Positions 1-64,000 of a stretch of DNA of 64,000 nucleotides are shown here, piece after piece; positions within the stretch are counted from its first letter, which is position 1, and each line of letters begins with the position of its first letter. The translations under genes and the position numbers were made by a program. The notes below the pieces were generated by a model. That model was not told where the DNA came from. It did no database searches and worked only from the letters and a program-made list of their open reading frames with translations. The stretch lies in NCBI GenBank assembly GCA_017626035.1, contig JAGAJR010000026.1, positions 62,001-126,000 on the forward strand, written 5' to 3'. This DNA is from Alphaproteobacteria bacterium. Lineage in GTDB: Bacteria > Pseudomonadota > Alphaproteobacteria > RF32 > CAG-239.

Positions 1-135
1 CATTCCAGGTAAAAGAATACTTTCCCAAACGATTGTTTTCACGGCACAAAATCTTTTCGATTTTCTTTTGAATATATTTATACCGGATTCTGTTTGCAAA
101 TTTTTTAATTTGTGTTGCCTTGATAGATTTGACAT
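1..135 (-). other. Open reading frame running off the left edge (doubtful)
   Basis: From an ATG at 135 the minus strand stays open for 45 codons to the window edge. The predicted peptide is basic (many Lys and Arg) and I recognise no family. There is no clear Shine-Dalgarno site before this ATG, and the frame is also open upstream to another ATG near 168. It may be the start of a real gene that continues to the left, or chance in AT-rich DNA. Confidence 0.2.
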
Positions 136-443
136 GATAGCCAGGCTAGGTCGTTTTACTCCCATACGCCGGCCTTGATTTTCCGGCGATGCCGTCGGCA
201 TGCTACGTCTGCCTAAAATCTGCGTTTCAAACCATCTGTTTCGCTGGTTCAAATTAATTATTGGCCTCGAACTGCTCTTGTTTCGTAAGTGTTGCGTATA
301 ATCGCAACACTAACTTCACTTCGGTCAAGCCAGATGTAACACTCGCTTTTGTCCGCTGTTGCTTACTGCTCGTTAACATCTGCTATACTGAAAAGCTAAA
401 AACTTGCCATTCAAGGCAACTTTTTTACTTTTCAGCCTCTCTC
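136..443. other. Stretch without a recognisable gene
   Basis: I see no convincing coding region. Several short dyads are visible: a 6-bp GC-rich inverted repeat near 168-188, a dyad ATGCCG/CGGCAT at about 189-201, and a perfect 9-bp stem at 288-296/303-311 with a 6-base loop. The 10-mer TCGCTGGTTC, which resembles the T-arm of tRNA-Pro, occurs at 241-250 and again at 448-457. The region may be a decayed element beside the tRNA. Confidence 0.35.
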
Positions 444-546
444 GAGGTCGCTGGTTCTTGTCGGTAATTCAATCCAATAAAAAAAACTGCCGCAAAGGGC
501 AGTTTTTTTTATTGGTCGGAATGACTGGACTCGAACCAGCGACCTC
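444..546. repeat. Imperfect inverted repeat copying the 3' part of tRNA-Pro and its terminator
   Basis: Bases 444-457 are the exact reverse complement of 533-546, the T-arm side of tRNA-Pro. Bases 474-491 are the exact reverse complement of 498-515. The stretch between the arms (458-473 against 516-532) pairs only partly and has one indel. A partial inverted copy of the tRNA 3' region therefore faces the real tRNA across the terminator hairpin. It could be left over from integration or rearrangement at the tRNA. Confidence 0.7.
479..510 (-). terminator. Terminator of tRNA-Pro(CGG)
   Basis: An ACTGCC/GGCAGT stem flanked by runs of A and T lies just downstream of the minus-strand tRNA-Pro. It is symmetric enough to work in both directions. 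Confidence 0.75.
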
Positions 547-589
547 TTCGTCCCGAACGAAGCGTTCTACCAGGCTGAACTACATTCCG
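513..589 (-). tRNA. tRNA-Pro(CGG)
   Basis: The minus strand folds into a full cloverleaf. The acceptor stem is CGGAATG/CATTCCG, the anticodon loop is TTCGGGA (anticodon CGG), the T-arm carries GGTTCGAGTCC, and the discriminator A and CCA are encoded (513-516). Together with tRNA-Pro(TGG) at 37976 this gives two of the proline isoacceptors in the window. Confidence 0.95.
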
Positions 590-681
590 TTGGTTTCAAC
601 GTATGTATGTTTATCACATAATTTTTTTATTGCAATTATAAAAATCAAAAAATTGAAAAAAATGTTATTTTTTTATCAAAG

Positions 682-713
682 AAAAAGCCCGTTCATCCGA
701 ACAGGCTTTTTTT
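682..713 (-). terminator. Terminator of the SemiSWEET-GGDEF gene
   Basis: An AAGCC-GTTC/GAAC-GGCTT hairpin with flanking A and T runs sits just past the stop codon of the minus-strand gene that ends at 728. Confidence 0.7.
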
Positions 714-727
714 AAGTTGAGTTTTTA

Positions 728-1594
728 TTATTTTTTTGTTGTTTTTTTCTTTTCTTCTTTTTTGTAAGTTTTTACGCGGATACGGCCTTTAGACGGGATT
801 TCGGAGATGGCTTTGATTGCTTTTTGCGTTAATCCGTTTAAGTCGTCTTTTTCCGCAGAGGAACAAATACCCAATAACATTTGGATGTTAAAGCTTTGCG
901 AACCGTTTTTAATTTCAATATTGTTAACGCTTTCCAAAACGCGTTCGGATACTTTTTTAGCAATTTTTTCGTCAGTATTAGCCAGATAAATTGCAAATAA
1001 ATTATCGTCAATACGAGCAATAAAGTCGCTGTCCCGCAAAGCTTTTTCCAATGTTTTGGCGGTGTATTTCAATGCCCGGTTGCGGTACTTTCCGCCCATT
1101 TGTTCATGGATGGTTTCCAGATTGTTTATTTTTCCGACAACAATAGAAAACGGTTGTTTATGAATTGTGGATTCAATGATTTTTTGAGAAACGCTTTCTT
1201 CGTAGTATCTTTTATTGAAGACATAAGTTAACGGATCTCTGCGGTAACGTTCGATTTTATCCTCTTCGTCGTAGTACAAAATTAAAAGCAAAATGAGGAA
1301 TGTGAATAAAAATGTTATCAAGTTGGCAATGGCCATAATCCATGAATCGAGATAAACGCCGTATGCAAACCAACAAATCAAGCTTAAGCTGTACATGGTG
1401 TACATATAGCTGGATAATCCGGTAATGTTTTTGGTTCTAAGAATACGGACTGTTTGAATGGCAAATGCGGAAACGGTTGCCAGTCCGGCGGCATAACCGA
1501 TATAAGCATAAATTGTTCCATCCGAGAACATTAAATTTGTAACTTCTATTACTGTAGAAATAAACTCAGATACTGTATTTAGACACCCCGTCAT
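728..1594 (-). CDS. SemiSWEET (PQ-loop) domain fused to a degenerate GGDEF domain
   Basis: The N-terminal part (about residues 28-110) is a SemiSWEET-type half-transporter. It has three predicted membrane helices, the family pattern around IQTVRILRTKNITGLS, a conserved Trp in CWFAYGV and a conserved Asn in IANLITF; these last two correspond to sugar-contacting positions in known SemiSWEETs. The PQ dipeptide is IQ here. The C-terminal part (about 120-275) opens like a diguanylate cyclase (DPLTYVFNKRYYEE), but the GGDEF signature is replaced by RIDDNLF. Cyclase activity is therefore unlikely, and a sensory or binding role is my inference. The tail is Lys-rich. The ATG at 1594 is preferred because AGGGG lies 7 bases upstream; a GTG at 1618 is the alternative. 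The gene stands alone, with its own terminator. Confidence 0.85.
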   Translation of the reverse strand: MTGCLNTVSEFISTVIEVTNLMFSDGTIYAYIGYAAGLATVSAFAIQTVRILRTKNITGLSSYMYTMYSLSLICWFAYGVYLDSWIMAIANLITFLFTFLILLLILYYDEEDKIERYRRDPLTYVFNKRYYEESVSQKIIESTIHKQPFSIVVGKINNLETIHEQMGGKYRNRALKYTAKTLEKALRDSDFIARIDDNLFAIYLANTDEKIAKKVSERVLESVNNIEIKNGSQSFNIQMLLGICSSAEKDDLNGLTQKAIKAISEIPSKGRIRVKTYKKEEKKKTTKK

Positions 1595-1726
1595 ATTTAA
1601 TCCCCTGATAATTTTCACAATACAATTATTTTATAATAAAAGCAGATAAAAGTAAAAAAATATTTACATCCGGGATAAAAAAGCGATAATTGGTAATTCA
1701 AGCGAGCGTATCGGGCAATAAAAAGA

Positions 1727-1755
1727 AAAGCCTTCTCAAACGAGAAGGCTTTTCT
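1727..1755 (-). terminator. Terminator of the tRNA-Cys/tRNA-Asn unit
   Basis: An AAGCCTTCTC/GAGAAGGCTT hairpin with A and T runs directly follows tRNA-Asn on the minus strand. Confidence 0.8.
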
Positions 1756-1761
1756 TTTTAT

Positions 1762-1836
1762 TGGCTCCGACTGCTGGGCTCGAACCAGCGACCAATCGGA
1801 TAACAGCCGATTGCTCTACCACTGAGCTAAGTCGGA
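1762..1836 (-). tRNA. tRNA-Asn(GTT)
   Basis: The acceptor stem is TCCGACT/AGTCGGA, the anticodon loop is CTGTTAT (anticodon GTT), and the discriminator G and CCA are encoded. It is transcribed behind tRNA-Cys and followed by a hairpin terminator. Confidence 0.95.
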
Positions 1837-1847
1837 ATAAGACTTGG

Positions 1848-1921
1848 TGGAGGCCGGTACCGGAATTGAACCGATATACAAGGATTTGCAGTCCTCTGCA
1901 TAACCATTCTGCCAACCGGCC
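1848..1921 (-). tRNA. tRNA-Cys(GCA)
   Basis: The acceptor stem is GGCCGGT/ACCGGCC, the anticodon loop is CTGCAAA (anticodon GCA), the T-arm is GGTTCAATTCC, and the discriminator T and CCA are encoded. It lies 11 bases upstream of tRNA-Asn in the same unit. Confidence 0.95.
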
Positions 1922-2084
1922 AATTGAGTACCACTCACTCAGTGCCTTTATATATACAATATTTTTTTTCGCCGTCAATAACTTTTTTTTATTTTTTTTG
2001 CATATTGCTAAAAAAATACTTTTTTTCTGAAAGTTATAGTCTATCATAATGAAAATTTTTGTGATTAGTAAGGGGTAATCGTAT

Positions 2085-2513
2085 ATGAAAATAGCTATAG
2101 CTGCCGATCACGGCGGATTTGAATTAAAAGAAAATCTGAAAAAACATTATGAAAAACAGGGAATTATTCTTGATGATTTGGGAACCTATTCTACAGACTC
2201 GGTTGATTATCCCGATATTGCGGAGAAAATGTGCAAGAATATCCTTGAATCATCCTCGGATCTGGGTATCCTCATTTGCGGAACGGGAATCGGAATTTCT
2301 ATTGCCGCAAACCGTCATAAGGGGATAAGAGCGGCTGTGCTGTATAGTGATGATGTTGCCCGGCTGGCCAAAGAACATAATAATGCAAACATTATTGTGT
2401 TTGGCGGAAGAACAATGACATTGGACGAAGTTGTCGGCAGAATCGATATTTTCCTGAAAAGTGAATTTCAGGGCGGGCGGCATGGCTGCCGGATTGGCAA
2501 AATGGATGACTGA
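2085..2513 (+). CDS. rpiB: Ribose-5-phosphate isomerase B
   Basis: It interconverts ribose-5-phosphate and ribulose-5-phosphate in the non-oxidative pentose phosphate pathway. The 142-residue protein has the family opening [11 protein letters not shown], the DYPD motif near residue 45, the [13 protein letters not shown] active-site loop near residue 65 and the HNNANI stretch. The length is normal for RpiB. The ATG at 2085 follows AAGGGG at a good distance. It heads a same-strand run with glyA, an order common in alphaproteobacteria, and ends 13 bases before the glyA start. Confidence 0.95.
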
Positions 2514-2526
2514 GAAAGGAAGAAAT

Positions 2527-3783
2527 ATGGATTTTGAAAAAAGTTTGAAAGACGAAGACCGAGAAATCTATGATGCGATTGAGCAGGAACTTGATCGTCA
2601 GCAATATCAAATAGAGTTGATTGCTTCGGAAAATATTGTTTCCCGAGCCGTTTTGGAAGCTCAGGGTTCCATTCTTACCAATAAATATGCGGAGGGTTAT
2701 CCGGCCAAAAGGTATTATGGAGGATGTGAGTTTGTCGATGTCGTTGAAAATCTGGCCATCGAAAGAGCCCAAAAGCTGTTTAACGCCGGTTTTGTCAATG
2801 TCCAGCCTCATTCCGGTTCTCAGGCAAATACCGCTGTTTATGTCGCATTACTTCAGCCTCACGATACCATTATGGGAATGTCTTTGGATGCCGGAGGGCA
2901 TTTGACGCACGGTTCCAAAGTGTCAATTTCAGGAAAGTGGCTTAATTCCGTTCAATACGGGGTTTGCAAAGAAACGGGATTGATTGATTATGACGAAGTG
3001 GAACGTTTGGCTTTGGAGAATAAACCAAAACTGATTATTGCCGGCGGGTCAGCTTATCCGCGGCAAATAGATTTTGCCCGTTTCAGAAAAATTGCCGATA
3101 AAGTTAATGCTTATTTGATGGTGGATATGGCTCATTTTGCCGGTTTGGTAGCCGGAGGCGTCCATCCGAATCCTTTAGAGTGGGCGGATGTGGTTACAAC
3201 AACAACTCATAAAACTTTAAGAGGGCCGAGAGGCGGCATGATTTTGACGAATAACGAAGAAATCGCCAAGAAAGTTAATTCGGCGATTTTTCCGGGAACT
3301 CAGGGCGGTCCGCTGATGCACGTTATTGCCGGAAAGGCTGTTTGTTTTAAAGAGGACTTAACTCCTGAATTTAAGACTTATGCGGCACAAGTTGTCAAAA
3401 ATGCCGAGGTTATGGGACAAGTTTTGAAAAACAGGGGATTGGATTTGGTTTCCGGAGGAACGGACACGCATTTGCTTTTGGTTGATTTAAGGCCTAAGAA
3501 TTTGACAGGAGATGTGGTTGCCAAGGCTTTGGAAGCGGCACACATTACCTGCAACAAAAACGCTATCCCGTTTGATCCGCAACCGCCGAAAGTTACATCG
3601 GGAATTCGGGTGGGAACGCCTGCCGGAACGACCAGAGGCTTTAAGGAAAAAGAATTTGAAATGACGGCAAACTGGATTGGGGATATTGTGGATGCCCTGC
3701 AGAAAGGCAATGCCGAAAAGGTTATTGAAGAAACAAAAGAAAAAGTTATCGCTTTGTGCAAACTTTTTCCGATTTATAAATAA
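2527..3783 (+). CDS. glyA: Serine hydroxymethyltransferase
   Basis: This PLP enzyme converts serine and tetrahydrofolate into glycine and 5,10-methylene-tetrahydrofolate, feeding one-carbon metabolism; thymidylate synthase at 23560 uses the product. The 418-residue chain has the PLP-lysine motif [14 protein letters not shown], the substrate-site region QPHSGSQAN and the [11 protein letters not shown] segment. The frame is open further upstream, but the ATG at 2527 follows GAAAGGAAG and matches the usual N-terminus of the family. It lies just behind rpiB. Confidence 0.96.
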
Positions 3784-3805
3784 AAGAGAAAGAATAAAAT
3801 AAGTT

Positions 3806-5170
3806 ATGATTAAAATTAATTCTAAAAAACTGGTGGAAATTCTCGGTTCAACTTCCCAAGTGGTTGACGTTGACATTGAAAATGTGGTTACGGACAGCCG
3901 TATTGCCAAAAGAGGGGATTTGTTTGTTGCCATTAAAGGCGATAAGTTTGATGCTCATGACTTTGTTAAAGACGTTATAGCCAACGGTGTGGAATTGGTT
4001 GTTGTTGAAAAGATGATTCCGAGTGTTCCGGCAACAAGACAGATTGTTGTTGCCAATTCGGTGGATGCTTACGGCAAAATCGGGGCATATAATCGTTCTC
4101 AATTTAAAGGAACGGTTGTCGGATTGACAGGAAGTGCCGGAAAAACCACAACAAAAGAAGAAATTAAGTATATCCTTTCCCGGTTTGCTCCGACTTACGC
4201 GACAAAAGGAAATCATAACAATCATATCGGGGTGCCAATCAGTTTGTGTGAGATTGAAATGAACGCCGACTATGCCGTAATTGAAATGGGGATGAGTTCC
4301 AAAGGAGAAATCTCCAAGCTGGTTTCTTATACTAAGCCGGATATTGCCGTCATTACCAATGTGTATCCGATGCATATTGAGTTTTTTGACAGTTTTGAGG
4401 GAATTGCCGAAGCAAAAGCGGAAATTTTTGAAGGTTTGAAAGAGGGCGGAACGGCAATCATTAATGAAGATACGAATTTTGCCGATATTCTGAAGAAAAA
4501 AGCCGACGAACACCATGCCAAAATTGTTTCTTACGGGAAGAAAAATATTCTCAGCAAGACGGATGATAATAAGATTGAGGCTGAAATCGGCGGAAAGAAA
4601 GTTTCATTTGAGCTTTCGGGGCAGGGCGAGCACCATATTTACAATGCTTTGTGTGCTTTAACCGTGGCTGATGAACTGGGTTTGGATGTTGTTAAAGCCG
4701 CAGAATCTTTGATAGATTTCGGAGCGTTGGACGGAAGAGGAAGACAATGGCAGTTAAAGTTTGCCAAAGGTGTTTATACTCTGATTGACGACAGTTATTC
4801 CGGACAGCCGGAATCAATGAAACTCGGCATTGAAACCTTAAATAAAATGAAAGTTTCGGGACGCAAAATCGCCGTACTCGGAAAAATGGCGGAACTGGGG
4901 GATTATTCCAAACCGAAGCATATTGAAATCGGGCAGACATTGGCAAAGACGGATGTTGATGTTGTGGTCGGTGTTTGTCCGGAAATGAAGGATATGCTGG
5001 CACAGCTTCCGTCCGGAATAGAACAGCATTATTTTGAAAATAAGGAAGGATTGGATGAATTTTTGTTAAATAAGTTATTGCAAAATAATGATACTATCCT
5101 TATAAAGGGAGCAAGATATTCTTCAAAATTATATCAAGTGGCTGAATCTTTAATCAAAAGCGGATCTTAA
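3806..5170 (+). CDS. murF: UDP-N-acetylmuramoyl-tripeptide--D-alanyl-D-alanine ligase
   Basis: It adds D-Ala-D-Ala to the UDP-MurNAc tripeptide, the last cytoplasmic step in making the peptidoglycan precursor. The 454 residues show the three Mur ligase domains: an N-terminal UDP-binding part with [17 protein letters not shown], the ATP-binding P-loop [13 protein letters not shown] near residue 110 with the following [11 protein letters not shown], and a C-terminal domain with [11 protein letters not shown] and GKMAELG. The gene sits between glyA and nrdR rather than in the usual mra/dcw cell-wall cluster. It ends 8 bases before the first possible nrdR start, so co-transcription is likely. Confidence 0.93.
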
Positions 5171-5181
5171 GGGAGTTTATG

Positions 5182-5664
5182 ATGAAGTGTCCTTTTTGCG
5201 GATTTGACGATACTCAGGTAAAAGATTCCCGGACGACGGATGATAACACCTGTATTCGGAGACGGAGAGAATGTCCGGAGTGCGGTTCTCGTTTTACGAC
5301 GTTTGAACGGGTGCAACTCAGAGAACTGATTGTGGTTAAGAAAAACGGCGAAAAAATGATGTTTGACAGGGATAAACTGGCTCACTCCATTCAGATTGCC
5401 GTTCGCAAACGTCCGGTTAATCCGGAACGGGTAGAAAAGGTGGTTAATTCGATTCAACGCCGTTTGGAGAGTTCCGGCGAGACGGAAATTCCTTCAAGAA
5501 TTATCGGCGAATATGTTATGGAAGCATTATCAAAGCTTGACCATATCGCTTATATCCGTTTTGCTTCCGTGTATAAGGACTTTAGGGAAGTCAAAGATTT
5601 TGAAGATTTTGTGGAGACAATTGACAAACTGGCAAAGCCAAGGCATTTAGACGAGGATTTATAA
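5182..5664 (+). CDS. nrdR: Transcriptional repressor of ribonucleotide reductase genes NrdR
   Basis: NrdR senses ATP and dATP through an ATP-cone and represses ribonucleotide reductase genes. The N-terminal zinc ribbon is visible (CPFCG ... CPECG), followed by the ATP-cone ([16 protein letters not shown]) and the [13 protein letters not shown] motif. Two ATG codons are adjacent. The second (5182) gives the family start MKCPFCG and sits 6 bases after AAGGGAG, so I prefer it to 5179. Confidence 0.95.
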
Positions 5665-6147
5665 ATGGCAAAATTTGTATCTGAAAAAATTAAAATGAAA
5701 TCAGCTGCCAGATTGGCTGCGGTTCAGGCAACTTATATGATTGCTTACGGGCAATTGTCTGTTGACGAGGTTATTCGTGACTTTATTGACGGTAAAGTCG
5801 GCCGTTTTGTTATTGAAGACGAGGAAAACGGTTCGGAAGAAATGGTTGAAATCGGCAATATGGATACCAATTATTTTGCCACGTTGACCAGAAGTGTTCA
5901 TGAGAAGAAAGAATTTATCGAGAAATCATTGCAGCAGTTTTTGAATGAAGGCTGGTCTTTTGAACGTATGGACGGAACTTTGCAGGCGTTGCTTTTGTGT
6001 GCAACTTATGAAATTATCAATACGTTAGACGTTGACGTTAAAGTGATTATTCAAGAATATGTCGACTTGGCTTATGCGTTCTTTTCCAAAAAAGAACCGA
6101 AAATGGTTAATGCCTTGCTGGATCAAATTGCCAAGGAAACCCGCTAG
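5665..6147 (+). CDS. nusB: Transcription antitermination factor NusB
   Basis: NusB binds boxA RNA with S10 (NusE) and supports antitermination on rRNA operons. The 160-residue protein starts directly after the nrdR stop codon. It has the N-terminal SAARLAAVQATYMI helix, the FERMDGTLQALLLCATYEI segment, and the family ending with VIIQEYVDLAYAFFSKKEPKMVNALLD. The nrdR-nusB adjacency is common in alphaproteobacteria. Confidence 0.93.
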   Translation: MAKFVSEKIKMKSAARLAAVQATYMIAYGQLSVDEVIRDFIDGKVGRFVIEDEENGSEEMVEIGNMDTNYFATLTRSVHEKKEFIEKSLQQFLNEGWSFERMDGTLQALLLCATYEIINTLDVDVKVIIQEYVDLAYAFFSKKEPKMVNALLDQIAKETR

Positions 6148-6183
6148 AAATTTGAAATAAAGTTTTTGTAATGAGGTGGAATA

Positions 6184-6720
6184 ATGTCCCGTTTAGAGGT
6201 TTATGAATATCCGCATCCGGTTTTGAAGAAAAAAGCGGAGAAGGTGGATAAAGTCGATGATGAGATGCGTCGTTTTCTGGATGATATGCTGGAGACGATG
6301 TATGATGCCGTCGGCGTCGGTCTGGCAGCTCCGCAGGTGGGCGTTTCCAAAAGGGCTTTGGTGATTGACGCGGAAAGAGATGACGAAGGCAAGCATGCTC
6401 ATCCGATGTATTTTGTAAACCCTGAAATTATCTGGAAATCTGAAGAAAAAGTGGTTTGTGAAGAAGGATGCCTTTCTGTTCCGGGACAACGTGCGGAAGT
6501 TGAACGTTTTGAGAAGGTTCGGGTCCGTTATCTGGATTATGACGGCAAAGAACGGGAGATTTTGGCAGAAGACTTTTTGGCTATTGTCATTCAGCATGAA
6601 ATGGATCATTTGGACGGTATTCTTTATATTGACCGTATCAGCCGCTTAAAACGGAATATGCTGCTTAAAAAATTGCAAAAAGAACGGGATGAAGCCAAGC
6701 ATGGAGAAAAAGCAAAATAA
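6184..6720 (+). CDS. def: Peptide deformylase
   Basis: It removes the formyl group from the N-terminal methionine of new proteins. All three metal-site motifs are intact: GVGLAAPQVG (near residue 43), EEGCLSVPG (near 98) and QHEMDHLDG (near 140). The 178-residue length is typical. The stop overlaps the fmt start by one base (TAATG), so the pair is translationally coupled: one enzyme removes the group that the other adds. Confidence 0.96.
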   Translation: MSRLEVYEYPHPVLKKKAEKVDKVDDEMRRFLDDMLETMYDAVGVGLAAPQVGVSKRALVIDAERDDEGKHAHPMYFVNPEIIWKSEEKVVCEEGCLSVPGQRAEVERFEKVRVRYLDYDGKEREILAEDFLAIVIQHEMDHLDGILYIDRISRLKRNMLLKKLQKERDEAKHGEKAK

Positions 6721-7631
6721 TGAAAGTCGTTTTTATGGGAACGCCGGATTTTGCGGTTCCGGCTTTGTCTGAAATCTGCAAAAAGCATGAAGTTGTTTGT
6801 GTTTATACCAAAGCACCGGTTGAATCCGGCCGCGGGCAGAAAATTACCAAATCTCCGGTACATATTTTTGCCGAGGAACGAGGAATTGAAGTCAGAACGC
6901 CGAAGAGTTTGAAATCTGTCGAAGAGCAGGAACTTTTCAGAAGTTTGGATGCGGATATTTCCGTGGTGGCGGCTTATGGATTGATTTTGCCTAAAGCGGT
7001 TATAGAGGCTTTTCCGAAAGGCTGTGTGAATATTCACGGATCTCTGCTGCCGCGGTGGCGGGGAGCCGCTCCGATACAACGTGCCATTGAGGCCGGGGAT
7101 GATAAAAGCGGCATTACCATTATGCAGGTAGTTGAGGCTTTGGATGCCGGAGATATGTATCTGAAGGGGGAGGTTCTGATAACTTCTGAAACTACCGGAG
7201 AAATTCTGCATGACAAGATGGCGGAAGTCGGAGCAAAGCTGATTTGCGATTATCTGGATGATGTGGACGGTATTAAAGGTATTCCGCAGGATGAGGCTTT
7301 GGTTACTTATGCCGCTAAACTGGATAAGGCGGAAAGTAAACTGGATTTTAATCAGGATGCCGTTGTTTTGGAACGCAAAATCAGAGCGTTTAATCCGTTT
7401 CCCGGAGCCTATTTTGAATATGAGGGGGAACGTTTTAAGGTATTGATGTCCAGGGTTACGGATGCTTGCGGTAAAGCGGGAGAAATTCTTGAGGGTACTG
7501 AAAAATTGATAATCGCTTGCGGTAATAAGGCTTTGGAAGTTGAAGAAATCCAACGTCAAGGCAAGAAGAAAATGCCGATTGCCGAGTTACTGAGGGGATT
7601 TTCCTTTAAGGCCGGTTTGTTAATTAATTAG
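6720..7631 (+). CDS. fmt: Methionyl-tRNA formyltransferase
   Basis: It formylates initiator Met-tRNA with 10-formyl-tetrahydrofolate. The 303-residue protein begins MKVVFMGTPDFAVPAL and carries the catalytic segment HGSLLPRWRGAAPIQRAI near residue 110 and the C-terminal RAFNPFPGAYF domain. It overlaps the def stop by one base and is followed by a strong terminator, which closes the run that began at rpiB. Confidence 0.96.
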   Translation: MKVVFMGTPDFAVPALSEICKKHEVVCVYTKAPVESGRGQKITKSPVHIFAEERGIEVRTPKSLKSVEEQELFRSLDADISVVAAYGLILPKAVIEAFPKGCVNIHGSLLPRWRGAAPIQRAIEAGDDKSGITIMQVVEALDAGDMYLKGEVLITSETTGEILHDKMAEVGAKLICDYLDDVDGIKGIPQDEALVTYAAKLDKAESKLDFNQDAVVLERKIRAFNPFPGAYFEYEGERFKVLMSRVTDACGKAGEILEGTEKLIIACGNKALEVEEIQRQGKKKMPIAELLRGFSFKAGLLIN

Positions 7632-7647
7632 TTGTTTTGTAACAAGA

Positions 7648-7684
7648 ACGCCCTGTGATGATTAGTTCATCAACAGGGCGTTTC
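7648..7684 (+). terminator. Terminator after fmt
   Basis: A long stem pairs ACGCCCTGT with ACAGGGCGT, with an inner GATGA/TCATC pairing and a short T run, 17 bases past the fmt stop. It can also serve the convergent gene that ends at 7700. Confidence 0.75.
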
Positions 7685-7699
7685 AAGTTTAGAGAGTTA

Positions 7700-8434
7700 T
7701 CAGCGGACGTATACGTCGTTGATAAGGTGTTTCATTTTTTGAATTCTGGCCGTAACGCGGGCAATCTGCTTTTCGCGTTTGATTTCGTCAGTAATCTGCT
7801 TGGCGGCTTCGAGCCTTTCTTCCTCCCAGAGAAGATGTTTTTTTATCTCACGGGGAAGGATGATGTGGGCACAGCTTTCACGGAGTTCTTTGGCATAGCC
7901 GGTAAGTCCGTGTTTGGGTGAGAGGTGTCGTTCATCCATGATTTCCATCAAGTCGTTGGGGACGAACTCTCGGTTCCAGGCATAGACCCAGAAGGACATT
8001 CCCATCGGGCCTTTTTCCAGCAGATTGGAGAGAAACCTGTATGCGGCGTCATTCAGACGAGGTTCCGGATATTTGAGCATTTCCGTGAGGATTTTTTGAA
8101 TGCTTTCCTCATACTCTTTGAACCAGTAGTCGAGAAGACCGATAAATTCGTTGATTTCGGTTTCCTCAAGCTTGGCTTTGTCGAGATCTCTGTCGAGCAG
8201 ATAAGCTTTGCGTCTGCCGCGGAGATAGTCATGACGTGCTTCAAGGCGTCTTTTCACTTCCCAGCGGTTTTCCTGCTTGGAGGTTAGGGCCTGATGAACG
8301 ATGTTTTCCTGTTCTTCGGCCAACTGACGGGCGATTTCTGCCTGGCGGCGGGCTTTCTTTTCGGCACGTTCTTTGCGGAGTTGTGCGATTTCTTCCGGGG
8401 TTCTTTGAATGCGAACTTTTTTTTCTCTAGCCAT
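7700..8434 (-). CDS. Unrecognised 244-residue charged, helical protein
   Basis: I do not recognise a family. The first 80 residues are almost all charged (many Arg, Lys, Glu, with RTPEEIAQLRKERAEKKARRQAEIARQ) and look like a long coiled coil. The middle (about 95-190) is a more globular helical part with WFKEYEE and GPMGMSFWVYAWNREF, and the end is again helical and basic. There is no signal peptide, so it is probably cytoplasmic. Codon use is rich in C-ending codons, unlike neighbours such as fmt. No Shine-Dalgarno site precedes the ATG. The leader carries a UUCG-capped hairpin 31 bases upstream. It shares these traits with the genes at 8555 and 24447. Confidence 0.75.
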   Translation of the reverse strand: MAREKKVRIQRTPEEIAQLRKERAEKKARRQAEIARQLAEEQENIVHQALTSKQENRWEVKRRLEARHDYLRGRRKAYLLDRDLDKAKLEETEINEFIGLLDYWFKEYEESIQKILTEMLKYPEPRLNDAAYRFLSNLLEKGPMGMSFWVYAWNREFVPNDLMEIMDERHLSPKHGLTGYAKELRESCAHIILPREIKKHLLWEEERLEAAKQITDEIKREKQIARVTARIQKMKHLINDVYVR

Positions 8435-8463
8435 AAACTTGATTTTAATAGATTAATAATTTT

Positions 8464-8479
8464 TCCTCCGAAGAGGAAT
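8464..8479 (-). promoter_or_regulatory. UUCG-capped hairpin in the leader of the 7700-8434 gene
   Basis: On the minus strand TTCCTC-TTCG-GAGGAA forms a perfect six-pair stem with the very stable UUCG tetraloop. AT-rich sequence without a Shine-Dalgarno site then runs to the ATG at 8434. The GAGG in the stem is too far from the start to act as a ribosome-binding site. A role in mRNA stability, or as a weak terminator for the upstream gene, is possible. Confidence 0.5.
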
Positions 8480-8494
8480 GTTTTTTAGAAACGT

Positions 8495-8532
8495 AAAGCA
8501 AGAGGATGATGTAAAGTCATCGTCTTGCTTTA
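8495..8532 (-). terminator. Terminator after the 8555-8836 gene
   Basis: An AAAGCAAGA/TCTTGCTTT stem with an inner GATGA/TCATC pairing and flanking A and T bases lies 22 bases past the stop of the minus-strand gene. Confidence 0.75.
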
Positions 8533-8554
8533 GTTATTTTTTGCTCAGTTTGGT

Positions 8555-8836
8555 TTAGAAGACCAGTCCAGTTTTCTTTGTCAGAGCCTGAGCGAGCTCG
8601 ATGAGTTTGGCGTCAGAGGAAGACTTGATGCGGTTGAGGAGTGCCTGATAGGCTCTCTCGCATCCCGGGACGAGGGAAGCTTTTTTGAGGAGGGTTACGA
8701 CTTTGAGGCGTTCCAGTTCGGAAAGCGTGTTGATGTCGGTGGTTAACTCCTGGATCTTGCGGTTGCGGTTAGCGACGCTGGAGATCTCCTTCTTGAACTC
8801 GTTCATCTTCTGATGACGTACTTCTTTTTCACTCAT
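8555..8836 (-). CDS. Unrecognised 93-residue protein
   Basis: This is a small, highly charged, all-helical protein with no Cys-rich or membrane segments. It opens MSEKEVRHQKMNEFKKEI and has the central stretch ELERLKVVTLLKKASLVPGC. No family is recognised. Codons end in C far more often than in the surrounding genes (AAC, ATC, CTC, CGC, TCC). There is no Shine-Dalgarno site before the ATG. It has its own promoter (8923-8951), a leader hairpin (8853-8887) and a terminator, so it forms a one-gene unit. The codon use could mean recent transfer or strong selection for high expression. Confidence 0.75.
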   Translation of the reverse strand: MSEKEVRHQKMNEFKKEISSVANRNRKIQELTTDINTLSELERLKVVTLLKKASLVPGCERAYQALLNRIKSSSDAKLIELAQALTKKTGLVF

Positions 8837-8852
8837 ATTAAATAACAGAATA

Positions 8853-8887
8853 ATGCCTTAAGGTTTTTTTATTTTTTAGGCCTCAAG
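8853..8887 (-). promoter_or_regulatory. Leader hairpin of the 8555-8836 gene
   Basis: On the minus strand GCCTTGAGG pairs with CCTTAAGGC (nine pairs, one of them G-U) across an A-rich loop. The downstream arm contains AAGGCATTA, a 9-mer that also occurs in the leader of the 24447-24803 gene. Confidence 0.5.
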
Positions 8888-8922
8888 GCTGGTTTAACAT
8901 TGTTTTTATTATCACTTCTTAT

Positions 8923-8951
8923 AATATAGACAAAAAACAGGCTTTTGACAA
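8923..8951 (-). promoter_or_regulatory. Sigma-70-type promoter for the 8555-8836 gene
   Basis: The minus strand shows TTGTCA (8946-8951), a 17-base spacer and TATATT (8923-8928), about 90 bases before the start codon. Confidence 0.6.
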
Positions 8952-9030
8952 CATTTATTTATGGAATTTTAAAAAAAAATTATTATTATTACGGAAAAAC
9001 AACGGAAAATTATTTTAGGATTATAAAAAA

Positions 9031-10188
9031 ATGAGAAAAATTTTGAAACTTTTGTTGCTTTTGGCGGTTTTCGGAGTCGGAATATTTTATTTTACCCGGA
9101 GTCATGAGGAAAAAAGCTCTTATGTTACCAAAAGGCTGACAAAAGGGGATATTACCGAGACAATTACCGCTTCGGGAACGATTAATCCTATTTCTACCGT
9201 TAATATCGGAACGCAGGTTTCCGGTACGATTTCGGAAATTTATGTAGATTATAATACCAACGTCAGTAAAGGACAGCTTCTGGCACAGATTGATCCGGCT
9301 TTGTTTGAGGCAACCGTTGCCCAAAGGCAGGCCGCTTTGGATATTGCCAAAGCTGAGGTTGAAGTTGAGAAAAATGATTTGGCCTATAACAAGAAAAATC
9401 TGGAAAGAATAAAAAAATTAAACCGTTCCAAATATTCAACGGATAAAGATTTGGAATTGGCTCAAAGAGATTACGATAATTCCGTTGCTCAGATTGCTCT
9501 GAAAGAAGCACAAGTGGAACAGGCCGCGGCGGCTTTAAATTCTGCCAAAATTGACTTGCACTATACCAAGATTATTTCTCCGGTTGACGGAATTGTGGTC
9601 TCCAAAGAAGTGGAAGTCGGGCAAACCGTTGCCGCCAGTTTCCAGACGCCGACGCTTTTTAATGTGGCGGAAGATTTAACGAAAATGCAGATTGAAGCAT
9701 CCGTTGTGGAAGCTGATATTGCCAAGGTCAAAGAAGGGCAGACGGTGGAGTTTTCCGTTGACAGTTATCCTGATGAGAAATTTTACGGAATTGTTACCCA
9801 AGTTCGCAATAATCCGATTACCACTTCCAATGTGGTTACTTATGAAGTGATTATCGAAATTGATAACCGGGATTTGAAGTTGAAACCGGGGATGACTGCC
9901 AATGTGGACATTATCACTTCGGAACGGCAGAATGTGTGGCTGGTTCCTAACAAAGCTCTGCGTTTTTATATGGAAGACGAAAACGGAGAAAAGAAACGCT
10001 ATAAAGATAAGGGATTGTGGGTTCTGGAAAACGGAAAGCCTAAACGCCTGACGATTTCCACCGGTGTTTCGGATGATGATAATACCGAAGTGGAGGGGGC
10101 TGAACTGAAAGACGGTTTGTGGGTTGTCATTGATAATGCCGGACTGACGAAAAGCCAGCAGATGATGCGGATGAGGATGCCGAGATAA
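9031..10188 (+). CDS. macA: MacA-like periplasmic adaptor (HlyD/RND-type membrane fusion protein)
   Basis: It is the periplasmic adaptor of a tripartite efflux pump, linking an inner-membrane ABC transporter to an outer-membrane channel. The 385 residues hold an N-terminal membrane anchor (about 4-21), a lipoyl half (SGTISEIYVDYNTNVSKGQLLAQID), an alpha-helical hairpin (about 95-175), the second lipoyl half (TKIISPVDGIVVSKEVEVGQTV) and a beta-barrel plus membrane-proximal domain with KLKPGMTANVDI. The stop overlaps the start of the ABC gene by one base (TAATG). No outer-membrane TolC gene is in the window. Substrates could be peptides, macrolides or lipids; the sequence does not decide. Confidence 0.88.
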   Translation: MRKILKLLLLLAVFGVGIFYFTRSHEEKSSYVTKRLTKGDITETITASGTINPISTVNIGTQVSGTISEIYVDYNTNVSKGQLLAQIDPALFEATVAQRQAALDIAKAEVEVEKNDLAYNKKNLERIKKLNRSKYSTDKDLELAQRDYDNSVAQIALKEAQVEQAAAALNSAKIDLHYTKIISPVDGIVVSKEVEVGQTVAASFQTPTLFNVAEDLTKMQIEASVVEADIAKVKEGQTVEFSVDSYPDEKFYGIVTQVRNNPITTSNVVTYEVIIEIDNRDLKLKPGMTANVDIITSERQNVWLVPNKALRFYMEDENGEKKRYKDKGLWVLENGKPKRLTISTGVSDDDNTEVEGAELKDGLWVVIDNAGLTKSQQMMRMRMPR

Positions 10189-10886
10189 TGTCTTTGATTG
10201 AATTGAAGAATATTAAAAAGTCTTATCCTCTGGAGGGGTTGGAACTTAAAATTCTGAAAGGGATATCTTTAACGATTGAACAGGGGGAATTTGTAGCGAT
10301 TATGGGGCCTTCCGGTTCCGGAAAGTCAACTCTGATGAATATTCTCGGTTGTTTGGACAAGCCGACTTCGGGGAAATATTTTCTCAACGGCAAGGAAGTT
10401 GACCGAATGAATTCGGATGAACTGGCAGAAATCAGGAATCGTAATATCGGGTTCGTTTTTCAGGGATTTAACCTGTTGTCGAGAACTTCGGCGATTGAAA
10501 ATGTGGAACTGCCGATGGTTTACGGAAAAGTTGCAGCCGAAGACCGGGAAAAAAGAGCTCGAGACGCCCTGATTAAGGTCGGGTTGAAAGAGCGAATGCA
10601 CCATCAGCCGAATCAGCTTTCCGGCGGACAGCAGCAGCGTGTGGCAATTGCCCGGGCAATTGTTAATGATGCTCCGATTATTTTTGCCGATGAGCCGACC
10701 GGAAATCTTGACACCAAAATGAGTGTCGAAATTATGGATTTGTTTACCAGGCTGAACAAGGAACTGAGACGTACCATTATTTTGGTTACGCATGAAGAAG
10801 ATATTGCCAAATATGCGGATCGGATTATCCGGATTGTGGACGGCGAAATTCATTCCGATGAAGTTGTCAAAAAGGGGCGGAATTAA
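10188..10886 (+). CDS. MacB-type ABC transporter ATP-binding protein
   Basis: It energises the MacAB-like exporter. The 232-residue nucleotide-binding domain has Walker [10 protein letters not shown] (near residue 43), the Q-loop FVFQGFNLL, the signature [15 protein letters not shown], Walker [13 protein letters not shown] and the H-loop VTHEED. In Escherichia coli MacB the ATPase and permease are one chain; here they are two genes, as in many homologues. The stop and the next start are 3 bases apart, so the three genes form one operon. Confidence 0.93.
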
Positions 10887-10889
10887 CAA

Positions 10890-12119
10890 ATGGTGGATAT
10901 TAAAACAATTTTCAGTATAGCCATTCGGGCAATCAGAGCCAACAAAATGCGGTCTATTTTGACCAGCTTGGGCATTATTATCGGGGTGGCCGCGGTTATT
11001 GTGATGCTGGCCGTGGGAAACGGAGCCCAGATTTCCATTCAAAACGAGATGAAAACCATGGGAGCGAATTTGATTATTGTTCGTTCCGGTGTGGCTACTT
11101 CCAGCGGAGCCAGAGGGGGACACGGTTCTCAGCCGACAATGAAGGCCGGGGACGGGGATGCGATTCAGGCTAAAATAGACAAGATTAAGCTGGCTGCTCC
11201 GATTTTGGAAGAAACGGCACAGATTGTGTATGGGAATGCCAATTGGTCAACAGGGATTACCGGGACGGATAATCGGATGTTTGAAATCAAAGAATGGGAT
11301 TTGGCCTACGGACGTTTTTTTAATGAGGCGGATGTGAAGAATGCCGCCAAAATGGCTATTCTCGGGCAGACGGTTGTTAATGAACTGTTTGGTGATGTGG
11401 ATCCGATTGACAAGACAATCCGAATTAAAGGAATTCCGTTCAAAGTTATCGGCGTTTTGAAAGCCAGAGGGCAGAGCGGAATGGGACAGGATCAGGATGA
11501 CAGTGTTTATATTCCGATTACGACTGCCCAAAAGAAAGTTATGGGGATTTCTTTTCCCGACCAGGTTCGTTTCATTATGTTGCAGGCAGTTGATTCCGAG
11601 AGTACATACACGTCTCAGGAAGATATTAAAGCTTTGCTTCGCCAACGGCATAATCTGGGGCAGGATAAGGAAGACGATTTTGTGATTATGAATTTGACCC
11701 AGATGATGGAAATGATGGAAAGCTCCACAAAGGTTATGACGATTTTATTGGGTTCCATTGCGTCGATTTCCTTATTGGTCGGCGGTATCGGCATTATGAA
11801 CATTATGTTGGTGTCGGTTACGGAAAGAACCAGAGAAATCGGCATTCGTATGGCTATCGGAGCCAAGATGTGGGATATTCGCTGGCAGTTCTTGATGGAA
11901 GCGTTAGTGCTTTCGTTGATTGGCGGTTTGGTCGGAATTTTTTTCGGGTTAATCGGTGTTAAATTGGTTTCCGTATTTAGTTCTCTGACCGCGGTGGTTT
12001 CTTTGCCGTATATTTTGCTGCCATTTTCCTTTGCCGGTTTTGTCGGGTTGTTTTTCGGCTTTTATCCGGCTTATAAAGCCTCGCTTCTGAATCCGATTAA
12101 TGCTTTGAGATATGAATAA
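10890..12119 (+). CDS. MacB-type ABC transporter permease (FtsX-like)
   Basis: This 409-residue inner-membrane permease is the partner of the adaptor and ATPase upstream. It has one N-terminal membrane helix (about 22-42, TSLGIIIGVAAVIVMLAVG), a large periplasmic MacB-core domain (about 45-280) and three C-terminal helices. The conserved VSVTERTREIGIRMAIGA coupling segment follows the second helix. A bidirectional terminator follows at once. Confidence 0.92.
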   Translation: MVDIKTIFSIAIRAIRANKMRSILTSLGIIIGVAAVIVMLAVGNGAQISIQNEMKTMGANLIIVRSGVATSSGARGGHGSQPTMKAGDGDAIQAKIDKIKLAAPILEETAQIVYGNANWSTGITGTDNRMFEIKEWDLAYGRFFNEADVKNAAKMAILGQTVVNELFGDVDPIDKTIRIKGIPFKVIGVLKARGQSGMGQDQDDSVYIPITTAQKKVMGISFPDQVRFIMLQAVDSESTYTSQEDIKALLRQRHNLGQDKEDDFVIMNLTQMMEMMESSTKVMTILLGSIASISLLVGGIGIMNIMLVSVTERTREIGIRMAIGAKMWDIRWQFLMEALVLSLIGGLVGIFFGLIGVKLVSVFSSLTAVVSLPYILLPFSFAGFVGLFFGFYPAYKASLLNPINALRYE

Positions 12120-12149
12120 AAAAATCCCTCTCTTTCGAGAGGGATTTTT
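12117..12149. terminator. Bidirectional terminator between the exporter and the cysteine-repeat gene
   Basis: AAAATCCCTCTC and GAGAGGGATTTT form a perfect 12-pair stem with a 4-base loop between the two convergent genes. Confidence 0.85.
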
Positions 12150-12158
12150 GTTGCGGGG

Positions 12159-14285
12159 TTACCATTTTAACGGATAAGTTGAACAGTTGGTGGTAACAGT
12201 TCCGGATATGGTTCCGTATTTGTTCAAAACTCCGTTCCATCCGGTATAGATACAGGCAGGTTTTCCTAAGGTTAAGGTTGCTCCGGAGGAAACTTGGAGA
12301 ATGCCTTTAACTTTACCGTAACTGCAGGTGTTGTGTCCTCTGACCCAGACTGCATGTGCCGAACCGCCGGTAATTTTATTAGTACCTTCAAAAATTATCG
12401 TAGATTCATAGTGGGCACCACCGCCGATTACCACACCGATTTTAGGGCTGCCGTTGACAGTAATGTTGACATTCTTCAAATACATGGTTGCACTGTATTT
12501 GGTGCTGCTTTTACCGTCACAGGTATAGGTTGATGTTGTTCTGCCAGACGGATCTAATTTGACGGCAGAGGTTGCTGACGAGCTGCTTACTTGGCATGAA
12601 TTATTGTAGTTGCTATTTAACCACTGGCAGAGGCTGTAGCCGCTGTATTCTTCAAGTTCTTCTGTTGCTTGACGATATTCTCCACATTCATAACTGTTAT
12701 AATTGTATGAAGAACTATTATAACAGTCATCTACGCAAATACCAGATTCTTTGCAATACGAAGAACTATCATAGACGGCGTAGTTACTGTAGCTGCTGTT
12801 TTGTTTCTTGAAGCAGAAAGTTCCTCCGTTCCAGTCTTTTAGAATATAGAGATAATCACAAGCTTTCGGTTTGGTATATGGTGTATAATTGATAACAAAA
12901 TCAATATTTTCAATTCTATTACCGCTAATGCTTGTAGGTGCAGTGCCTGGTGAATATTCTGCAGCGTTCAAAGTAATAACCGGTTTAGGCAAGGCTTTAC
13001 ATTCAGCATATTGAGGGAAGTTGATGTTAGAATAAGTTGTTGCCGAACTACCTAAATATGTTCCGTTTTTGGTAATTACATTGACCGGATTGCTATAACT
13101 TCCCTGACCGTCGATATTGTATGTTGGGTTATCGGCGAAAATACGAGAGCCGCAGGTATGCGTACATTTTTTGTAGTTTGAGTCACTCGGACAATTTTCT
13201 GCCGTCATAAATTTATCGCAAGACGTTGCGGTATATCCTGCGGCTTTGCATACGGCTCCCGGATCGTCGGAGCAGTTTTTGACACAGTTTCTTCCGTAAT
13301 AAGTAACGGAAGTACCGGTTTGGTTAGCCGGACAAGCGTCAAGATATCCTCCGGCGGCACATTGCGGCTGATAACAGTTTTGATAGCAGGTTCTTCCAGA
13401 ATAAGAAACCGGAGTACAGACCTGATTGGTCGGAACACCGGATTTGTACCCGCCGTCTTCACAAGTCGGTTGTCCTTTGTCTTTATAACAAGTTCTTCCG
13501 TAAGTACCGGAAGTTACAGTATCGCAAGTATGGTTAGTCGGACAGGTCGAAAGAAATCCGCTTTCTTCACAAGTTGGTTGTTTACAGTTGGTATAACAAG
13601 TTTTACTGCAGTAAGTCGTTGAATCACATTTGTTGTTAGTCGGGATAGAAGACTTATAACCGCCGTTTTCACAGGTTTTAGCCGTTACGTCTTTATAACA
13701 GGTTTGGTTGGCAAAAGAAACTGCGGTACCGTTTTGACAAGAGTTGGGGGTAGTAGAATACCCTCCTTCGGCACAGGTCTTGTAGCGGCATTGGTAGCAG
13801 GTACTGCCACATTCGGTTTTATAAGAGGCAGTTTGTACCTGAGTTGTCGAATTACAAGCTGTAAGGGAATATCCGCTGTCGCAGCTGCTGTTGCATGGAC
13901 GGCATTTGAAATAAGACTTATTGTGCGGACAAAGGTTGTTGTCATCTTTTACATACCCGGAAGGACAAGTTTTAACGAATCCCTCATCAGTACATTGAAA
14001 GTTTTTATCTAAGTCCATAGAATTATCGGAAGAACCGAAACTCAAACCGGAACATCCGCCACCGCCGACAGAACAAACCGCCGCAAGTTTGACGGCACTT
14101 TCTAAAGAGGATATAGGCTTCAAGCCAATCGGTATTGCTGTGTGTGATGCAAAAGGGGCGGTCAATGAAAAATCATCCCCCTTGAACACAAGATTAATAT
14201 TGTTGCAGTTAAGAGAATTTGCAGCGGCTTGCATTGAATACGTGCAAGCAACTGCGGCCAAAAGGCCGACATATATATTTTTCAT
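12159..14285 (-). CDS. Large secreted protein with tandem cysteine-rich repeats
   Basis: The 708-residue protein starts with a signal peptide (MKNIYVGLLAAVACTYSMQAAA). An N-terminal region with the glycine run SVGGGGCSG follows, then about five tandem repeats of roughly 34 residues (about 169-345). The repeats have the pattern C-x2-GGY ... P-T-N ... C ... GRTCY ... C-x-QP and 4-6 Cys each. The last 250 residues are rich in Ser, Thr, Tyr and Gly, and the end resembles beta-helix or passenger segments (STIIFEGTNKITGGSAHAVWV). No autotransporter barrel or sorting signal is seen. It is probably disulfide-rich and exported to the periplasm or surface; adhesion is only a guess. The start at 14285 is chosen because AGGGG lies 8 bases upstream and the signal peptide begins there. 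Confidence 0.85.
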   Translation of the reverse strand: MKNIYVGLLAAVACTYSMQAAANSLNCNNINLVFKGDDFSLTAPFASHTAIPIGLKPISSLESAVKLAAVCSVGGGGCSGLSFGSSDNSMDLDKNFQCTDEGFVKTCPSGYVKDDNNLCPHNKSYFKCRPCNSSCDSGYSLTACNSTTQVQTASYKTECGSTCYQCRYKTCAEGGYSTTPNSCQNGTAVSFANQTCYKDVTAKTCENGGYKSSIPTNNKCDSTTYCSKTCYTNCKQPTCEESGFLSTCPTNHTCDTVTSGTYGRTCYKDKGQPTCEDGGYKSGVPTNQVCTPVSYSGRTCYQNCYQPQCAAGGYLDACPANQTGTSVTYYGRNCVKNCSDDPGAVCKAAGYTATSCDKFMTAENCPSDSNYKKCTHTCGSRIFADNPTYNIDGQGSYSNPVNVITKNGTYLGSSATTYSNINFPQYAECKALPKPVITLNAAEYSPGTAPTSISGNRIENIDFVINYTPYTKPKACDYLYILKDWNGGTFCFKKQNSSYSNYAVYDSSSYCKESGICVDDCYNSSSYNYNSYECGEYRQATEELEEYSGYSLCQWLNSNYNNSCQVSSSSATSAVKLDPSGRTTSTYTCDGKSSTKYSATMYLKNVNITVNGSPKIGVVIGGGAHYESTIIFEGTNKITGGSAHAVWVRGHNTCSYGKVKGILQVSSGATLTLGKPACIYTGWNGVLNKYGTISGTVTTNCSTYPLKW

Positions 14286-14420
14286 TACACACACCCCTAT
14301 AATATTAGACACGAAGCCTATATACTATCTATACTAAGCTGTTTTTTTTTTTTGCAACAAAAAAGTGTATCCGTTTCGTAACTTTAATATTTTTGTTACA
14401 AAAGAGGTGAGGGAATAAAG

Positions 14421-14450
14421 TAAAAGAAAGCCCTCTCAGACGAGAGGGCT
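14421..14450 (-). terminator. Terminator after the second NhaD-type gene
   Basis: An AGCCCTCTC/GAGAGGGCT hairpin lies just downstream of the minus-strand gene ending at 14456. The tail CTTTCTTTTA is T-rich in the transcript direction. Confidence 0.7.
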
Positions 14451-14455
14451 TGGGG

Positions 14456-15802
14456 TTAGAAATACTGGACGTATAAATATACGGTGGCTATTCCGACACT
14501 TATAAGCATAACCGGGATAGACCAGATTAAAAACTTCATAAAGTGAATCGGGTGTCCTTCTCGTTGAGCCATGCCCGCAACAATTACGTTGGCCGAGGCT
14601 CCGATTAAGGTTCCGTTTCCGCCGAAGCAGGCACCTAAAGACAAAGCCCACCAAACCGGCATCATGGCTTCTCTGCCGCCCATAGACGGTTCCATGGATT
14701 TAATCATCGGAATCATGGTGGCGACAAACGGAATGTTGTCGATGGCACTGGAGAGAATCGCCGATACCCAAACGATGAGGATGACGCTTTTTTCAATGCT
14801 TCCTTCCGTTAAGTCAACAAACATTTGTCCGAGCATTTTAAGAACGCCGGTTTCTTCCAGGCCGTAAACAATGACAAATAAGCCGGAGAAGAAGAAAATC
14901 GTTGTCCAGTCCACAAGGCCGAATACCTCTTCTACTTTATGATCTCGTTCGTCATGTGCGTTTCCGAATGTGTAGAGAAGCAGTAAAACGGCGGCACCGC
15001 AAATGGCTATTGTTCCGTTGGCGATATGCAAGTGTTCGGCAGAGATGAATCCGGCAATAACCAATGCTAAAACAGACAAAGCTTTAACCAATAATTTCCA
15101 ATCGGTAATGCAGTCTACGGCACTGATTTTCATGACGGCTTGTTTGTTTCTTTCGGTGGTAACAAGCTGTTTTCCCCAAATCATGTCAAAACCGAAAATC
15201 AAAACAATCATGGTAACAATGACAATAGGACCAAGTTCGTTTAAGAAATCCATAAAGGACAAGTTCAAGGCAGACCCGATCAGGATGTTAGGAGGATCAC
15301 CGATAAGGGTTGATGTTCCGCCGATGTTGGAGGAAAAAATCTCTAAAATCAAATACGGATATGGGTTGATTTTCAGTTTTCTGGTAATCTGGAAAGTTAC
15401 CGGAGCAATCAGCAGGACAGTGGTTACGTTGTCTAAAAATGCCGAAAAGACAGCGGTTACAACGGCCAGAACAACCAGTAATCCTCTCGGGTTGGCTTTT
15501 ACTTTTTTTGCTCCCCAAACGGCGACAAACTGAAACATTCCCGATTTTTCGGAGATGCCGACAATTGTCATCATACCGACGAGCAGGGCAATCGTGTTAA
15601 AGTCAATCCCTTTGATGGCGGTTTCCTGAGTAAGAATTCCAGTGAAAATCATGGTTGTTGCACCGAGTAAGGCAACAACCGCTCGGTTTAGTTTTTCAGT
15701 AAATAAGATGATATAACAAATAACAACAACCGCAGTGGCAATAACTTTGGGGTCAAAGCCAAAAATAAGGTTTGCTGTTTGTGCTAAGTCTGCGACCTGC
15801 AT
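14456..15802 (-). CDS. nhaD: NhaD-type sodium/proton antiporter, copy 2
   Basis: This 448-residue polytopic inner-membrane protein belongs to the ArsB/NhaD ion transporter superfamily and probably exchanges Na+ (or Li+) for protons. It has about 12 hydrophobic segments, an early FNTIALLVGMMTIVGISEKSG, GGTSTLIGDPPNILIG in the first half and the matching ACFGGNGTLIGASANVIVAGMA in the second, plus the central SAIDNIPFVATMIPM motif. The copy at 15907-17256 is very similar in protein and DNA. Both could also carry other anions, since the superfamily is broad, but the SAIDNIPFV and GDPPN motifs favour NhaD. Confidence 0.85.
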   Translation of the reverse strand: MQVADLAQTANLIFGFDPKVIATAVVVICYIILFTEKLNRAVVALLGATTMIFTGILTQETAIKGIDFNTIALLVGMMTIVGISEKSGMFQFVAVWGAKKVKANPRGLLVVLAVVTAVFSAFLDNVTTVLLIAPVTFQITRKLKINPYPYLILEIFSSNIGGTSTLIGDPPNILIGSALNLSFMDFLNELGPIVIVTMIVLIFGFDMIWGKQLVTTERNKQAVMKISAVDCITDWKLLVKALSVLALVIAGFISAEHLHIANGTIAICGAAVLLLLYTFGNAHDERDHKVEEVFGLVDWTTIFFFSGLFVIVYGLEETGVLKMLGQMFVDLTEGSIEKSVILIVWVSAILSSAIDNIPFVATMIPMIKSMEPSMGGREAMMPVWWALSLGACFGGNGTLIGASANVIVAGMAQREGHPIHFMKFLIWSIPVMLISVGIATVYLYVQYF

Positions 15803-15879
15803 GGTTTCATTCCTCTTGTTTTATTTAAGAATATACACCATACATTTATAGTTCGCACTTCCTAATTTTCGATTAACAA

Positions 15880-15903
15880 AAAAGCTCCCCGAGGGGAGCT
15901 TTC
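15880..15903 (-). terminator. Terminator between the two NhaD-type genes
   Basis: AAAGCTCCCC and GGGGAGCTTT form a tight 10-pair hairpin downstream of the upstream copy, so the second gene likely has its own promoter. Confidence 0.75.
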
Positions 15904-15906
15904 TGG

Positions 15907-17256
15907 TTACATAAAGTGAATAATATGTAAGTAAACGGCTGAAATTCCGACACTTATAAGCATAACCGGGATAGACCAGATTAAAAACTTCATAAAGTGA
16001 ATCGGGTGTCCTTCTCGTTGAGCCATACCCGCAACAATTACGTTGGCCGAGGCGGCAATCAATGAACCGTTTCCGCCGAAGCAGGCACCTAAAGACAAAG
16101 CCCACCAAACCGGCATCATGGCTTCTCTGCCGCCCATGGACGGTTCCATGGATTTAATCATCGGAATCATGGTGGCGACAAACGGAATGTTATCAATGGC
16201 CGTTGAAACAAAGGCGGATATCCAAACCACGAGCATGGCCGCTTTTTCAATACTGCCATCGGTAATTTCAACAAATTTATTGCCCAAAAGGGATAAGACT
16301 CCGGCTTCTTCCAAGCCGTAAACGATGGCAAACAGACCGGCAAAGAAGAAAATCGTTGTCCAGTCCACAAGGCCAAAAGCTTCTTCGATTTTATGATCCC
16401 GATCATCATGACTGTTGCCCCAAGTATAGAGCAGAAGCAGAATCGCCGCACCGAAAATGGCAATTGTTCCGTTGGCGATGTGTAAATGTTCCGCTGCCAT
16501 AAATCCGCCGATAACGGCCAAAAGGACAAATAAAGACTTTCTGAGCAGACTCCAATCGGTAATGCAGTCTATGGCGGAAATGCTCATGACGGCTTTTTTG
16601 TTCTTTTCGGATGTAATCATATTTCTGCCCCAGATGAGGTCGAATGCCAAAATAAGGACAAACATAGTAATGGTGACAATCGGGGTCAGTTCGTAAACAA
16701 AGTCCATAAAGGAAAGTCCGAGTGCCGAACCGATTAAAATGTTAGGCGGGTCTCCGATCAAAGTTGCCGTTCCGCCGATGTTGGAGGCGAAGATTTCCAA
16801 AATCAAATACGGATACGGATTGATTTTGAGTTTTCTTGTGATTTGAAAGGTAACCGGTGCAACAAGCAGGACGGTGGTTACGTTGTCAAGCAAAGCTGAG
16901 AAAACAGCCGTTACGACAGCCAAAACAACCATTAACCCCCGCGGGCTGGCTTTTACTTTTTTTGCCGACCAGACGGCGACAAACTGAAACATTCCCGATT
17001 TTTCGGCAATGCCGACAATTGTCATCATACCGATTAAAAGAGCCAGCGTATTGAAGTCAATTCCGGCGAGAGCCGTTTCCTGAGTGAGAACTCCGGCGAA
17101 AATCATAATCGTGGCACCAAGCAAGGCAACAACCGCCCGGTTTAGTTTTTCCGTGAATAAAATAATGTAGCTTATGACCAGAATCGCCGTAGAGAGAATC
17201 ATCGGATCCAGGCCGAAAATAACGTTTGACACGTGGGGTAATCCTGCAGTATGCAT
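15907..17256 (-). CDS. nhaD: NhaD-type sodium/proton antiporter, copy 1
   Basis: This 449-residue paralog of the next gene has the same membrane layout and motifs (FNTLALLIGMMTIVGIAEKSG, GGTATLIGDPPNILIG, TAIDNIPFVATMIPM, ACFGGNGSLIAASANVIVAGMA). The two differ mainly at the ends and in loops. The C-terminal coding DNA is nearly identical over long stretches, which suggests a recent tandem duplication or gene conversion. The separating terminator allows different expression of the copies. Confidence 0.86.
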   Translation of the reverse strand: MHTAGLPHVSNVIFGLDPMILSTAILVISYIILFTEKLNRAVVALLGATIMIFAGVLTQETALAGIDFNTLALLIGMMTIVGIAEKSGMFQFVAVWSAKKVKASPRGLMVVLAVVTAVFSALLDNVTTVLLVAPVTFQITRKLKINPYPYLILEIFASNIGGTATLIGDPPNILIGSALGLSFMDFVYELTPIVTITMFVLILAFDLIWGRNMITSEKNKKAVMSISAIDCITDWSLLRKSLFVLLAVIGGFMAAEHLHIANGTIAIFGAAILLLLYTWGNSHDDRDHKIEEAFGLVDWTTIFFFAGLFAIVYGLEEAGVLSLLGNKFVEITDGSIEKAAMLVVWISAFVSTAIDNIPFVATMIPMIKSMEPSMGGREAMMPVWWALSLGACFGGNGSLIAASANVIVAGMAQREGHPIHFMKFLIWSIPVMLISVGISAVYLHIIHFM

Positions 17257-17357
17257 TCTTTAACTCCTTAATATAAAAATCCCACTATATCTTAATAGGC
17301 ATTTGCGAATATTTGGTAAAGATAATTGCTCTTTTGGCAAAAAAAACAGGGTGAAAT

Positions 17358-18092
17358 TTATTTTTTTTGCAAATTATCTGACAGGTGATTGATTATTCCG
17401 TATAAGGTATTTAGTTCCTGAGTGGTTATTTGGCTTCTTTGGAAAATATTATGCAAATTTCTTATCATTCTCGGACGTTTTTCATCATCCTGATAATTTT
17501 TGTTGTTTTGCAATTTATCTTCCATAAATTCAAAAAAATTAAACAATTTTTCTTTGTCGGCAATTTCCGTTCCGTTGGTGGAGAGGTAGGTATCCGGTGT
17601 GTCAATTTGTTGTTTATACCATTCATAACCGACCAGCAAAACAGCTTGAGACAAGTTGAGCGAACAATGTTTAGGGTTGAGCGGAATTTCGACCACGGCA
17701 TCGCTTAAAGCAACATCGTCATTATTTAAGCCGGTTCTTTCCGGTCCGAACAAAATGCCGCATTTTACGCCGTTTTGGCATTGCCGGGTTATGTCTTTTG
17801 CCGCGGATGCCGCGTTGTGAACAACTTTAATCTGATCGCGGTGCCGGGCAGTGGTAGCGTATACTTGCTGCAAATCGGCAACGGCTTCTTGAGTTGAAGC
17901 GTAAACAACAGCGTTTTGTAAGATTTCATCTGCTCCCGATGAGGCGGAAACGGCTTTGTCCGACAAATGATTTTCTCTCGGGGAGACCAAGCGGAGCTGA
18001 TAAAGTCCGCAGTTCATCATGGCACGGGCGGTCATGCCCATATTTTCAGCCAATTGCGGCTGAACTAAAATAACAACCGGTTGTATTTGCAT
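17358..18092 (-). CDS. trmJ: tRNA (cytidine/uridine-2'-O-)-methyltransferase TrmJ
   Basis: It methylates the 2'-OH of nucleotide 32 in the anticodon loop of several tRNAs. It is a SPOUT-class enzyme with the trefoil-knot SAM site. Visible motifs are VQPQLAENMGMTARAMMNCG near the start, GILFGPERTGLNNDDVALSD (motif 2) and IPLNPKHCSLNLSQAVLLVGYE (motif 3). The frame extends upstream into the preceding gene, but the ATG at 18092, after AAGGTAAAAGA, gives the usual start. It lies 16 bases behind a small secreted protein and may share its transcript. Confidence 0.9.
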   Translation of the reverse strand: MQIQPVVILVQPQLAENMGMTARAMMNCGLYQLRLVSPRENHLSDKAVSASSGADEILQNAVVYASTQEAVADLQQVYATTARHRDQIKVVHNAASAAKDITRQCQNGVKCGILFGPERTGLNNDDVALSDAVVEIPLNPKHCSLNLSQAVLLVGYEWYKQQIDTPDTYLSTNGTEIADKEKLFNFFEFMEDKLQNNKNYQDDEKRPRMIRNLHNIFQRSQITTQELNTLYGIINHLSDNLQKK

Positions 18093-18108
18093 TCTTTTAC
18101 CTTGTGAT

Positions 18109-18474
18109 TTAATATTCTTTTCCGTCAAAGAAGTTTGGACCGTCAACATCGGTGTCTATCTGTTTTTTCATGAAGTTTTTGACGGCTTTTTTGTTTTTGA
18201 CGTTAACTCTTTCGGGAGCGGGAATTTCCTTTTTACTGTCAATGGCGTTTCTGGTTTTGATTTGACCGGTAAATTTTACGATGTCATCAATCATTCCCGG
18301 AGTGTAGTTGTTTGCTTTATAATTAATTTTTTCATTGGAGGGTTTACGCAATTCAAGTTTTTTCTCAATCGGAATTTCGTTGAGATTGTTAATCTCGTCA
18401 TCAATTGCATCGGCGTTTGCATGGTTGCAGCAAAATAACAACACTCCGGTAAACAGGGCCAGTTTTTTTAACAT
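18109..18474 (-). CDS. Small secreted protein of unknown function
   Basis: The 121-residue product has a signal peptide (MLKKLALFTGVLLFCCNHANA, cleavage about residue 21) and a very charged mature part with many Lys, Asn and Glu and no further Cys. No family is recognised. It lies 13 bases behind the gene at 18488, which also encodes an exported protein, and directly ahead of trmJ. The adjacent pair may act together in the periplasm. Confidence 0.7.
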   Translation of the reverse strand: MLKKLALFTGVLLFCCNHANADAIDDEINNLNEIPIEKKLELRKPSNEKINYKANNYTPGMIDDIVKFTGQIKTRNAIDSKKEIPAPERVNVKNKKAVKNFMKKQIDTDVDGPNFFDGKEY

Positions 18475-18487
18475 TCGTTATCTCCCG

Positions 18488-19099
18488 TTAGTCAGTTGAT
18501 AAAATATCAATACTGTTAAACAGCAGATTTTCGAAGTCCAAACCGGTGCCGTCCTCAACATCCGTCATCATTTGGGAGAAAGATTTGCTTAACGGATCGT
18601 TTAAGGTAAAGACATCGCTGTATGCTTCTCTCAGTTTTTCGGCATAAGCCTGAGGCATATTTTTAATTTTTTCGTCATAGCTCTTCGGAATTTTATATCC
18701 CATTTTTCTTAAATGTTCCGTGGCTATAATCATATTATGACGGTTGACTTCGGGAGCAATCATTTCTTGTCCCTGAGCATCGGAGAAGGTTGTGGCTTCG
18801 CCGACATAGTTCAAACGTCCGTGATTGCCGCTGCCACGCCAAGTCTGGGTTCCGGTTCTGTCGCGGGCTCTAGCCCAAGGGTCAACAGGGAGAACAGCTC
18901 CTTCGGTAACTCCGTTTCCGTAAACGGGAGCGTCAGGAACGGCTGCGGGGCTTTTATCCGCAACATTGTCTCCAAAATAGCCGTCATTCGGTTTAGGAGG
19001 CTGTGCCTGCCAAGGATTGGCCGGTAATTGTGCAAAGGCCGCTGATGCAAGAGCCAGACAGCCTGCAACAGCCGTAAGAATATACAGATATTTTTTCAT
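18488..19099 (-). CDS. Secreted protein of unknown function
   Basis: The 203-residue protein starts MKKYLYILTAVAGCLALASAAFAQ, a clear signal peptide with an AFA-Q cleavage site. A Pro/Asn-rich stretch follows, then a folded-looking region (about 75-203) with NRHNMIIATEHLRKMGYKIP. No family is recognised. The ATG at 19099 follows GGAGG at a good distance and is preferred to the one at 19111. It is the first gene of a likely unit with 18109-18474 and trmJ. Confidence 0.72.
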   Translation of the reverse strand: MKKYLYILTAVAGCLALASAAFAQLPANPWQAQPPKPNDGYFGDNVADKSPAAVPDAPVYGNGVTEGAVLPVDPWARARDRTGTQTWRGSGNHGRLNYVGEATTFSDAQGQEMIAPEVNRHNMIIATEHLRKMGYKIPKSYDEKIKNMPQAYAEKLREAYSDVFTLNDPLSKSFSQMMTDVEDGTGLDFENLLFNSIDILSTD

Positions 19100-19185
19100 A
19101 ACCGCCTCCATATTTCTCCATCTTCTTTTATCATACTATAAAAAAAACAAAAATAATAGTTACAATATTGTTGCAAATAACAGTT

Positions 19186-20268
19186 CTATTTGCAAATAAA
19201 ACCGCCGCCCAAGACTCTTGTGTCGTCGTAAAAACAACAGCCTTGTCCGGGAGCAATTCCGTAAAATCCGTCATCAAGTGTTACTTCCGCCGTTTTTTCT
19301 CCGGTAAAATATACCGAAGCGGGAACGGCTTCCTGTCTGGAACGGAGTTTAACGTTGAGTTTTATTTCCTGCGGACGTTCTTCTCCCAACCAGTTTATTT
19401 GGTCAATGGTTAGTTTTTGCTTAACCAATTCTTCTTTTTTGCCGACGATTACCCGATTGTTGTCGGCGTCTATTTTCAGCACATAAAGAATGTCTCCGCC
19501 GCCGATGCCCAGCCCGCGGCGTTGTCCGACCGTGTAGTTGATAATTCCTTTGTGGGTGCCTAGAATTTTTCCGTCCGTGTTGACAATTTCTCCGGGGAGG
19601 TCAATGTTTTTTCCGTTTATGTTGCGGATGAGCTCGGCATATTTTCCCTCGGAGACGAAGCAAATATCCTGACTGTCGGATTTTTTATAAACCGAAAGCC
19701 CGGCTTCTTTGGCGATTTCCCTGGTTTCATCCTTGCTCATTCCGGCAAGAGGGCAGCGGAGCATTTGCAATGTGTGTTTGTCAACGGCAAAAAGAAAATA
19801 GCTTTGGTCTTTAATCAGGTCTTTTGCCCGGTGAAGTTCTACGCCGTTGGTTGTCATTCTGATATCGGCATAATGTCCGGTAACAATGATGTCGGCTCCC
19901 AAAGTTTTGGCTTTTTCGGACAAGATGCCGAGTTTTATGTGTTTGTTGCACATAATGCAGGGAGAGGGGGTTAAGCCTTTCAGGTAAGAAGAAGCGAAGT
20001 AATCGATAACTTTTTTTGCAAATTCTTTTCTTAAATCCAAAAAATGATGTTCAATGCCCAGTTGTCGGGCAACAACCTCAGCATCGGAGGTGGAAGATGT
20101 TTGCGGCAGATAAGGCGGAGCAAGTAAATCCATGGTCAGACCGAAAACGTCGTATCCTTGTTTTTTTAGCAGATAAGCGGCAGCAGAACTGTCAACGCCG
20201 CCTGACATGGCCACGCAGACGCGGGTTTTGTTTTCGGGTTTGGCGAGGCCGAGACTATTTACGTACAT
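19186..20268 (-). CDS. mnmA: tRNA-specific 2-thiouridylase MnmA
   Basis: It makes 2-thiouridine at position 34 of tRNAs for Lys, Glu and Gln, using ATP and a persulfide sulfur. The PP-loop AMSGGVDSS lies near residue 20. The first catalytic Cys is in SPCIMCNKHIKLG, GHYAD follows, and the second Cys is in DSQDICFV. The 360-residue length is typical. The start overlaps the end of cysE by 14 bases, so the two genes are coupled. Confidence 0.95.
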   Translation of the reverse strand: MYVNSLGLAKPENKTRVCVAMSGGVDSSAAAYLLKKQGYDVFGLTMDLLAPPYLPQTSSTSDAEVVARQLGIEHHFLDLRKEFAKKVIDYFASSYLKGLTPSPCIMCNKHIKLGILSEKAKTLGADIIVTGHYADIRMTTNGVELHRAKDLIKDQSYFLFAVDKHTLQMLRCPLAGMSKDETREIAKEAGLSVYKKSDSQDICFVSEGKYAELIRNINGKNIDLPGEIVNTDGKILGTHKGIINYTVGQRRGLGIGGGDILYVLKIDADNNRVIVGKKEELVKQKLTIDQINWLGEERPQEIKLNVKLRSRQEAVPASVYFTGEKTAEVTLDDGFYGIAPGQGCCFYDDTRVLGGGFICK

Positions 20269-20926
20269 TTTTAAGTTCTTCTTTTAAGTGTTCGATTTCG
20301 TTGCAGAGTTTTTCTATTTTTTCTTCCAGAGGGTCTTTAATGCTGTTGTTCAGGCCATAAGCGTGAAAACAGGATTTTTCTTTTTTCAAAGCTTCCACCT
20401 TATGGGCTGCCATGCCGACAACGGTCATATCGTTTTCCACATCTTTGGTTACAATGGCGTTGGAACCGATTTTTACGTTGTTGCCGATTTTGATAGGGCC
20501 GAGAACTTGGGCTCCCGAACCGATAATAACGTTGTCTCCGATAGTCGGGTGGCGTTTGGTGGTAATTTTGCCGTTTTTATCAAATACGGTTGTGCCGCCG
20601 AGAGTAACGTCGTGATATAGGGTAACGTTATTGCCGATTTCAGTGGTCTCTCCGATAACAACTCCCATTCCGTGGTCAATAAAAAATCTTTTTCCGACTC
20701 GGGCTCCGGGATGAATTTCTACGCCGGTCAGAAAACGGGCGAACTGCGAAACAAGGCGTCCGGTCAGCTTAAATCCGTTTTTCCAGAGCCAATGGCTGAA
20801 ACGATAAAACAAAACGGCCTGAAGCCCCGAACAGCAAAGCAGGGCTTCGGTTCGGCTTTTGGTGGCCGGGTCGCGGGCGATGACGGCGTCGATGTCTTGC
20901 AAAATAAACTTGTAATTTGATTTCAT
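20255..20926 (-). CDS. cysE: Serine O-acetyltransferase
   Basis: It makes O-acetylserine from serine and acetyl-CoA, the first step of cysteine synthesis. The 223-residue protein has an N-terminal helical part and the left-handed beta-helix of hexapeptide repeats, including GVEIHPGARVGKRFFIDHG and VVIGETTEIGNNVTLYHDVTLGG. The C-terminal tail after about residue 170 is a charged helix. Overlap with mnmA links cysteine supply to tRNA thiolation, which consumes cysteine sulfur. Confidence 0.93.
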   Translation of the reverse strand: MKSNYKFILQDIDAVIARDPATKSRTEALLCCSGLQAVLFYRFSHWLWKNGFKLTGRLVSQFARFLTGVEIHPGARVGKRFFIDHGMGVVIGETTEIGNNVTLYHDVTLGGTTVFDKNGKITTKRHPTIGDNVIIGSGAQVLGPIKIGNNVKIGSNAIVTKDVENDMTVVGMAAHKVEALKKEKSCFHAYGLNNSIKDPLEEKIEKLCNEIEHLKEELKNVRK

Positions 20927-21017
20927 TTTGTGGTAAACCTTTGTGAAAAATTAATAATTTATACAATATTAATAGATTATATTTAATTGTTAGTAAATTT
21001 AATTAAAGAGATAGTAA

Positions 21018-21764
21018 ATGACAGAAGTATTATTCAACGGACATGCCGGACGTTTGGAAGGACGTTATCATCAAAGTGATAAGCCGGGAGCTCCGATTGC
21101 TCTTATATTGCATCCGCATCCGCAATATGGCGGCACAATGAACAACAAAGTTGTTTATACTTTATTCAGCTGTTTTCAAAACCTGGGCTTTTCGGTTTTG
21201 CGGTTTAATTTCCGCAGTGTCGGGCGTTCTCAGGGCGAATTTGAAGACGGTCCGGGTGAACTTTCCGACGCCACGGTTGCTTTGGACTGGCTGCAGTCGG
21301 TTAATCCGGAAGCCCGTCAGTGCTGGATTGCCGGATATTCGTTTGGGGCCTGGATTGGTTTGCAGTTGTTGATGCGTCGTCCGGACATTAATAACTTTAT
21401 TGCCGTTTCTCCTCCGGCAAACGAAAAAGATTTTACCTTTTTGGCTCCTTGCCCGACATCCGGTCTGGTTATTCAGGGCGGAGCGGATGAGATTGTCAAT
21501 CCGCCTTCGGTAGCCACTTTGGCAAAGCGTTTGAACACCCAGAAAAATGTTCAGGTCGATTTTGCTCAGATTGAGGCCGGAGACCATATGTATAATAATC
21601 ATCTGGTTGATTTGTATAAAATTGCCGGAAATTATGTTATCGGAGCCATGCAGAAAAAGGCACCGCAGAAAAAACGCCGCGGCCGCCGCAAAAAAGTGGA
21701 AATTCAAGAACAGGAAACACTGTTATTGGAAAATGATACCGAGGATATGGATACCGAGGAATAA
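21018..21764 (+). CDS. Alpha/beta hydrolase with a basic-acidic tail
   Basis: The 248-residue protein has the fold opening LILHPHPQYGGTMNNKVVYTL, the RFNFRSVGRSQG segment and the nucleophile elbow GYSFGAW (Ser near residue 112). A candidate acid lies in GGADEIV and the His in EAGDHMYN. It belongs to a group widespread in alphaproteobacteria whose substrate is unknown to me. The last 40 residues are unusual: a run of Lys and Arg (KKRRGRRKKVE) followed by an acidic end. A terminator shared with the convergent RHH gene follows. Confidence 0.85.
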   Translation: MTEVLFNGHAGRLEGRYHQSDKPGAPIALILHPHPQYGGTMNNKVVYTLFSCFQNLGFSVLRFNFRSVGRSQGEFEDGPGELSDATVALDWLQSVNPEARQCWIAGYSFGAWIGLQLLMRRPDINNFIAVSPPANEKDFTFLAPCPTSGLVIQGGADEIVNPPSVATLAKRLNTQKNVQVDFAQIEAGDHMYNNHLVDLYKIAGNYVIGAMQKKAPQKKRRGRRKKVEIQEQETLLLENDTEDMDTEE

Positions 21765-21766
21765 TC

Positions 21767-21801
21767 AAAAAACCGCTCTTAAATTCAAAGAGCGGTTTTT
21801 T
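21767..21801. terminator. Bidirectional terminator between the hydrolase and RHH genes
   Basis: A perfect 14-pair stem, AAAAAACCGCTCTT against AAGAGCGGTTTTTT, has a 7-base loop. The stop codon of the minus-strand RHH gene (21785-21787) lies inside the loop. Confidence 0.85.
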
Positions 21802-22000
21802 CTTTTAATTGTTTCAGGATATAAACTCTTATGGCACTGGAAAGGTTTTCGGTTTCCCGTTCAGCGTCAATTTGTGTAACCAGTTGATTGATGCTGAGTT
21901 TTTTTTCCCGGCAAATGAGGTTTAATTCCTCAAAAAATTCTTTTTCCAGCGAGATGCTGGTTTCGTGGCGTCCGGCTATGACAACGGATTTTTTGAGCAT
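21785..22000 (-). CDS. Ribbon-helix-helix domain protein
   Basis: The 71-residue protein is of the short RHH type common next to sspB in alphaproteobacteria. The segment KSVVIAGRHETSISLEKEFFEELNLICREKKLS reads as a beta strand followed by helix A, and NLSSAIRVYILKQL as the last helix. It probably binds DNA as a dimer; its targets are unknown. It begins 2 bases after the sspB stop, so the two are co-transcribed. Confidence 0.8.
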   Translation of the reverse strand: MLKKSVVIAGRHETSISLEKEFFEELNLICREKKLSINQLVTQIDAERETENLSSAIRVYILKQLKEKTAL

Positions 22001-22002
22001 GA

Positions 22003-22479
22003 TTATTTTTTGCGGAATGCGTCAATGGAAACGACGGAAGCAATGCCGTTGGAGGCTTTTTTAGGCTGCTCTTCGGCAAAAACGGCTTCTTCCGGTTGTT
22101 CTTCCTGAGTTTCGCCTTCATTCATGTTAAAGCTTAATCCGAACTTGGCATAAGGGTCGGCAAAGTAAGTGATGGCGTCATACGGAATGGTAAGTGTCTG
22201 CGGTATGCCGCTAAAGCTTAAATCAATTGAAAACTGTTTATCTTCAACAAAAAGGTTGGAGAATTGATGTTGAATGACGATAGTCATTTCTGTCGGGTAT
22301 TGACTTTTCAGCTGACCGGAAATTTTGGTTAAAGGGTGATTGGTTTTGAATGTGATGTAAAAATGGTTTTCTCCCGGAAGCCCTTGGCGTTCGGCAATTT
22401 TCAAAGCTTCGACAACAACGTTTTTCAAAGCTTTCTCAATGAGTTTGTCGTAATTAATTTCGGTCAAAAAATCTGTCAT
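22003..22479 (-). CDS. sspB: SspB-family ClpXP adaptor (alphaproteobacterial type)
   Basis: It tethers ssrA-tagged proteins to ClpXP for degradation. The 158-residue protein has the alphaproteobacterial SspB core (INYDKLIEKALKNVVVEALKIAE, HFYITFKTNHP, FSGIPQTLTIPYDAITYFADPYAKFGL). An acidic linker follows, then a C-terminal tail (ASVVSIDAFRKK) that would contact the ClpX N-domain. It lies about 30 bases past the 3' end of the tmRNA gene on the same strand, which is a striking functional pairing. Confidence 0.9.
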   Translation of the reverse strand: MTDFLTEINYDKLIEKALKNVVVEALKIAERQGLPGENHFYITFKTNHPLTKISGQLKSQYPTEMTIVIQHQFSNLFVEDKQFSIDLSFSGIPQTLTIPYDAITYFADPYAKFGLSFNMNEGETQEEQPEEAVFAEEQPKKASNGIASVVSIDAFRKK

Positions 22480-22504
22480 TATTCATTCTTTCAATCAACT
22501 AATT

Positions 22505-22848
22505 AAGCGGGCCGTTCTGTTGCTGGGCGGCCCATTCCCCACTCAAAACTAACCAAAGTTATGAGAATTTACGTTTGTTGCGTTCACTAAGCAGCGATTG
22601 CAACCGGTGCTACGTTATTATCGTTAGCATTCATTTAAATTTGAACCGATAACGGTGGTATCTCACCGGGCACAGCTAAAATACCTTTACTATATCCTGT
22701 CAATCCTGTTTCACCCCCGTTAAATTACATTTCACGAGTTCTTAAAACTCAGAATATGTTTTGCTAATTGGTGGAGGTGCTGGGTACTGCCCCCAGGTCC
22801 AAAATATCTATTTCGTACCGCCTCTAGTGCCGTAGTCAGTTGCCTGAC
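22505..22848 (-). ncRNA. ssrA: tmRNA, circularly permuted two-piece form
   Basis: The acceptor piece comes first and ends in ACCTCCACCA at 22769, with a non-standard T-arm CTGGG-GGCAGTA-CCCAG. An intervening segment of about 50 bases (22719-22768) is removed. The coding piece begins GGGGGTG at 22718, which pairs with CACCTCC of the acceptor end. The tag frame 22590-22628, followed by a TAG stop, encodes ANDNNVAPVAIAA, a normal alphaproteobacterial tag. A GGGCCG/CGGCCC hairpin (about 22508-22533) closes the 3' end. The exact ends are estimates. Confidence 0.93.
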
Positions 22849-22854
22849 TTGCTT

Positions 22855-22882
22855 ATTATATCCATAAAATCCTTATTTTCAA
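22855..22882 (-). promoter_or_regulatory. Promoter of the tmRNA gene
   Basis: The minus strand shows TTGAAA (22877-22882), a 16-base spacer and a consensus TATAAT (22855-22860), just ahead of the acceptor piece. Confidence 0.75.
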
Positions 22883-22984
22883 TAGTTATGATTGTTTATT
22901 TAAGGCTTGATAACTGGCAATCCGGGCTTGTCAAAAAAGGCCGGCGTGGTATTTTGACTCATTATAACAAATGAAAGAAAACAA

Positions 22985-23560
22985 ATGACTAAAGTTGCAG
23001 TTTGGTGCCGCCATAAAGAGGATAACGTTATTGGTATCGGTCCTCATATTCCTTGGCGGATTTCTTCTGATTTTAAGCGGTTTCGGCGGATTACGGAAGG
23101 ACAGTGTCTGGTGGCCGGGCAGACAACTTATGAAAGTTTTCCGAATCGGACATTGCCGAACCGAAAAATTGCGGTTTTGACTTTTGATACGGATTATGAG
23201 GTCTCGGATCCGGAAAATCATTTTGTGGTTTGCGACGTCAAACTTTTGAAAGATTTTGAAGAAGATTTGTATATTTCCGGAGGTGCCAGCATTTATAAGC
23301 TTTTTATGACTGGTGGTGCCAAGCTGATGCCGGATATTATCGTCGACAGTATGTATACGGGGGAACTTAATCCTGAACTAAAAGGTTCGAAAGTGGACAT
23401 AACCCCTTGTATTGACATTATGAACAAACAGTATCGTCAGGTTTCGAAAGACTATGAACAAGACGGGGTTGTTACCACGGTTCATGTGAAAAAGGGCGAT
23501 TTTGTCGAGCAGTCCGTTCTTAAAAGAATCATTCAAGCCATTGAAGCAGGAGAGGAATAA
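22985..23560 (+). CDS. folA: Dihydrofolate reductase
   Basis: It reduces dihydrofolate to tetrahydrofolate with NADPH and recycles the folate that thymidylate synthase oxidises. The 191-residue protein has [24 protein letters not shown], where the Asp of SSDF is the catalytic acid. It also has [12 protein letters not shown] and the [13 protein letters not shown] nucleotide-site loop. The N-terminus ([12 protein letters not shown]) and the extended C-terminal end (about 165-191) differ from E. coli FolA. Its stop overlaps the thyA start by one base. Confidence 0.9.
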
Positions 23561-24345
23561 TGAAACAATATCTTGATTTGTTGCGTGATATTATGGATAA
23601 CGGCGTTGATAAAATGGATCGTACCGGAACGGGAACGCGTTCTGTTTTCGGCCGGCAGATGCGTTTTGATTTAAGCAAAGGTTTCCCTTTGGTAACGACC
23701 AAAAAGGTTCATTTAAAAAGTATTATTCATGAACTTTTGTGGTTTATCAAAGGCGATACAAATGTGAAATATCTGCAGGAAAACGGGGTGCGTATTTGGA
23801 ATGAATGGGCTGATGAAAACGGCGATTTAGGTCCTGTTTACGGTTCGCAATGGCGGAATTGGAACGGAGAGGGAATTGACCAGTTGGCAGAGGTAGTCAA
23901 TAAGCTGAAAAATAATCCGAACGACCGTCGCATTATTGTTTCAGCATGGAATGTTTCCAAAATTCCAGAAATGAAACTGCCTCCGTGCCATATGATGTTT
24001 CAATTCTATGTTGCCAATAACAAGTTGTCGTGCATGTTATATCAGAGAAGCTGCGATATGTTCCTCGGCGTTCCGTTTAACATTGCATCTTATGCTTTGT
24101 TGACAATGATGTTGGCTCAGGTTTGCGGATTGGAAGCGGGCGAATTTGTCCACACTTTGGGAGATACGCATATTTATCATAATCATTTTGAGCAGGTAAA
24201 GGAGCAGTTAAGCCGCGAGCCTCTGCCTTTGCCGACGATGAAAATCAATCCGGAAGTTAAAGACATTAATGATTTTAAATATGAAGACTTTGAGTTGGTT
24301 GATTATCAATGCCACGGAAAACTTGAAGGTAAAGTTGCCGTTTAA
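23560..24345 (+). CDS. thyA: Thymidylate synthase
   Basis: It methylates dUMP to dTMP using methylene-tetrahydrofolate. The 261-residue chain has [19 protein letters not shown], the loop [12 protein letters not shown], the catalytic Cys in [20 protein letters not shown] (near residue 164) and the HIYHNHFEQ motif. It is coupled to folA by a TAATG overlap. The order folA-thyA is the reverse of that in many proteobacteria. A terminator follows. Confidence 0.97.
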
Positions 24346-24350
24346 TGTAT

Positions 24351-24375
24351 AAAGCCCGGAAATTCCGGGCTTTTG
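24351..24375 (+). terminator. Terminator after thyA
   Basis: AAAGCCCGG and CCGGGCTTT form a 9-pair stem followed by T residues, 5 bases past the thyA stop. Confidence 0.85.
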
Positions 24376-24383
24376 CATAAAAG

Positions 24384-24420
24384 AAAACACCCCGCTATTT
24401 GAGAAAATAGACAGGGTGTC
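24384..24420 (-). terminator. Terminator after the 24447-24803 gene
   Basis: ACACCC/GGGTGT and CTATTT/AAATAG pair in one hairpin, followed on the minus strand by TTTTCTT. Confidence 0.65.
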
Positions 24421-24446
24421 GGTTTTAGGTTTAAGGTAAGAAAGAT

Positions 24447-24803
24447 TTATTTGCGGAGGTAGTGGTACACTCCGTTAATTTTCTTTTCCTGGTATTGGAG
24501 CCCGTTGATTTCCGGGGTCCGGGCCAGGGTGATCGAAAGATTGCTCTTGTCTATTGTGGCAGTCTTACCTCCTGAGACTTGGCGGATGGTAACCGTCGGT
24601 TGATGGATGTCCGTGGCCCATACGAGGTAGGGGATGCCGGCTTTGAACGGGGCGTCTTTCTTCTTGGAGAGAGAGGCGGTGTCATTGCCGAGGACGGGTG
24701 CGTTCAGGATAACCGTGTACATACGCTGGAATGCAACCTTGGTCTTGTTAGCTACTGTGTCTGCGGAAAGTTTCTCGACTGCGATTTTATTTTTCTTACA
24801 CAT
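24447..24803 (-). CDS. Unrecognised 118-residue protein with foreign-looking codon use
   Basis: The product starts MCKKNKIAVEKLSADTVANK and looks like a small beta-rich protein (PTVTIRQVSGGKTATIDKSNLSITL), with no signal peptide or membrane segment. I recognise no family. Codons end mainly in C (ATC, CTC, ACC, TAC), in sharp contrast to thyA next to it. No Shine-Dalgarno site precedes the ATG. The leader is AT-rich after a GCAA-capped mini-hairpin and shares the 9-mer AAGGCATTA with the leader of the 8555 gene. It is a one-gene unit with a TATAAT element at 24841-24846 and its own terminator. Confidence 0.75.
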   Translation of the reverse strand: MCKKNKIAVEKLSADTVANKTKVAFQRMYTVILNAPVLGNDTASLSKKKDAPFKAGIPYLVWATDIHQPTVTIRQVSGGKTATIDKSNLSITLARTPEINGLQYQEKKINGVYHYLRK

Positions 24804-24821
24804 AGTAAAATTTTTTTTAAT

Positions 24822-24846
24822 GCCTTGCGGCGGTTTGACAATTATA
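24822..24846 (-). promoter_or_regulatory. -10 element and GCAA-tetraloop leader hairpin of the 24447-24803 gene
   Basis: On the minus strand TATAAT (24841-24846) is followed after about 9 bases by GCC-GCAA-GGC (24822-24831), a GNRA-type mini-hairpin that would sit at the very 5' end of the transcript. The -35 region is weak. Confidence 0.45.
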
Positions 24847-25045
24847 TGATAAGTTCACAAAATTCTTAAGTGGAATGAACATATATAACCATATTTTTAG
24901 ACTAAAATCAAGTATAAAATGACAAAAATTTTGTATAAAATGTGAAATTTTTATTTGTATATTGATTTTTCGTGCTTTTTTTTAGAAAAATTTATCAACC
25001 TTGTCAGAAAACAGGGGGCTTTTATGCTTTTGAGAGCGAGAAATG

Positions 25046-25768
25046 TTATCCCAAAATTGAAAGAGTGATTCCCACAAACAGCGGAATAGACAGGTTGTCG
25101 TCAATTTCGATTTTGTCTTCATACATTTCCGTTAAGGTGGCAATCAAGGCCGCAATAATGCTGGCATAAGTTACCGGGAGGATTGGATTATATAAGACCA
25201 TGATGAGCAAGGCACTGAGGAAAAATGCCACAGTTCCTTCCAACGATTTTGAAGCTCTCAGCCGCCGGGTGCCGTAAGCTTTGCCGAACAAGGCGGCACA
25301 AGTGTCGGAAATCAGCATAATGGTGAGAGAAACCACGGCAATGGCTTTGGTGAATAAAAAAGTGCAGGCAATGGCGGCAAGAAACACATATAATGAACCG
25401 CTGACCTGAAATTTGTTTCGTTTTAATTCTTTATTGCGGAGAGTTTTGAAAAACAGGACTCCGAAAGATCTTCTTGCCCAAGGCCATTTTTTGTAGTTTC
25501 CGTATTCGAGCAGAGCATCTCCGACAAACAAGGTTGAAAAGATGATGATAGACAGTCCCGGGTGCAAAAAATAAATCAGAGCCGGAATCCACAGAGAACT
25601 TAAATGAATGGATTTGCGATACAGTTCTTTTTTGAATGATTTGTTAATGTCAATATGCAGGTTATGGGCAATTCCGTTTAAGTTCGGATGGCGAAACTTC
25701 ATTCTCCATTTTGGCCTTCTCAGCTTAAAGTTTAAGTCGGGCTTTTTAATCTTAAACGGTTTTAACAT
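25046..25768 (-). CDS. SEC59/DGK1/VTE5-family membrane kinase (diacylglycerol or polyprenol kinase)
   Basis: This family phosphorylates lipid alcohols such as dolichol, phytol or diacylglycerol, often with CTP. The 240-residue protein starts with about 45 very basic cytoplasmic residues. Multiple membrane helices follow, with RKSIHLSSLWIPAL, the ISDTCAALFGKAYGTRRL motif and KSLEGTVAFF, and it ends EMYEDKIEIDDNLSIPLFVG. These motifs are the family's hallmarks. The substrate is unknown. It lies 69 bases downstream of the PAP2 gene on the same strand, so the pair could form a phosphorylation/dephosphorylation couple on a lipid carrier. Confidence 0.82.
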   Translation of the reverse strand: MLKPFKIKKPDLNFKLRRPKWRMKFRHPNLNGIAHNLHIDINKSFKKELYRKSIHLSSLWIPALIYFLHPGLSIIIFSTLFVGDALLEYGNYKKWPWARRSFGVLFFKTLRNKELKRNKFQVSGSLYVFLAAIACTFLFTKAIAVVSLTIMLISDTCAALFGKAYGTRRLRASKSLEGTVAFFLSALLIMVLYNPILPVTYASIIAALIATLTEMYEDKIEIDDNLSIPLFVGITLSILG

Positions 25769-25837
25769 CAGATTTTCCTATGCAATATCAGAATGTCTAG
25801 ATAAATATCATTAATCTTTGATAAAGTAAACAATAAC

Positions 25838-26536
25838 TTATTGCGATTGTTGGCGATTATGGGAACAGGTTTGATTTAGCAAGGCATTAATCAGCACAAT
25901 CACCATAAAGGAGGCAATCATGCTGAACAACGTATGCGATAAGAAATGCTGGCCTCTCATCATCTGGTAAGTTCCGGCCATCCACCCCAAAGTTATTCCC
26001 AGAAATAAGCCGACAATCCGGTATTGAATTTTATGAAAGCAATAAAACAAGGCCATGAAAGCAAAACCCGCAGTGGCGTGTCCGGCCGGAAAACAGCGTC
26101 CCGGTTTGGGCTGAATAAAACCTTCCGGATAATCTGAAATAATTCGGACAAAAGGATAATTGCCGTTGTAAATGTTCAGCTGATACGGGCAATAGACGTT
26201 AGTGATATATTTGGCTCCGGCAACAATCAGCGGGACAAAGATGATACTCAGCAAAAACATTAATATCTGTTTTTGGTTCTTTTTCAGTTTTTTGTATTTT
26301 AAGGAAGCGGCCAGGTATAACAGACAGCAAACACCGGAAGTTATAAGAACGTTTTTTAATCCCTTGTAGAAAATAAAGCTGAGTTGCTTGTGTTTTTCGG
26401 GATTTATCAGCCATTGCCGATTGTCCGCGTCATAAAAATAATTTTGCAGCAAAAGGTCCCAATCGGTGTAATATTCACAAAGCAGAACGGCCGTTAAAAG
26501 GAGTATTCCTCCGATAAAATAAAGACTCTGTTTCAT
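25838..26536 (-). CDS. PAP2-family membrane phosphatase
   Basis: The 232-residue protein has about six membrane helices and the PAP2 catalytic motifs KPGRCFPAGHATAGF (KX6RP-like and the PSGH-type motif, here PAGH) and RGQHFLSHTLFS (SRX5HX3D-like, with the last His in SH). Relatives dephosphorylate lipid phosphates such as undecaprenyl-PP, phosphatidylglycerol phosphate or lipid A. It overlaps the LtaS-like gene by 4 bases (ATGA), so the two are coupled. Confidence 0.85.
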   Translation of the reverse strand: MKQSLYFIGGILLLTAVLLCEYYTDWDLLLQNYFYDADNRQWLINPEKHKQLSFIFYKGLKNVLITSGVCCLLYLAASLKYKKLKKNQKQILMFLLSIIFVPLIVAGAKYITNVYCPYQLNIYNGNYPFVRIISDYPEGFIQPKPGRCFPAGHATAGFAFMALFYCFHKIQYRIVGLFLGITLGWMAGTYQMMRGQHFLSHTLFSMIASFMVIVLINALLNQTCSHNRQQSQ

Positions 26537-28419
26537 TCCGCAGCAATCGCTTTCAATTGGTTTTCCCAGTCTGAAGCCTGCTGATAGTAGGCAATAGCTT
26601 CTTTTAGGTTTTGTTCTGTTTGATTTTTGTCGGTTTTTTCCGGAGAGACGGAGTATTCTTTAACCGGTTTAAGGATAATTTTGACACCGTTTTTAACATA
26701 GCCGATTTTTTGATAATTACTGACAAAGAGTCTTGATTTGTAATGAGGGAGCAGGATGTCTTGCCCGAAAAAGCGGCTTTCGTAGTTAAAGTTGAGAATT
26801 CCGAGCAAAGTCGGCAGAGCATCAATCTGGCTGACAGGAGTATCAATCCTTTGAGCTTTTACGAATTTCGGAGCATAGATAATGAATGGAATGTGGTGTC
26901 CTTCAAGATTAATTTCTTCTTTTCCGGCGGCTCCGGCCGTGTGATCGGCAATAAACACGAAAATCGTATTGTCAAACCAAGGTTTTTGTTTGGCATTTTC
27001 CATGAATTTTCCAATGGCGTAATCTGCGTATTTAACGCCGGCAATGCGTCCGCCTTTTCTTGACGGCATATCAATCCGTCCTTCGGGGAAGGTATACGGG
27101 CGGTGGTTGGAAATTGTGAGGGTAAAAGTCAGGAAAGGTTTGTCTTCGGCAAAGGATTTGTCCGCTTCACTGATGATTTTGTTGAATGTATCTTCATCAG
27201 AGGCTCCCCAGGCATTGGCGAAAGTTATTTCGTCTTTGTTCCAATCCGTCCGGTCAATGACTTTAAAGCCGTTGCTGCCCATAAAATGGTTCATATTGTC
27301 AAAATAGCCGTAGCCTCCGTAAATCCATTTGTTGTCGTAACCTTTTTCGTGGAAAATGGAGCCGATGCCGTGCAGATTTTCGTTATTTTTTCTGCGAACG
27401 ACAGACATTCCCGGAAGCGGCGGCAGAGAGAGGGTTAACGCTTCAATCCCTCTTACGGAACGGGTTCCGATAGCATAAGTGTTGCTGAAATATAATCCTT
27501 CCTGAGCGAGTTTGCTTAAATTCGGCGTAATGGATGGTGTCTGAGGGTGGTTTTCATCCATATATTTGGCACTCATGCTTTCCATTAAAACGATAATTAC
27601 GTTAGCCCGGCTTTCGGGACGGAAGGAGCTTATTTGACGGGCAATGTTTTTCTTCGGGGAAATAAAGGTTATATTGTTACCCTGATATTTCTTTTGCAGG
27701 ATAGCCAGATTTTCGGTTGTGTCCTGAGTCAGGTAAAAGTTGTCGTAGATAATTTCGTTTTTCAAAAAAGCACTGAACAGGCTGTAAAAACCTTCTTTGG
27801 CCAGTTCATTATTGTAACGGTTTTTGCTTATTTCCAAATCTGAAATATCAATATTGGCATAAGATAAGAAGCAAATGCAGATGTAAGTGGCCGTGTAAAA
27901 GAGGCGTTTGAAAAAGCGGGGAGAGTTTTCTGCCGGAAACAGATATTTGTATGAAAAACAGATGACAACGGCACTTAAGGCAATAATTGCCGAAATTATC
28001 GGTACAACCGGATAAGACTGCCAGATGTTGGCGATAACTTCGTTGGTGTAAACGAGATAATCAACGGCAATGAAGTTGAACGCGGATTGGAACTCTTCCC
28101 AGAAAACGACAGAAGCCGCTGCATTAAACAAAGAGACGAAAACAAAAACCGAATACATTGCCGTAGTGATGATTTTGTCTCCCTTGGTGTTGATTTTGCT
28201 TTGCGGCAGAAAAAGCAGGTAAAGCATATAAGGCATCATGGCAAAGAGGAATGCCACGGTGGTTGTCAGCATCCGGACGCCTAAGGTTTTTAAAACAGAG
28301 AGAACGGAAAAATCCAAAACCGGATAGTTGTTTACAAATTCAAAAAAAATAAACAGTGTTTCAACGGCGACAGTGAATATAAAGAACGGGAGGAGGCGTT
28401 TGGCGATGAACGAATTCAT
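26533..28419 (-). CDS. LTA-synthase-like sulfatase-fold membrane transferase
   Basis: The 628-residue protein has five N-terminal membrane helices (to about residue 200) and a periplasmic alkaline-phosphatase-fold domain. Catalytic signs are NVIIVLMESMSAKYM (metal site), NTYAIGTRSVRGIEAL with the likely Thr nucleophile, GGYGYFDN, HRPYTFP and FIADHTAGAAGKEE...GHHIPF. Relatives move phosphoglycerol or phosphoethanolamine from lipids to glycans (LtaS, MdoB/OpgB, EptA). In a Gram-negative cell it may modify periplasmic glucans or envelope lipids. The ATG at 28419 follows GGAGAG and is preferred to 28434. Coupled to the PAP2 gene. Confidence 0.85.
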   Translation of the reverse strand: MNSFIAKRLLPFFIFTVAVETLFIFFEFVNNYPVLDFSVLSVLKTLGVRMLTTTVAFLFAMMPYMLYLLFLPQSKINTKGDKIITTAMYSVFVFVSLFNAAASVVFWEEFQSAFNFIAVDYLVYTNEVIANIWQSYPVVPIISAIIALSAVVICFSYKYLFPAENSPRFFKRLFYTATYICICFLSYANIDISDLEISKNRYNNELAKEGFYSLFSAFLKNEIIYDNFYLTQDTTENLAILQKKYQGNNITFISPKKNIARQISSFRPESRANVIIVLMESMSAKYMDENHPQTPSITPNLSKLAQEGLYFSNTYAIGTRSVRGIEALTLSLPPLPGMSVVRRKNNENLHGIGSIFHEKGYDNKWIYGGYGYFDNMNHFMGSNGFKVIDRTDWNKDEITFANAWGASDEDTFNKIISEADKSFAEDKPFLTFTLTISNHRPYTFPEGRIDMPSRKGGRIAGVKYADYAIGKFMENAKQKPWFDNTIFVFIADHTAGAAGKEEINLEGHHIPFIIYAPKFVKAQRIDTPVSQIDALPTLLGILNFNYESRFFGQDILLPHYKSRLFVSNYQKIGYVKNGVKIILKPVKEYSVSPEKTDKNQTEQNLKEAIAYYQQASDWENQLKAIAAE

Positions 28420-28513
28420 GTTTTTTCTCTCCATTAATGATTGAACTTTTTGAAAAGTATATTATCAAGATTAATAAAGCAACAGTTTTTTCTATAAATC
28501 TTAAGGGTGGGGA

Positions 28514-28548
28514 CAAAAAATAACCCTCTGATTTCAGAGGGTTATAAA
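28514..28548 (-). terminator. Terminator after alaS
   Basis: TAACCCTCTG and CAGAGGGTTA form a 10-pair stem with a 4-base loop, followed on the minus strand by TTTTTTGTCC. Confidence 0.85.
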
Positions 28549-28549
28549 A

Positions 28550-31180
28550 TTAGATGGCTTTTCTTACCGCATCTATGGCATCGGCTATCAATTCGCCGTT
28601 CGGTCCGCCGGCCTGAGCCATATCCGGACGTCCGCCGCCGCCTTGACCGCCGACAACGCCGGAAGCGATTTTTACCAAATCCACGGCCGAATATTTAGAA
28701 GTCAAGTCTTTGGTTACACCGACGACAATTGATGCTTTGGCATCTTTGTTGGTTGCCAAGACGACAATTCCGGAACCGAGATACTGGTTGATTTCGTCAA
28801 TGAAAGCTTTTAATTCCTTCGGATGGACGTTCGGAATGGCACGTCCGACAAATTTGATGCCGTTAATGGTTTCAAATTTATCTTGGTTGTCCGCAGTTTT
28901 GGCATTAGCGAAAGTTTTCTTCAGTTCAAAAATGTCGGATTCAAGTTTCTTCTTTTCTTCAAGCAGCTGATTAATTCTTTTTTCCAGATTATTGAAATCT
29001 GATTTAAGCAGTTGGCTGACTTGATGAAGTTTTTCTTCCATGTCCTGAACATATTTTTCTGCTCCGTGTCCGGTAACGCATTCAATACGTCTGATACCAG
29101 CAGCAACGGCACTTTCGGATACGATGTTGAAATAACCGATGTCTCCGGTTGATTTAACGTGTGTTCCGCCGCAAAGTTCGCGGGAGAAAATTTCGCCGTC
29201 TTTTTCCATGCTGACAACCCGGACTTCGTCGCCGTATTTTTCGCCGAAGAGAGCCATTGCTCCGGCTTTGATAGCTTCGTCCGGAGTCATGATTGTTGTT
29301 ACCACCCGATAGTTTTTACGGATAGCATCGTTAACGATGTTTTCGGCTTTGCGAAGTTCTTCAGCTGTAATCTGTTTCGGGTGGGAGATGTCAAAACGCA
29401 TTCTCTCCGCGTTGACCGAAGAGCCTTTTTGGGTTACGTGGGCTCCGAGGATATCGCGTAAAGCCCGGTGGACAAGGTGGGTAACCGAGTGGTTGGCACA
29501 GATGTCGCCGCGGTTCTTTTCATTTACTTCAAAAGTGAGGGATTCTCCGGTTTTAATTTCGCCTTTCAACAGCCGGCAGCAATGAACGGAAACACCGTCC
29601 AGTTTCTTCTTGACGTCAAAGACTTCAATCTCGGTGTTGGCGTTGTAAATGCGTCCGGTATCGCCGCATTGTCCGCCCATTTCGGCATAAAAAGGAGATT
29701 GGTTGGCAACCAGATAAAATTCTCCCGATGTAACCACAGGAACTTCTTTTCCGTCAACAATCAAAGCTTGAACCAGACAATCGGCTTTTAAAGTATTGTA
29801 TCCGAGAAATTCGGTTGTTCCCAGTTTTTCCTGAATTTCAAACCAGATTTTTTCGGTTCCGGCATCACCTGAACCGGCCCAGTTTTTGCGGGCTTCGGCT
29901 TTTTGTTTAGCCATGGCTTCGTCAAAACCTTTGGTATCGACACCGATATTTTTGTTTCTTAACGCATCTTGAGTCAAATCCAGAGGGAAACCGTAAGTAT
30001 CATACAATTTAAATGCGGTTTCGCCGTCAAGTGTGTCGCCTTCCTTAAAGCCGGAAGTGGCGTCATCAAGAATGCGGAGACCTTTTTCCAGTGTTTTAAT
30101 GAAACGAGTTTCTTCCGATTTGATTGTTTCGGTAATCAAAGCTTCGGCACGGTAAAGTTCCGGATAGGCTTCGCCCATTTCTCTTTGCAGGGAAGGGAGA
30201 AGTTTATACATCATCGGTTCTTTAACGCCTAACAATTGGGCATGACGCATAGCCCGACGCATAATGCGGCGGAGAACGTAACCGCGGCCTTCATTGGACG
30301 GAAGAACGCCGTCAGCAATCAGGAAACAGGTTGAACGCAGGTGGTCGGCAATCACATTATGAGAGGCTTTCAGCGGGCCGTTCGGATCAGAATTGGCCAG
30401 GTCGGCAATGTCTTTAATCAGATTGCGGAAGAGGTCAATATCATAGTTGGAATGAACACCCTGCAAAATGGCGGAAATGCGTTCCAATCCCATGCCGGTA
30501 TCAATAGACGGGTGTTTTAACGGAATACGGGTTCCGTCCGGAAGATCCTCAAACTGGTCGAAAACAAGATTCCAAATTTCAATCCAGCGGTCGCCGTCTT
30601 CTTCCGGTGTTCCCGGCAGTCCGCCCCAAACTTCGGGACCGTGGTCGTAAAAAATTTCGGAACAAGGGCCGCAAGGACCGGTGTCGCCCATTTGCCAAAA
30701 GTTATCTTTGGTGGCAATAGGGATAATACGGTCATCTGGCAGGCCGGAGACTTTTTTCCAGATTTCACGAGCCTGGTTGTCCGTGTGATAATGGGTTACG
30801 GCCAAGCGGTCTTTAGGCAGGGCAAATTCTTTGGTTACCAATTCCCAAGCCCAGGCGATGGCTTCTTCTTTAAAATAATCTCCGAAAGAGAAGTTGCCGA
30901 GCATCTCGAAGAATGTATGGTGGCGGACGGTATAGCCTACGTTGTCCAGGTCATTGTGTTTGCCGCCGGCACGAACGGATTTTTGGGAAGTGGTCGCTCG
31001 TTTGTAATCCCGGGTTTCATTGCCTGTAAAAATATTTTTGAACTGAACCATGCCTGAGTTGGTAAACATCAGTGTCGGATCGTTGTCAGGGACAAGAGAA
31101 GAGGACGGAATAACTTTATGTCCGTTCTTTTCAAAGAAATTCAGATAAGTACTTCTTATGTCTTTTAATGTTGTTGTCAT
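28550..31180 (-). CDS. alaS: Alanine--tRNA ligase
   Basis: It charges tRNA-Ala. The 876-residue enzyme has the class II catalytic domain at the start ([35 protein letters not shown]), the editing domain with [12 protein letters not shown] and [15 protein letters not shown] (zinc ligands His, His, Cys, His), a coiled coil near residue 725 and the C-terminal [17 protein letters not shown]1-like C-Ala domain. The length is normal. Confidence 0.97.
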
Positions 31181-31251
31181 TTTTACTTCCCAAAATTTTA
31201 ATAACCTTGCATTTTTAGAATATTTTGGGAGCAGAGTCTAGTAAAATTTTG

Positions 31252-31737
31252 TTAAAAGACCACAATTAATCCCTGGGAAACAATGAAAGAAAAATTCAGG
31301 ACAGATGCAAAGCAAATCCAGATGAAATACGGAAGAAGAAGGTAATATGCGGTTTGATTTATTTTTCGGAATAACAGCATGGTTTTCCATACAAAAAAGT
31401 CCAACAACAGGATAATTCCGAATGCCAGCCCGATAAAGCCGTTGTAGAAAAACAGAAAACACCAGATAATTTGGAGCAAAAGCTGGCTTAAGAAAAAGGT
31501 GTTGGCAATTTTATATTCTTTGTGTCCCGATGATTTCAAAACCAGATAAAATGCTCCCGCCATCATCATATATAAAATGCTCCAAACCACAGGAAAAACA
31601 GAATCGGGCGGAGTTAAAGGCGTTTTTTCAATATCGTGATACCATCCGTTGATTCCGAATCCGGTAAAATAACTGCAAAGAACGGCAGTTGAGACCACGA
31701 TCAGGATACTGTAGAGCATTTTTTTCAGATTTGTCAT
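31252..31737 (-). CDS. tspO: TspO/MBR-family membrane protein
   Basis: TspO proteins bind porphyrins and have roles in tetrapyrrole and stress responses. The 161 residues form five hydrophobic helices with the family marks PPDSVFPVVWSILYMMMAGAFYLV, LLLQIIWCFLFFYNGFIGLAF and LPYFIWICFASVLNFSF. The usual N-terminal W-Y region is present as NGWYHDIEKTPLTPP. It stands alone between alaS and the RNase J-like pair. Confidence 0.85.
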   Translation of the reverse strand: MTNLKKMLYSILIVVSTAVLCSYFTGFGINGWYHDIEKTPLTPPDSVFPVVWSILYMMMAGAFYLVLKSSGHKEYKIANTFFLSQLLLQIIWCFLFFYNGFIGLAFGIILLLDFFVWKTMLLFRKINQTAYYLLLPYFIWICFASVLNFSFIVSQGLIVVF

Positions 31738-31802
31738 TTTTTTCTCCGTTGCTTTTGTTTTTCTATAAAAAAATATGTTTTGAGGATTGTTTTTTCAAGG
31801 CA

Positions 31803-31862
31803 ATCAACTTTTTTGACAAAAAGTGTGCTTCTGGACTAAAAATAAGTTGATTTTTTGTCAAA
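31803..31862 (+). promoter_or_regulatory. Interleaved inverted repeats upstream of the RNase J-like pair
   Basis: ATCAACTT (31803-31810) is complementary to AAGTTGAT (31844-31851). TTTGACAAA (31812-31820) is complementary to TTTGTCAAA (31854-31862). The order A-B-A'-B' is that of an H-type pseudoknot or of two overlapping operators. TTGACA inside B and TTGTCA inside B' could also be -35 boxes. It ends 46 bases before the start at 31909. Confidence 0.4.
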
Positions 31863-31908
31863 GATGTGTATTTTATTAAATAACTTTAATTCCTGAAGGA
31901 GAATCTAT

Positions 31909-33762
31909 ATGGCAAGGCATTTTGAAGACCGCAAACCTATCGGCACCACTCTTACAATTAACGGTTCCTGCGGGGAAACCGGCGTTGGCGGATCAAGTTA
32001 CACGGTAACCAATGTGGATACGGATCAGGACATTGTGCGTTTGCTTGTGGATTTTGGTTTTAAACCGGCGGAGTGCGACCGGACTTATGATGCCGTGTTT
32101 ACGGATTTGCTCAAACATTTTGACACGGATAAAAAGAAATCTCAGGAACCGATAGACGGGATTTTGATTACACATACTCATTTTGACCATTTGCAGGCTT
32201 TGCTTGACGTGATTGCCGCCCAATATGCCGACGGTTCAAGAATTAAAAGTCCGACGATTTATGCCAGTCCTTACGGAGCTTTGTTTATGGAAGGAAAAAT
32301 GTCTCAGTCGGGTATTCCGGCCGAATATCGCCCGAAGGTGGTTGCCGTGGAACCGGGCGACAAGATTGTGTTCGGAGACGGAAACGACGGGACGGTTGTT
32401 AAGGCCAAAGATATTCAAAACGGGCGTTTTCCGGTTGACGGCGGACATGTTTTCGTAACTCCGATTGCTTTTTCTCATACGGCTCATAATTCTTTGGGGT
32501 ATCATGTATTATCCAAGGTTATGGGAAACAACGAGGCCGGGATTATCTTTACCGGAGACGGCACAATGCGTGAGGCCATGGTCGGACACAGCTTTGATAA
32601 AGAAGCTTATCAGGATTTGCTTGAAAATGAATTTGTTACGCATCTGATTTCGGATTCAACGTCCAATGCTTCAAATACTCCGGTTATCAGCAATGAAGAA
32701 AAAGTGGCTTCTTATAAAACGGTTATGGAAGACAACGAAGACAGCCGGATTGTTACTTCGGTTATTTCCGGAAGTTTGGAAAATGCCGCTCCGATATTTG
32801 AAGCCGCAATGCAAAGCGGGAGAAAAGTTTTTATTGATGCTCCGGGATTGAGTTTCAGCACCAGAATTGCCGAGTTGAGAGGCGACCTGAAAAAATATAA
32901 GGATGTGATTGTCGGCGGAACCCGTGAAGAATTTGAAAAATCCGTTCCTTTTAATAAAAGAGTTGTCATTTTATCCGGTCCGTTTGCTGACGGGGCCGGG
33001 GATTATGTTAAGGAAGGAGCCGGAAAATCCGGTTTGGTTGTTTATTCCGAAAGTGAAGAAGACAAGAGCCGCGATGTGGTTATTGTTTCTCAGAAATGTG
33101 TCGGCGGTGTTTGGGTTGAAGACGAAAACGGCGAAAAAGTCCATACGCCGGGAATTAACCAAAACGGAATGAAACGGGTTTATAATCAAATTGCCCGCAG
33201 CGGAGCTAAAATTTATGAAAATCCGTCAGATATCCGAATGGTTTCAAATTCTGTTATTCTGCCTTTTCAACCGAGCGGGCATATGAATAAAGAAGAATAC
33301 ACTGAATTTTTATCGCAGCATAAAGACAAAAATATTGTTGTTATTTCCGCCCACGGCGATACGGGGCAGCGTCAAAAAGGTCAGGCCGTTGCCGAAGAAT
33401 TGGGATTTAACACGGTATTTGTCGAGAACGGCGATGTTCTCCGGCTGGAGCAGGGAGAAACAGAGAAAACCGATAAAATAAATTATGGTCTTATCGGGAC
33501 GCGTCAGGAAAAAATTGCCGGGCTGCCGTTCGGAAGAACTCTGGTGTTGGACAGGGTGGAAGCTATTCAATATCCTGATGAATACGGACAAACGGTGGAA
33601 ATTTACAATACGCTTTCTCCGTTTGCTTCAAAAGAAATAAGAATTCAAAAAGGACGTGCCACTCAAGAGGAAGCAGAGCGTTTCGGAAAAGAAGCCGACA
33701 AGGCTCAATCCAGAGGTTTTTTCAAAAAGTTTGGCAAAGGCAGAAATGATTTTTCTCTTTAG
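31909..33762 (+). CDS. RNase J-like metallo-beta-lactamase protein, copy A
   Basis: The 617-residue protein has the metallo-beta-lactamase site ITHTHFDHLQA (HxHxDH near residue 88), a third His region FSHTAHNSLGYHV, a metal Asp in FTGDGTM, and the RNase J-like LISDSTSNAS...ISNEE segment that leads into the beta-CASP insert. Late motifs PSGHMNKEEYTEFL and VVISAHGDTGQ match the RNase J pattern SGH ... HGE. It is therefore likely a nuclease for RNA turnover, though divergent from standard RNase J. The C-terminal tail is charged. A clear GAAGGAGA site precedes the ATG. It pairs with the paralog 18 bases downstream. Confidence 0.82.
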   Translation: MARHFEDRKPIGTTLTINGSCGETGVGGSSYTVTNVDTDQDIVRLLVDFGFKPAECDRTYDAVFTDLLKHFDTDKKKSQEPIDGILITHTHFDHLQALLDVIAAQYADGSRIKSPTIYASPYGALFMEGKMSQSGIPAEYRPKVVAVEPGDKIVFGDGNDGTVVKAKDIQNGRFPVDGGHVFVTPIAFSHTAHNSLGYHVLSKVMGNNEAGIIFTGDGTMREAMVGHSFDKEAYQDLLENEFVTHLISDSTSNASNTPVISNEEKVASYKTVMEDNEDSRIVTSVISGSLENAAPIFEAAMQSGRKVFIDAPGLSFSTRIAELRGDLKKYKDVIVGGTREEFEKSVPFNKRVVILSGPFADGAGDYVKEGAGKSGLVVYSESEEDKSRDVVIVSQKCVGGVWVEDENGEKVHTPGINQNGMKRVYNQIARSGAKIYENPSDIRMVSNSVILPFQPSGHMNKEEYTEFLSQHKDKNIVVISAHGDTGQRQKGQAVAEELGFNTVFVENGDVLRLEQGETEKTDKINYGLIGTRQEKIAGLPFGRTLVLDRVEAIQYPDEYGQTVEIYNTLSPFASKEIRIQKGRATQEEAERFGKEADKAQSRGFFKKFGKGRNDFSL

Positions 33763-33780
33763 CGGAGATATGAGAAAAAG

Positions 33781-35607
33781 ATGAAAAGAAACAGAAAAAA
33801 GCTGCAAGGCAGAGAAGTCGGCACCCGGGTTTATATTTTGGGCGGGTGTAATAAAGACGGTATCGGAGCCAACTGCAAAGTTATTGAAGTATTGAACTCT
33901 GACGGGAATTGCTGCCGGATAATGATTGATTCCGGGGTGAAATTGTCCAATGCGGGAAAATATGATACAACTCAGGCCGATATCAGCAGTTTTTTGGATA
34001 AAGAAGACTTTAAGGCTTCCAAGCCGTTGGATGCAATTTTTTTAACTCATGCCCATGCAGACCATATTGACGGGCTGCTTAATTTTTTCAAAATGGGGTA
34101 TCGTTTTCCGACAATTTATACCGGTGGATATACCAAAGCCCTTTTGGAAAAATTTATGTATGAAACGGGGATGGGGCGTTCCGTTTTTCCGGAAGTGAAA
34201 ATTATGAAAACCGGAGATGAAGGCATGATTGAACTTAACCACAGCATGAAAGTCAAGGCCTTGAACGTTTCTCATACGGCAAGCGATGCTTTGGGGTTCT
34301 ATGTAGCCTCGTATGTTGACGGCGAATTTGACCAAGGGCTGTTGGATTTGGGGGATTTTCATACCCGGGGAGTGCTTATCGGAGAGGGATTTAATCAAGA
34401 GGAATTCAGTCGCTTTGTTAATGAAAACAAGGTAACGGCGTTTTTTACGGATTCAACTTCCCTGATGTCTAAAAAAGAACGGGGAAAGGAACCGGAAGAA
34501 CTTATAAAAAACATTGAGGAAGTTGTTAAAAGCCAAGCCGGAAACCAATTGATTTTTCCGGTAATTTCCCGAAGCAACGAACTTTTGTGCATGTATGTTT
34601 TGGCTGCCGGAAATGCTGGCCGTTCGGTTTTTATCAGGGGCGATGTCCAAGGAAAAGCATTTGACGCGACTCAGCGTTCGGTTTTCTTCCGTAAGGGGAA
34701 GAATGCCGAAGAGCAAAGACAATTGTGGGATAATATCCGCCGCAATGTTTATGGAGGGGAGTTTGCCAGTTTTATTTCTCAGCCGATGGGAATGCAGGCG
34801 ATGTTTGTGAGCGGGGCTTTCGGCGACAAAAAAGTCAGAAGCGACGGAATGAATATGAATTCGCAGTATATCAACATTACAGACGGGCAGGATCAATATG
34901 TTTCTCTCGGCAAAAATGTAACGTTCATTCACGGGCAGCGTGAAATTAAAGATGTTGATCCTGAAGGCCATGTGGCAGCCGCAAAGGAAAAGGCCAAAGC
35001 CGCCGGTTGTGTGATTATTGAGAACGAAGCCGAAGGCAACAAATATATTCCGGCTTATATGCAAGAGAGCGGGCATTGTTATCCGGGAGAACTGGAACAG
35101 GTTTTGAAAACGGTTTATGAAGCCAATCCTGACGTTAGGGTTGTTCCGGAACACGGCAGCCGGATTCAACGCCGTTTTGCCATGAATGTGATTAAACGGG
35201 TAACCAGAAATATTGCAACTTGCGATAACGGGGCTTATTTGTTTGCAGAATCGGGAATCAGTCCGTTAGCGGATTTTGACAAGTCGCAGATGAAATTTAT
35301 CGGTTCTTTCGGAGAGGTTATTCAAGACGGGCGAATGGTAACGCATTATGACGTTATTTCTCCGTCCGGAAATTTTGTAAAAAGAATAGGGGAATATGTG
35401 GAGCCGGTTCGCGGCAGAAGCGGTTCAACAAGCGATTTGAAACCGAAATATAAGAAAATTTTGGAAACGGCGGATGAACTTCAATCTGTGGAAAAAATCA
35501 AGCATAAAGCTTCTGATCCGAAAAAAAAGAAGAAATCGGAAAGAAAGTATGATATTAAAGTAAGAGAAAAAATGCTTGCGGAAGCGAGAAAACATTCCGG
35601 CCGCTGA
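33781..35607 (+). CDS. RNase J-like metallo-beta-lactamase protein, copy B
   Basis: The 608-residue paralog of the preceding gene has the opening YILGGCNKDGIGANCKVIEV, the metal motif LTHAHADHIDGLL (near residue 93), NVSHTASDALGFYV, LGDFHTRG, FFTDSTSLMSK, and late ESGHCYPGELEQVL and VVPEHGSRIQ, which match the SGH and HGE sites of RNase J. The last 50 residues are a Lys-rich tail (SDPKKKKKSERKYD) that may bind RNA. The two proteins differ widely, so they may form a heteromer like RNase J1/J2 of Bacillus; that is an inference. Confidence 0.83.
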   Translation: MKRNRKKLQGREVGTRVYILGGCNKDGIGANCKVIEVLNSDGNCCRIMIDSGVKLSNAGKYDTTQADISSFLDKEDFKASKPLDAIFLTHAHADHIDGLLNFFKMGYRFPTIYTGGYTKALLEKFMYETGMGRSVFPEVKIMKTGDEGMIELNHSMKVKALNVSHTASDALGFYVASYVDGEFDQGLLDLGDFHTRGVLIGEGFNQEEFSRFVNENKVTAFFTDSTSLMSKKERGKEPEELIKNIEEVVKSQAGNQLIFPVISRSNELLCMYVLAAGNAGRSVFIRGDVQGKAFDATQRSVFFRKGKNAEEQRQLWDNIRRNVYGGEFASFISQPMGMQAMFVSGAFGDKKVRSDGMNMNSQYINITDGQDQYVSLGKNVTFIHGQREIKDVDPEGHVAAAKEKAKAAGCVIIENEAEGNKYIPAYMQESGHCYPGELEQVLKTVYEANPDVRVVPEHGSRIQRRFAMNVIKRVTRNIATCDNGAYLFAESGISPLADFDKSQMKFIGSFGEVIQDGRMVTHYDVISPSGNFVKRIGEYVEPVRGRSGSTSDLKPKYKKILETADELQSVEKIKHKASDPKKKKKSERKYDIKVREKMLAEARKHSGR

Positions 35608-35644
35608 GTTTTATTTTAGCGGAGACAGAGAGGAGAGATAAAAT

Positions 35645-36343
35645 TTGAATTTGCCCGAAAATCTTATAAAAGGGGTTATTTCCGATATTTATAAAGATGT
35701 GATTATGGACGTGAAACTTCCTGATGACACGGTGGTTCCGGCTTTTTGTCCCGAAATTGATTATATTAAAAATCTTTATGCCAAAGGAGTTGAAGTTTGG
35801 ATGAGTTCGGTTTCTCATCCGCAGCGGCATTTGAAGTATGAAATTCAGCTGATAAATAAAGGCGACGGTCTGATATTGGTTAACCCGTGTTATATTGAAG
35901 ATTTGTTTGTCGAAGCCTTTCATGCCGGTGTTTTGAGCGATTTTTCCGAATATACGGATTTGCGAAAGATAGAATACGGGGAAAGTGTTGTCCGGGCTAA
36001 TTTTGAATTTTCCAAAGGCAGAAATAAAAAATGTTATGTGTATTTGGTCGGTATCAATAACAAAATCGGTCCTAACGTGGTGTTTCCGTCTTATATCAGC
36101 TTTTATGAAATGGAGATGTTTGAAGAGCTTCGCCAACTGCGAAAGAAAGGACATGAAACGGCGGTGGTGCTGATTGTGCCGAGAATGGACTGTTCGGGTG
36201 TCAAGTTTGTTTGGAGTTTGGACCAAATAGCGGCGGCCAAGATTTTTGACGAGGCAAAAAACGGTTTAAATTTCTTTTGTTATGGTTGCAATATTAATCA
36301 AAGAAGTGTAACAATATCAAAAAAGATAAAGATATTGTATTAA
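35645..36343 (+). CDS. sfsA: Sugar fermentation stimulation protein SfsA
   Basis: The 232-residue protein matches SfsA: an N-terminal OB-like part and a later nuclease-like fold with FEFSKGRNKKCYVYLVG, FPSYISFYEMEMFEELRQLRKKGHETAVVLIVPR and the ending FFCYGCNINQRSVTISKKI. Its role is poorly known; nucleic acid binding is documented for E. coli SfsA. The start codon is TTG at 35645, supported by GAGGAGA 8 bases upstream. The sfsA-map-radC order is typical of alphaproteobacteria. Confidence 0.85.
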   Translation: MNLPENLIKGVISDIYKDVIMDVKLPDDTVVPAFCPEIDYIKNLYAKGVEVWMSSVSHPQRHLKYEIQLINKGDGLILVNPCYIEDLFVEAFHAGVLSDFSEYTDLRKIEYGESVVRANFEFSKGRNKKCYVYLVGINNKIGPNVVFPSYISFYEMEMFEELRQLRKKGHETAVVLIVPRMDCSGVKFVWSLDQIAAAKIFDEAKNGLNFFCYGCNINQRSVTISKKIKILY

Positions 36344-36359
36344 ACACGGGAGTTTTGCT

Positions 36360-37166
36360 GTGGCAATAAAAAGACGTGACGGCATCATGCTTCATGATGC
36401 TTCTGAATTTGAAAAAATGAGAGTGGCCGGACAAGTTGCGGCCGATACGCTGGATTATATTACCCCTTATGTCAAAGTCGGTGTTTCAACCGGAGAATTG
36501 GACGACCTGATGAGAGAATATATGATTTCAAGAGGTGCCGTTCCCGCTTGTCTGGGATATAAAGGGTATCCGAAAGCAACCTGTATTTCCATTAATCATG
36601 TCATTTGTCATGGTATTCCCGATTATGAACGCAAGCTTGCCGACGGAGATATTTTGAATATTGATGTTACCGCCATTGTTGACGGATGGTACGGCGATAC
36701 CAGCCGTATGTATTATGCCGGTAAGCCGAAACTGAAAGCGACCCGTTTGTGCGATGTTACCTATGAATGTATGATGCGGGCGATTGACGTGGTTAAGCCG
36801 GGGGCTCGGCTTGGCGATATCGGGGCCGTTATTGAGGAGTATGCCCATAAATTCGGTTATTCCGTTGTTGATATGTTTTGCGGTCATGGCTTGGGAAGAG
36901 TTTTCCATGATTTGCCGAATGTGATGCATGTGGGCAGAAAAGGGACGGGGACGGTTCTGGAAGAAGGTATGTTTTTCACGATTGAACCGATGATTAATGT
37001 CGGCCGGCCGGACGGAATTATTTTGAAAGACGGCTGGACTTCCGTTACGAGGGATAAGTCTTTGTCTGCCCAGTTTGAACACTCCATGGGCGTTACCAAG
37101 GACGGTTGCGAGGTATTTACTTTCTCTGCAAAAGGTTTGGACAGGCCGCCTTATAAAACCGAGTAA
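36360..37166 (+). CDS. map: Methionine aminopeptidase, type I
   Basis: It removes the initiator Met after deformylation. The 268-residue protein has the five metal ligands in context: ILNIDVTAIVDGWYGDTSRMY (two Asp), CGHGLGRVFHDLPNVMH (His), FFTIEPMIN (Glu) and SLSAQFEHSMGV (Glu). The start is GTG at 36360 behind GGGAG. It works after peptide deformylase (6184). Confidence 0.94.
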   Translation: MAIKRRDGIMLHDASEFEKMRVAGQVAADTLDYITPYVKVGVSTGELDDLMREYMISRGAVPACLGYKGYPKATCISINHVICHGIPDYERKLADGDILNIDVTAIVDGWYGDTSRMYYAGKPKLKATRLCDVTYECMMRAIDVVKPGARLGDIGAVIEEYAHKFGYSVVDMFCGHGLGRVFHDLPNVMHVGRKGTGTVLEEGMFFTIEPMINVGRPDGIILKDGWTSVTRDKSLSAQFEHSMGVTKDGCEVFTFSAKGLDRPPYKTE

Positions 37167-37169
37167 AAC

Positions 37170-37871
37170 ATGACAGGGACTACACATTCGGAAAAACCGC
37201 ATTATGTCGGGCATAGGCAGAGGTTGAGAGATCGTTTTCTTGCCGGCGGTGGAAAGGATATGCCGGATTATGAATTGTTGGAACTTTTATTGACAATTGC
37301 CATTCCCCGCCGGGATGTTAAGCCTTTGGCAAAAGAACTCATTAAAAATTTCAAAGATTTTGCGGGTGTGCTTAATGCTTCTCCCGAAAGGCTTTCTGAG
37401 ATTGAAGGCGTAAAAGAGACAACAATTGCCGTTTTGAAGATTGTTAAAGAAGCCGCTTTGCGAATGTCTTGGCAGAATCTGAAAAATTCGGATGAACCGG
37501 TTATCAGCAATTGGGATGCAATGGTAGATTATTGTCGTTCAACCATGGCTTATAATACAATTGAAGAATTCAGAATTTTGTTCGTGGATAAGAAATATCA
37601 TCTTATCGGGGAAGAAGTTCAGCAAAGAGGAACGGTGGATTGCGTTTCCATTCATCCGAGAGAAGTTATTCGTTCGGCTTTGGAGAAAGGGGCAAAGGGA
37701 ATAATATTGGTTCATAATCATCCTTCGGGAGATGTTACCCCTTCACAAGCGGATATTGCAATTACAAGAAAAATAAAAGAAGCCGGAGAAACGGTGGAAA
37801 TAAAACTTTTAGATCATTTTATTGTCAGCAAATATGGAGAATTCAGTTTCTTGGCAAAAGGGATTCTTTAG
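37170..37871 (+). CDS. radC: RadC-family JAB-domain protein
   Basis: The 233-residue protein has an N-terminal helix-hairpin-helix part (LLTIAIPRRDVKPLAKEL ... LSEIEGVKETTIAVLKIV) and a C-terminal JAB/MPN domain with the metal motif VHNHPSGDVTPSQAD. The real function of RadC is unsettled despite the name. It begins 3 bases after the map stop. Confidence 0.9.
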   Translation: MTGTTHSEKPHYVGHRQRLRDRFLAGGGKDMPDYELLELLLTIAIPRRDVKPLAKELIKNFKDFAGVLNASPERLSEIEGVKETTIAVLKIVKEAALRMSWQNLKNSDEPVISNWDAMVDYCRSTMAYNTIEEFRILFVDKKYHLIGEEVQQRGTVDCVSIHPREVIRSALEKGAKGIILVHNHPSGDVTPSQADIAITRKIKEAGETVEIKLLDHFIVSKYGEFSFLAKGIL

Positions 37872-37975
37872 GTTTATGAAATGGTTACATCCCCTGTTTT
37901 GAAAAGTGGATTTTTTTTGTAAAAAATGCTTGCAAAATAAAAAAAATCCGATAATTTAGAGGACGAAGACGGAAT

Positions 37976-38052
37976 CGGGGCATAGCTCAGTCTGGTAGAG
38001 CGCTTGCTTTGGGAGCAAGATGTCGTAGGTTCGAATCCTGCTGCCCCGACCA
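37976..38052 (+). tRNA. tRNA-Pro(TGG)
   Basis: The cloverleaf has acceptor stem CGGGGCA/TGCCCCG, anticodon loop TTTGGGA (anticodon TGG), T-arm GGTTCGAATCC, and an encoded discriminator A and CCA. Confidence 0.96.
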
Positions 38053-38163
38053 ATTTTTTCCGGAGTTGGTTTCCGGTTTGAAGTTTGAGAAAAAAACAGG
38101 CAGCCGACGGCAGGAAACAGGGAACGAAAGTTAAACCTGTTTTTTTGTATTAAAATATCCAAT

Positions 38164-38240
38164 GCGCCCTTAGCTCAGCTGGATAGAGCAACAGCCTTCT
38201 AAGCTGTGGGTCAGACGTTCGAATCGTCTAGGGCGCGCCA
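38164..38240 (+). tRNA. tRNA-Arg(TCT)
   Basis: The cloverleaf has acceptor stem GCGCCCT/AGGGCGC, anticodon loop CTTCTAA (anticodon TCT), T-arm CGTTCGAATCG, and an encoded discriminator G and CCA. It is directly followed by a terminator and then by the accessory island, so it marks the junction. Confidence 0.96.
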
Positions 38241-38273
38241 TAATAAAACCCCCGTTTTTCGGGGGTTTTATTA
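38241..38273 (+). terminator. Terminator after tRNA-Arg
   Basis: TAATAAAACCCCCG and CGGGGGTTTTATTA form a perfect 14-pair stem with a T5 loop, starting at the first base after the tRNA CCA. Confidence 0.9.
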
Positions 38274-38414
38274 TGGCACTTAAGACGATTATCGCACAGG
38301 TTATCCAAAATTTGTTTCGGAACAAGTTTGTTCCTCTCAAATTAGGATAATTCTGGCTTTGCAGACAAAAACAATTATTACTTTAATTGTTTTTGCTTAG
38401 CAGCAGGGTGCACC

Positions 38415-38459
38415 ATTTACACCAAACCCCTCTTTTATTAAGAGGGGTTTGGTGTAAAT
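38415..38459. repeat. Perfect 20-bp inverted repeat (long hairpin)
   Basis: Bases 38415-38434 and 38440-38459 are exact reverse complements around a 5-base loop TTATT. There is no T run after it, so it is not a standard terminator. It may be an element end, or a sub-terminal structure of a small insertion. Confidence 0.75.
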
Positions 38460-38491
38460 GAGGAAGCCCTTTCGATTTGAACGTAGTTCGG

Positions 38492-38518
38492 AGCGGGTGC
38501 CGAGCCGGCACGGGCATC
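38492..38518 (+). repeat. Left copy of an imperfect direct repeat flanking the arsenical island
   Basis: AGCGGGTGCCGAGCCGGCAC followed by GGGCATC matches, with a few substitutions and a 4-base gap, the segment at 41446-41476 on the other side of the island. Confidence 0.45.
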
Positions 38519-38760
38519 AATTAATGGCGGAGAGTATGGAGTTTGAAATGCCGTTGGCTTCACTAATACAAACGGTAGGTATAAAAACCTGCTGTTTTTC
38601 TTTATTTTTCAATATTTTAAGCAAGCTCGGCGGTTCGTTTTGGGGAAAGTTTTCCGAACTCGTTTATGCAAAAGTTTTTGTTTTTCAATACCTTGACTGA
38701 GTTTGAATCTCATTAGTTTTTTGGGGGATTATTTCTCGGTTGAATGTATTTAAATTTTAC

Positions 38761-38804
38761 TTGCGTTTTTATTTTTATGATTCTATATTTCTAGTAATAT
38801 AGAA
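38761..38804 (+). promoter_or_regulatory. Promoter and ArsR-type operator of the organoarsenical operon
   Basis: TTGCGT (38761-38766), a 17-base spacer and TATATT (38784-38789) form the promoter. The perfect dyad TTCTATATT (38781-38789) and AATATAGAA (38796-38804), with a 6-base centre, covers the -10 box. This is the shape and place expected for binding of an ArsR-family dimer, and such a regulator is encoded three genes downstream. Confidence 0.7.
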
Positions 38805-38822
38805 ATGCATTAAGAGGTAAAA

Positions 38823-39185
38823 ATGCGAAAGATTATCTTTAGTTTATTAGGAATATGTTTGTTTAGTTCCATAGCTCATGCAGAAACGAATGTATCATAT
38901 TTTCACAATTCGGTACGTTGTGCAACTTGTCGTAAAATGGAGACATGGTCATCGGAAGCTGTAAAGAATCTTCCAGTTATGTTTGAGAGTGTTAATACTG
39001 ATGAGCCGGAAAATAAACATTTTTTGACAGATTACGGACTTTATTCAAAATCTGTTGTTATATCTGACAGTCAATCCGGAAAATGGAAAAATCTTGATAA
39101 AGTTTGGAATTATGTCGGAAATGAGCAGGAATTTAAGATGTATATTCAATCAGAAGTGCAAAATTTTCTGAAAGATGTAAAATAA
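38823..39185 (+). CDS. arsF: ArsF-family exported thioredoxin-like protein
   Basis: The 120-residue protein has a signal peptide (MRKIIFSLLGICLFSSIAHA) and a thioredoxin-like mature part with the CATC motif (VRCATCRKMETWSSEAV). It matches the family annotated as nitrophenyl compound nitroreductase subunit ArsF, which with ArsE is reported to reduce nitroaromatic arsenicals such as roxarsone. AAGAGGT precedes the start. The stop overlaps the next start (TAATG). Base composition is clearly more AT-rich than the core genes. Confidence 0.8.
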   Translation: MRKIIFSLLGICLFSSIAHAETNVSYFHNSVRCATCRKMETWSSEAVKNLPVMFESVNTDEPENKHFLTDYGLYSKSVVISDSQSGKWKNLDKVWNYVGNEQEFKMYIQSEVQNFLKDVK

Positions 39186-39841
39186 TGCAAATACTTTTGA
39201 CAGCTTTATGGTTTGGTATCTTGACTTCTATCAGTCCTTGTCCATTAACAACAAATATTGCAGCTATTTCATTTTTGAATAGAAAGATGACGAAGCCTTA
39301 TTTTGTTTTTTTGAATGGTGTCTTTTACACGATTGGCAGAACCGCTTTCTATACGATTATTGGTGTTTCTTTATCGTATTTTTTAAATATGATTCCTGTT
39401 GTATCTGATTTTTTGCAAACAAAAATTGAATATATTGCGGGTCCGATAATGATTGTTTTAGGAATTATCTTGCTAGACATCATAAAAATCAGTATCCCTG
39501 CATTTAAATTAAAAGAGAAAACACAAGATAAACTTAATAAAGCCGGATTTTTAGGTTCTTTTGTTATTGGATTTTTATTTGCTATGATGTTATGTCCTGT
39601 TAGTGCGGCATTTTTCTTTTCAAACTTAATACAAAGTCAAGGCAACCCTTTGGTGCTTATGTTATATGGAATTGGAACAGGACTTCCTGTCTTAATATTT
39701 GCTTTTGTATTATCTTTCTGTGCGGAAAAAATCAGCAAGACATTCAAAATGGCGACAAATTTTGAAAAATATGCTCGTTTAATGACGGCTGGTATTTTTA
39801 TTATTGTGGGATTTTATTACACTTTAAGGAGTATATTATGA
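39185..39841 (+). CDS. arsG: ArsG-family (CcdA-like) aromatic arsenical efflux permease
   Basis: The 218-residue membrane protein has six predicted helices of the CcdA/DsbD type. Paired Cys-Pro motifs occur in TSISPCPLTTNIA and FAMMLCPVSAAFF, which would allow electron transfer through the membrane. The family is annotated as aromatic aminobenzylarsenical efflux permease. Given the CcdA fold, it could instead pass electrons to the exported ArsF. It overlaps arsF and arsR by one and four bases. Confidence 0.78.
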   Translation: MQILLTALWFGILTSISPCPLTTNIAAISFLNRKMTKPYFVFLNGVFYTIGRTAFYTIIGVSLSYFLNMIPVVSDFLQTKIEYIAGPIMIVLGIILLDIIKISIPAFKLKEKTQDKLNKAGFLGSFVIGFLFAMMLCPVSAAFFFSNLIQSQGNPLVLMLYGIGTGLPVLIFAFVLSFCAEKISKTFKMATNFEKYARLMTAGIFIIVGFYYTLRSIL

Positions 39842-40143
39842 CAAGTGATTTAACAAATATCGCAACTGTTTTTGATGCGTTAAGCAATGAAAACCGATTA
39901 CAGATTTTTAGAATTTTGGTTAGAAATAGTGCAACAGGAATTACGCCAACTGCTATTTCCAAAGAAATGAATGATTTTCCGAGAAATACTCTATCTTTTC
40001 ACTTAACTTTATTGGCTAATGCTAATTTGTGTTTTTCTGAACGACAGGGAAAGCAGATTTTTTATAAACCGAATTGCCAGTTAATTAAAGAAATCACCAG
40101 ATTCTTATTGAGTGATTGTTGTGAGGGAGGTTGTTTATGTTAG
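39838..40143 (+). CDS. arsR: ArsR-family metalloregulator
   Basis: The 101-residue winged-helix repressor has the opening FDALSNENRLQIFRILVRN, the recognition part PRNTLSFHLTLLANANLCFSE and the wing RQGKQIFYKP. A Cys cluster at the very end (SDCCEGGCLC) is the likely arsenic(III) site. It should bind the dyad at 38781-38804 and repress the operon until arsenical binds. Its position inside the operon makes the control autoregulatory. Confidence 0.88.
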   Translation: MTSDLTNIATVFDALSNENRLQIFRILVRNSATGITPTAISKEMNDFPRNTLSFHLTLLANANLCFSERQGKQIFYKPNCQLIKEITRFLLSDCCEGGCLC

Positions 40144-41099
40144 ATATTTTTACCTGGTTTTCCGATTGGGCTACAGCAAAAATGGGATTAGACATAACCA
40201 CGCATTTGGGACAAGCGGTACACTTTTTTATTGAAGACTCATTAAAAATCTTTGTGTTGATTTATGTCTTAATCTTTTTTATTTCATTATTCAGAGCACA
40301 ACTTAGTCCTGAAAAAGTAAGAGATTATCTATCCGGTAAATCTCGGTGGAGCGGATATTTCTTGGCTGTATTTTTAGGTGTGGTTACGCCGTTTTGCTCT
40401 TGTTCTTCCATTCCATTGTTTATGGGATTTTTAGCCGCTGGCGTTCCATTCGGTGTGAGTATGGCTTTTTTAATCAGCTCGCCCCTTATTAGTGAAATTG
40501 CCGCTTTTATGTTACTTTCCATGGGGAGTTATGGCGTTTATATTGTGACTATTTATATTATATCCGGAACGATGATTTCTGTTTTAGCCGGATATTTGGC
40601 TGATAAATTTAATATTGAAAAATATTTGGCTCTAAACATACCGAAAACGACACCATCGGTTTGCGGTTGTAAAAGTGTTAAAGAAAAGGCAGTTGCGTTA
40701 GTTAAATATGCGAACAGTTTTGCTTGGGATACAGTAAAGTCATTGGCGATTTATATCCTTATCGGTTTAGTTGTCGGGGCATTTATGCATGGCTATATCC
40801 CACAAGAATTTTTTGTAAAATATATGGGTGCTGACAATATTTGGGCTGTTCCTTTTGCCGCTTTTGTCGGAATTCCTATTTATGCATCTCAGGCAGGAAT
40901 TGTTCCATTAGTTCAGGTGCTCTTAATGAAAGGTGTGCCTATCGGAACAGCATTGGTTGCTTTTATGAGTATTGCAACAATATCTCTTCCTGAAATAATG
41001 ATGCTCAAAAAAGTGTTTACTTATAAGCTATTAATGATTTTTATTGGCTATTTGTTTGTTGCATTTATGGCAACCGGTTATTTATTAAACTTATTGTAA
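40137..41099 (+). CDS. arsP: ArsP-like organoarsenical permease
   Basis: The 320-residue permease has about eight to ten membrane helices and the family motif TPFCSCSSIPLFMGFLAAGVPFG, with a repeat-like GIPIYASQAGIVPLVQVLLMKGVPIGTALVAFM in the second half. ArsP exports trivalent organoarsenicals. A Cys pair (SVCGCKSVKEK) lies in the central loop. The ATG at 40137 follows GGGAGG by 7 bases and is preferred to the TTG at 40131. It overlaps the arsR end. Confidence 0.82.
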   Translation: MLDIFTWFSDWATAKMGLDITTHLGQAVHFFIEDSLKIFVLIYVLIFFISLFRAQLSPEKVRDYLSGKSRWSGYFLAVFLGVVTPFCSCSSIPLFMGFLAAGVPFGVSMAFLISSPLISEIAAFMLLSMGSYGVYIVTIYIISGTMISVLAGYLADKFNIEKYLALNIPKTTPSVCGCKSVKEKAVALVKYANSFAWDTVKSLAIYILIGLVVGAFMHGYIPQEFFVKYMGADNIWAVPFAAFVGIPIYASQAGIVPLVQVLLMKGVPIGTALVAFMSIATISLPEIMMLKKVFTYKLLMIFIGYLFVAFMATGYLLNLL

Positions 41100-41112
41100 G
41101 GAGATGATTATA

Positions 41113-41382
41113 ATGAAAGATATTAAAATTTTAGGAACAGGTTGTTGCTCTAAATGTGGTGAAACAGCTGAAATGATTAAAAAAATTGCCGCTGAACATA
41201 ACTTTCAAGGCTCGATTGAAAAGATTGATGATATAATGGAAATTATCAAATATGGCGTTATGTCCACGCCGGCGGTAGTGATTGACGGCAAGGTTGCCTT
41301 TGTCGGTGGTGTTCCTTCTGAGGCGGAAGTTAATAGTTGGTTTGATGCACCGACAGATTGTTGCTGTGGGTGTTGTAAATAG
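41113..41382 (+). CDS. arsE: ArsE-like small thioredoxin (redox-active disulfide protein)
   Basis: The 89-residue cytoplasmic protein has CCSKCGETAEMI at the start, a cis-Pro loop MSTPAVVIDGKVAF and a Cys-rich tail (DCCCGCC). It fits the small thioredoxin-like group annotated as redox-active disulfide protein 2, to which ArsE of arsEFG systems belongs. It may supply electrons for arsenical reduction. The ATG at 41113 is spaced correctly from AAGGAG; the one at 41104 is too close. Confidence 0.72.
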   Translation: MKDIKILGTGCCSKCGETAEMIKKIAAEHNFQGSIEKIDDIMEIIKYGVMSTPAVVIDGKVAFVGGVPSEAEVNSWFDAPTDCCCGCCK

Positions 41383-41445
41383 CTTGGAAACTGTGAGTTA
41401 AGCATTTCCTTGCCACTTTGTGGTCAGCGATTACCGACGAAAATT

Positions 41446-41476
41446 AGCGGGTATCGAGCCGGTACAGGCAGGCATC
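41446..41476 (+). repeat. Right copy of the imperfect direct repeat flanking the arsenical island
   Basis: AGCGGGTATCGAGCCGGTAC followed by AGGCAGGCATC corresponds to 38492-38518. The island of five genes lies between the copies. Confidence 0.45.
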
Positions 41477-41530
41477 TGTTAGTTGTAGCGACAATGTGCC
41501 GTTCAGATTAATCAATGAGTTCTATCTTGT

Positions 41531-41968
41531 TTAACTCAGGGTTTTGATTGCTTCGCGGGCAAGTTTGTCAACCCGTTCATTTTCCGGATGTCCGGCGTGT
41601 CCTTTAACCCAAATCCATTTGATTTCGTGTTGCTGAACCAATTCATCCAGTTGTTGCCACAGGTCAATGTTTTTTACTTCGGATTTTTTATTGCTGGTTT
41701 TCCAGTTGTTTTTTTTCCAATTAGGAAGCCACTGGTTAATACCGTCCATAACATAGCGGCTGTCGGTATAAAGCGTGATAATACAGGTTGTTTTAAGTGC
41801 TTTTAAAGCTTCAATGACGGCAGTCAATTCCATACGGTTATTTGTGGTTTCGTTTTCGGCTCCGCTGAGTTCCTTTTCCGTTTCCTTATGGCGGAGAATG
41901 GCTCCCCAGCCGCCTTTTCCCGGATTTCCGGAGCAGGCTCCGTCGGTAAATATTTCAATTCTGGCCAT
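41531..41968 (-). CDS. rnhA: Ribonuclease HI
   Basis: It cuts the RNA strand of RNA-DNA hybrids. The 145-residue protein has the active-site residues in context: [18 protein letters not shown] (Asp), [12 protein letters not shown] (Glu), [12 protein letters not shown] (Asp) and [11 protein letters not shown] (Asp), plus the basic protrusion. It starts 2 bases after the stop of the AlbA_2 gene. Confidence 0.96.
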
Positions 41969-41970
41969 GG

Positions 41971-43035
41971 TTACTCGCTTAAGAAAAATTCATTAAAAAA
42001 TTCATTGAGAAGAAGAGCGGAATCTTCTTCCTCCCGCATACATTTGGCGACAAAGGAACGCAGTTTGTTTTTAGGAACCGAAATTCTGAATTCTTTCGGG
42101 GCGGTGCTTTCGGCACCAATTACGCCGTTGAGGAGAAAATCTTCGTCGCTGTATGGGGAAAGGATAATATTAACCGTAGTAAATTTGATAATTCCCCGCG
42201 GCGGCAGACGCAGTTCCGGCCGGGTAATGAGGTTGAGCTGACCGTCAATGCCGGGGATGGAATCCATTTGATTATAATTCAGAAAACGGACTTTATTGTA
42301 TTCGCTTCCGGTGGAAATTGTGGAGCAAGAAAGGTAAAGCTCGCGGGCAATGACATTGCTGTCATTTTCGCCGCGAATGGAAAAGGAAATTTTAATGTAT
42401 TTTTCCGGCGGGTTGTCAATGCTGTTCGGGTAAAGAATATCTTCGTCCGCATTATAGAGAACTTCCAATGTTTTATCGCCCATGATAAGTTCCAAATTAG
42501 GCTGCGGACGGCGTCCGAACATTCCGGCAATAACCGAATACGGAGCAGGGACATTGTTGGAACCGGAACGAATATAAATGGTGCTGCCGACAGTTGTCAT
42601 CAGCGGGGCTATGTCGCATTTCGGAATGTAGGTGGCAACAAAGCCGTCGCCGTTTTCGTCAATGCTGATTATGTGGTTGCGGACTTTATTGTGGCTCGGA
42701 ATCGTGCAGCCGGAAATAGCGTTTTCCAGCCAGCTTAAAAAACGGTGCACGTTTTTGACTTTTACTTTAGCTTTGGCCACGTCGCCGATTTCCATATCTC
42801 GGGAACATTCTACGCCCCAGACAATAACGCCGCCTTCCGAGTTGCCGAATGCGGAAATGCCTTTGGCCAGATTTTTTCTGTCGTCCCGATGCAGGCTGTT
42901 GTTATTGCTTTTAACGGACACGGCTTGTTTGAAGTCTAAAAAAAGTTCTTCTGTCTGCAGGTTGACGATGAATTCGTCAATGGCGTCTTCTCCGAAATAA
43001 ACCAGTTTTTGAAATATGTCTTCGGCACGGGACAT
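41971..43035 (-). CDS. AlbA_2 (Schlafen-like) domain protein
   Basis: The N-terminal half of this 354-residue protein matches the AlbA_2 putative nucleic-acid or ATP-binding domain: [46 protein letters not shown]. The second half (about 175-354) is beta-rich and unrecognised. Such domains occur in regulators and in defence proteins, but nothing else here suggests defence. It is in a tight minus-strand run with ispH upstream and rnhA downstream. Confidence 0.8.
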
Positions 43036-43045
43036 GAGTTATCCT

Positions 43046-43963
43046 TTACAGCTTAAAATTTACATTCTCTTTTATAAAGACTACATGATGAATGTTAATT
43101 TTATTATAACGGATTTTAAATTGGTTTACCAGCTCTTCAACCAAATATTCGGGAGCGGAGGCTCCGGCACTGATACCGACGGAAGAGCGGCCGTTGAGAA
43201 CGTTCCAGTCAAATTCACGATAATCATCAATCAGAAAAGCCTGTGCTGCTCCGTTTTTGAGGGCGACCTCTTTTAGTTGTTTGGAATTTGAAGAATTTTT
43301 TGACCCAAGGACAATAATTGTGTCTGTCTGTTTTGCCAGTTCCTTGATTGCTTTCTGACGATTGTTGGTGGCATAGCAAATATCGTCTTTTTCCAAACCT
43401 TTCATATCGTGGAATTTACTTTTCAAATACTCCATAATTTCTTTGGTGTCATCACTGGAAAGGGTGGTTTGAGTAACAAAGCCGACTTTTTGTCCCGGTT
43501 TGAAATTTAAGTTTTTGGCTTCGTCCAGAGTGGTGATGATGTGGACGCGTTTGGAATTTTCCAATTGTCCGACGGTGCCGATGATTTCCGGATGGTTCTT
43601 TTTGCCGATAACCAGAATTTCCATGTCTTCAAAGTCAAATTTTTTGATTTGATTGTGAACTTTGCCAACCAGCGGGCAGGTGGCGTCAATGACATTCAAA
43701 CCGAGGTTTTGAGCTTCTTTTTCGATGTTTTTGCCAACTCCGTGGGCGGAGAAAATCAATGGACGCGTCAAATCTGCTTCGGAAAGTTTTTCAATGAAGA
43801 TAACGCCTTTTTGTTTCAATTCTTCAATCACATGGCGGTTATGCACGATTTCATGGCGAACGTAAACGGGAGCTCCGTATTGTTTTAAGGCTTCTTCCAC
43901 AATGGAAATCGCCCGGCGGACGCCGGCACAAAATCCTCTCGGTTCGGCAAGGTAAATATCCAT
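43046..43963 (-). CDS. ispH: 4-hydroxy-3-methylbut-2-enyl diphosphate reductase
   Basis: It carries out the last step of the MEP isoprenoid pathway. Three Cys hold the Fe-S cluster: EPRGFCAGVRRA (near residue 12), DATCPLVGKVH (near 96) and DICYATNNRQ (near 197). Other motifs are FSAHGVGK, the TQTTLS segment and the GSKNSSNSKQL loop. The 305-residue length is normal. ElbB, encoded nearby (45312), is also linked to isoprenoid synthesis. Confidence 0.96.
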   Translation of the reverse strand: MDIYLAEPRGFCAGVRRAISIVEEALKQYGAPVYVRHEIVHNRHVIEELKQKGVIFIEKLSEADLTRPLIFSAHGVGKNIEKEAQNLGLNVIDATCPLVGKVHNQIKKFDFEDMEILVIGKKNHPEIIGTVGQLENSKRVHIITTLDEAKNLNFKPGQKVGFVTQTTLSSDDTKEIMEYLKSKFHDMKGLEKDDICYATNNRQKAIKELAKQTDTIIVLGSKNSSNSKQLKEVALKNGAAQAFLIDDYREFDWNVLNGRSSVGISAGASAPEYLVEELVNQFKIRYNKINIHHVVFIKENVNFKL

Positions 43964-43965
43964 AT

Positions 43966-45228
43966 TCAGGCCTTTATCATTTTAGCGACGGCATTGTAAT
44001 CCGGGTATCCGTCAATGGAGCCGAGCAAGGCATAAGTCGGAGTGGAAGAGAAAATATTTTGGGCGATTGTGCGAATGTCTTCTTTGGTAACATTTTCGAT
44101 TTTTTCAACCATTTCCTCAACCGGAATAATCCGGTTAAACAGCAATAGCTGTCGAGCCAGAATTTCGGCGGAAGAGGAAGAACTTTCCAAGGTCATGAGC
44201 ATACTTGCTTTCAGTTGGGTCTTGGCTCTTTTGAGTTCGGTATCTGAAACGGTTTCATTACAGATTTTTTTGATTTCATCGCCGATGACAGGCATCAGTT
44301 GTTTCAGTTCCTCGTTGGTTGTTCCGGCATAAATTCCGAACAGCCCGTCTTGAATGTGAGAGTTGGTAAAGCTGTAAACCGTATAAACAAGCCCGCGTTT
44401 TTCGCGTATTTCCAAAAACAGGCGGGAAGTCATTCCGCCGCCGAAAATGGTGGAGAAAATCAGTCCCGGATAGTAGTTGTCTCCGGAGTATTTAATACCT
44501 TTGAAACCCAAGACCATGTGGGCTTGTTCAATATCTCGTTTTTCGGCATAGAAACCGCCTTCGTAATGTTGTTTTTCCATGATGATTTTGTTTTTCGGCT
44601 GAATTTGGCTCAGGCGTTTTTCCACCATGTTGACAAAGTCTTGATGTTCAATGTTGCCGACAGCACAAACAGCCATATTTTCGGCGGCATAATTGTTCTT
44701 CATATAAGCCTGCAAGGTTTCTTTGCCGAAGGAGCGGACTTTTTCTTCCGGTCCGAGAATGGTGCGTCCCAGCGGTTGTCCGGGAAAAGCTTTTTCCTGC
44801 AGGTAGTCAAAAATAATGTCATCAGGCGTGTCAATGGTTTGTTTTATCTCCTGAATAACAACTTCACGTTCTTTGATGAGTTCTTCTTCGGGAAAGGTTG
44901 GAGCTGCAACCAAATCGGTCAGAATGTCAATGGCCAGTTCCGCATCGTTTTTCAGCATTTTAGCGAAGAAGGCGGTAAATTCGCGGGAAGTGTAAGCGTT
45001 GCTCTGTCCGCCGACGTCCTCAAATTCTTCGGAAATTTGCAGATAGTTGCGTTTTTGCGTCCCTTTAAAAACCATATGTTCCAAAAAGTGGGAAATGCCG
45101 TTCATATCTTGAGTTTCAAAAGCAGAACCGGTGTTAACCCAAATGCCTAAAGAAACTGTTTCCGTCTGTGGTCTGGAGGAGGTAATAATTCTTAAGCCGT
45201 TTTTCAGCGTGCTGATTTGTGCATCCAT
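43966..45228 (-). CDS. M16-family zinc peptidase (processing peptidase-like)
   Basis: The 420-residue protein has the inverted zinc motif HFLEH (GISHFLEHMVFKGT, near residue 44) with the downstream Glu in EREVVIQEIKQTIDTPDD. The C-terminal half has the R/Y pair context GMTSRLFLEIREKRGLVYTVYSF. It resembles mitochondrial processing peptidase beta and bacterial homologues of that family; its substrates are unknown. It is the first gene of the minus-strand run with ispH, the AlbA_2 gene and rnhA. Confidence 0.92.
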   Translation of the reverse strand: MDAQISTLKNGLRIITSSRPQTETVSLGIWVNTGSAFETQDMNGISHFLEHMVFKGTQKRNYLQISEEFEDVGGQSNAYTSREFTAFFAKMLKNDAELAIDILTDLVAAPTFPEEELIKEREVVIQEIKQTIDTPDDIIFDYLQEKAFPGQPLGRTILGPEEKVRSFGKETLQAYMKNNYAAENMAVCAVGNIEHQDFVNMVEKRLSQIQPKNKIIMEKQHYEGGFYAEKRDIEQAHMVLGFKGIKYSGDNYYPGLIFSTIFGGGMTSRLFLEIREKRGLVYTVYSFTNSHIQDGLFGIYAGTTNEELKQLMPVIGDEIKKICNETVSDTELKRAKTQLKASMLMTLESSSSSAEILARQLLLFNRIIPVEEMVEKIENVTKEDIRTIAQNIFSSTPTYALLGSIDGYPDYNAVAKMIKA

Positions 45229-45311
45229 AAAGTTATAATCCTAAATCTTGTTGTAATCTTTCAAAATATTATCTAATAATATAAACAAATAAAATTTAGA
45301 AAGGAAGAAAA

Positions 45312-45995
45312 ATGATAGATGATGCTCCGAAATTTGCAGTTGTTCTCTCCGGTTGCGGCGTGTTTGACGGTTCTGAAATCCATGAGGCGGTTATGACACT
45401 GTTGGCGATTGATGAAACAGGCTGCAAATATCAGTGTTTTGCTCCGAATACATGGCAGGCAAAAACCGTTGACCATTTTACCGGAAATGCCACCGCTTTG
45501 GCCGGAGATGACGAAAACCGCAATGTGTTGGCGGAATCCGCCCGTATTGCCCGCGGAGACATCAAAGACCTTTCAACCTTCGATGCCAAGGATTTTGATG
45601 CAATTATCTTTCCGGGCGGTTTTGGTGCCGCAATGAATTTGAGCGATTTTGCCGTTAAAGGTCCGGCTTGTGAGGTGAATACGGAAGTGGAACGGGCGAT
45701 AAAAGACGCTTATCAGGAAAGAATTGTCATTGCTGCCATGTGCATTGCTCCGACGGTAATTGCCAGAGTATTAGGGAAAAACAAAATTACGGTTACAATC
45801 GGCAAAGATAAAGCTATTGCTGCCGGAATTAATAAAATGGGAGCCTTTCACGAAGACAAGGAAGCAACGGAAGTTTGTGTCGATGAGGAAAACCGGATTG
45901 TAACCACGCCATGTTATATGTTGGGAAAATCAATCAAGGATATTCGGGAAGGAACCCGCAATATGATTGATGAAATTCTGGAACTGATAGATTAA
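45312..45995 (+). CDS. elbB: ElbB glyoxalase (DJ-1/PfpI family)
   Basis: The 227-residue protein matches ElbB (SCRP-27A): FAVVLSGCGVFDGSEIHEAVMTL, IIFPGGFGAAMNLSDFA, and the nucleophilic Cys in IAAMCIAPTVIARVLG. ElbB has glyoxalase activity in vitro and is associated with isoprenoid synthesis. AAGGAAG precedes the ATG. Confidence 0.9.
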   Translation: MIDDAPKFAVVLSGCGVFDGSEIHEAVMTLLAIDETGCKYQCFAPNTWQAKTVDHFTGNATALAGDDENRNVLAESARIARGDIKDLSTFDAKDFDAIIFPGGFGAAMNLSDFAVKGPACEVNTEVERAIKDAYQERIVIAAMCIAPTVIARVLGKNKITVTIGKDKAIAAGINKMGAFHEDKEATEVCVDEENRIVTTPCYMLGKSIKDIREGTRNMIDEILELID

Positions 45996-46027
45996 AAAAA
46001 ACTTCCCTCATTGGAGGGGAGTTTTTT
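45995..46027. terminator. Bidirectional terminator between elbB and the cysteine-rich gene
   Basis: AAAACTTCCCTC pairs with GAGGGGAGTTTT (one U-G pair), with A and T runs on both sides, between convergent genes. Confidence 0.8.
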
Positions 46028-46283
46028 AATTGCAGCTTTTTATCGCGTCAAATAAGATTTTGTAAGTTTCGGCAACTTTTTCGGCGGTGTAAGTTCTGCC
46101 TTCAATCAATGTTTTGCAGAGTTCAAAAGCCATTTCCTTATCACTGATGCCATGACATCCGCAATCACAATTACAATTGCATCCGCAAGTGCATTCTTTT
46201 CCTTCCTGACAGCCGCAGGTGCAGGTTTCATCGCATCCGCAACCGCAAGAGCATTTGTTTTTTTCATTATGACAATTACACAT
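46026..46283 (-). CDS. Metallothionein-like cysteine-rich small protein
   Basis: The first 43 of 85 residues contain 16 Cys, nearly all in CxC or CxCxC steps, with two His. This is a composition typical of metal-binding proteins. The second half (about 46-85, SDKEMAFELCKTLIEGRTYTAEKVAETYKILFDAIKSC) is helical with two more Cys. No signal peptide is present. I know no exact family. It lies 23 bases behind trxB on the same strand, so co-expression with thioredoxin reductase is likely. Metal storage or redox buffering is inferred. Confidence 0.75.
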   Translation of the reverse strand: MCNCHNEKNKCSCGCGCDETCTCGCQEGKECTCGCNCNCDCGCHGISDKEMAFELCKTLIEGRTYTAEKVAETYKILFDAIKSCN

Positions 46284-46306
46284 TTCAGTTCAATCCTTGC
46301 TGTTAA

Positions 46307-47245
46307 TTAAAGTCTGCTTAAATAGCGTTCAGCTTCGAGTGCCGCCATACATCCGCTTCCGGCGGCGACAACGGCTTGGCGGAATTTTGCGTTTTGGACG
46401 TCTCCCGCCGCAAAAATCCCCGGAACACTGGTTTGGCAGCTGTCCGGCTTGGTTATAATATAACCTTCGGAATCTAAGTCAAGCTGTCCTTTAAATAAAT
46501 CCGTGTTCGGGTGGTGTCCGATAGCAATAAATACACCGTCAATGTTGATGGTTTTCATTGTATCGGTTTTGACATTTTTCAGTTTTAATGCCGTTACGCC
46601 TCTCGGGTTGTCAGAACCGATAATATCTTCCACAACGGAATCCCATTCGACAATGACTTTTTTATTGTTAAAAAGTCTTTCCTGCATGGTTTTGTCTGCA
46701 CGGAGCTGATCTCTGCGGTGGACGAGCGTTACGGTATTGGCGAAGTTGGTTAAATACAGGGCTTCTTCAACGGCGGAATTTCCGCCTCCGATGACGGCAA
46801 CATCTCGGTTGCGGTAAAAGAAACCGTCGCAGGTGGCACAGGCCGAAACTCCGAATCCGCGGAATTTCTCTTCATTTTTTAAGCCCAGCCAGCGGGCGGA
46901 AGCTCCGGTGGAAATGATGATTGTTTGGCCGGTGAAGACATGGCTGTTTTCAGAACTGCAATAAAACGGAGATTTTGACAAATCTATTTCCGTTATGGTG
47001 TCCTCAACAATCCGAACGCCGATTTTTTCTGCCTGTTCTTTCATTTTGAGCATTAACTCTCCGCCGTTTACGGGTTGCGGAAATCCGGGAAAGTTTTCAA
47101 CATCTGTGGTTATGGTCAGTTGTCCGCCGATTTGCGGTCCGGCAACCAAAACAGGGTTTAATCCGGCTCTGGCGGCGTAAATGCCGGCGGTGTATCCGGC
47201 CGGTCCGGAGCCGATAATAAGAACTTTTGTATTAAATTCAGCCAT
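46307..47245 (-). CDS. trxB: Thioredoxin-disulfide reductase
   Basis: This FAD enzyme reduces thioredoxin with NADPH. The 312 residues show the FAD site IIGSGPAGYTAGIYAARAGL, the redox pair in SACATCDGFFY (near residue 137), the NADPH site VIGGGNSAVEEALYL and the C-terminal GIFAAGDVQNAKFRQAVVAAGSG. The length is typical. It may also power the thioredoxin-like proteins of the ars operon. Confidence 0.96.
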   Translation of the reverse strand: MAEFNTKVLIIGSGPAGYTAGIYAARAGLNPVLVAGPQIGGQLTITTDVENFPGFPQPVNGGELMLKMKEQAEKIGVRIVEDTITEIDLSKSPFYCSSENSHVFTGQTIIISTGASARWLGLKNEEKFRGFGVSACATCDGFFYRNRDVAVIGGGNSAVEEALYLTNFANTVTLVHRRDQLRADKTMQERLFNNKKVIVEWDSVVEDIIGSDNPRGVTALKLKNVKTDTMKTINIDGVFIAIGHHPNTDLFKGQLDLDSEGYIITKPDSCQTSVPGIFAAGDVQNAKFRQAVVAAGSGCMAALEAERYLSRL

Positions 47246-47307
47246 AGTGGTACTCCTGTATCTTTGTTTTTTAAGGTACAGTCCGCCAAGGTATTTTTCA
47301 AGAGATA

Positions 47308-47347
47308 TAAAAAATACTCCTCAAAATAAATTGAAGAGTATTTTTTT
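47308..47347 (-). terminator. Terminator after the 57-residue cysteine protein
   Basis: AAAATACTCCTCAA pairs with TTGAAGAGTATTTT (one mismatch) around a 6-base loop, downstream of the minus-strand small gene and upstream of trxB. Confidence 0.75.
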
Positions 47348-47360
47348 GTTGTTTGGCAGA

Positions 47361-47534
47361 CTATTTATTATTGGTATCGGAACCATTGCTGTTTGCTTTT
47401 TTATCCGGAGCGGAATCAAAATCATGCTTGATATTGTTTGGGTAAGAGCAGCCGCAGTTGTCATCGTCGCTGCAGTCGCATTTTCTGGCATAATCGTAAT
47501 GATAAGTTGTTTTAGCGTTATTATCCTGAGACAT
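47361..47534 (-). CDS. Small CxC-containing protein, 57 residues
   Basis: The minus strand encodes MSQDNNAKTTYHYDYARKCD followed by CSDDDNCGCSYPNNIKHDF and a polar tail that ends SNGSDTNNK. The four Cys sit as CDC and CGC around an acidic stretch, which looks like a small metal or Fe-S type knuckle. GGGAG lies 7 bases before the ATG, and a terminator follows the stop, so the unit is complete. A longer frame on the opposite strand (47181-47555) overlaps it but starts inside trxB and has no ribosome-binding site. Confidence 0.65.
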   Translation of the reverse strand: MSQDNNAKTTYHYDYARKCDCSDDDNCGCSYPNNIKHDFDSAPDKKANSNGSDTNNK

Positions 47535-47555
47535 CTTTTTCTCCCAATTCCATAA

Positions 47556-47590
47556 AATTAAAGCAGACTCTTTAGAATCTGCTTTAATAT
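47556..47590 (-). terminator. Terminator after greA
   Basis: A TAAAGCAGA/TCTGCTTTA hairpin lies about 30 bases past the greA stop on the minus strand. Confidence 0.6.
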
Positions 47591-47618
47591 ATTCACGAAA
47601 AAGGCAATTACAAGAAGT

Positions 47619-48092
47619 CTATTTGTAAATAACCTCTAAAATCTCAAAAGATTTTTTACCGCCCGGTGCCATATATTCGGCAATGTCGCCGACTTCTTTG
47701 CCGATGAGAGCCTTGGCTAAAGGAGAGGACAAAGAAATGCGGTTTTTGTTGATGTCGGCTTCATAGTCTCCGACAATTTGGTAGCTTTGTTCTTTGTCAT
47801 TGTCTTCGTCAACTACAACAACAGTTGCTCCGAAACGGATGATGTCTCCGCTGTTTAAAGACGGGTCGATTACCTGGGCTCTGCTGACAACGGCTTCCAA
47901 TTCCTGAATCCGTCCTTCAATGAAGCTTTGTTTTTCTTTGGCGGCGGAATATTCCGCATTTTCAGATAAATCACCATGGGAACGAGCTTCGGCAATGGCG
48001 GCGATAATGTTCGGCCGGTCAACGGCTTTGAGGTTCTTTAATTCTTGTTCCAAAGCGATAAAGCCATTTTTTGTTAAAGGGAATTTATCCAT
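47619..48092 (-). CDS. greA: Transcription elongation factor GreA
   Basis: It rescues backtracked RNA polymerase by stimulating transcript cleavage. The 157-residue protein has the N-terminal coiled coil with LTKNGFIALEQELKNLK and the tip ARSHGDLSENAEYSAAKE, and the C-terminal FKBP-like domain with SLSSPLAKALIGKEVGD. The frame extends 6 codons upstream, but the ATG at 48092, behind GGAG, fits the family. Confidence 0.95.
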   Translation of the reverse strand: MDKFPLTKNGFIALEQELKNLKAVDRPNIIAAIAEARSHGDLSENAEYSAAKEKQSFIEGRIQELEAVVSRAQVIDPSLNSGDIIRFGATVVVVDEDNDKEQSYQIVGDYEADINKNRISLSSPLAKALIGKEVGDIAEYMAPGGKKSFEILEVIYK

Positions 48093-48110
48093 TTTTTTAC
48101 TCCAATACAA

Positions 48111-48279
48111 AACCTTGCTGAAAAAATGTATTCAGCCGGGAAAGTTTAAAAAAGTTAGAAAAATTAGACTGCGAAGGGGAAAAACCCGTTCACAGCCTGA
48201 TTGTTTACGTTAATGAAGTAACTATACCATATAAAAAAAATACTGCAAGCAAAATATTCTGTTATAAAGTAGGCATATT
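48111..48279. other. Intergenic region between greA and the DUF3015 gene
   Basis: I see no gene here. It must hold the greA promoter on the minus strand. A short dyad GGGAAAAACCC lies near 48178. Confidence 0.4.
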
Positions 48280-48308
48280 TTGTATACAAAAAGGATAGGC
48301 GTGATAAT
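48280..48308 (+). promoter_or_regulatory. Promoter of the DUF3015 gene
   Basis: TTGTAT (48280-48285), a 17-base spacer and GATAAT (48303-48308) lie 36 bases before the start codon. Confidence 0.6.
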
Positions 48309-48343
48309 CTTGTCTGCGTAAATTTTATTTATGGAGACTTGTA

Positions 48344-48799
48344 ATGAAAAAAATTTATCTGGCATCTCTTATCTGTGGTGCAATGATGTTATCTTCCAAT
48401 GCCGGTGCGGTTGACAGCACAGGTTGCGGTTTGGGTTCAATGGCATGGCGTGGCCAGTCCGGTCCGGTTGCTCAGGTTTTGGCCGTAACAACCAACGGTT
48501 TGTTCTTTACACAAACATTTGGTATTACTTTCGGTACTTCCGGCTGTGATCCGAATGGTCGTATTTCCGGCGGAACAGGCAGAATGACTTTGGCATTCTT
48601 GGAAAATAACTTGGAACAGTATGCTATGGATGCTGCTGCCGGTCATGGTGAGACAATTGAAACTCTTGCCGGTATTTTGAATATGGACAGCGAGACTCTG
48701 GGTGCTAAATCCAAGCAGAATTTTGCATTTTTATTTGAAAATGAAAATGCTGATGCCGTTGATGTTACACTGAGACTGTTTCAGGTAATCGAAGCATAA
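48344..48799 (+). CDS. DUF3015-family exported protein
   Basis: The 151-residue protein has a signal peptide (MKKIYLASLICGAMMLSSNAGA) and the family pattern GCGLGSMAWRGQSGPVAQVLAVTTN, with further TFGITFGTSGC. The function is unknown. Elsewhere such proteins are often found next to DUF4105 proteins, as here, which suggests a shared envelope role. A strong promoter and its own terminator frame it. Confidence 0.88.
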   Translation: MKKIYLASLICGAMMLSSNAGAVDSTGCGLGSMAWRGQSGPVAQVLAVTTNGLFFTQTFGITFGTSGCDPNGRISGGTGRMTLAFLENNLEQYAMDAAAGHGETIETLAGILNMDSETLGAKSKQNFAFLFENENADAVDVTLRLFQVIEA

Positions 48800-48810
48800 T
48801 TTATTAAGGG

Positions 48811-48849
48811 AAAAGGCCGCCTTATGCGTTTGTTAAGGCGGCTTTTTTT
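48811..48849 (+). terminator. Terminator between the DUF3015 and DUF4105 genes
   Basis: AAAAGGCCGCCTTA pairs with TAAGGCGGCTTTTT and ends in a T run, only 5 bases before the next start codon. The DUF4105 gene is thus reached mainly by read-through or by an internal promoter. Confidence 0.85.
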
Positions 48850-48854
48850 GTAAT

Positions 48855-50666
48855 ATGCGGATATTTTTTCTGATAGCGTTTTTTCTTTTTTGCGTGCCGG
48901 AGGCAAGGGCGGAAGTCCTGTCTTCCGAAAATGAGGCGTGGCTGTCTCTTGTGCACTATCGTCCGAAATCTTTCGGCGGATATGAAAGCACGGTTGATTC
49001 AGAGACTTTCTTTTTAAGTCCGGAGGGAAAAACGAATCCTCAGGCAGAGCTTGAAGCGACCATTGCTTTGTTTAATTCGGGAGATGATGAGAAAAAATGT
49101 TTGTTTCCGGCTCGTTATAAATTATTGAAGTCTCACGACGTTGATGTGGGAAAATATCCGAAGTGCAAGGATTATGAGGAGTTTTATCAGGATTTGCATC
49201 CGGCCGGGGTTACTCTTTTGTTTACAAATGCTTATATGAATAATCCGTCGTCATTATTCGGGCATACGCTTTTGCGGATAGATACCGGACGAAAAGGAAC
49301 GCAGCTTTTGGCTCACGGAGCTAATTACGGAGCTTTTACCGCCGGGCAGGAAAACAGTGTTTTGTTTGCCGTTTTGGGATTAACCGGAGGATATTACGGC
49401 GGTTTTACCGTAAAACCGTATTATGATATTATCAATACGTATAACAATATCGAAAACAGGGATATTTGGGAATTTAATCTGGATTTCACGCCTGAGGAAT
49501 TGGACTTTTTTGTGGCTCATTTGTGGGAGATAGGGCATACGCAGACCAGATATTATTTCTTTACGCAGAATTGTTCTTATATGCTGATGGAAACTTTGGA
49601 TGCGGTTCGCCCATCTTTGCATCTGTCTGATGAATTTCCGGTTCAAACCATTCCTTTGGATACAATTAAAGCCGTAGTTTCTCGTCCGGGATTGATTAAA
49701 AGCGTGAATTATCGTCCGTCCCGCCAGGCAAAAATCATTTATCGTGTTTCACAAATGAACGATACGCAATATGATGCTTTTTTAGAAGCGGTTAAACACC
49801 AAAACTGGTCTTTGGAAGGGTTGAACGATGATGAAAAAGCCGATGTTTTGGAAACGGCTTATCAATATATTCAATATCAATATGTGGCGAAAGATTTGGA
49901 ACTCGGCGATTATCGCAAGCGGAGTTTTAAGGCCTTGACGACCCGCAATAAAATTGAGGTTAAAGAATATTTTGAGGAACTCAAAGAAGGAAAAAGCCCT
50001 GCGGAAGCTCATGATTCAATGCGTGCGTCGGTTGGTTTCGGTGTTCACAACGGAGACGGTTTTCAGGAAGTATCTTATCGTCCGGCGTATAATTCCCTGA
50101 CGGACGACAGTTACGGAATGTTATCGGGAGCGGAAATTAATTTTCTGAACGTGTCCGCACGCCATTATGACCGTCGGGATAATTATGTTTTGCAAAATTT
50201 TGATTTGGTCGGGATTAAGTCTTTGTTTCCGTTTAATGATATGTTTTTTCCTTTTTCTTACAATATAGAAGCGGGAATTCAGCGGGAAATGAATCCGCAA
50301 ACGGAAGAGGAGGGATATGTCTTTAATCTTGTTGTCGGCGGCGGTGTGTCTCATAATATTACCGATAATCTTTTGCTTTATGCCTTAGTCAATAATCATT
50401 TGGCTTACGGCGGTTTTGTTCCGCACAATCAGTGGGCCGGTTTGGGCTTTGTCGGCGGAATTTATGGCAACTGGGGCAAAGTCCGTTTGTTGGCTGAGGC
50501 GGAGAAAGTTTTGGCTACCAGTCATTTTGCCGACAAGATGAAATATAAAATTGAGGCAGCGTATGGGTTAAGCCGAAACACGGCAATCGCGTTAAATTAT
50601 ACCTACCATCAAAATTACGGGCATGATTTGGATGAAACGATGATTTCCTTAAGGCAGCATTTCTAG
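48855..50666 (+). CDS. DUF4105-family outer-envelope protein
   Basis: The 603-residue protein has a signal peptide (MRIFFLIAFFLFCVPEARA). The DUF4105 core spans about residues 110-330, with TLLFTNAYMNNPSSLFGHTLLRI, the conserved NCSYMLMETLD, and a His/Cys arrangement that could be catalytic. The last 220 residues alternate hydrophobic and polar residues and end in F, like an outer-membrane beta barrel (final residues RQHF). The ATG overlaps the region just after the terminator and lacks a strong Shine-Dalgarno site. Function unknown. Confidence 0.82.
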   Translation: MRIFFLIAFFLFCVPEARAEVLSSENEAWLSLVHYRPKSFGGYESTVDSETFFLSPEGKTNPQAELEATIALFNSGDDEKKCLFPARYKLLKSHDVDVGKYPKCKDYEEFYQDLHPAGVTLLFTNAYMNNPSSLFGHTLLRIDTGRKGTQLLAHGANYGAFTAGQENSVLFAVLGLTGGYYGGFTVKPYYDIINTYNNIENRDIWEFNLDFTPEELDFFVAHLWEIGHTQTRYYFFTQNCSYMLMETLDAVRPSLHLSDEFPVQTIPLDTIKAVVSRPGLIKSVNYRPSRQAKIIYRVSQMNDTQYDAFLEAVKHQNWSLEGLNDDEKADVLETAYQYIQYQYVAKDLELGDYRKRSFKALTTRNKIEVKEYFEELKEGKSPAEAHDSMRASVGFGVHNGDGFQEVSYRPAYNSLTDDSYGMLSGAEINFLNVSARHYDRRDNYVLQNFDLVGIKSLFPFNDMFFPFSYNIEAGIQREMNPQTEEEGYVFNLVVGGGVSHNITDNLLLYALVNNHLAYGGFVPHNQWAGLGFVGGIYGNWGKVRLLAEAEKVLATSHFADKMKYKIEAAYGLSRNTAIALNYTYHQNYGHDLDETMISLRQHF

Positions 50667-50667
50667 A

Positions 50668-51426
50668 TTAGCGGCTGGACGGGTATAAACTTATCCGGCG
50701 AGGCGGGATGTTTTCATCCGCGTTGACTTGAGGTTCATGAACAGCCTGAGGAATGGCGTTTACGGAAGCGGCGAATTCCCGAGCCTTTTCTTTGTGTCCG
50801 CTTCCCCGGGCTTCCACTTGCAAGTTGGCTCCCGAGTTTAAGTTTCCGATAAGATAAGTGTATTGTTTTTCTTCATCATCATAAGCCAGAAAAGAACTGT
50901 TATTGATAATAATCAGTTTGAAGCGTTCCAACGGAAGTTTTTGATTGTTCAGAGCCTGAATTTGCGGATTTTCTTTGTTTTCCGGATTAGATTTTTTTGT
51001 TATCAGACTGTCGGTCTTTGAAACGGCATCTTGATTTTGGCTGAAGTTAAATTCAAGGCTGTGATTGTCTCCGTTCTTGGTGCCTTGCAGGGAAAGAACA
51101 TCTTCCTGCTGCATTTGTTTTACGGCATCTTCAAATTTTTCGGAAAGCTTTTTAGAGGCTTTGGATAAGGTTTGGTCTTTTTCAATCGCTTCCATAACCG
51201 GTGTTATCGAATTGAAGAAGTTTCCCATTGTTGCTTCAATGGATTGGGTAATCTGCGGTATGACTTCGCTAAAAGTTTTATTCATCTCGTTGACGGAATT
51301 AATCATGTCTTCGTTGCTTTTTTGCAGGGCTTTTTCAATATCCGGCGTGAGTAATTCATTGTCTTGAGCCATGGCTGAAGATATGCTCAGAAAAAAAGAT
51401 AAGATAAATAAGGTTGGTTTCATCAT
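50668..51426 (-). CDS. Exported coiled-coil protein of unknown function
   Basis: The 252-residue protein starts MMKPTLFILSFFLSISSAMAQ, a signal peptide. A helical region (about 25-120, KSNEDMINSVNEMNKTFSEV ... SKKLSEKFEDAVKQMQQED) follows, then a polar linker and a small beta-rich end (SFLAYDDEEKQYTYLIGNLN) with an Arg/Pro tail. No family is recognised. It converges on the DUF4105 gene with 1 base between the stops. The ATG at 51426 fits the signal peptide; the frame upstream does not. Confidence 0.72.
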   Translation of the reverse strand: MMKPTLFILSFFLSISSAMAQDNELLTPDIEKALQKSNEDMINSVNEMNKTFSEVIPQITQSIEATMGNFFNSITPVMEAIEKDQTLSKASKKLSEKFEDAVKQMQQEDVLSLQGTKNGDNHSLEFNFSQNQDAVSKTDSLITKKSNPENKENPQIQALNNQKLPLERFKLIIINNSSFLAYDDEEKQYTYLIGNLNSGANLQVEARGSGHKEKAREFAASVNAIPQAVHEPQVNADENIPPRRISLYPSSR

Positions 51427-51558
51427 CGCTGCCTTTTCAGATTGTTGGTTTGAGATGAATCTAATGTAAAATATCACGGAAAGCAATATATATTACAGTT
51501 GATTTTTTGGATATATGCGTTATTCTGGCGGCAATTGCCAAAATGAAAGGATATGAAA

Positions 51559-52011
51559 ATGTTAAGAGAAGACTTACAAAAAGCTTTGAAAGAATCTATG
51601 TTGAACAAAGATATGAACACGGTTGCCGCTGTTCGTCTGATTATTGCCGGTATGAAAGAAAAAGATGTGGATGCCCGCGGAAAAGGACAGAAAGAAGCAA
51701 CCGAAGCCGAACTGTTGTCGATGATGCAAGGCATGATTAAGCAACGCCGCGATTCAATCAAAATGTATGTTGACGGAAACCGTCAGGATTTGGCAGACAA
51801 AGAGCAGAACGAAATTACCGTAATTGAAAAGTTTTTGCCGAAACAGATGAACGATGCCGAAATTGAAACGGCCGTTAAAGCTATTATTGCCGAAACCGGA
51901 GCCGCTTCAATGAAAGATATGGGCAAAGTTATGGGGGCTTTGAAAGGCAAATATGCCGGACAGCTGGATATGGGAAAAGCCAACGGCATTATTAAATCTT
52001 TATTGGGCTAG
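51559..52011 (+). CDS. yqeY: GatB/YqeY-domain protein
   Basis: The 150-residue protein is the stand-alone YqeY type, related to the tail domain of the GatB amidotransferase subunit, which binds tRNA. Motifs are LREDLQKALKESMLNKD, TVAAVRLIIAGMKEKDVDARG and the ending KDMGKVMGALKGKYAGQLDMGKAN. Its role is unsettled. The ATG at 51559 is spaced well from AAAGG. It lies 12 bases before dnaG. Confidence 0.88.
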   Translation: MLREDLQKALKESMLNKDMNTVAAVRLIIAGMKEKDVDARGKGQKEATEAELLSMMQGMIKQRRDSIKMYVDGNRQDLADKEQNEITVIEKFLPKQMNDAEIETAVKAIIAETGAASMKDMGKVMGALKGKYAGQLDMGKANGIIKSLLG

Positions 52012-52023
52012 TTTAGGCTGTAA

Positions 52024-53835
52024 ATGACGGACTTGCAAAAATTCTGCGATGAACTGCGGGCGAAAATATCGATTGTCGATGTTGTCGGTGCTAAGGTGAA
52101 TCTTGTCCGCAAAGGACGGGAATATCAGGCTTGCTGCCCTTTTCACAATGAAAAAACGCCGTCATTTACGGTTAATGAAGCCAAAGGATTTTATCATTGT
52201 TTCGGATGCGGAGCCCACGGAGACATTATCAAATTTGAAATGGACGCCAACAATCTTTCTTTTTTGGAAGCCGTTGAAAAACTGGCTAACAAAATAGGGC
52301 TTCCGGTTCCGAAAATTTCCCGTGAGCAAAGTGAAGAAAGTGAAAAGCGGGCTTCTCTGTATGATATTATGGAGCTGGCGGTTAAGTTCTTTGAGAAAAA
52401 TCTGCGGCTTCCGGTCGGGGCACACGGGTTGGAGTATCTTTATCGCCGAGGTTTTGATGATGAGATTATCGGCAAGTTCCGTTTGGGATATGCTCCGGCT
52501 AGCAACGGTTTGTATGCTTTGTTAAAGTCCAAAGGCATTGCCGAGCGGGAAATGGGCGATTTGGGTTTGGTTTCTCTGGCTTCCGACAATACATCGAAAC
52601 GAACGTTTGACTTTTTCCGAGACCGGGTGATTATTCCTATTTTTGATAAAAAAGGCCGTCCAATCGCTTTTGGAGGGCGGGTTATGAATGACGGACAGCC
52701 TAAATATCTTAATTCTCCCGAAACGCCGATTTTCAACAAAAGGCGGGTATTGTATAATATGAACAATGCCCGGGATTTCGGGTATGCGGAAAAAAACATT
52801 CTTATCTGTGAAGGGTATATGGATGTCATTGCCTTGGACAAATACGGTTTTCACAATGCGGTGGCACCGTTGGGAACGGCGTTGACGGAAGAACAAATTC
52901 AAGAAGCATGGAAGGTTTGCAATGAACCGACTTGTTGTTTCGATGGGGACGGAGCAGGCGTTCGGGCGGCAATGCGTTCGGCTGACAGGGTGTTGCCGAT
53001 TTTGAAACCGGGAAATTCCCTGAAATTTTTATTTCTTCCCGACAAGCAGGATCCGGATGAGTTTTTGAAAGCCAAAGGACGGGACGCTTTTATTGAATTT
53101 TCCAAGACGACACTGCCGCTTAAAGATATTTTATGGCGAAAAAATGTAGAAGGGCAGGATGTTTCTACGCCGGAGCATAAGGCATTGGTGGAAAAGAACA
53201 TTAAAGAAGAGGTTTCCAAAATAGCCGATGAAACGGTTCGCAACTATTATGTGCAGGAAATGCAAAACCGGATTTATAATGAACTGGGACGGGGATATTG
53301 GAAAAAACAGGCTTCTTTTGTGCCGCAAGCAAAGAAAGCTTTTCGGGAAGAAAAGAAAGCTGCGGCTGAGCGTCCGAAGGTCAGTTTGGATGAGTTGGTT
53401 GTCAAATTTGTTTTGGCGGCAATGATGTATTATCCGGAATTGATTGCGGAATATGAAGAAAAAATGTCGATGTTTGAATTTCCTAATCCTGTTTTGCAAA
53501 ACCTTTTTGATAAAATGGTGGAAATTTATAATGACAATCCTGAGTTCGACCGGGATAAAATGTCTGAAACTATGGAAAAAAGCGGTTTCGGAAAAGAGTT
53601 GAATTCCTTGTGGGAATTGAAGATGTTTCGTCAGCAAAACCCTTATATTGCCAAAATCAGAGAGGAAATCGACATGAAAATCGTCGAGGTTCAGCTTCGG
53701 CAGCTGGAAAATGAAATCAGGGAGTGTCTGAGGGTGATTGAAACGTCCGAGTCGTTTCCGGAAGAGGCCTATCAGCAGTACGAGTCGTTGAAAAAAGAAA
53801 AAGACGCGTTGCTTAATACACAAAATTTTAATTAA
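52024..53835 (+). CDS. dnaG: DNA primase
   Basis: It lays RNA primers for replication. The 603-residue protein has the CHC2 zinc finger (CCPFHNEKTPSFTV ... YHCFGCGAHGD, about 37-65), the RNA polymerase domain with FRDRVIIPIFDKKGRPIAFGGR, the Toprim motif ICEGYMDVIALDKYG and FDGDGAG, and a C-terminal helicase-binding domain. It sits between yqeY and rpoD, as is usual in this class. Confidence 0.96.
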   Translation: MTDLQKFCDELRAKISIVDVVGAKVNLVRKGREYQACCPFHNEKTPSFTVNEAKGFYHCFGCGAHGDIIKFEMDANNLSFLEAVEKLANKIGLPVPKISREQSEESEKRASLYDIMELAVKFFEKNLRLPVGAHGLEYLYRRGFDDEIIGKFRLGYAPASNGLYALLKSKGIAEREMGDLGLVSLASDNTSKRTFDFFRDRVIIPIFDKKGRPIAFGGRVMNDGQPKYLNSPETPIFNKRRVLYNMNNARDFGYAEKNILICEGYMDVIALDKYGFHNAVAPLGTALTEEQIQEAWKVCNEPTCCFDGDGAGVRAAMRSADRVLPILKPGNSLKFLFLPDKQDPDEFLKAKGRDAFIEFSKTTLPLKDILWRKNVEGQDVSTPEHKALVEKNIKEEVSKIADETVRNYYVQEMQNRIYNELGRGYWKKQASFVPQAKKAFREEKKAAAERPKVSLDELVVKFVLAAMMYYPELIAEYEEKMSMFEFPNPVLQNLFDKMVEIYNDNPEFDRDKMSETMEKSGFGKELNSLWELKMFRQQNPYIAKIREEIDMKIVEVQLRQLENEIRECLRVIETSESFPEEAYQQYESLKKEKDALLNTQNFN

Positions 53836-54011
53836 TTTTATTTATAAAATCCTTAGAAACCGCAGGTTTTTGCTTCGGAAGCAGATATAAGGGATTATAT
53901 TTGCAAACCAAGTGTTGACAAACGGCGGATAAATAATTAAAAGTTTGCTAGCTAGCAATTTATATTATGGGCTGTCTGTGCCCATGAAAAATCGATTTTT
54001 TAAGGAATGTC
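53836..54011 (+). promoter_or_regulatory. rpoD leader with palindrome and hairpin
   Basis: The dnaG-rpoD gap holds TTGACA near 53913, a perfect 14-bp palindrome TTGCTAGCTAGCAA (53945-53958) and an ATGGGC/GCCCAT hairpin with a 7-base loop (53967-53985). The rpoD start at 54012 follows AAGGA. The palindrome could be an operator and the hairpin a leader element; I cannot tell which protein would bind. Confidence 0.45.
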
Positions 54012-56081
54012 ATGTCAGATACAGAAAATCAAGATTTTTACGATGCCAACGGTGCTGATGCCCCGTTGATTGATTCTTTGGGCAGTGCCGTCAAGAGACT
54101 TATTGATAAGGGTAAAATCCGCGGCTATATTACCGTAGAAGAACTGAACAAGGCTCTTCCGCCGGAACGAGAATCTTCCGAGCAGATTGAGGATATTATG
54201 TCCGGAATCTCGGATTTGGGGATTAGCATTATCTCTGAAGCCGATGCCGAAAATTTTGAACCGGATGCCGAAGTCGACGATGAAGAGTTTGACGATGATT
54301 CCGGTAATTTTGACGAGAAAGAATTAGGCCGCAGCGATGACCCGGTTCGGATGTATCTGAAGGAAATGGGAACGGTTGAACTGCTGTCCAGAGAAGGCGA
54401 AATAGCAATTGCCAAGCGTATCGAAGCCGGTAAAACGGTTATGATTGACGGCTTGTGCGAAAGCCCGATGACATTGAAAGCCATTGCCGGTTGGAGAGAC
54501 GACCTGATTGAAGGCCGGATGCAACTTCGCGATATCGTTGATTTGGAAATGATGTATGGCGATGATGCCGAGGCTATGGTGTTCGATGATGAAGACGCTT
54601 CCGTCGATGATTTGGATAAAGTTGCCGAAGAGTTGGCCACTAAAGAAAATCTGGATGACATTGATGATGATCTTGAAGATGATATTGAACTGGAAGATGC
54701 CGTCGATGACGATGTGGATGAAGAAGACGAAGATTCTTCCTCTTTAGACGAGAATGAAGATGCCGAAACTTCTTCCGAAGATGATGATATGGACGGGAAC
54801 GGCGGTCGTGTTGCCGCTTCGGTTTCCGCTATGGAAGAAGCTCTTATGGAACCGGTTTTGGATATTTTAACTAAAATTTCCAGTTATTATGATGATTTGA
54901 AAAAAATCCAAACCAGCCGCGTTGAGGCTATTTTGGCCGGAAAAAGCGTCAGTTCCTCGGTTGAAAAGAAATATGTTCAGGTTAAAAAAGATTTGGTCGA
55001 ATTGATGAGTTCCATTCATTTGAACGCCGTCAGAATCGAACAACTGGTTGAACAGCTTAACGGGTTGAATAAACGTTTGATGGGGTTGGAAGGAAAACTT
55101 CTGCGTTATGCTTTGTCTTGCAAAATTAAACGTGAGGATTTTCTGGACGTTTATCAAAAATCTGAGTTGGATCCGAACTGGATTGACAATATTTCAAAGA
55201 AAAACGACAAGCATTGGAAGTCTTTTGTTGAAAAATACGGTCCTGAAATTGTCGAACTGAGAGAAAGCGTTGCCCAGATGGCTCAGGAATGCGGTCTGCC
55301 GATTTCCGAGTATCGTCGGATGGTTGACACGATTAAAAAAGGCGAGCGTGAAGCCGACAGGGCAAAGAAGGAAATGATTGAAGCCAACCTGCGTTTGGTT
55401 ATTTCCATTGCCAAAAAGTACACAAACAGGGGATTGCAGTTTTTGGATTTAATCCAAGAAGGTAATATCGGTTTGATGAAAGCCGTTGATAAATTTGAAT
55501 ATCGCCGCGGTTATAAATTCTCGACTTATGCTACATGGTGGATCAGGCAGGCCATTACGCGTTCTATTGCGGATCAGGCTCGCACAATCCGTATTCCGGT
55601 TCACATGATTGAGACAATTAACAAATTGGTTCGCACTTCTCGTCAGATGTTGTCTGAAATGGGCAGGGAGCCTGTTCCGGAAGAATTGGCGGAAAGACTG
55701 TCCATGCCGTTGGAAAAAGTCCGCAAGGTTATGAAAATTGCCAAAGAACCGGTTTCTTTGGAAGCTCCGGTCGGTGATGAGGAAGATTCCTCATTGGGTG
55801 ATTTTATTGCCGATGATAGTGCTTTACAGCCGTTGGATTCCGCTATTCATTCTAATTTGCGTGAAACCTGCACCCGTATTCTTTCTTCCTTGACACCTAG
55901 AGAAGAGCGTGTGCTGCGTATGCGTTTCGGTATCGGTATGAACACAGACCATACTTTGGAAGAAGTCGGACAGCAGTTTAACGTTACTCGTGAACGTATT
56001 CGTCAGATTGAAGCGAAGGCTCTGCGTAAGCTTAAACATCCGAGCCGTTCAAGAAAATTAAGAAGCTTCCTTGACCAATAG
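54012..56081 (+). CDS. rpoD: RNA polymerase sigma factor RpoD (sigma-70)
   Basis: This is the primary sigma factor. The 689-residue protein has region 1.1 at the start (about 12-80), region 1.2 ([22 protein letters not shown]), a long acidic non-conserved insert (about 190-270, mostly Asp and Glu), region 2 ([47 protein letters not shown]), region 3 ([13 protein letters not shown]) and region 4 ([25 protein letters not shown]). A terminator follows. Confidence 0.97.
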
Positions 56082-56087
56082 TTTAAG

Positions 56088-56115
56088 AAATCCCCGAAAT
56101 TCGGGGATTTTTTTT
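56088..56115 (+). terminator. Terminator after rpoD
   Basis: AAATCCCCGAA and TTCGGGGATTT form a tight hairpin followed by T8. Confidence 0.9.
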
Positions 56116-56125
56116 GAATAAATAA

Positions 56126-56153
56126 TTGACAAAAATAGTGAAAAGCATATACT
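56126..56153 (+). promoter_or_regulatory. Promoter of the 56187-56585 gene
   Basis: A consensus TTGACA (56126-56131), a 16-base spacer and TATACT (56148-56153) lie 33 bases before the start codon. Confidence 0.7.
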
Positions 56154-56186
56154 GCCTGTATCTTAATTTAAAAATATGAATAGATT

Positions 56187-56585
56187 ATGGACACAAAGGT
56201 ATTATTAGAAGCGGCAAAAAAAGATTATTCCGCAGCTTTAAATGTAGGGGCATTGATTACAATGGGAGAATTGCCCGTGCAGGTTCTCGAAATTTTGGAA
56301 AGTTTTTTGATTTTCAAATCGTGGATTTCAAAGCTTGGGCAACAAGAAGAAGATAAAAAAGCCCATGAAGGTCTGATTGAGATGTTTCAAGACTACATTT
56401 CCCGTTATGAGAGACTTTTTCATGAGAAGGAATTTGAAATCGGTTTCTTCCTCAGGGCGGCAAAGCTATTATCAGAGGAAGGAACAATATCAGAGGAACA
56501 ACTGAAAATCGTCAAGGATTTTATGGCCGAGATGAAAAATCTTTCAGAAATTCCGGAATCATGGAAAGCTATCCGTCTGGGGTAA
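56187..56585 (+). CDS. Unrecognised 132-residue helical protein
   Basis: The protein is acidic and nearly all helical (MDTKVLLEAAKKDYSAALNV ... ESFLIFKSWISKLGQQEEDK ... EISRYERLFHEKEFEIGFF-like segments), with no Cys and no signal peptide. It is cytoplasmic by appearance. No family is recognised. It has a strong promoter and a terminator and so stands as a single unit between rpoD and the DUF1847 gene. Confidence 0.7.
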   Translation: MDTKVLLEAAKKDYSAALNVGALITMGELPVQVLEILESFLIFKSWISKLGQQEEDKKAHEGLIEMFQDYISRYERLFHEKEFEIGFFLRAAKLLSEEGTISEEQLKIVKDFMAEMKNLSEIPESWKAIRLG

Positions 56586-56603
56586 GCTTATCAAAAGCAA
56601 TGT

Positions 56604-56643
56604 GAGCACTCAAGCGAATTAGGCTTGAGTGTTCTTTGTTTTT
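56604..56643 (+). terminator. Terminator after the 56187-56585 gene
   Basis: CACTCAAGC and GCTTGAGTG pair around a 7-base loop and are followed by TTCTTTGTTTTT. Confidence 0.8.
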
Positions 56644-56681
56644 AAATTATAAGTATAGAAAATTTAATCGGGAGAGTATGA

Positions 56682-57125
56682 ATGGACAGCTTATATGACG
56701 ATGTTGACAAGGGAGTAATGATTGCTTCTCATTATTCCAGAAATAAGTCGCGTTTGTTGGAATTAATCGGTTTTATTAAAAGTTCGGGATTTACGAGAGT
56801 AGGTGTGGCCAATTGTTTATCTATGCAGGTTTTTGCCGATAAGTTGGTGCAGATATTAAAAGATAACGGACTTGAAGTCTTTTCTATAAACTGCAAGCAA
56901 AGCGGTTTGAACGGTTGTGAAATTTGTGAAGAAATGAAGGGACCTTGTTGTGATCCGATCTCACAGGCGGTGTATTTGAATGAGAAAAAAACAGAACTCA
57001 ATATTAATGTGGGATTATGTTTGGGGCACGGTTTGCTTTTTCAGAAACATTCCGTTGCACCGGTTACAACATTTGTGGTTAAAGATCCTCTAAACAAACA
57101 TAATGTTATTGAAAATCTGAAGTAG
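56682..57125 (+). CDS. DUF1847-family cysteine-containing protein
   Basis: The 147-residue protein matches the conserved part of DUF1847: GFTRVGVANCLSM, NCKQSGLNGCEICEEMKGPCCDPISQAVYLNEKKTELNI and GLCLGHGLLFQKHSVAPVTTFVVKD. Most family members also have an N-terminal CxxC metal motif, which is missing here, so it is a short form. The function is unknown; the Cys set suggests metal binding. The next gene starts 9 bases later. Confidence 0.82.
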   Translation: MDSLYDDVDKGVMIASHYSRNKSRLLELIGFIKSSGFTRVGVANCLSMQVFADKLVQILKDNGLEVFSINCKQSGLNGCEICEEMKGPCCDPISQAVYLNEKKTELNINVGLCLGHGLLFQKHSVAPVTTFVVKDPLNKHNVIENLK

Positions 57126-57134
57126 GAAAAAAAG

Positions 57135-57959
57135 ATGATTGAGAAATTAAAGCAATTTGTTCTGGAAGCCGGGTGTTATTCTCTTGAAAAAAGAGGAACG
57201 GACAATCATCGCTGGGGATTTAAATGGGGAAATGAAGCAATCGGCTCTTTGGTTACCGAGGTTGATTTAAACATCAGCAGAAAGTTCAAAGAATTTGTTG
57301 AAGAGAATTTCAGCGATTTGAATTACATGATTATTGATGAGGAAAGTGTCAGCCAGCTTAAGGGCAGAGTTTTTGAGAAAGCTGAGGAAACCGAATACCA
57401 GTTTATTTTAGATCCGATTGACGGAACAATCAATTATGCGGCAGATGTTCCTTTATACGGAGTGCTGCTTGCAGTTTTCAAAAACAAAAAGCCTTTATAT
57501 GGTTTTATTTATGCTCCCGCACTGGATGAATTGGTTTATACCGACGGAAAAGAAGTTTATTATGAAAACGGCGGAAAAGTTCGGATTATGGAGAAAAATA
57601 AACATTCAATTTCCCGGATTGTGCAAGGTCACGCTTGGGCTGTAGAATTAAAAGACAAGCACATGGACGGTCCGCTTATCATGCAGGATTATTTTGCGGC
57701 GGTTATGTATTTTCTGTATCTTATTCTCGGAAAATTCAAAGGAGTTTTTGTCAGAGCCAATTTATGGGATATTGCTCCCGCTTTGGCAATATGCGATGTT
57801 TTGGGAATGGGATTTTATGATTATGAAACAAAAGAGAAAATGACAGAGTTTTCTCCGCGTTTTTTCCATCCGGAGTGCAAAGTCAAAAAAGTTCATATTG
57901 TCTGTTTTCCGGAAGAGTTTGACGAAATAAAAAGTATTACCGCCGGCTTAAAAGAATAA
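57135..57959 (+). CDS. Inositol monophosphatase-family phosphatase
   Basis: The 274-residue protein has the metal motifs of the family: VTEVDLNISRKF, MIIDEES (Glu), LDPIDGTINYAADVPLYGV and the C-terminal NLWDIAPALAICDVLGMG. Possible substrates are inositol-1-phosphate, fructose-1,6-bisphosphate or 3'-phosphoadenosine phosphate; the sequence does not decide. It likely forms a unit with the DUF1847 gene. Confidence 0.88.
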   Translation: MIEKLKQFVLEAGCYSLEKRGTDNHRWGFKWGNEAIGSLVTEVDLNISRKFKEFVEENFSDLNYMIIDEESVSQLKGRVFEKAEETEYQFILDPIDGTINYAADVPLYGVLLAVFKNKKPLYGFIYAPALDELVYTDGKEVYYENGGKVRIMEKNKHSISRIVQGHAWAVELKDKHMDGPLIMQDYFAAVMYFLYLILGKFKGVFVRANLWDIAPALAICDVLGMGFYDYETKEKMTEFSPRFFHPECKVKKVHIVCFPEEFDEIKSITAGLKE

Positions 57960-58007
57960 GTTGCAAAGCCTCGTTTTTCCGATTTTCGGAACAACGGTAC
58001 TCGGTAA

Positions 58008-60140
58008 TTATTCTTTTTCGGAATGGCGGGGACGATTGTCTTTGATAAGTTTCATGTTGGAAGCAAACTCTTTTCCTTCGGATATGTCTTCGATGCTGAC
58101 ATTTAGTTTGTAACGCCAGTTGGAATATTCGAAGATGGTTCCTGGTGCGTTATCCAGCTTTTTCTGTTTATAAATGTCGCAGAGGCGAACCAGAAACAGG
58201 GAACTGTTTGTGCGGGCTCCGAACTTGGTAACATATACGTTTATGTCTTTGGGGATGGGAGTTCCTTCTTCAATCGACTTTTCAAACGTATCATCAACAT
58301 CAGAAACGATATTATTTTGAAGCAGTGTTTTCAGCATGTTTTCCCGGTCTTTTTTTCTTCCGCACAAGTTGTCTTTGTATTGTTGATCGTTTACATACAG
58401 GTTACATTCGTTAAACACTTCAATGTCTTCGTTGGCCCAAAATCCGTATGCCGTTGCCTGATCATGCGTTGAAGTTTGAGCCAGAGAAAGGTATTGGTAG
58501 TTTTCGGGAGGGACAAAATCTCCGCTTTTTTCTTTCTGGCGGTAAAACACCTTATATGAAAGCAATCCGTGTTGTGCCATATATTCCCGGAAACCTTCGG
58601 GAACGGTACCTAAGTCTTCGCCGATGACCAGACATTTGTTTCTGTTGCTTTCAATTGAGATAATTGCGGTTAAATCTTTAATGTTATAATAGACATAGGC
58701 TCCTTGAACCACAGGGGTATCTTTTTTGAAAAAGCCCCAAAATAAACGTCGCAGCCCCATGGCGTGGTCTATTCTCAAAGCCCCGGAAAACTTCATGTTT
58801 TCTCTTACCAATTTGATAAACGGAGCATAATGTTGTTTGACCAGTTCTTCCGGATGATAAGGCATAAATCCCCAGCTTTGTCCCCGAGGACGCATAGGGT
58901 CTGCCGGTGCTCCGATGATGCAATCCAAAACATAAGCATCGGGATTTTCCCATACTTCACTGCCGTTTGATGCCGCTCCGATAGGCATATCGGTATAAAG
59001 GCCGATTTTCATACCGAGAGAAAGAGCCAGTTTTTGTAAGTTTTTTACCTGCATGTCAGCCAGCCAGTGGCAATAAGCAAAGAAATTAATTTGTTTTTGG
59101 TGTTTTTGAGCAAAATCAGCGGTTTCTTTGGAGGTAATGTCTGAAAATCCTGCCGGCCATTTCCGCCAAAAAGCGGTCGGATACATTTTTTCCAATAAAG
59201 TTTCAAAAAGTCCCAGATTGAATAAAGTAATGCCTTTTTCTTCCTTGTATTTTTCAAATTTGAGTTTCCTGTCGGCATCCGCATTTTGCAGAAAATGTTC
59301 GTACATCAATTCAAGGATGTTGCGTTTTAAGGTCAATACTTCTTTATATTGTACCATTTCGGCAGTGTTTAATTTCTCTAATAAAGCGACAGTTTCCTTT
59401 TTGTTCATAAATTCGGCGACGGTTTCGGAATGAATGAAATCAGGTTCCGATCGTAAATCCAAGTAGGCATAGTTGATAAACAAACGGCTTAATGTTCTGT
59501 AAGGAGAGACGTCAGCTTTATTGATATCGGTAATGGAAGCATATGACATAACCCCCAGAGGATTAAGCCCGATAATATCTCCGCCGTTTTGAGCCGTGAG
59601 TTTGATTATTTCCGCTAAATCTCCGAAATCGCCAATACCCATGCTGTTTTGAGAATGCAAAGCATAGAGCATTACCGAAACTCCGCTGAGATGTTCTTTG
59701 TTTTTTAAAAATTGCGGCTGATAGCAGAATTGCGGAGCATAGATTAAAAAAGATTTATGGCAGTTTTCGCCTTGTTTGAGCAGGATAGTGTAGTATCCGA
59801 CGGAGATTCCGCTGATTTCTGTTTGGCGTTCTCCGTTTATTTCCTTTTGCCAGACGATTTGGTCGTTTTCATCAATGAGCGACAGGTGATAGTTGCCGTT
59901 GATATTGGGTGTTAGGATGATTTCCTCATCATCATAAAAGCTGATTACTTCAGGAAGGATTTTTTCCCGTGCTTTTTCAGCCAGTTTTTTTTCAATGAGA
60001 TTTTCGGATAATTTTTCACCAAACATTGCTTCCAAAAAGAACTTTCGAACCTCATCGGATGTCTGATGAGCTTGTCCGATTTTATCAATGTAAGATGAAG
60101 ATATATTATATTTCTCTGCTAATTCTTTGATTCTGTTCAT
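58008..60140 (-). CDS. malQ: 4-alpha-glucanotransferase (amylomaltase)
   Basis: It transfers glucan segments between maltodextrins and releases glucose. The 710-residue chain is the long MalQ form with an N-terminal extension (about 1-140). The GH77 core has the nucleophile in GALRIDHAMGLRRLFWG, the acid-base Glu in VIGEDLGTVPEGF and the STHDQATAYGFW segment. It lies divergent from a maltokinase gene 97 bases away, so both may answer to maltodextrin supply. Confidence 0.93.
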   Translation of the reverse strand: MNRIKELAEKYNISSSYIDKIGQAHQTSDEVRKFFLEAMFGEKLSENLIEKKLAEKAREKILPEVISFYDDEEIILTPNINGNYHLSLIDENDQIVWQKEINGERQTEISGISVGYYTILLKQGENCHKSFLIYAPQFCYQPQFLKNKEHLSGVSVMLYALHSQNSMGIGDFGDLAEIIKLTAQNGGDIIGLNPLGVMSYASITDINKADVSPYRTLSRLFINYAYLDLRSEPDFIHSETVAEFMNKKETVALLEKLNTAEMVQYKEVLTLKRNILELMYEHFLQNADADRKLKFEKYKEEKGITLFNLGLFETLLEKMYPTAFWRKWPAGFSDITSKETADFAQKHQKQINFFAYCHWLADMQVKNLQKLALSLGMKIGLYTDMPIGAASNGSEVWENPDAYVLDCIIGAPADPMRPRGQSWGFMPYHPEELVKQHYAPFIKLVRENMKFSGALRIDHAMGLRRLFWGFFKKDTPVVQGAYVYYNIKDLTAIISIESNRNKCLVIGEDLGTVPEGFREYMAQHGLLSYKVFYRQKEKSGDFVPPENYQYLSLAQTSTHDQATAYGFWANEDIEVFNECNLYVNDQQYKDNLCGRKKDRENMLKTLLQNNIVSDVDDTFEKSIEEGTPIPKDINVYVTKFGARTNSSLFLVRLCDIYKQKKLDNAPGTIFEYSNWRYKLNVSIEDISEGKEFASNMKLIKDNRPRHSEKE

Positions 60141-60237
60141 GTTTTTTCTTTTTAGATGATTTAGACAAAAAAGCTTTACTTTTGCTTGGGATGATTATAG
60201 ACTAAACGCATCTATTTACAACATAAAAGAGAAGAAA

Positions 60238-61752
60238 ATGAATAGTTTAAAAAAAATCAGCGACTATTTGTATAGTCAGCGTTGGTGTAATTTTAAATCA
60301 GAAATTACCGAACATAACCTTCGTCATGTAACATTTGATATTTTGCCTTTTGATAAAGACAAAATTTTAGCTGTCGGTCATGCCGAGTTTGCGGAAAAGG
60401 ATGACAGTTATTTTATGATGCCTATGAAACAGGCCGATGAAAACACTTCTGATAAAACGTTGGACTTTGAAGGAATTGCCTATAAAGATGCGGTTGAAGA
60501 AGAAGATTTTTGGCCGTCTTTGATGAATTTTCTTGAGGAAAAAGGCTATAGTGTTGAAATTCCCGGCGGTTGGCGTCTTGAATTTAATGAAACGGATGAT
60601 TCCAACAAAATTCGGGACAACATGGGTAAAACATCCACTCCTTTGCATCTTGAACAGAGCAATACGACGGTTGTTGTCGGTAATCAGGAGCTTGCCTTTA
60701 AATTGGAGAGGATGTTGTCTTTTTCAAAAGAGGAAAATCCTGAATTTGAAATGAACAAAAAATTAATGAGAGAGAATAGTTCCGTTATGCCGAAAACGCA
60801 CGGTATTCTTGTGCTGCATAATGACAAGGGTGAAACATCGTCCTCAGGAATTATTCAGGAGTTTGTTAAAAATAAAGGCGATATGTGGAATTATTCGGTT
60901 GCATATATTAAGGAAAAATTGCGTCAGGGGTATGAAACGCAGACCTCATTGACTGAACATAATTGTCCTGAATTTATGCGGTTGATTGATAACTTGGGGC
61001 TTAAGACTCAGGAAATGTTTGATGCCTTGTCAAAAGATGATGATAATCCGAATTTTACGCCGCAGGAAGCTGATGACAGGTTTTTGCATATTTATCAAAA
61101 TCAAATGAAGGTATTGTTGTTTCAGACAAAACGCAATATTGCCGAGAATGTCGACAGTCTTCCGGAACCGACAAAATCTCAAACCAGGAGGCTTTTGAAG
61201 GGCTGGGATAAATTAACTTCTAATTTTGTTAATCAGCAAGTCGGAAAAATAGAGCGGGCTTCCGAAAAAGAAGCGGTTTGCCGGGTACACGGCGATTTTC
61301 ATTTGGGACAAGTTTTGGTTACCAAGGATGATGATTTGAAGTTTATTGACTTTGCCGGGGAGCCGGCATTGCCGATTGAACAGCGGAAACAAAAACATAT
61401 CTCTGTTCGTGATTATGCCGGAATGTATCGTTCAATCAGCGGTTATCTCGGGGCAGTTGCGGCAGAAGAATTTGCAGCCGAAGGGGCAACACCGGAAGAA
61501 ATTGCCAAACGCAAAGCTTATGCTCAGAAAGCTGTTTCTCCGTTGATAAATAAAGCCTCTCAAAGATTTTTGGGAAAGCATACTCTTAATGAGCCGTGGT
61601 TGTCTTTAGAGGTTTTCCGAAAGAATTTATATGAAGTAAACTATGAGGTATGTAATCGTCCGCAGATGGCTTATGTTCCGATAAGCGGATTGAATACATT
61701 GTTGTCATCGGGAGGAAATTCGTTGGCAAATCGTAAAGGCAGAGATTTGTAG
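60238..61752 (+). CDS. Maltokinase-like protein
   Basis: The 504-residue protein resembles maltokinases (Pep2/Mak1 and the kinase part of TreS fusions). It has an N-terminal cap beginning YLYSQRWCNFKSEI, a large lobe with the catalytic RVHGDFHLGQVLV and the metal-binding FIDFAGEPALPIEQR (near residues 348-385), and RDYAGMYRSISGYLG. It would make maltose-1-phosphate from maltose and ATP, the entry to GlgE-type glucan synthesis. GlgE and TreS are not in the window. Confidence 0.85.
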   Translation: MNSLKKISDYLYSQRWCNFKSEITEHNLRHVTFDILPFDKDKILAVGHAEFAEKDDSYFMMPMKQADENTSDKTLDFEGIAYKDAVEEEDFWPSLMNFLEEKGYSVEIPGGWRLEFNETDDSNKIRDNMGKTSTPLHLEQSNTTVVVGNQELAFKLERMLSFSKEENPEFEMNKKLMRENSSVMPKTHGILVLHNDKGETSSSGIIQEFVKNKGDMWNYSVAYIKEKLRQGYETQTSLTEHNCPEFMRLIDNLGLKTQEMFDALSKDDDNPNFTPQEADDRFLHIYQNQMKVLLFQTKRNIAENVDSLPEPTKSQTRRLLKGWDKLTSNFVNQQVGKIERASEKEAVCRVHGDFHLGQVLVTKDDDLKFIDFAGEPALPIEQRKQKHISVRDYAGMYRSISGYLGAVAAEEFAAEGATPEEIAKRKAYAQKAVSPLINKASQRFLGKHTLNEPWLSLEVFRKNLYEVNYEVCNRPQMAYVPISGLNTLLSSGGNSLANRKGRDL

Positions 61753-61763
61753 AATACAGTGCA

Positions 61764-61796
61764 TAAAAAAGCCGTTTCTTAAAGAAACGGCTTTTA
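61764..61796. terminator. Bidirectional terminator between the maltokinase and nickel transporter genes
   Basis: AAAAGCCGTTTCTT pairs with AAGAAACGGCTTTT around a single-base or very short loop, between convergent genes. Confidence 0.85.
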
Positions 61797-61801
61797 CTTT
61801 T

Positions 61802-62530
61802 TCAGAGACCGAAAACAATGGCAAATCCGCAGGCCATAATTGTTGCTCCGGCGAGTTCGTGAGCATATTTTTCCGCTTTGTCAAAATGCAGAAAGTTTAA
61901 GCCTAAAACACCGGCGGTTACGGCCAGTATCATTGTTGCTATGGTGGCAACAGAGAAGACTATCGTACTGCTGATGACGGCAGAAACGCCCAGAACGCTG
62001 GAGGCTGTCAAAATCGGCAGCAAGGCTTCGCAAGGACCGAGAACAAAGATGATAAACAATACCCAGACGGTAATATTTTTCTGTTCTGCCGGAAGATGCT
62101 GATGCGGGTGTCTTTTGTTCAGCAGCCGGCGGCGGAGAGCCCAGAGCAGGTAGGCGGCTCCCAGACCAATCATGGTGTAGGCAGCCAAATCTGCACGGTT
62201 GTCTTCAATCCAGGTAAAGTTTGCTTCAGTGAGCCAATGTGAAAAATAGATAAACATCAAAGCAATCAGCAGGGCACTGCCGATATGTCCGATACCGCAG
62301 ACAAATGTCCAGAGCAATGTTTTTTTCAGGGAGTATCCGCGGCTTTTGGCTATGGCAATAAACGGCAGATAATGATCCGGGCCGGCGATTGTGTGAATGA
62401 CGGCCGTCAACAGAGCCGTTATTAACAATGCCGAGAAAGTTGCGTCAACGGACATTTCTGTTCCTGCTGCGGCTAAAGCCGGTGTTGACAGGAGCCCTAA
62501 AAGAACAGGCAATAAAATTTTCTGTTTCAT
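61802..62530 (-). CDS. NicO-like nickel/cobalt transporter
   Basis: The 242-residue membrane protein starts with a signal-like helix (MKQKILLPVLLGLLSTPALAAAG) and has about six further helices. The motif HTIAGPDHYLPF resembles the metal-binding His/Asp motif of nickel-cobalt permeases, and a His-rich loop (KRHPHQHLPAEQ) follows. GPCEALLPIL lies in the second half. It could also be an export protein of the same superfamily. Its place 81 bases behind larE, on the same strand, argues for nickel supply to the Lar cofactor. Confidence 0.75.
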   Translation of the reverse strand: MKQKILLPVLLGLLSTPALAAAGTEMSVDATFSALLITALLTAVIHTIAGPDHYLPFIAIAKSRGYSLKKTLLWTFVCGIGHIGSALLIALMFIYFSHWLTEANFTWIEDNRADLAAYTMIGLGAAYLLWALRRRLLNKRHPHQHLPAEQKNITVWVLFIIFVLGPCEALLPILTASSVLGVSAVISSTIVFSVATIATMILAVTAGVLGLNFLHFDKAEKYAHELAGATIMACGFAIVFGL

Positions 62531-62611
62531 AATTTTACCTTTTTAAAAGTTCAACATTTATTATTTTATTTTGTCTCTAAGCGATGAATGATAATAGACA
62601 ATGTAATAGCG

Positions 62612-63427
62612 TTATAAATTCTGTTTTAAGGAAATGTCCAGGCTTCCGGAACGAAAACCTTCCAAGTCCAGGGTAATGTAATCAAATCCCAATGTTTTTA
62701 GAAATGAAGATATTTCCTGATATTTTTGAGCGGCAAGAGGAATGGTTTCTGCCGATAGTTCAATCCGAGCCAGATTTGAGTGGATCCGGAGGCGGACGTT
62801 TTTGCTTTCGGGGAAAAGCTTTTTGATAAATTCTTCTCCTTGAAATACTCGTTTGATTTTTTCGTCATTCAAAAGGGTGTTGTATTCAAATCTGGTCGCC
62901 AGGCAAGGAACAGCCGGTTTGGATGCGGTGGCAAGCCCCATATCTGCGGACAGAGCTCTGATTTGGGCTTTGCTTATGCCCAATTCCGCTAAAGGGGAAA
63001 TGACGCCCAATTCTTTGAGGGCTTGTCTTCCCGGACGATAAACGTTGAGATCATCAGCGTTGGTGCCGTCGATAAGGTATTTTATGTTTTGTTTGCGGGC
63101 ATAATCGGCAAAAAGGGAGAAAATCGCTTTTTTACAGCAATAGCAGCGGTTTGTGCGGTTATGGCGAACTTCCGGCAAGGAAAACGGATTAAACGTGAAG
63201 ACTTTATTTTCAAGCCCGTAATTGGCGGCAAAAAGTTTTGCTTCGTTAATTTCATCGGGAGACTGCAATGCGGAGTGCATTGTCAAAACGGCCAGATTGA
63301 AATCTTTTTTATGTTTGATTTCAGCCAACAAAGCCAAGAGCAAAGAGCTGTCCACTCCGCCGGAGAAAGCCAAGGCAATGCCTTCTGCGGAAAGTTGTTG
63401 CAGATATGCTTTTAAGCGGTTAAGCAC
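62612..63427 (-). CDS. larE: LarE, sulfur transferase for the nickel-pincer cofactor
   Basis: LarE turns carboxylates of the pyridinium cofactor precursor into thio acids, in some species by giving up a Cys sulfur. The PP-loop is ALAFSGGVDSSLLLALL. Other motifs are NRCYCCKKAIF, DGTNADDLNVYRPGRQAL, and the Cys in KPAVPCLATRF, which matches the sacrificial Cys position. I choose the GTG at 63427, behind GAGGA, as the start (271 residues, the family length). A TTG 12 codons upstream would overlap larC further. Confidence 0.9.
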   Translation of the reverse strand: MLNRLKAYLQQLSAEGIALAFSGGVDSSLLLALLAEIKHKKDFNLAVLTMHSALQSPDEINEAKLFAANYGLENKVFTFNPFSLPEVRHNRTNRCYCCKKAIFSLFADYARKQNIKYLIDGTNADDLNVYRPGRQALKELGVISPLAELGISKAQIRALSADMGLATASKPAVPCLATRFEYNTLLNDEKIKRVFQGEEFIKKLFPESKNVRLRIHSNLARIELSAETIPLAAQKYQEISSFLKTLGFDYITLDLEGFRSGSLDISLKQNL

Positions 63428-64000
63428 GGTGTTTTTCCTCGGCTTGTCGTTTAACTTCGTCAAAAACGGTTCTGAAATCTAAACCTTTTTGTTCGGCAAG
63501 GCTTTTAATGCTTTCAAATTCCGGATAAAAACGGGTAATGTCCTTGAAGGTGCATTTTTTTACTTCAGCTTCTCCGTATATTGTTCCGACTTTTATGATT
63601 TCACGTTCCATACAGGTTCTTTCCACCGGATATTTACGCAGTCCGATGGTTGCCGTGTTACGGAAAATCAGTTCTTCCAAAGCGGCAAGTTTTTGAGAAT
63701 CTGCAATAACCCGCAGAATATATGCCGGACGGTTTTTCTTCATAAAGCAGCTTTCGAAATGGACGTCTTTGGCACCGGCGGCTAAAAGTTTTTCCATGGC
63801 AAGCCCCAGTTCTTCGGCCGTAGAATCGTCAATATTGCTTTCAAGGACATATACTTGTTCGTTTTCGCAGCAATCTTCAATAATCATGCTTCTTAAGAAA
63901 TTTGCCCGTCCAAAATCTCGTTTGCCCAATCCGATGCCTGATTTGAGAATTTTATATTGGGAAGGCAGTTTGTTACAAGTGCGAACGGCAGCGGCGATGG
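63420..64000 (-). CDS. larC: LarC, nickel insertion protein (5' end outside the window)
   Basis: LarC inserts nickel into the pincer nucleotide cofactor, using CTP. Only the C-terminal 190 or so residues lie in the window; the frame stays open to the right edge. Seen are VYVLESNIDDSTAEELG, KDVHFESCFMKKNRPAYILRV, TATIGLRKYPVERTCMERE and VGTIYGEAEVKKC, all typical of the LarC second half. It overlaps larE by 8 bases. An apparent start near 63929 is only a TTG inside the gene. Confidence 0.88.
   Translation of the reverse strand, partial: IAAAVRTCNKLPSQYKILKSGIGLGKRDFGRANFLRSMIIEDCCENEQVYVLESNIDDSTAEELGLAMEKLLAAGAKDVHFESCFMKKNRPAYILRVIADSQKLAALEELIFRNTATIGLRKYPVERTCMEREIIKVGTIYGEAEVKKCTFKDITRFYPEFESIKSLAEQKGLDFRTVFDEVKRQAEEKHRA

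Follow-up and report, generated by a model that had tools for sequence, protein, structure and literature searches.

Can a protein that joins a sugar transporter fold to a cyclase fold still transport or signal when both halves have lost their signature motifs? Few known sugar transporters are as small as the SemiSWEETs, and one gene in the 64,000-nucleotide stretch of DNA analyzed here (the window) fuses such a domain to a degenerate GGDEF domain. A sequence-only reading of this gene had proposed a sugar sensor that passes on a signal or binds a nucleotide.

A conserved family of fusion proteins

The fusion gene encodes 288 amino acids on the minus strand (positions 731 to 1594, with the start ATG at 1594 and the stop codon at 728 to 730), and the coordinates 728 to 1594 proposed in the sequence-only reading are correct. 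A putative ribosome-binding site (AGGGGA, 1601 to 1606, minus strand) lies 6 nt before the ATG, and a hairpin followed by a T run just downstream of the gene (683 to 713, minus strand) forms a putative terminator, both identified by reading the sequence. Translation could also begin at a GTG at 1618, although the ATG is the likelier start. The gene is a single uninterrupted frame, and both domains share one frame in all 27 orthologues as well, which bears out the claimed domain order and in-frame joining and excludes the frameshift between two genes against which the earlier reading had cautioned.

The gene is solitary in the window, with tRNA genes on either side, and its neighbors vary from lineage to lineage. 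An operon-based function was rejected on this ground, as a neighborhood that is not conserved offers no operon partner pointing to the output. In three close genomes only (L036, L037, and L038, positions about 1 to 3830), the fusion gene and a cluster for dTDP-rhamnose synthesis are arranged divergently, a layout that is not generalized here. Elsewhere in the window, ARAGORN reports an asterisk-marked tmRNA gene (22496 to 22861, minus strand) with the tag ANDNNVAPVAIAA.

The claimed SemiSWEET domain is found by profile search: Pfam MtN3_slv (PF03083) matches residues 35 to 111 (1262 to 1492, minus strand) above its cut-off (E value of 4.1e-7), and NCBIfam SemiSWEET_2 gives an E value of 6e-16, though below the curated cut-off of that model. 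The GGDEF profile (PF00990) covers residues 119 to 271 (782 to 1240, minus strand) with an E value of 4.8e-22. Among PDB sequences, the first half is nearest to the SemiSWEETs 4x5m, 4qnc, and 4rng, and the second half is nearest to cyclases. Three transmembrane helices span about residues 28 to 54, 62 to 81, and 85 to 106. An AlphaFold2 model based on the orthologue alignment (mean pLDDT, 82.7; pTM, 0.64, which leaves the domain orientation uncertain) also has three transmembrane helices, and its GGDEF half has a TM-score of 0.91, normalized by the length of 3ign, to that structure, a GGDEF domain crystallized with c-di-GMP. In the model, TM3 and the near-invariant linker YYDEEDKIERYRRD (residues 85 to 118; 1241 to 1342, minus strand) form a single predicted helix up to the GGDEF domain. 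Seven columns of the linker region (Y107, Y108, D109, E111, D112, E115, and R118) are invariant among the orthologues. This linker and the loss of the hinge proline described below are additions to the earlier reading.

The architecture recurs in related genomes. Among 152 genomes searched from its taxonomic family, 27 distinct, full-length orthologues were found, spread over six genera, 42 to 73% identical and all matching both domains. Most of them also occur in named public records, all from uncultured alphaproteobacterial or proteobacterial assemblies, e.g., Azospirillum sp. CAG:239. Outside the family, no full-length fusion was found, at the thresholds used, in evenly drawn samples of 385 class-level (alphaproteobacterial) and 399 phylum-level (pseudomonadotan) genomes, about 780 together. 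In a tree with stand-alone SemiSWEETs, the SemiSWEET halves of the fusions group together as a separate clade (support, 0.999), a grouping that suggests a single origin. Purely vertical inheritance was rejected, as congruence with the tree of the intact cyclase is only partial (Mantel r = 0.32), and some transfer of the fusion within the family is likely.

Between close pairs, dN/dS is about 0.02 to 0.05 in the SemiSWEET half and 0.06 to 0.15 in the GGDEF half; purifying selection acts on both halves and is stronger on the membrane half. An assembly artifact was rejected on the strength of these values and of the 27 orthologues carrying both domains. The fusion is therefore confirmed as a real, conserved membrane protein family of uncultured gut alphaproteobacteria.

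A membrane half with a lost hinge and a retained pocket

Residues of the SemiSWEET half map onto E. coli SemiSWEET with an offset of 25. The hinge proline of the PQ motif (E. coli Pro21) is Ile46 in the window (1457 to 1459, minus strand) and Ile or Leu in every fusion (27/27), whereas the stand-alone SemiSWEETs of the family all have Pro (19/19); the Fisher P value of 2e-13 for this contrast is overstated, as the sequences are related by descent. The Gln of the PQ motif is conserved in the fusions, as are the intracellular-gate residues F44, M64, Y65, and Y68. The sugar pocket is likewise retained, with Thr40 (E. coli Thr15; 1475 to 1477) and Trp75 (E. coli Trp50; 1370 to 1372) present in 27 of 27 sequences and Asn91 (E. 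coli Asn66; 1322 to 1324) in 26 (all on the minus strand). The Trp and Asn previously described as sugar contacting align with these pocket residues of E. coli SemiSWEET.

In E. coli SemiSWEET, the P21A substitution reduces sucrose uptake nearly to the level of empty liposomes (Lee et al., PMC4309421). According to the same study, N66A lowers uptake, sucrose can be transported without the Trp, and TM3 extends into the cytoplasm (PMC4309421). Loss of the hinge proline speaks against continued transport by the SemiSWEET half, and, judged from its residues, this half has probably given up transport and kept its pocket. Two points count against a receptor: loss of the hinge proline is compatible with slow transport and is not a strict exclusion of it, and the sugar pocket is generic. 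The missing extracellular-gate residues Arg57 and Asp59 were considered as a receptor feature and dropped, as the stand-alone SemiSWEETs of the family lack them too.

A dead active site, a retained I-site, and the c-di-GMP system

The GGDEF domain is degenerate, as had been proposed from its signature: RIDDNLF (residues 194 to 200; 995 to 1015, minus strand) stands in place of RYGG(D/E)EF, versus RYGGEEF in the intact cyclase of the family. When the 27 fusions are aligned with 34 intact cyclases from their own bacterial family, the active-site metal Asp, the Lys, and the Asn are absent from all fusions, the first Gly remains in 2 of 27, and the second motif Glu remains in 3 of 27. The fusions thus have neither the GG(D/E)EF motif nor the metal and GTP residues of diguanylate cyclases. 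The I-site triad is complete in all 27, consisting of Arg187 (1034 to 1036), Asp190 (1025 to 1027), and Arg218 (941 to 943), all on the minus strand. We take these to be the counterparts of PleD R359, D362, and R390, a mapping made by motif from established knowledge of the PleD structure. The fusions therefore share the RxxD motif and second arginine of degenerate GGDEF receptors that bind through the I-site. With 14 of about 155 columns invariant, the chance that three prechosen columns would all be invariant is about 6e-4. The DxLT turn is also kept.

Of the other degenerate GGDEF proteins of this bacterial family, 16 were sampled, representing three kinds; none has an unbroken triad, and none has the equivalent of Arg218. 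Besides the fusion, three conserved families of degenerate GGDEF proteins lack a full I-site, two of them PAS-GGDEF proteins and one a multi-TM protein with the motif YRYSxDEF (L085, L086, and L087; relatives, L153 to L172). RxxD and R390 are common in active cyclases too, and in the fusions they may have been kept for stability, which counts against a receptor. Judged by its motifs, the GGDEF half is ruled out as an ordinary cyclase, yet it has kept the product-binding site. The earlier suggestion of a sensor that could bind a nucleotide is supported and can be specified, in that the likely nucleotide is c-di-GMP at the retained I-site; GTP at the active site no longer fits, that site being lost.

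The genome containing the window (1.6 Mb) encodes five GGDEF proteins, one intact (7TM-PAS-GGDEF, RDDDIVARYGGEEF) and four dead, together with two degenerate EAL proteins and one HD-GYP protein with an intact HD-GYP motif; no PilZ match was found in this genome. The two degenerate EAL proteins, which have lost the EAL motif, are encoded in tandem, with the gene for a CckA-like histidine kinase/receiver protein directly downstream (L088/L089, G000:C7:15679-17587). Every one of the 27 fusion genomes has an intact diguanylate cyclase with catalytic and I-site motifs, and genera in which that cyclase has no strong match do not carry the fusion. This co-occurrence was dropped as strong evidence and is supportive only, as the cyclase is found in most genomes of the family. 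The GGDEF half of the fusion is closer to this cyclase (about 84 bits) than to any PDB sequence (best, 46 bits).

In several fusion genomes, that of the window among them, another gene encodes a stand-alone SemiSWEET whose PQ motif is intact. The intact cyclase heads a conserved locus in which an rRNA methyltransferase-like gene, a lipoprotein gene, and a transketolase gene follow (L193 to L198; L197 in the genome of the window). In many genomes, genes for a stand-alone SemiSWEET and for a class II fructose-bisphosphate aldolase come next, and the locus lies mostly on one strand. Independently of the fusion, the cyclase locus ties SemiSWEET, central sugar metabolism, and c-di-GMP together.

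A possible receptor, its alternatives, and its relatives

These features lead us to suggest, at somewhat less than even confidence, that the fusion forms a homodimeric receptor in the inner membrane, composed of a pseudotransporter and a pseudocyclase, neither transporting nor catalytic, for a sugar-like ligand and c-di-GMP, with ligands and output deduced from sequence. The three-helix half would dimerize in the manner of SemiSWEETs and bind a small polyol or sugar in its central pocket. By analogy with SemiSWEET topology, the N terminus would be periplasmic and the GGDEF half cytoplasmic, where its I-site may bind c-di-GMP supplied by the intact cyclase of the same genome. The states of the two ligands would be coupled by TM3, which runs on into the linker helix, and the output could be altered packing of the GGDEF dimer or altered binding of a partner protein. 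Sugar availability and the c-di-GMP level would thereby be integrated without sugar transport or c-di-GMP synthesis. More tentatively, the nontransporting SemiSWEET dimer may report sugar and the nonsynthesizing cyclase c-di-GMP, so that one protein would integrate carbon supply with a second messenger. A two-ligand receptor coupled through TM3 is the simplest account because the moving and catalyzing parts have been lost, the binding parts have been kept, and the linker is near invariant.

The retained parts could also be read otherwise. The conserved pocket (Thr, Trp, and Asn) and intracellular gate (F44, M64, Y65, and Y68), in the most constrained part of the protein, would suit a sugar facilitator whose pore is opened or closed by c-di-GMP binding at the I-site. 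We consider this unlikely, as the hinge proline, whose mutation nearly abolishes transport by EcSemiSWEET, is replaced in every fusion, and the stand-alone, PQ-intact SemiSWEETs could transport instead. The dead GGDEF domain might alternatively heterodimerize with the co-encoded cyclase, or cross-link to it through c-di-GMP shared at the I-site, and so tune its activity by sugar. The presence of an intact cyclase in all 27 fusion genomes, the greater similarity of the GGDEF half to that cyclase than to its best PDB match, and the absence of the fusion from genera without a strong cyclase match would fit such a role, but the cyclase is common to most genomes of the family anyway and the gene-tree distances correlate only partly, which makes cyclase modulation improbable.

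We give a similarly low probability to a sugar sensor that uses the GGDEF fold as a mere dimerization or protein-binding scaffold, with no nucleotide ligand. Such a scaffold would account for the disappearance of all catalytic residues and the retention of the DxLT turn and linker, but it leaves unexplained the complete invariance of the I-site triad, which these bacteria have lost in their other degenerate GGDEF proteins. A functionless, decaying relic or an assembly artifact, for which the loss of signature motifs in both halves might speak, is highly improbable: it is already contradicted by the dN/dS values, and the 27 intact orthologues, all with both domains, form a single well-supported clade.

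The proposed receptor has partial counterparts among known proteins. With the SemiSWEETs of E. coli (4x5m/4x5n) and Leptospira biflexa (4qnc) and with 4rng, the fusion shares three TM helices, the pocket Thr, Trp, and Asn, the PQ Gln, and the intracellular gate; it differs from them in the Ile or Leu at the hinge position and in the attached cytoplasmic-type signaling domain. Unlike the fusion, PopA and PelD have no transporter-type domain, and their N-terminal parts differ, consisting of receiver domains in PopA and other membrane and GAF parts in PelD. Like the fusion, both combine a dead active site with retained I-site residues, and PopA is a degenerate GGDEF protein that binds c-di-GMP via its I-site (PMC5052742). 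The KDEL receptor is a SWEET-fold receptor that has lost its first PQ motif (PMC7561476) and thus, like the fusion, exemplifies a SWEET/PQ-loop fold used as a receptor after PQ motif loss, although it is a eukaryotic, seven-helix trafficking protein with peptide ligands and an unrelated output.

Fusions of transporters with signaling domains are already known (Amt-GGDEF, PDB 8qj3; SLC5-histidine kinases, PMC13022988), and all 27 proteins described here resemble such transceptors in joining a transporter fold to a signaling domain in one chain. Amt-GGDEF (PDB 8qj3, 8qj4, and 8qpf) likewise places a GGDEF domain after a transporter fold, but that fold is Amt and the substrate is ammonium, whereas the fusion has a SemiSWEET fold and a dead cyclase. 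CbrA and related SLC5-histidine kinase transceptors also sense nutrients with a transporter and a signaling domain in one polypeptide (PMC13022988, PMC7096432); they differ from the fusion in the SLC5 fold, in transporting histidine, and in having a histidine kinase as output. Our literature search found no paper mentioning SemiSWEET together with GGDEF, and the word "cyclase" is absent from a broad survey of SWEET/SemiSWEET diversity (PMC5742349). The claim that no protein of this layout had been described therefore stands uncontradicted.

What is new in the fusion is an unusually clean double loss of activity combined with a double retention of binding sites. If the receptor reading is true, this would be the first bacterial SemiSWEET receptor and the first SemiSWEET coupled to c-di-GMP, as far as the literature searched shows. 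For the question of how a transporter fold becomes a receptor, the clade offers a lost hinge, a kept pocket, and a single origin, with the PQ-intact stand-alone SemiSWEETs of the same bacteria as a comparison set. The c-di-GMP system in the genome of the window is stripped down, with a single intact cyclase (7TM-PAS), one HD-GYP protein, four dead GGDEF proteins, and no PilZ match, and the fusion, as the only dead GGDEF protein there that keeps the I-site, is a leading candidate for its receptor.
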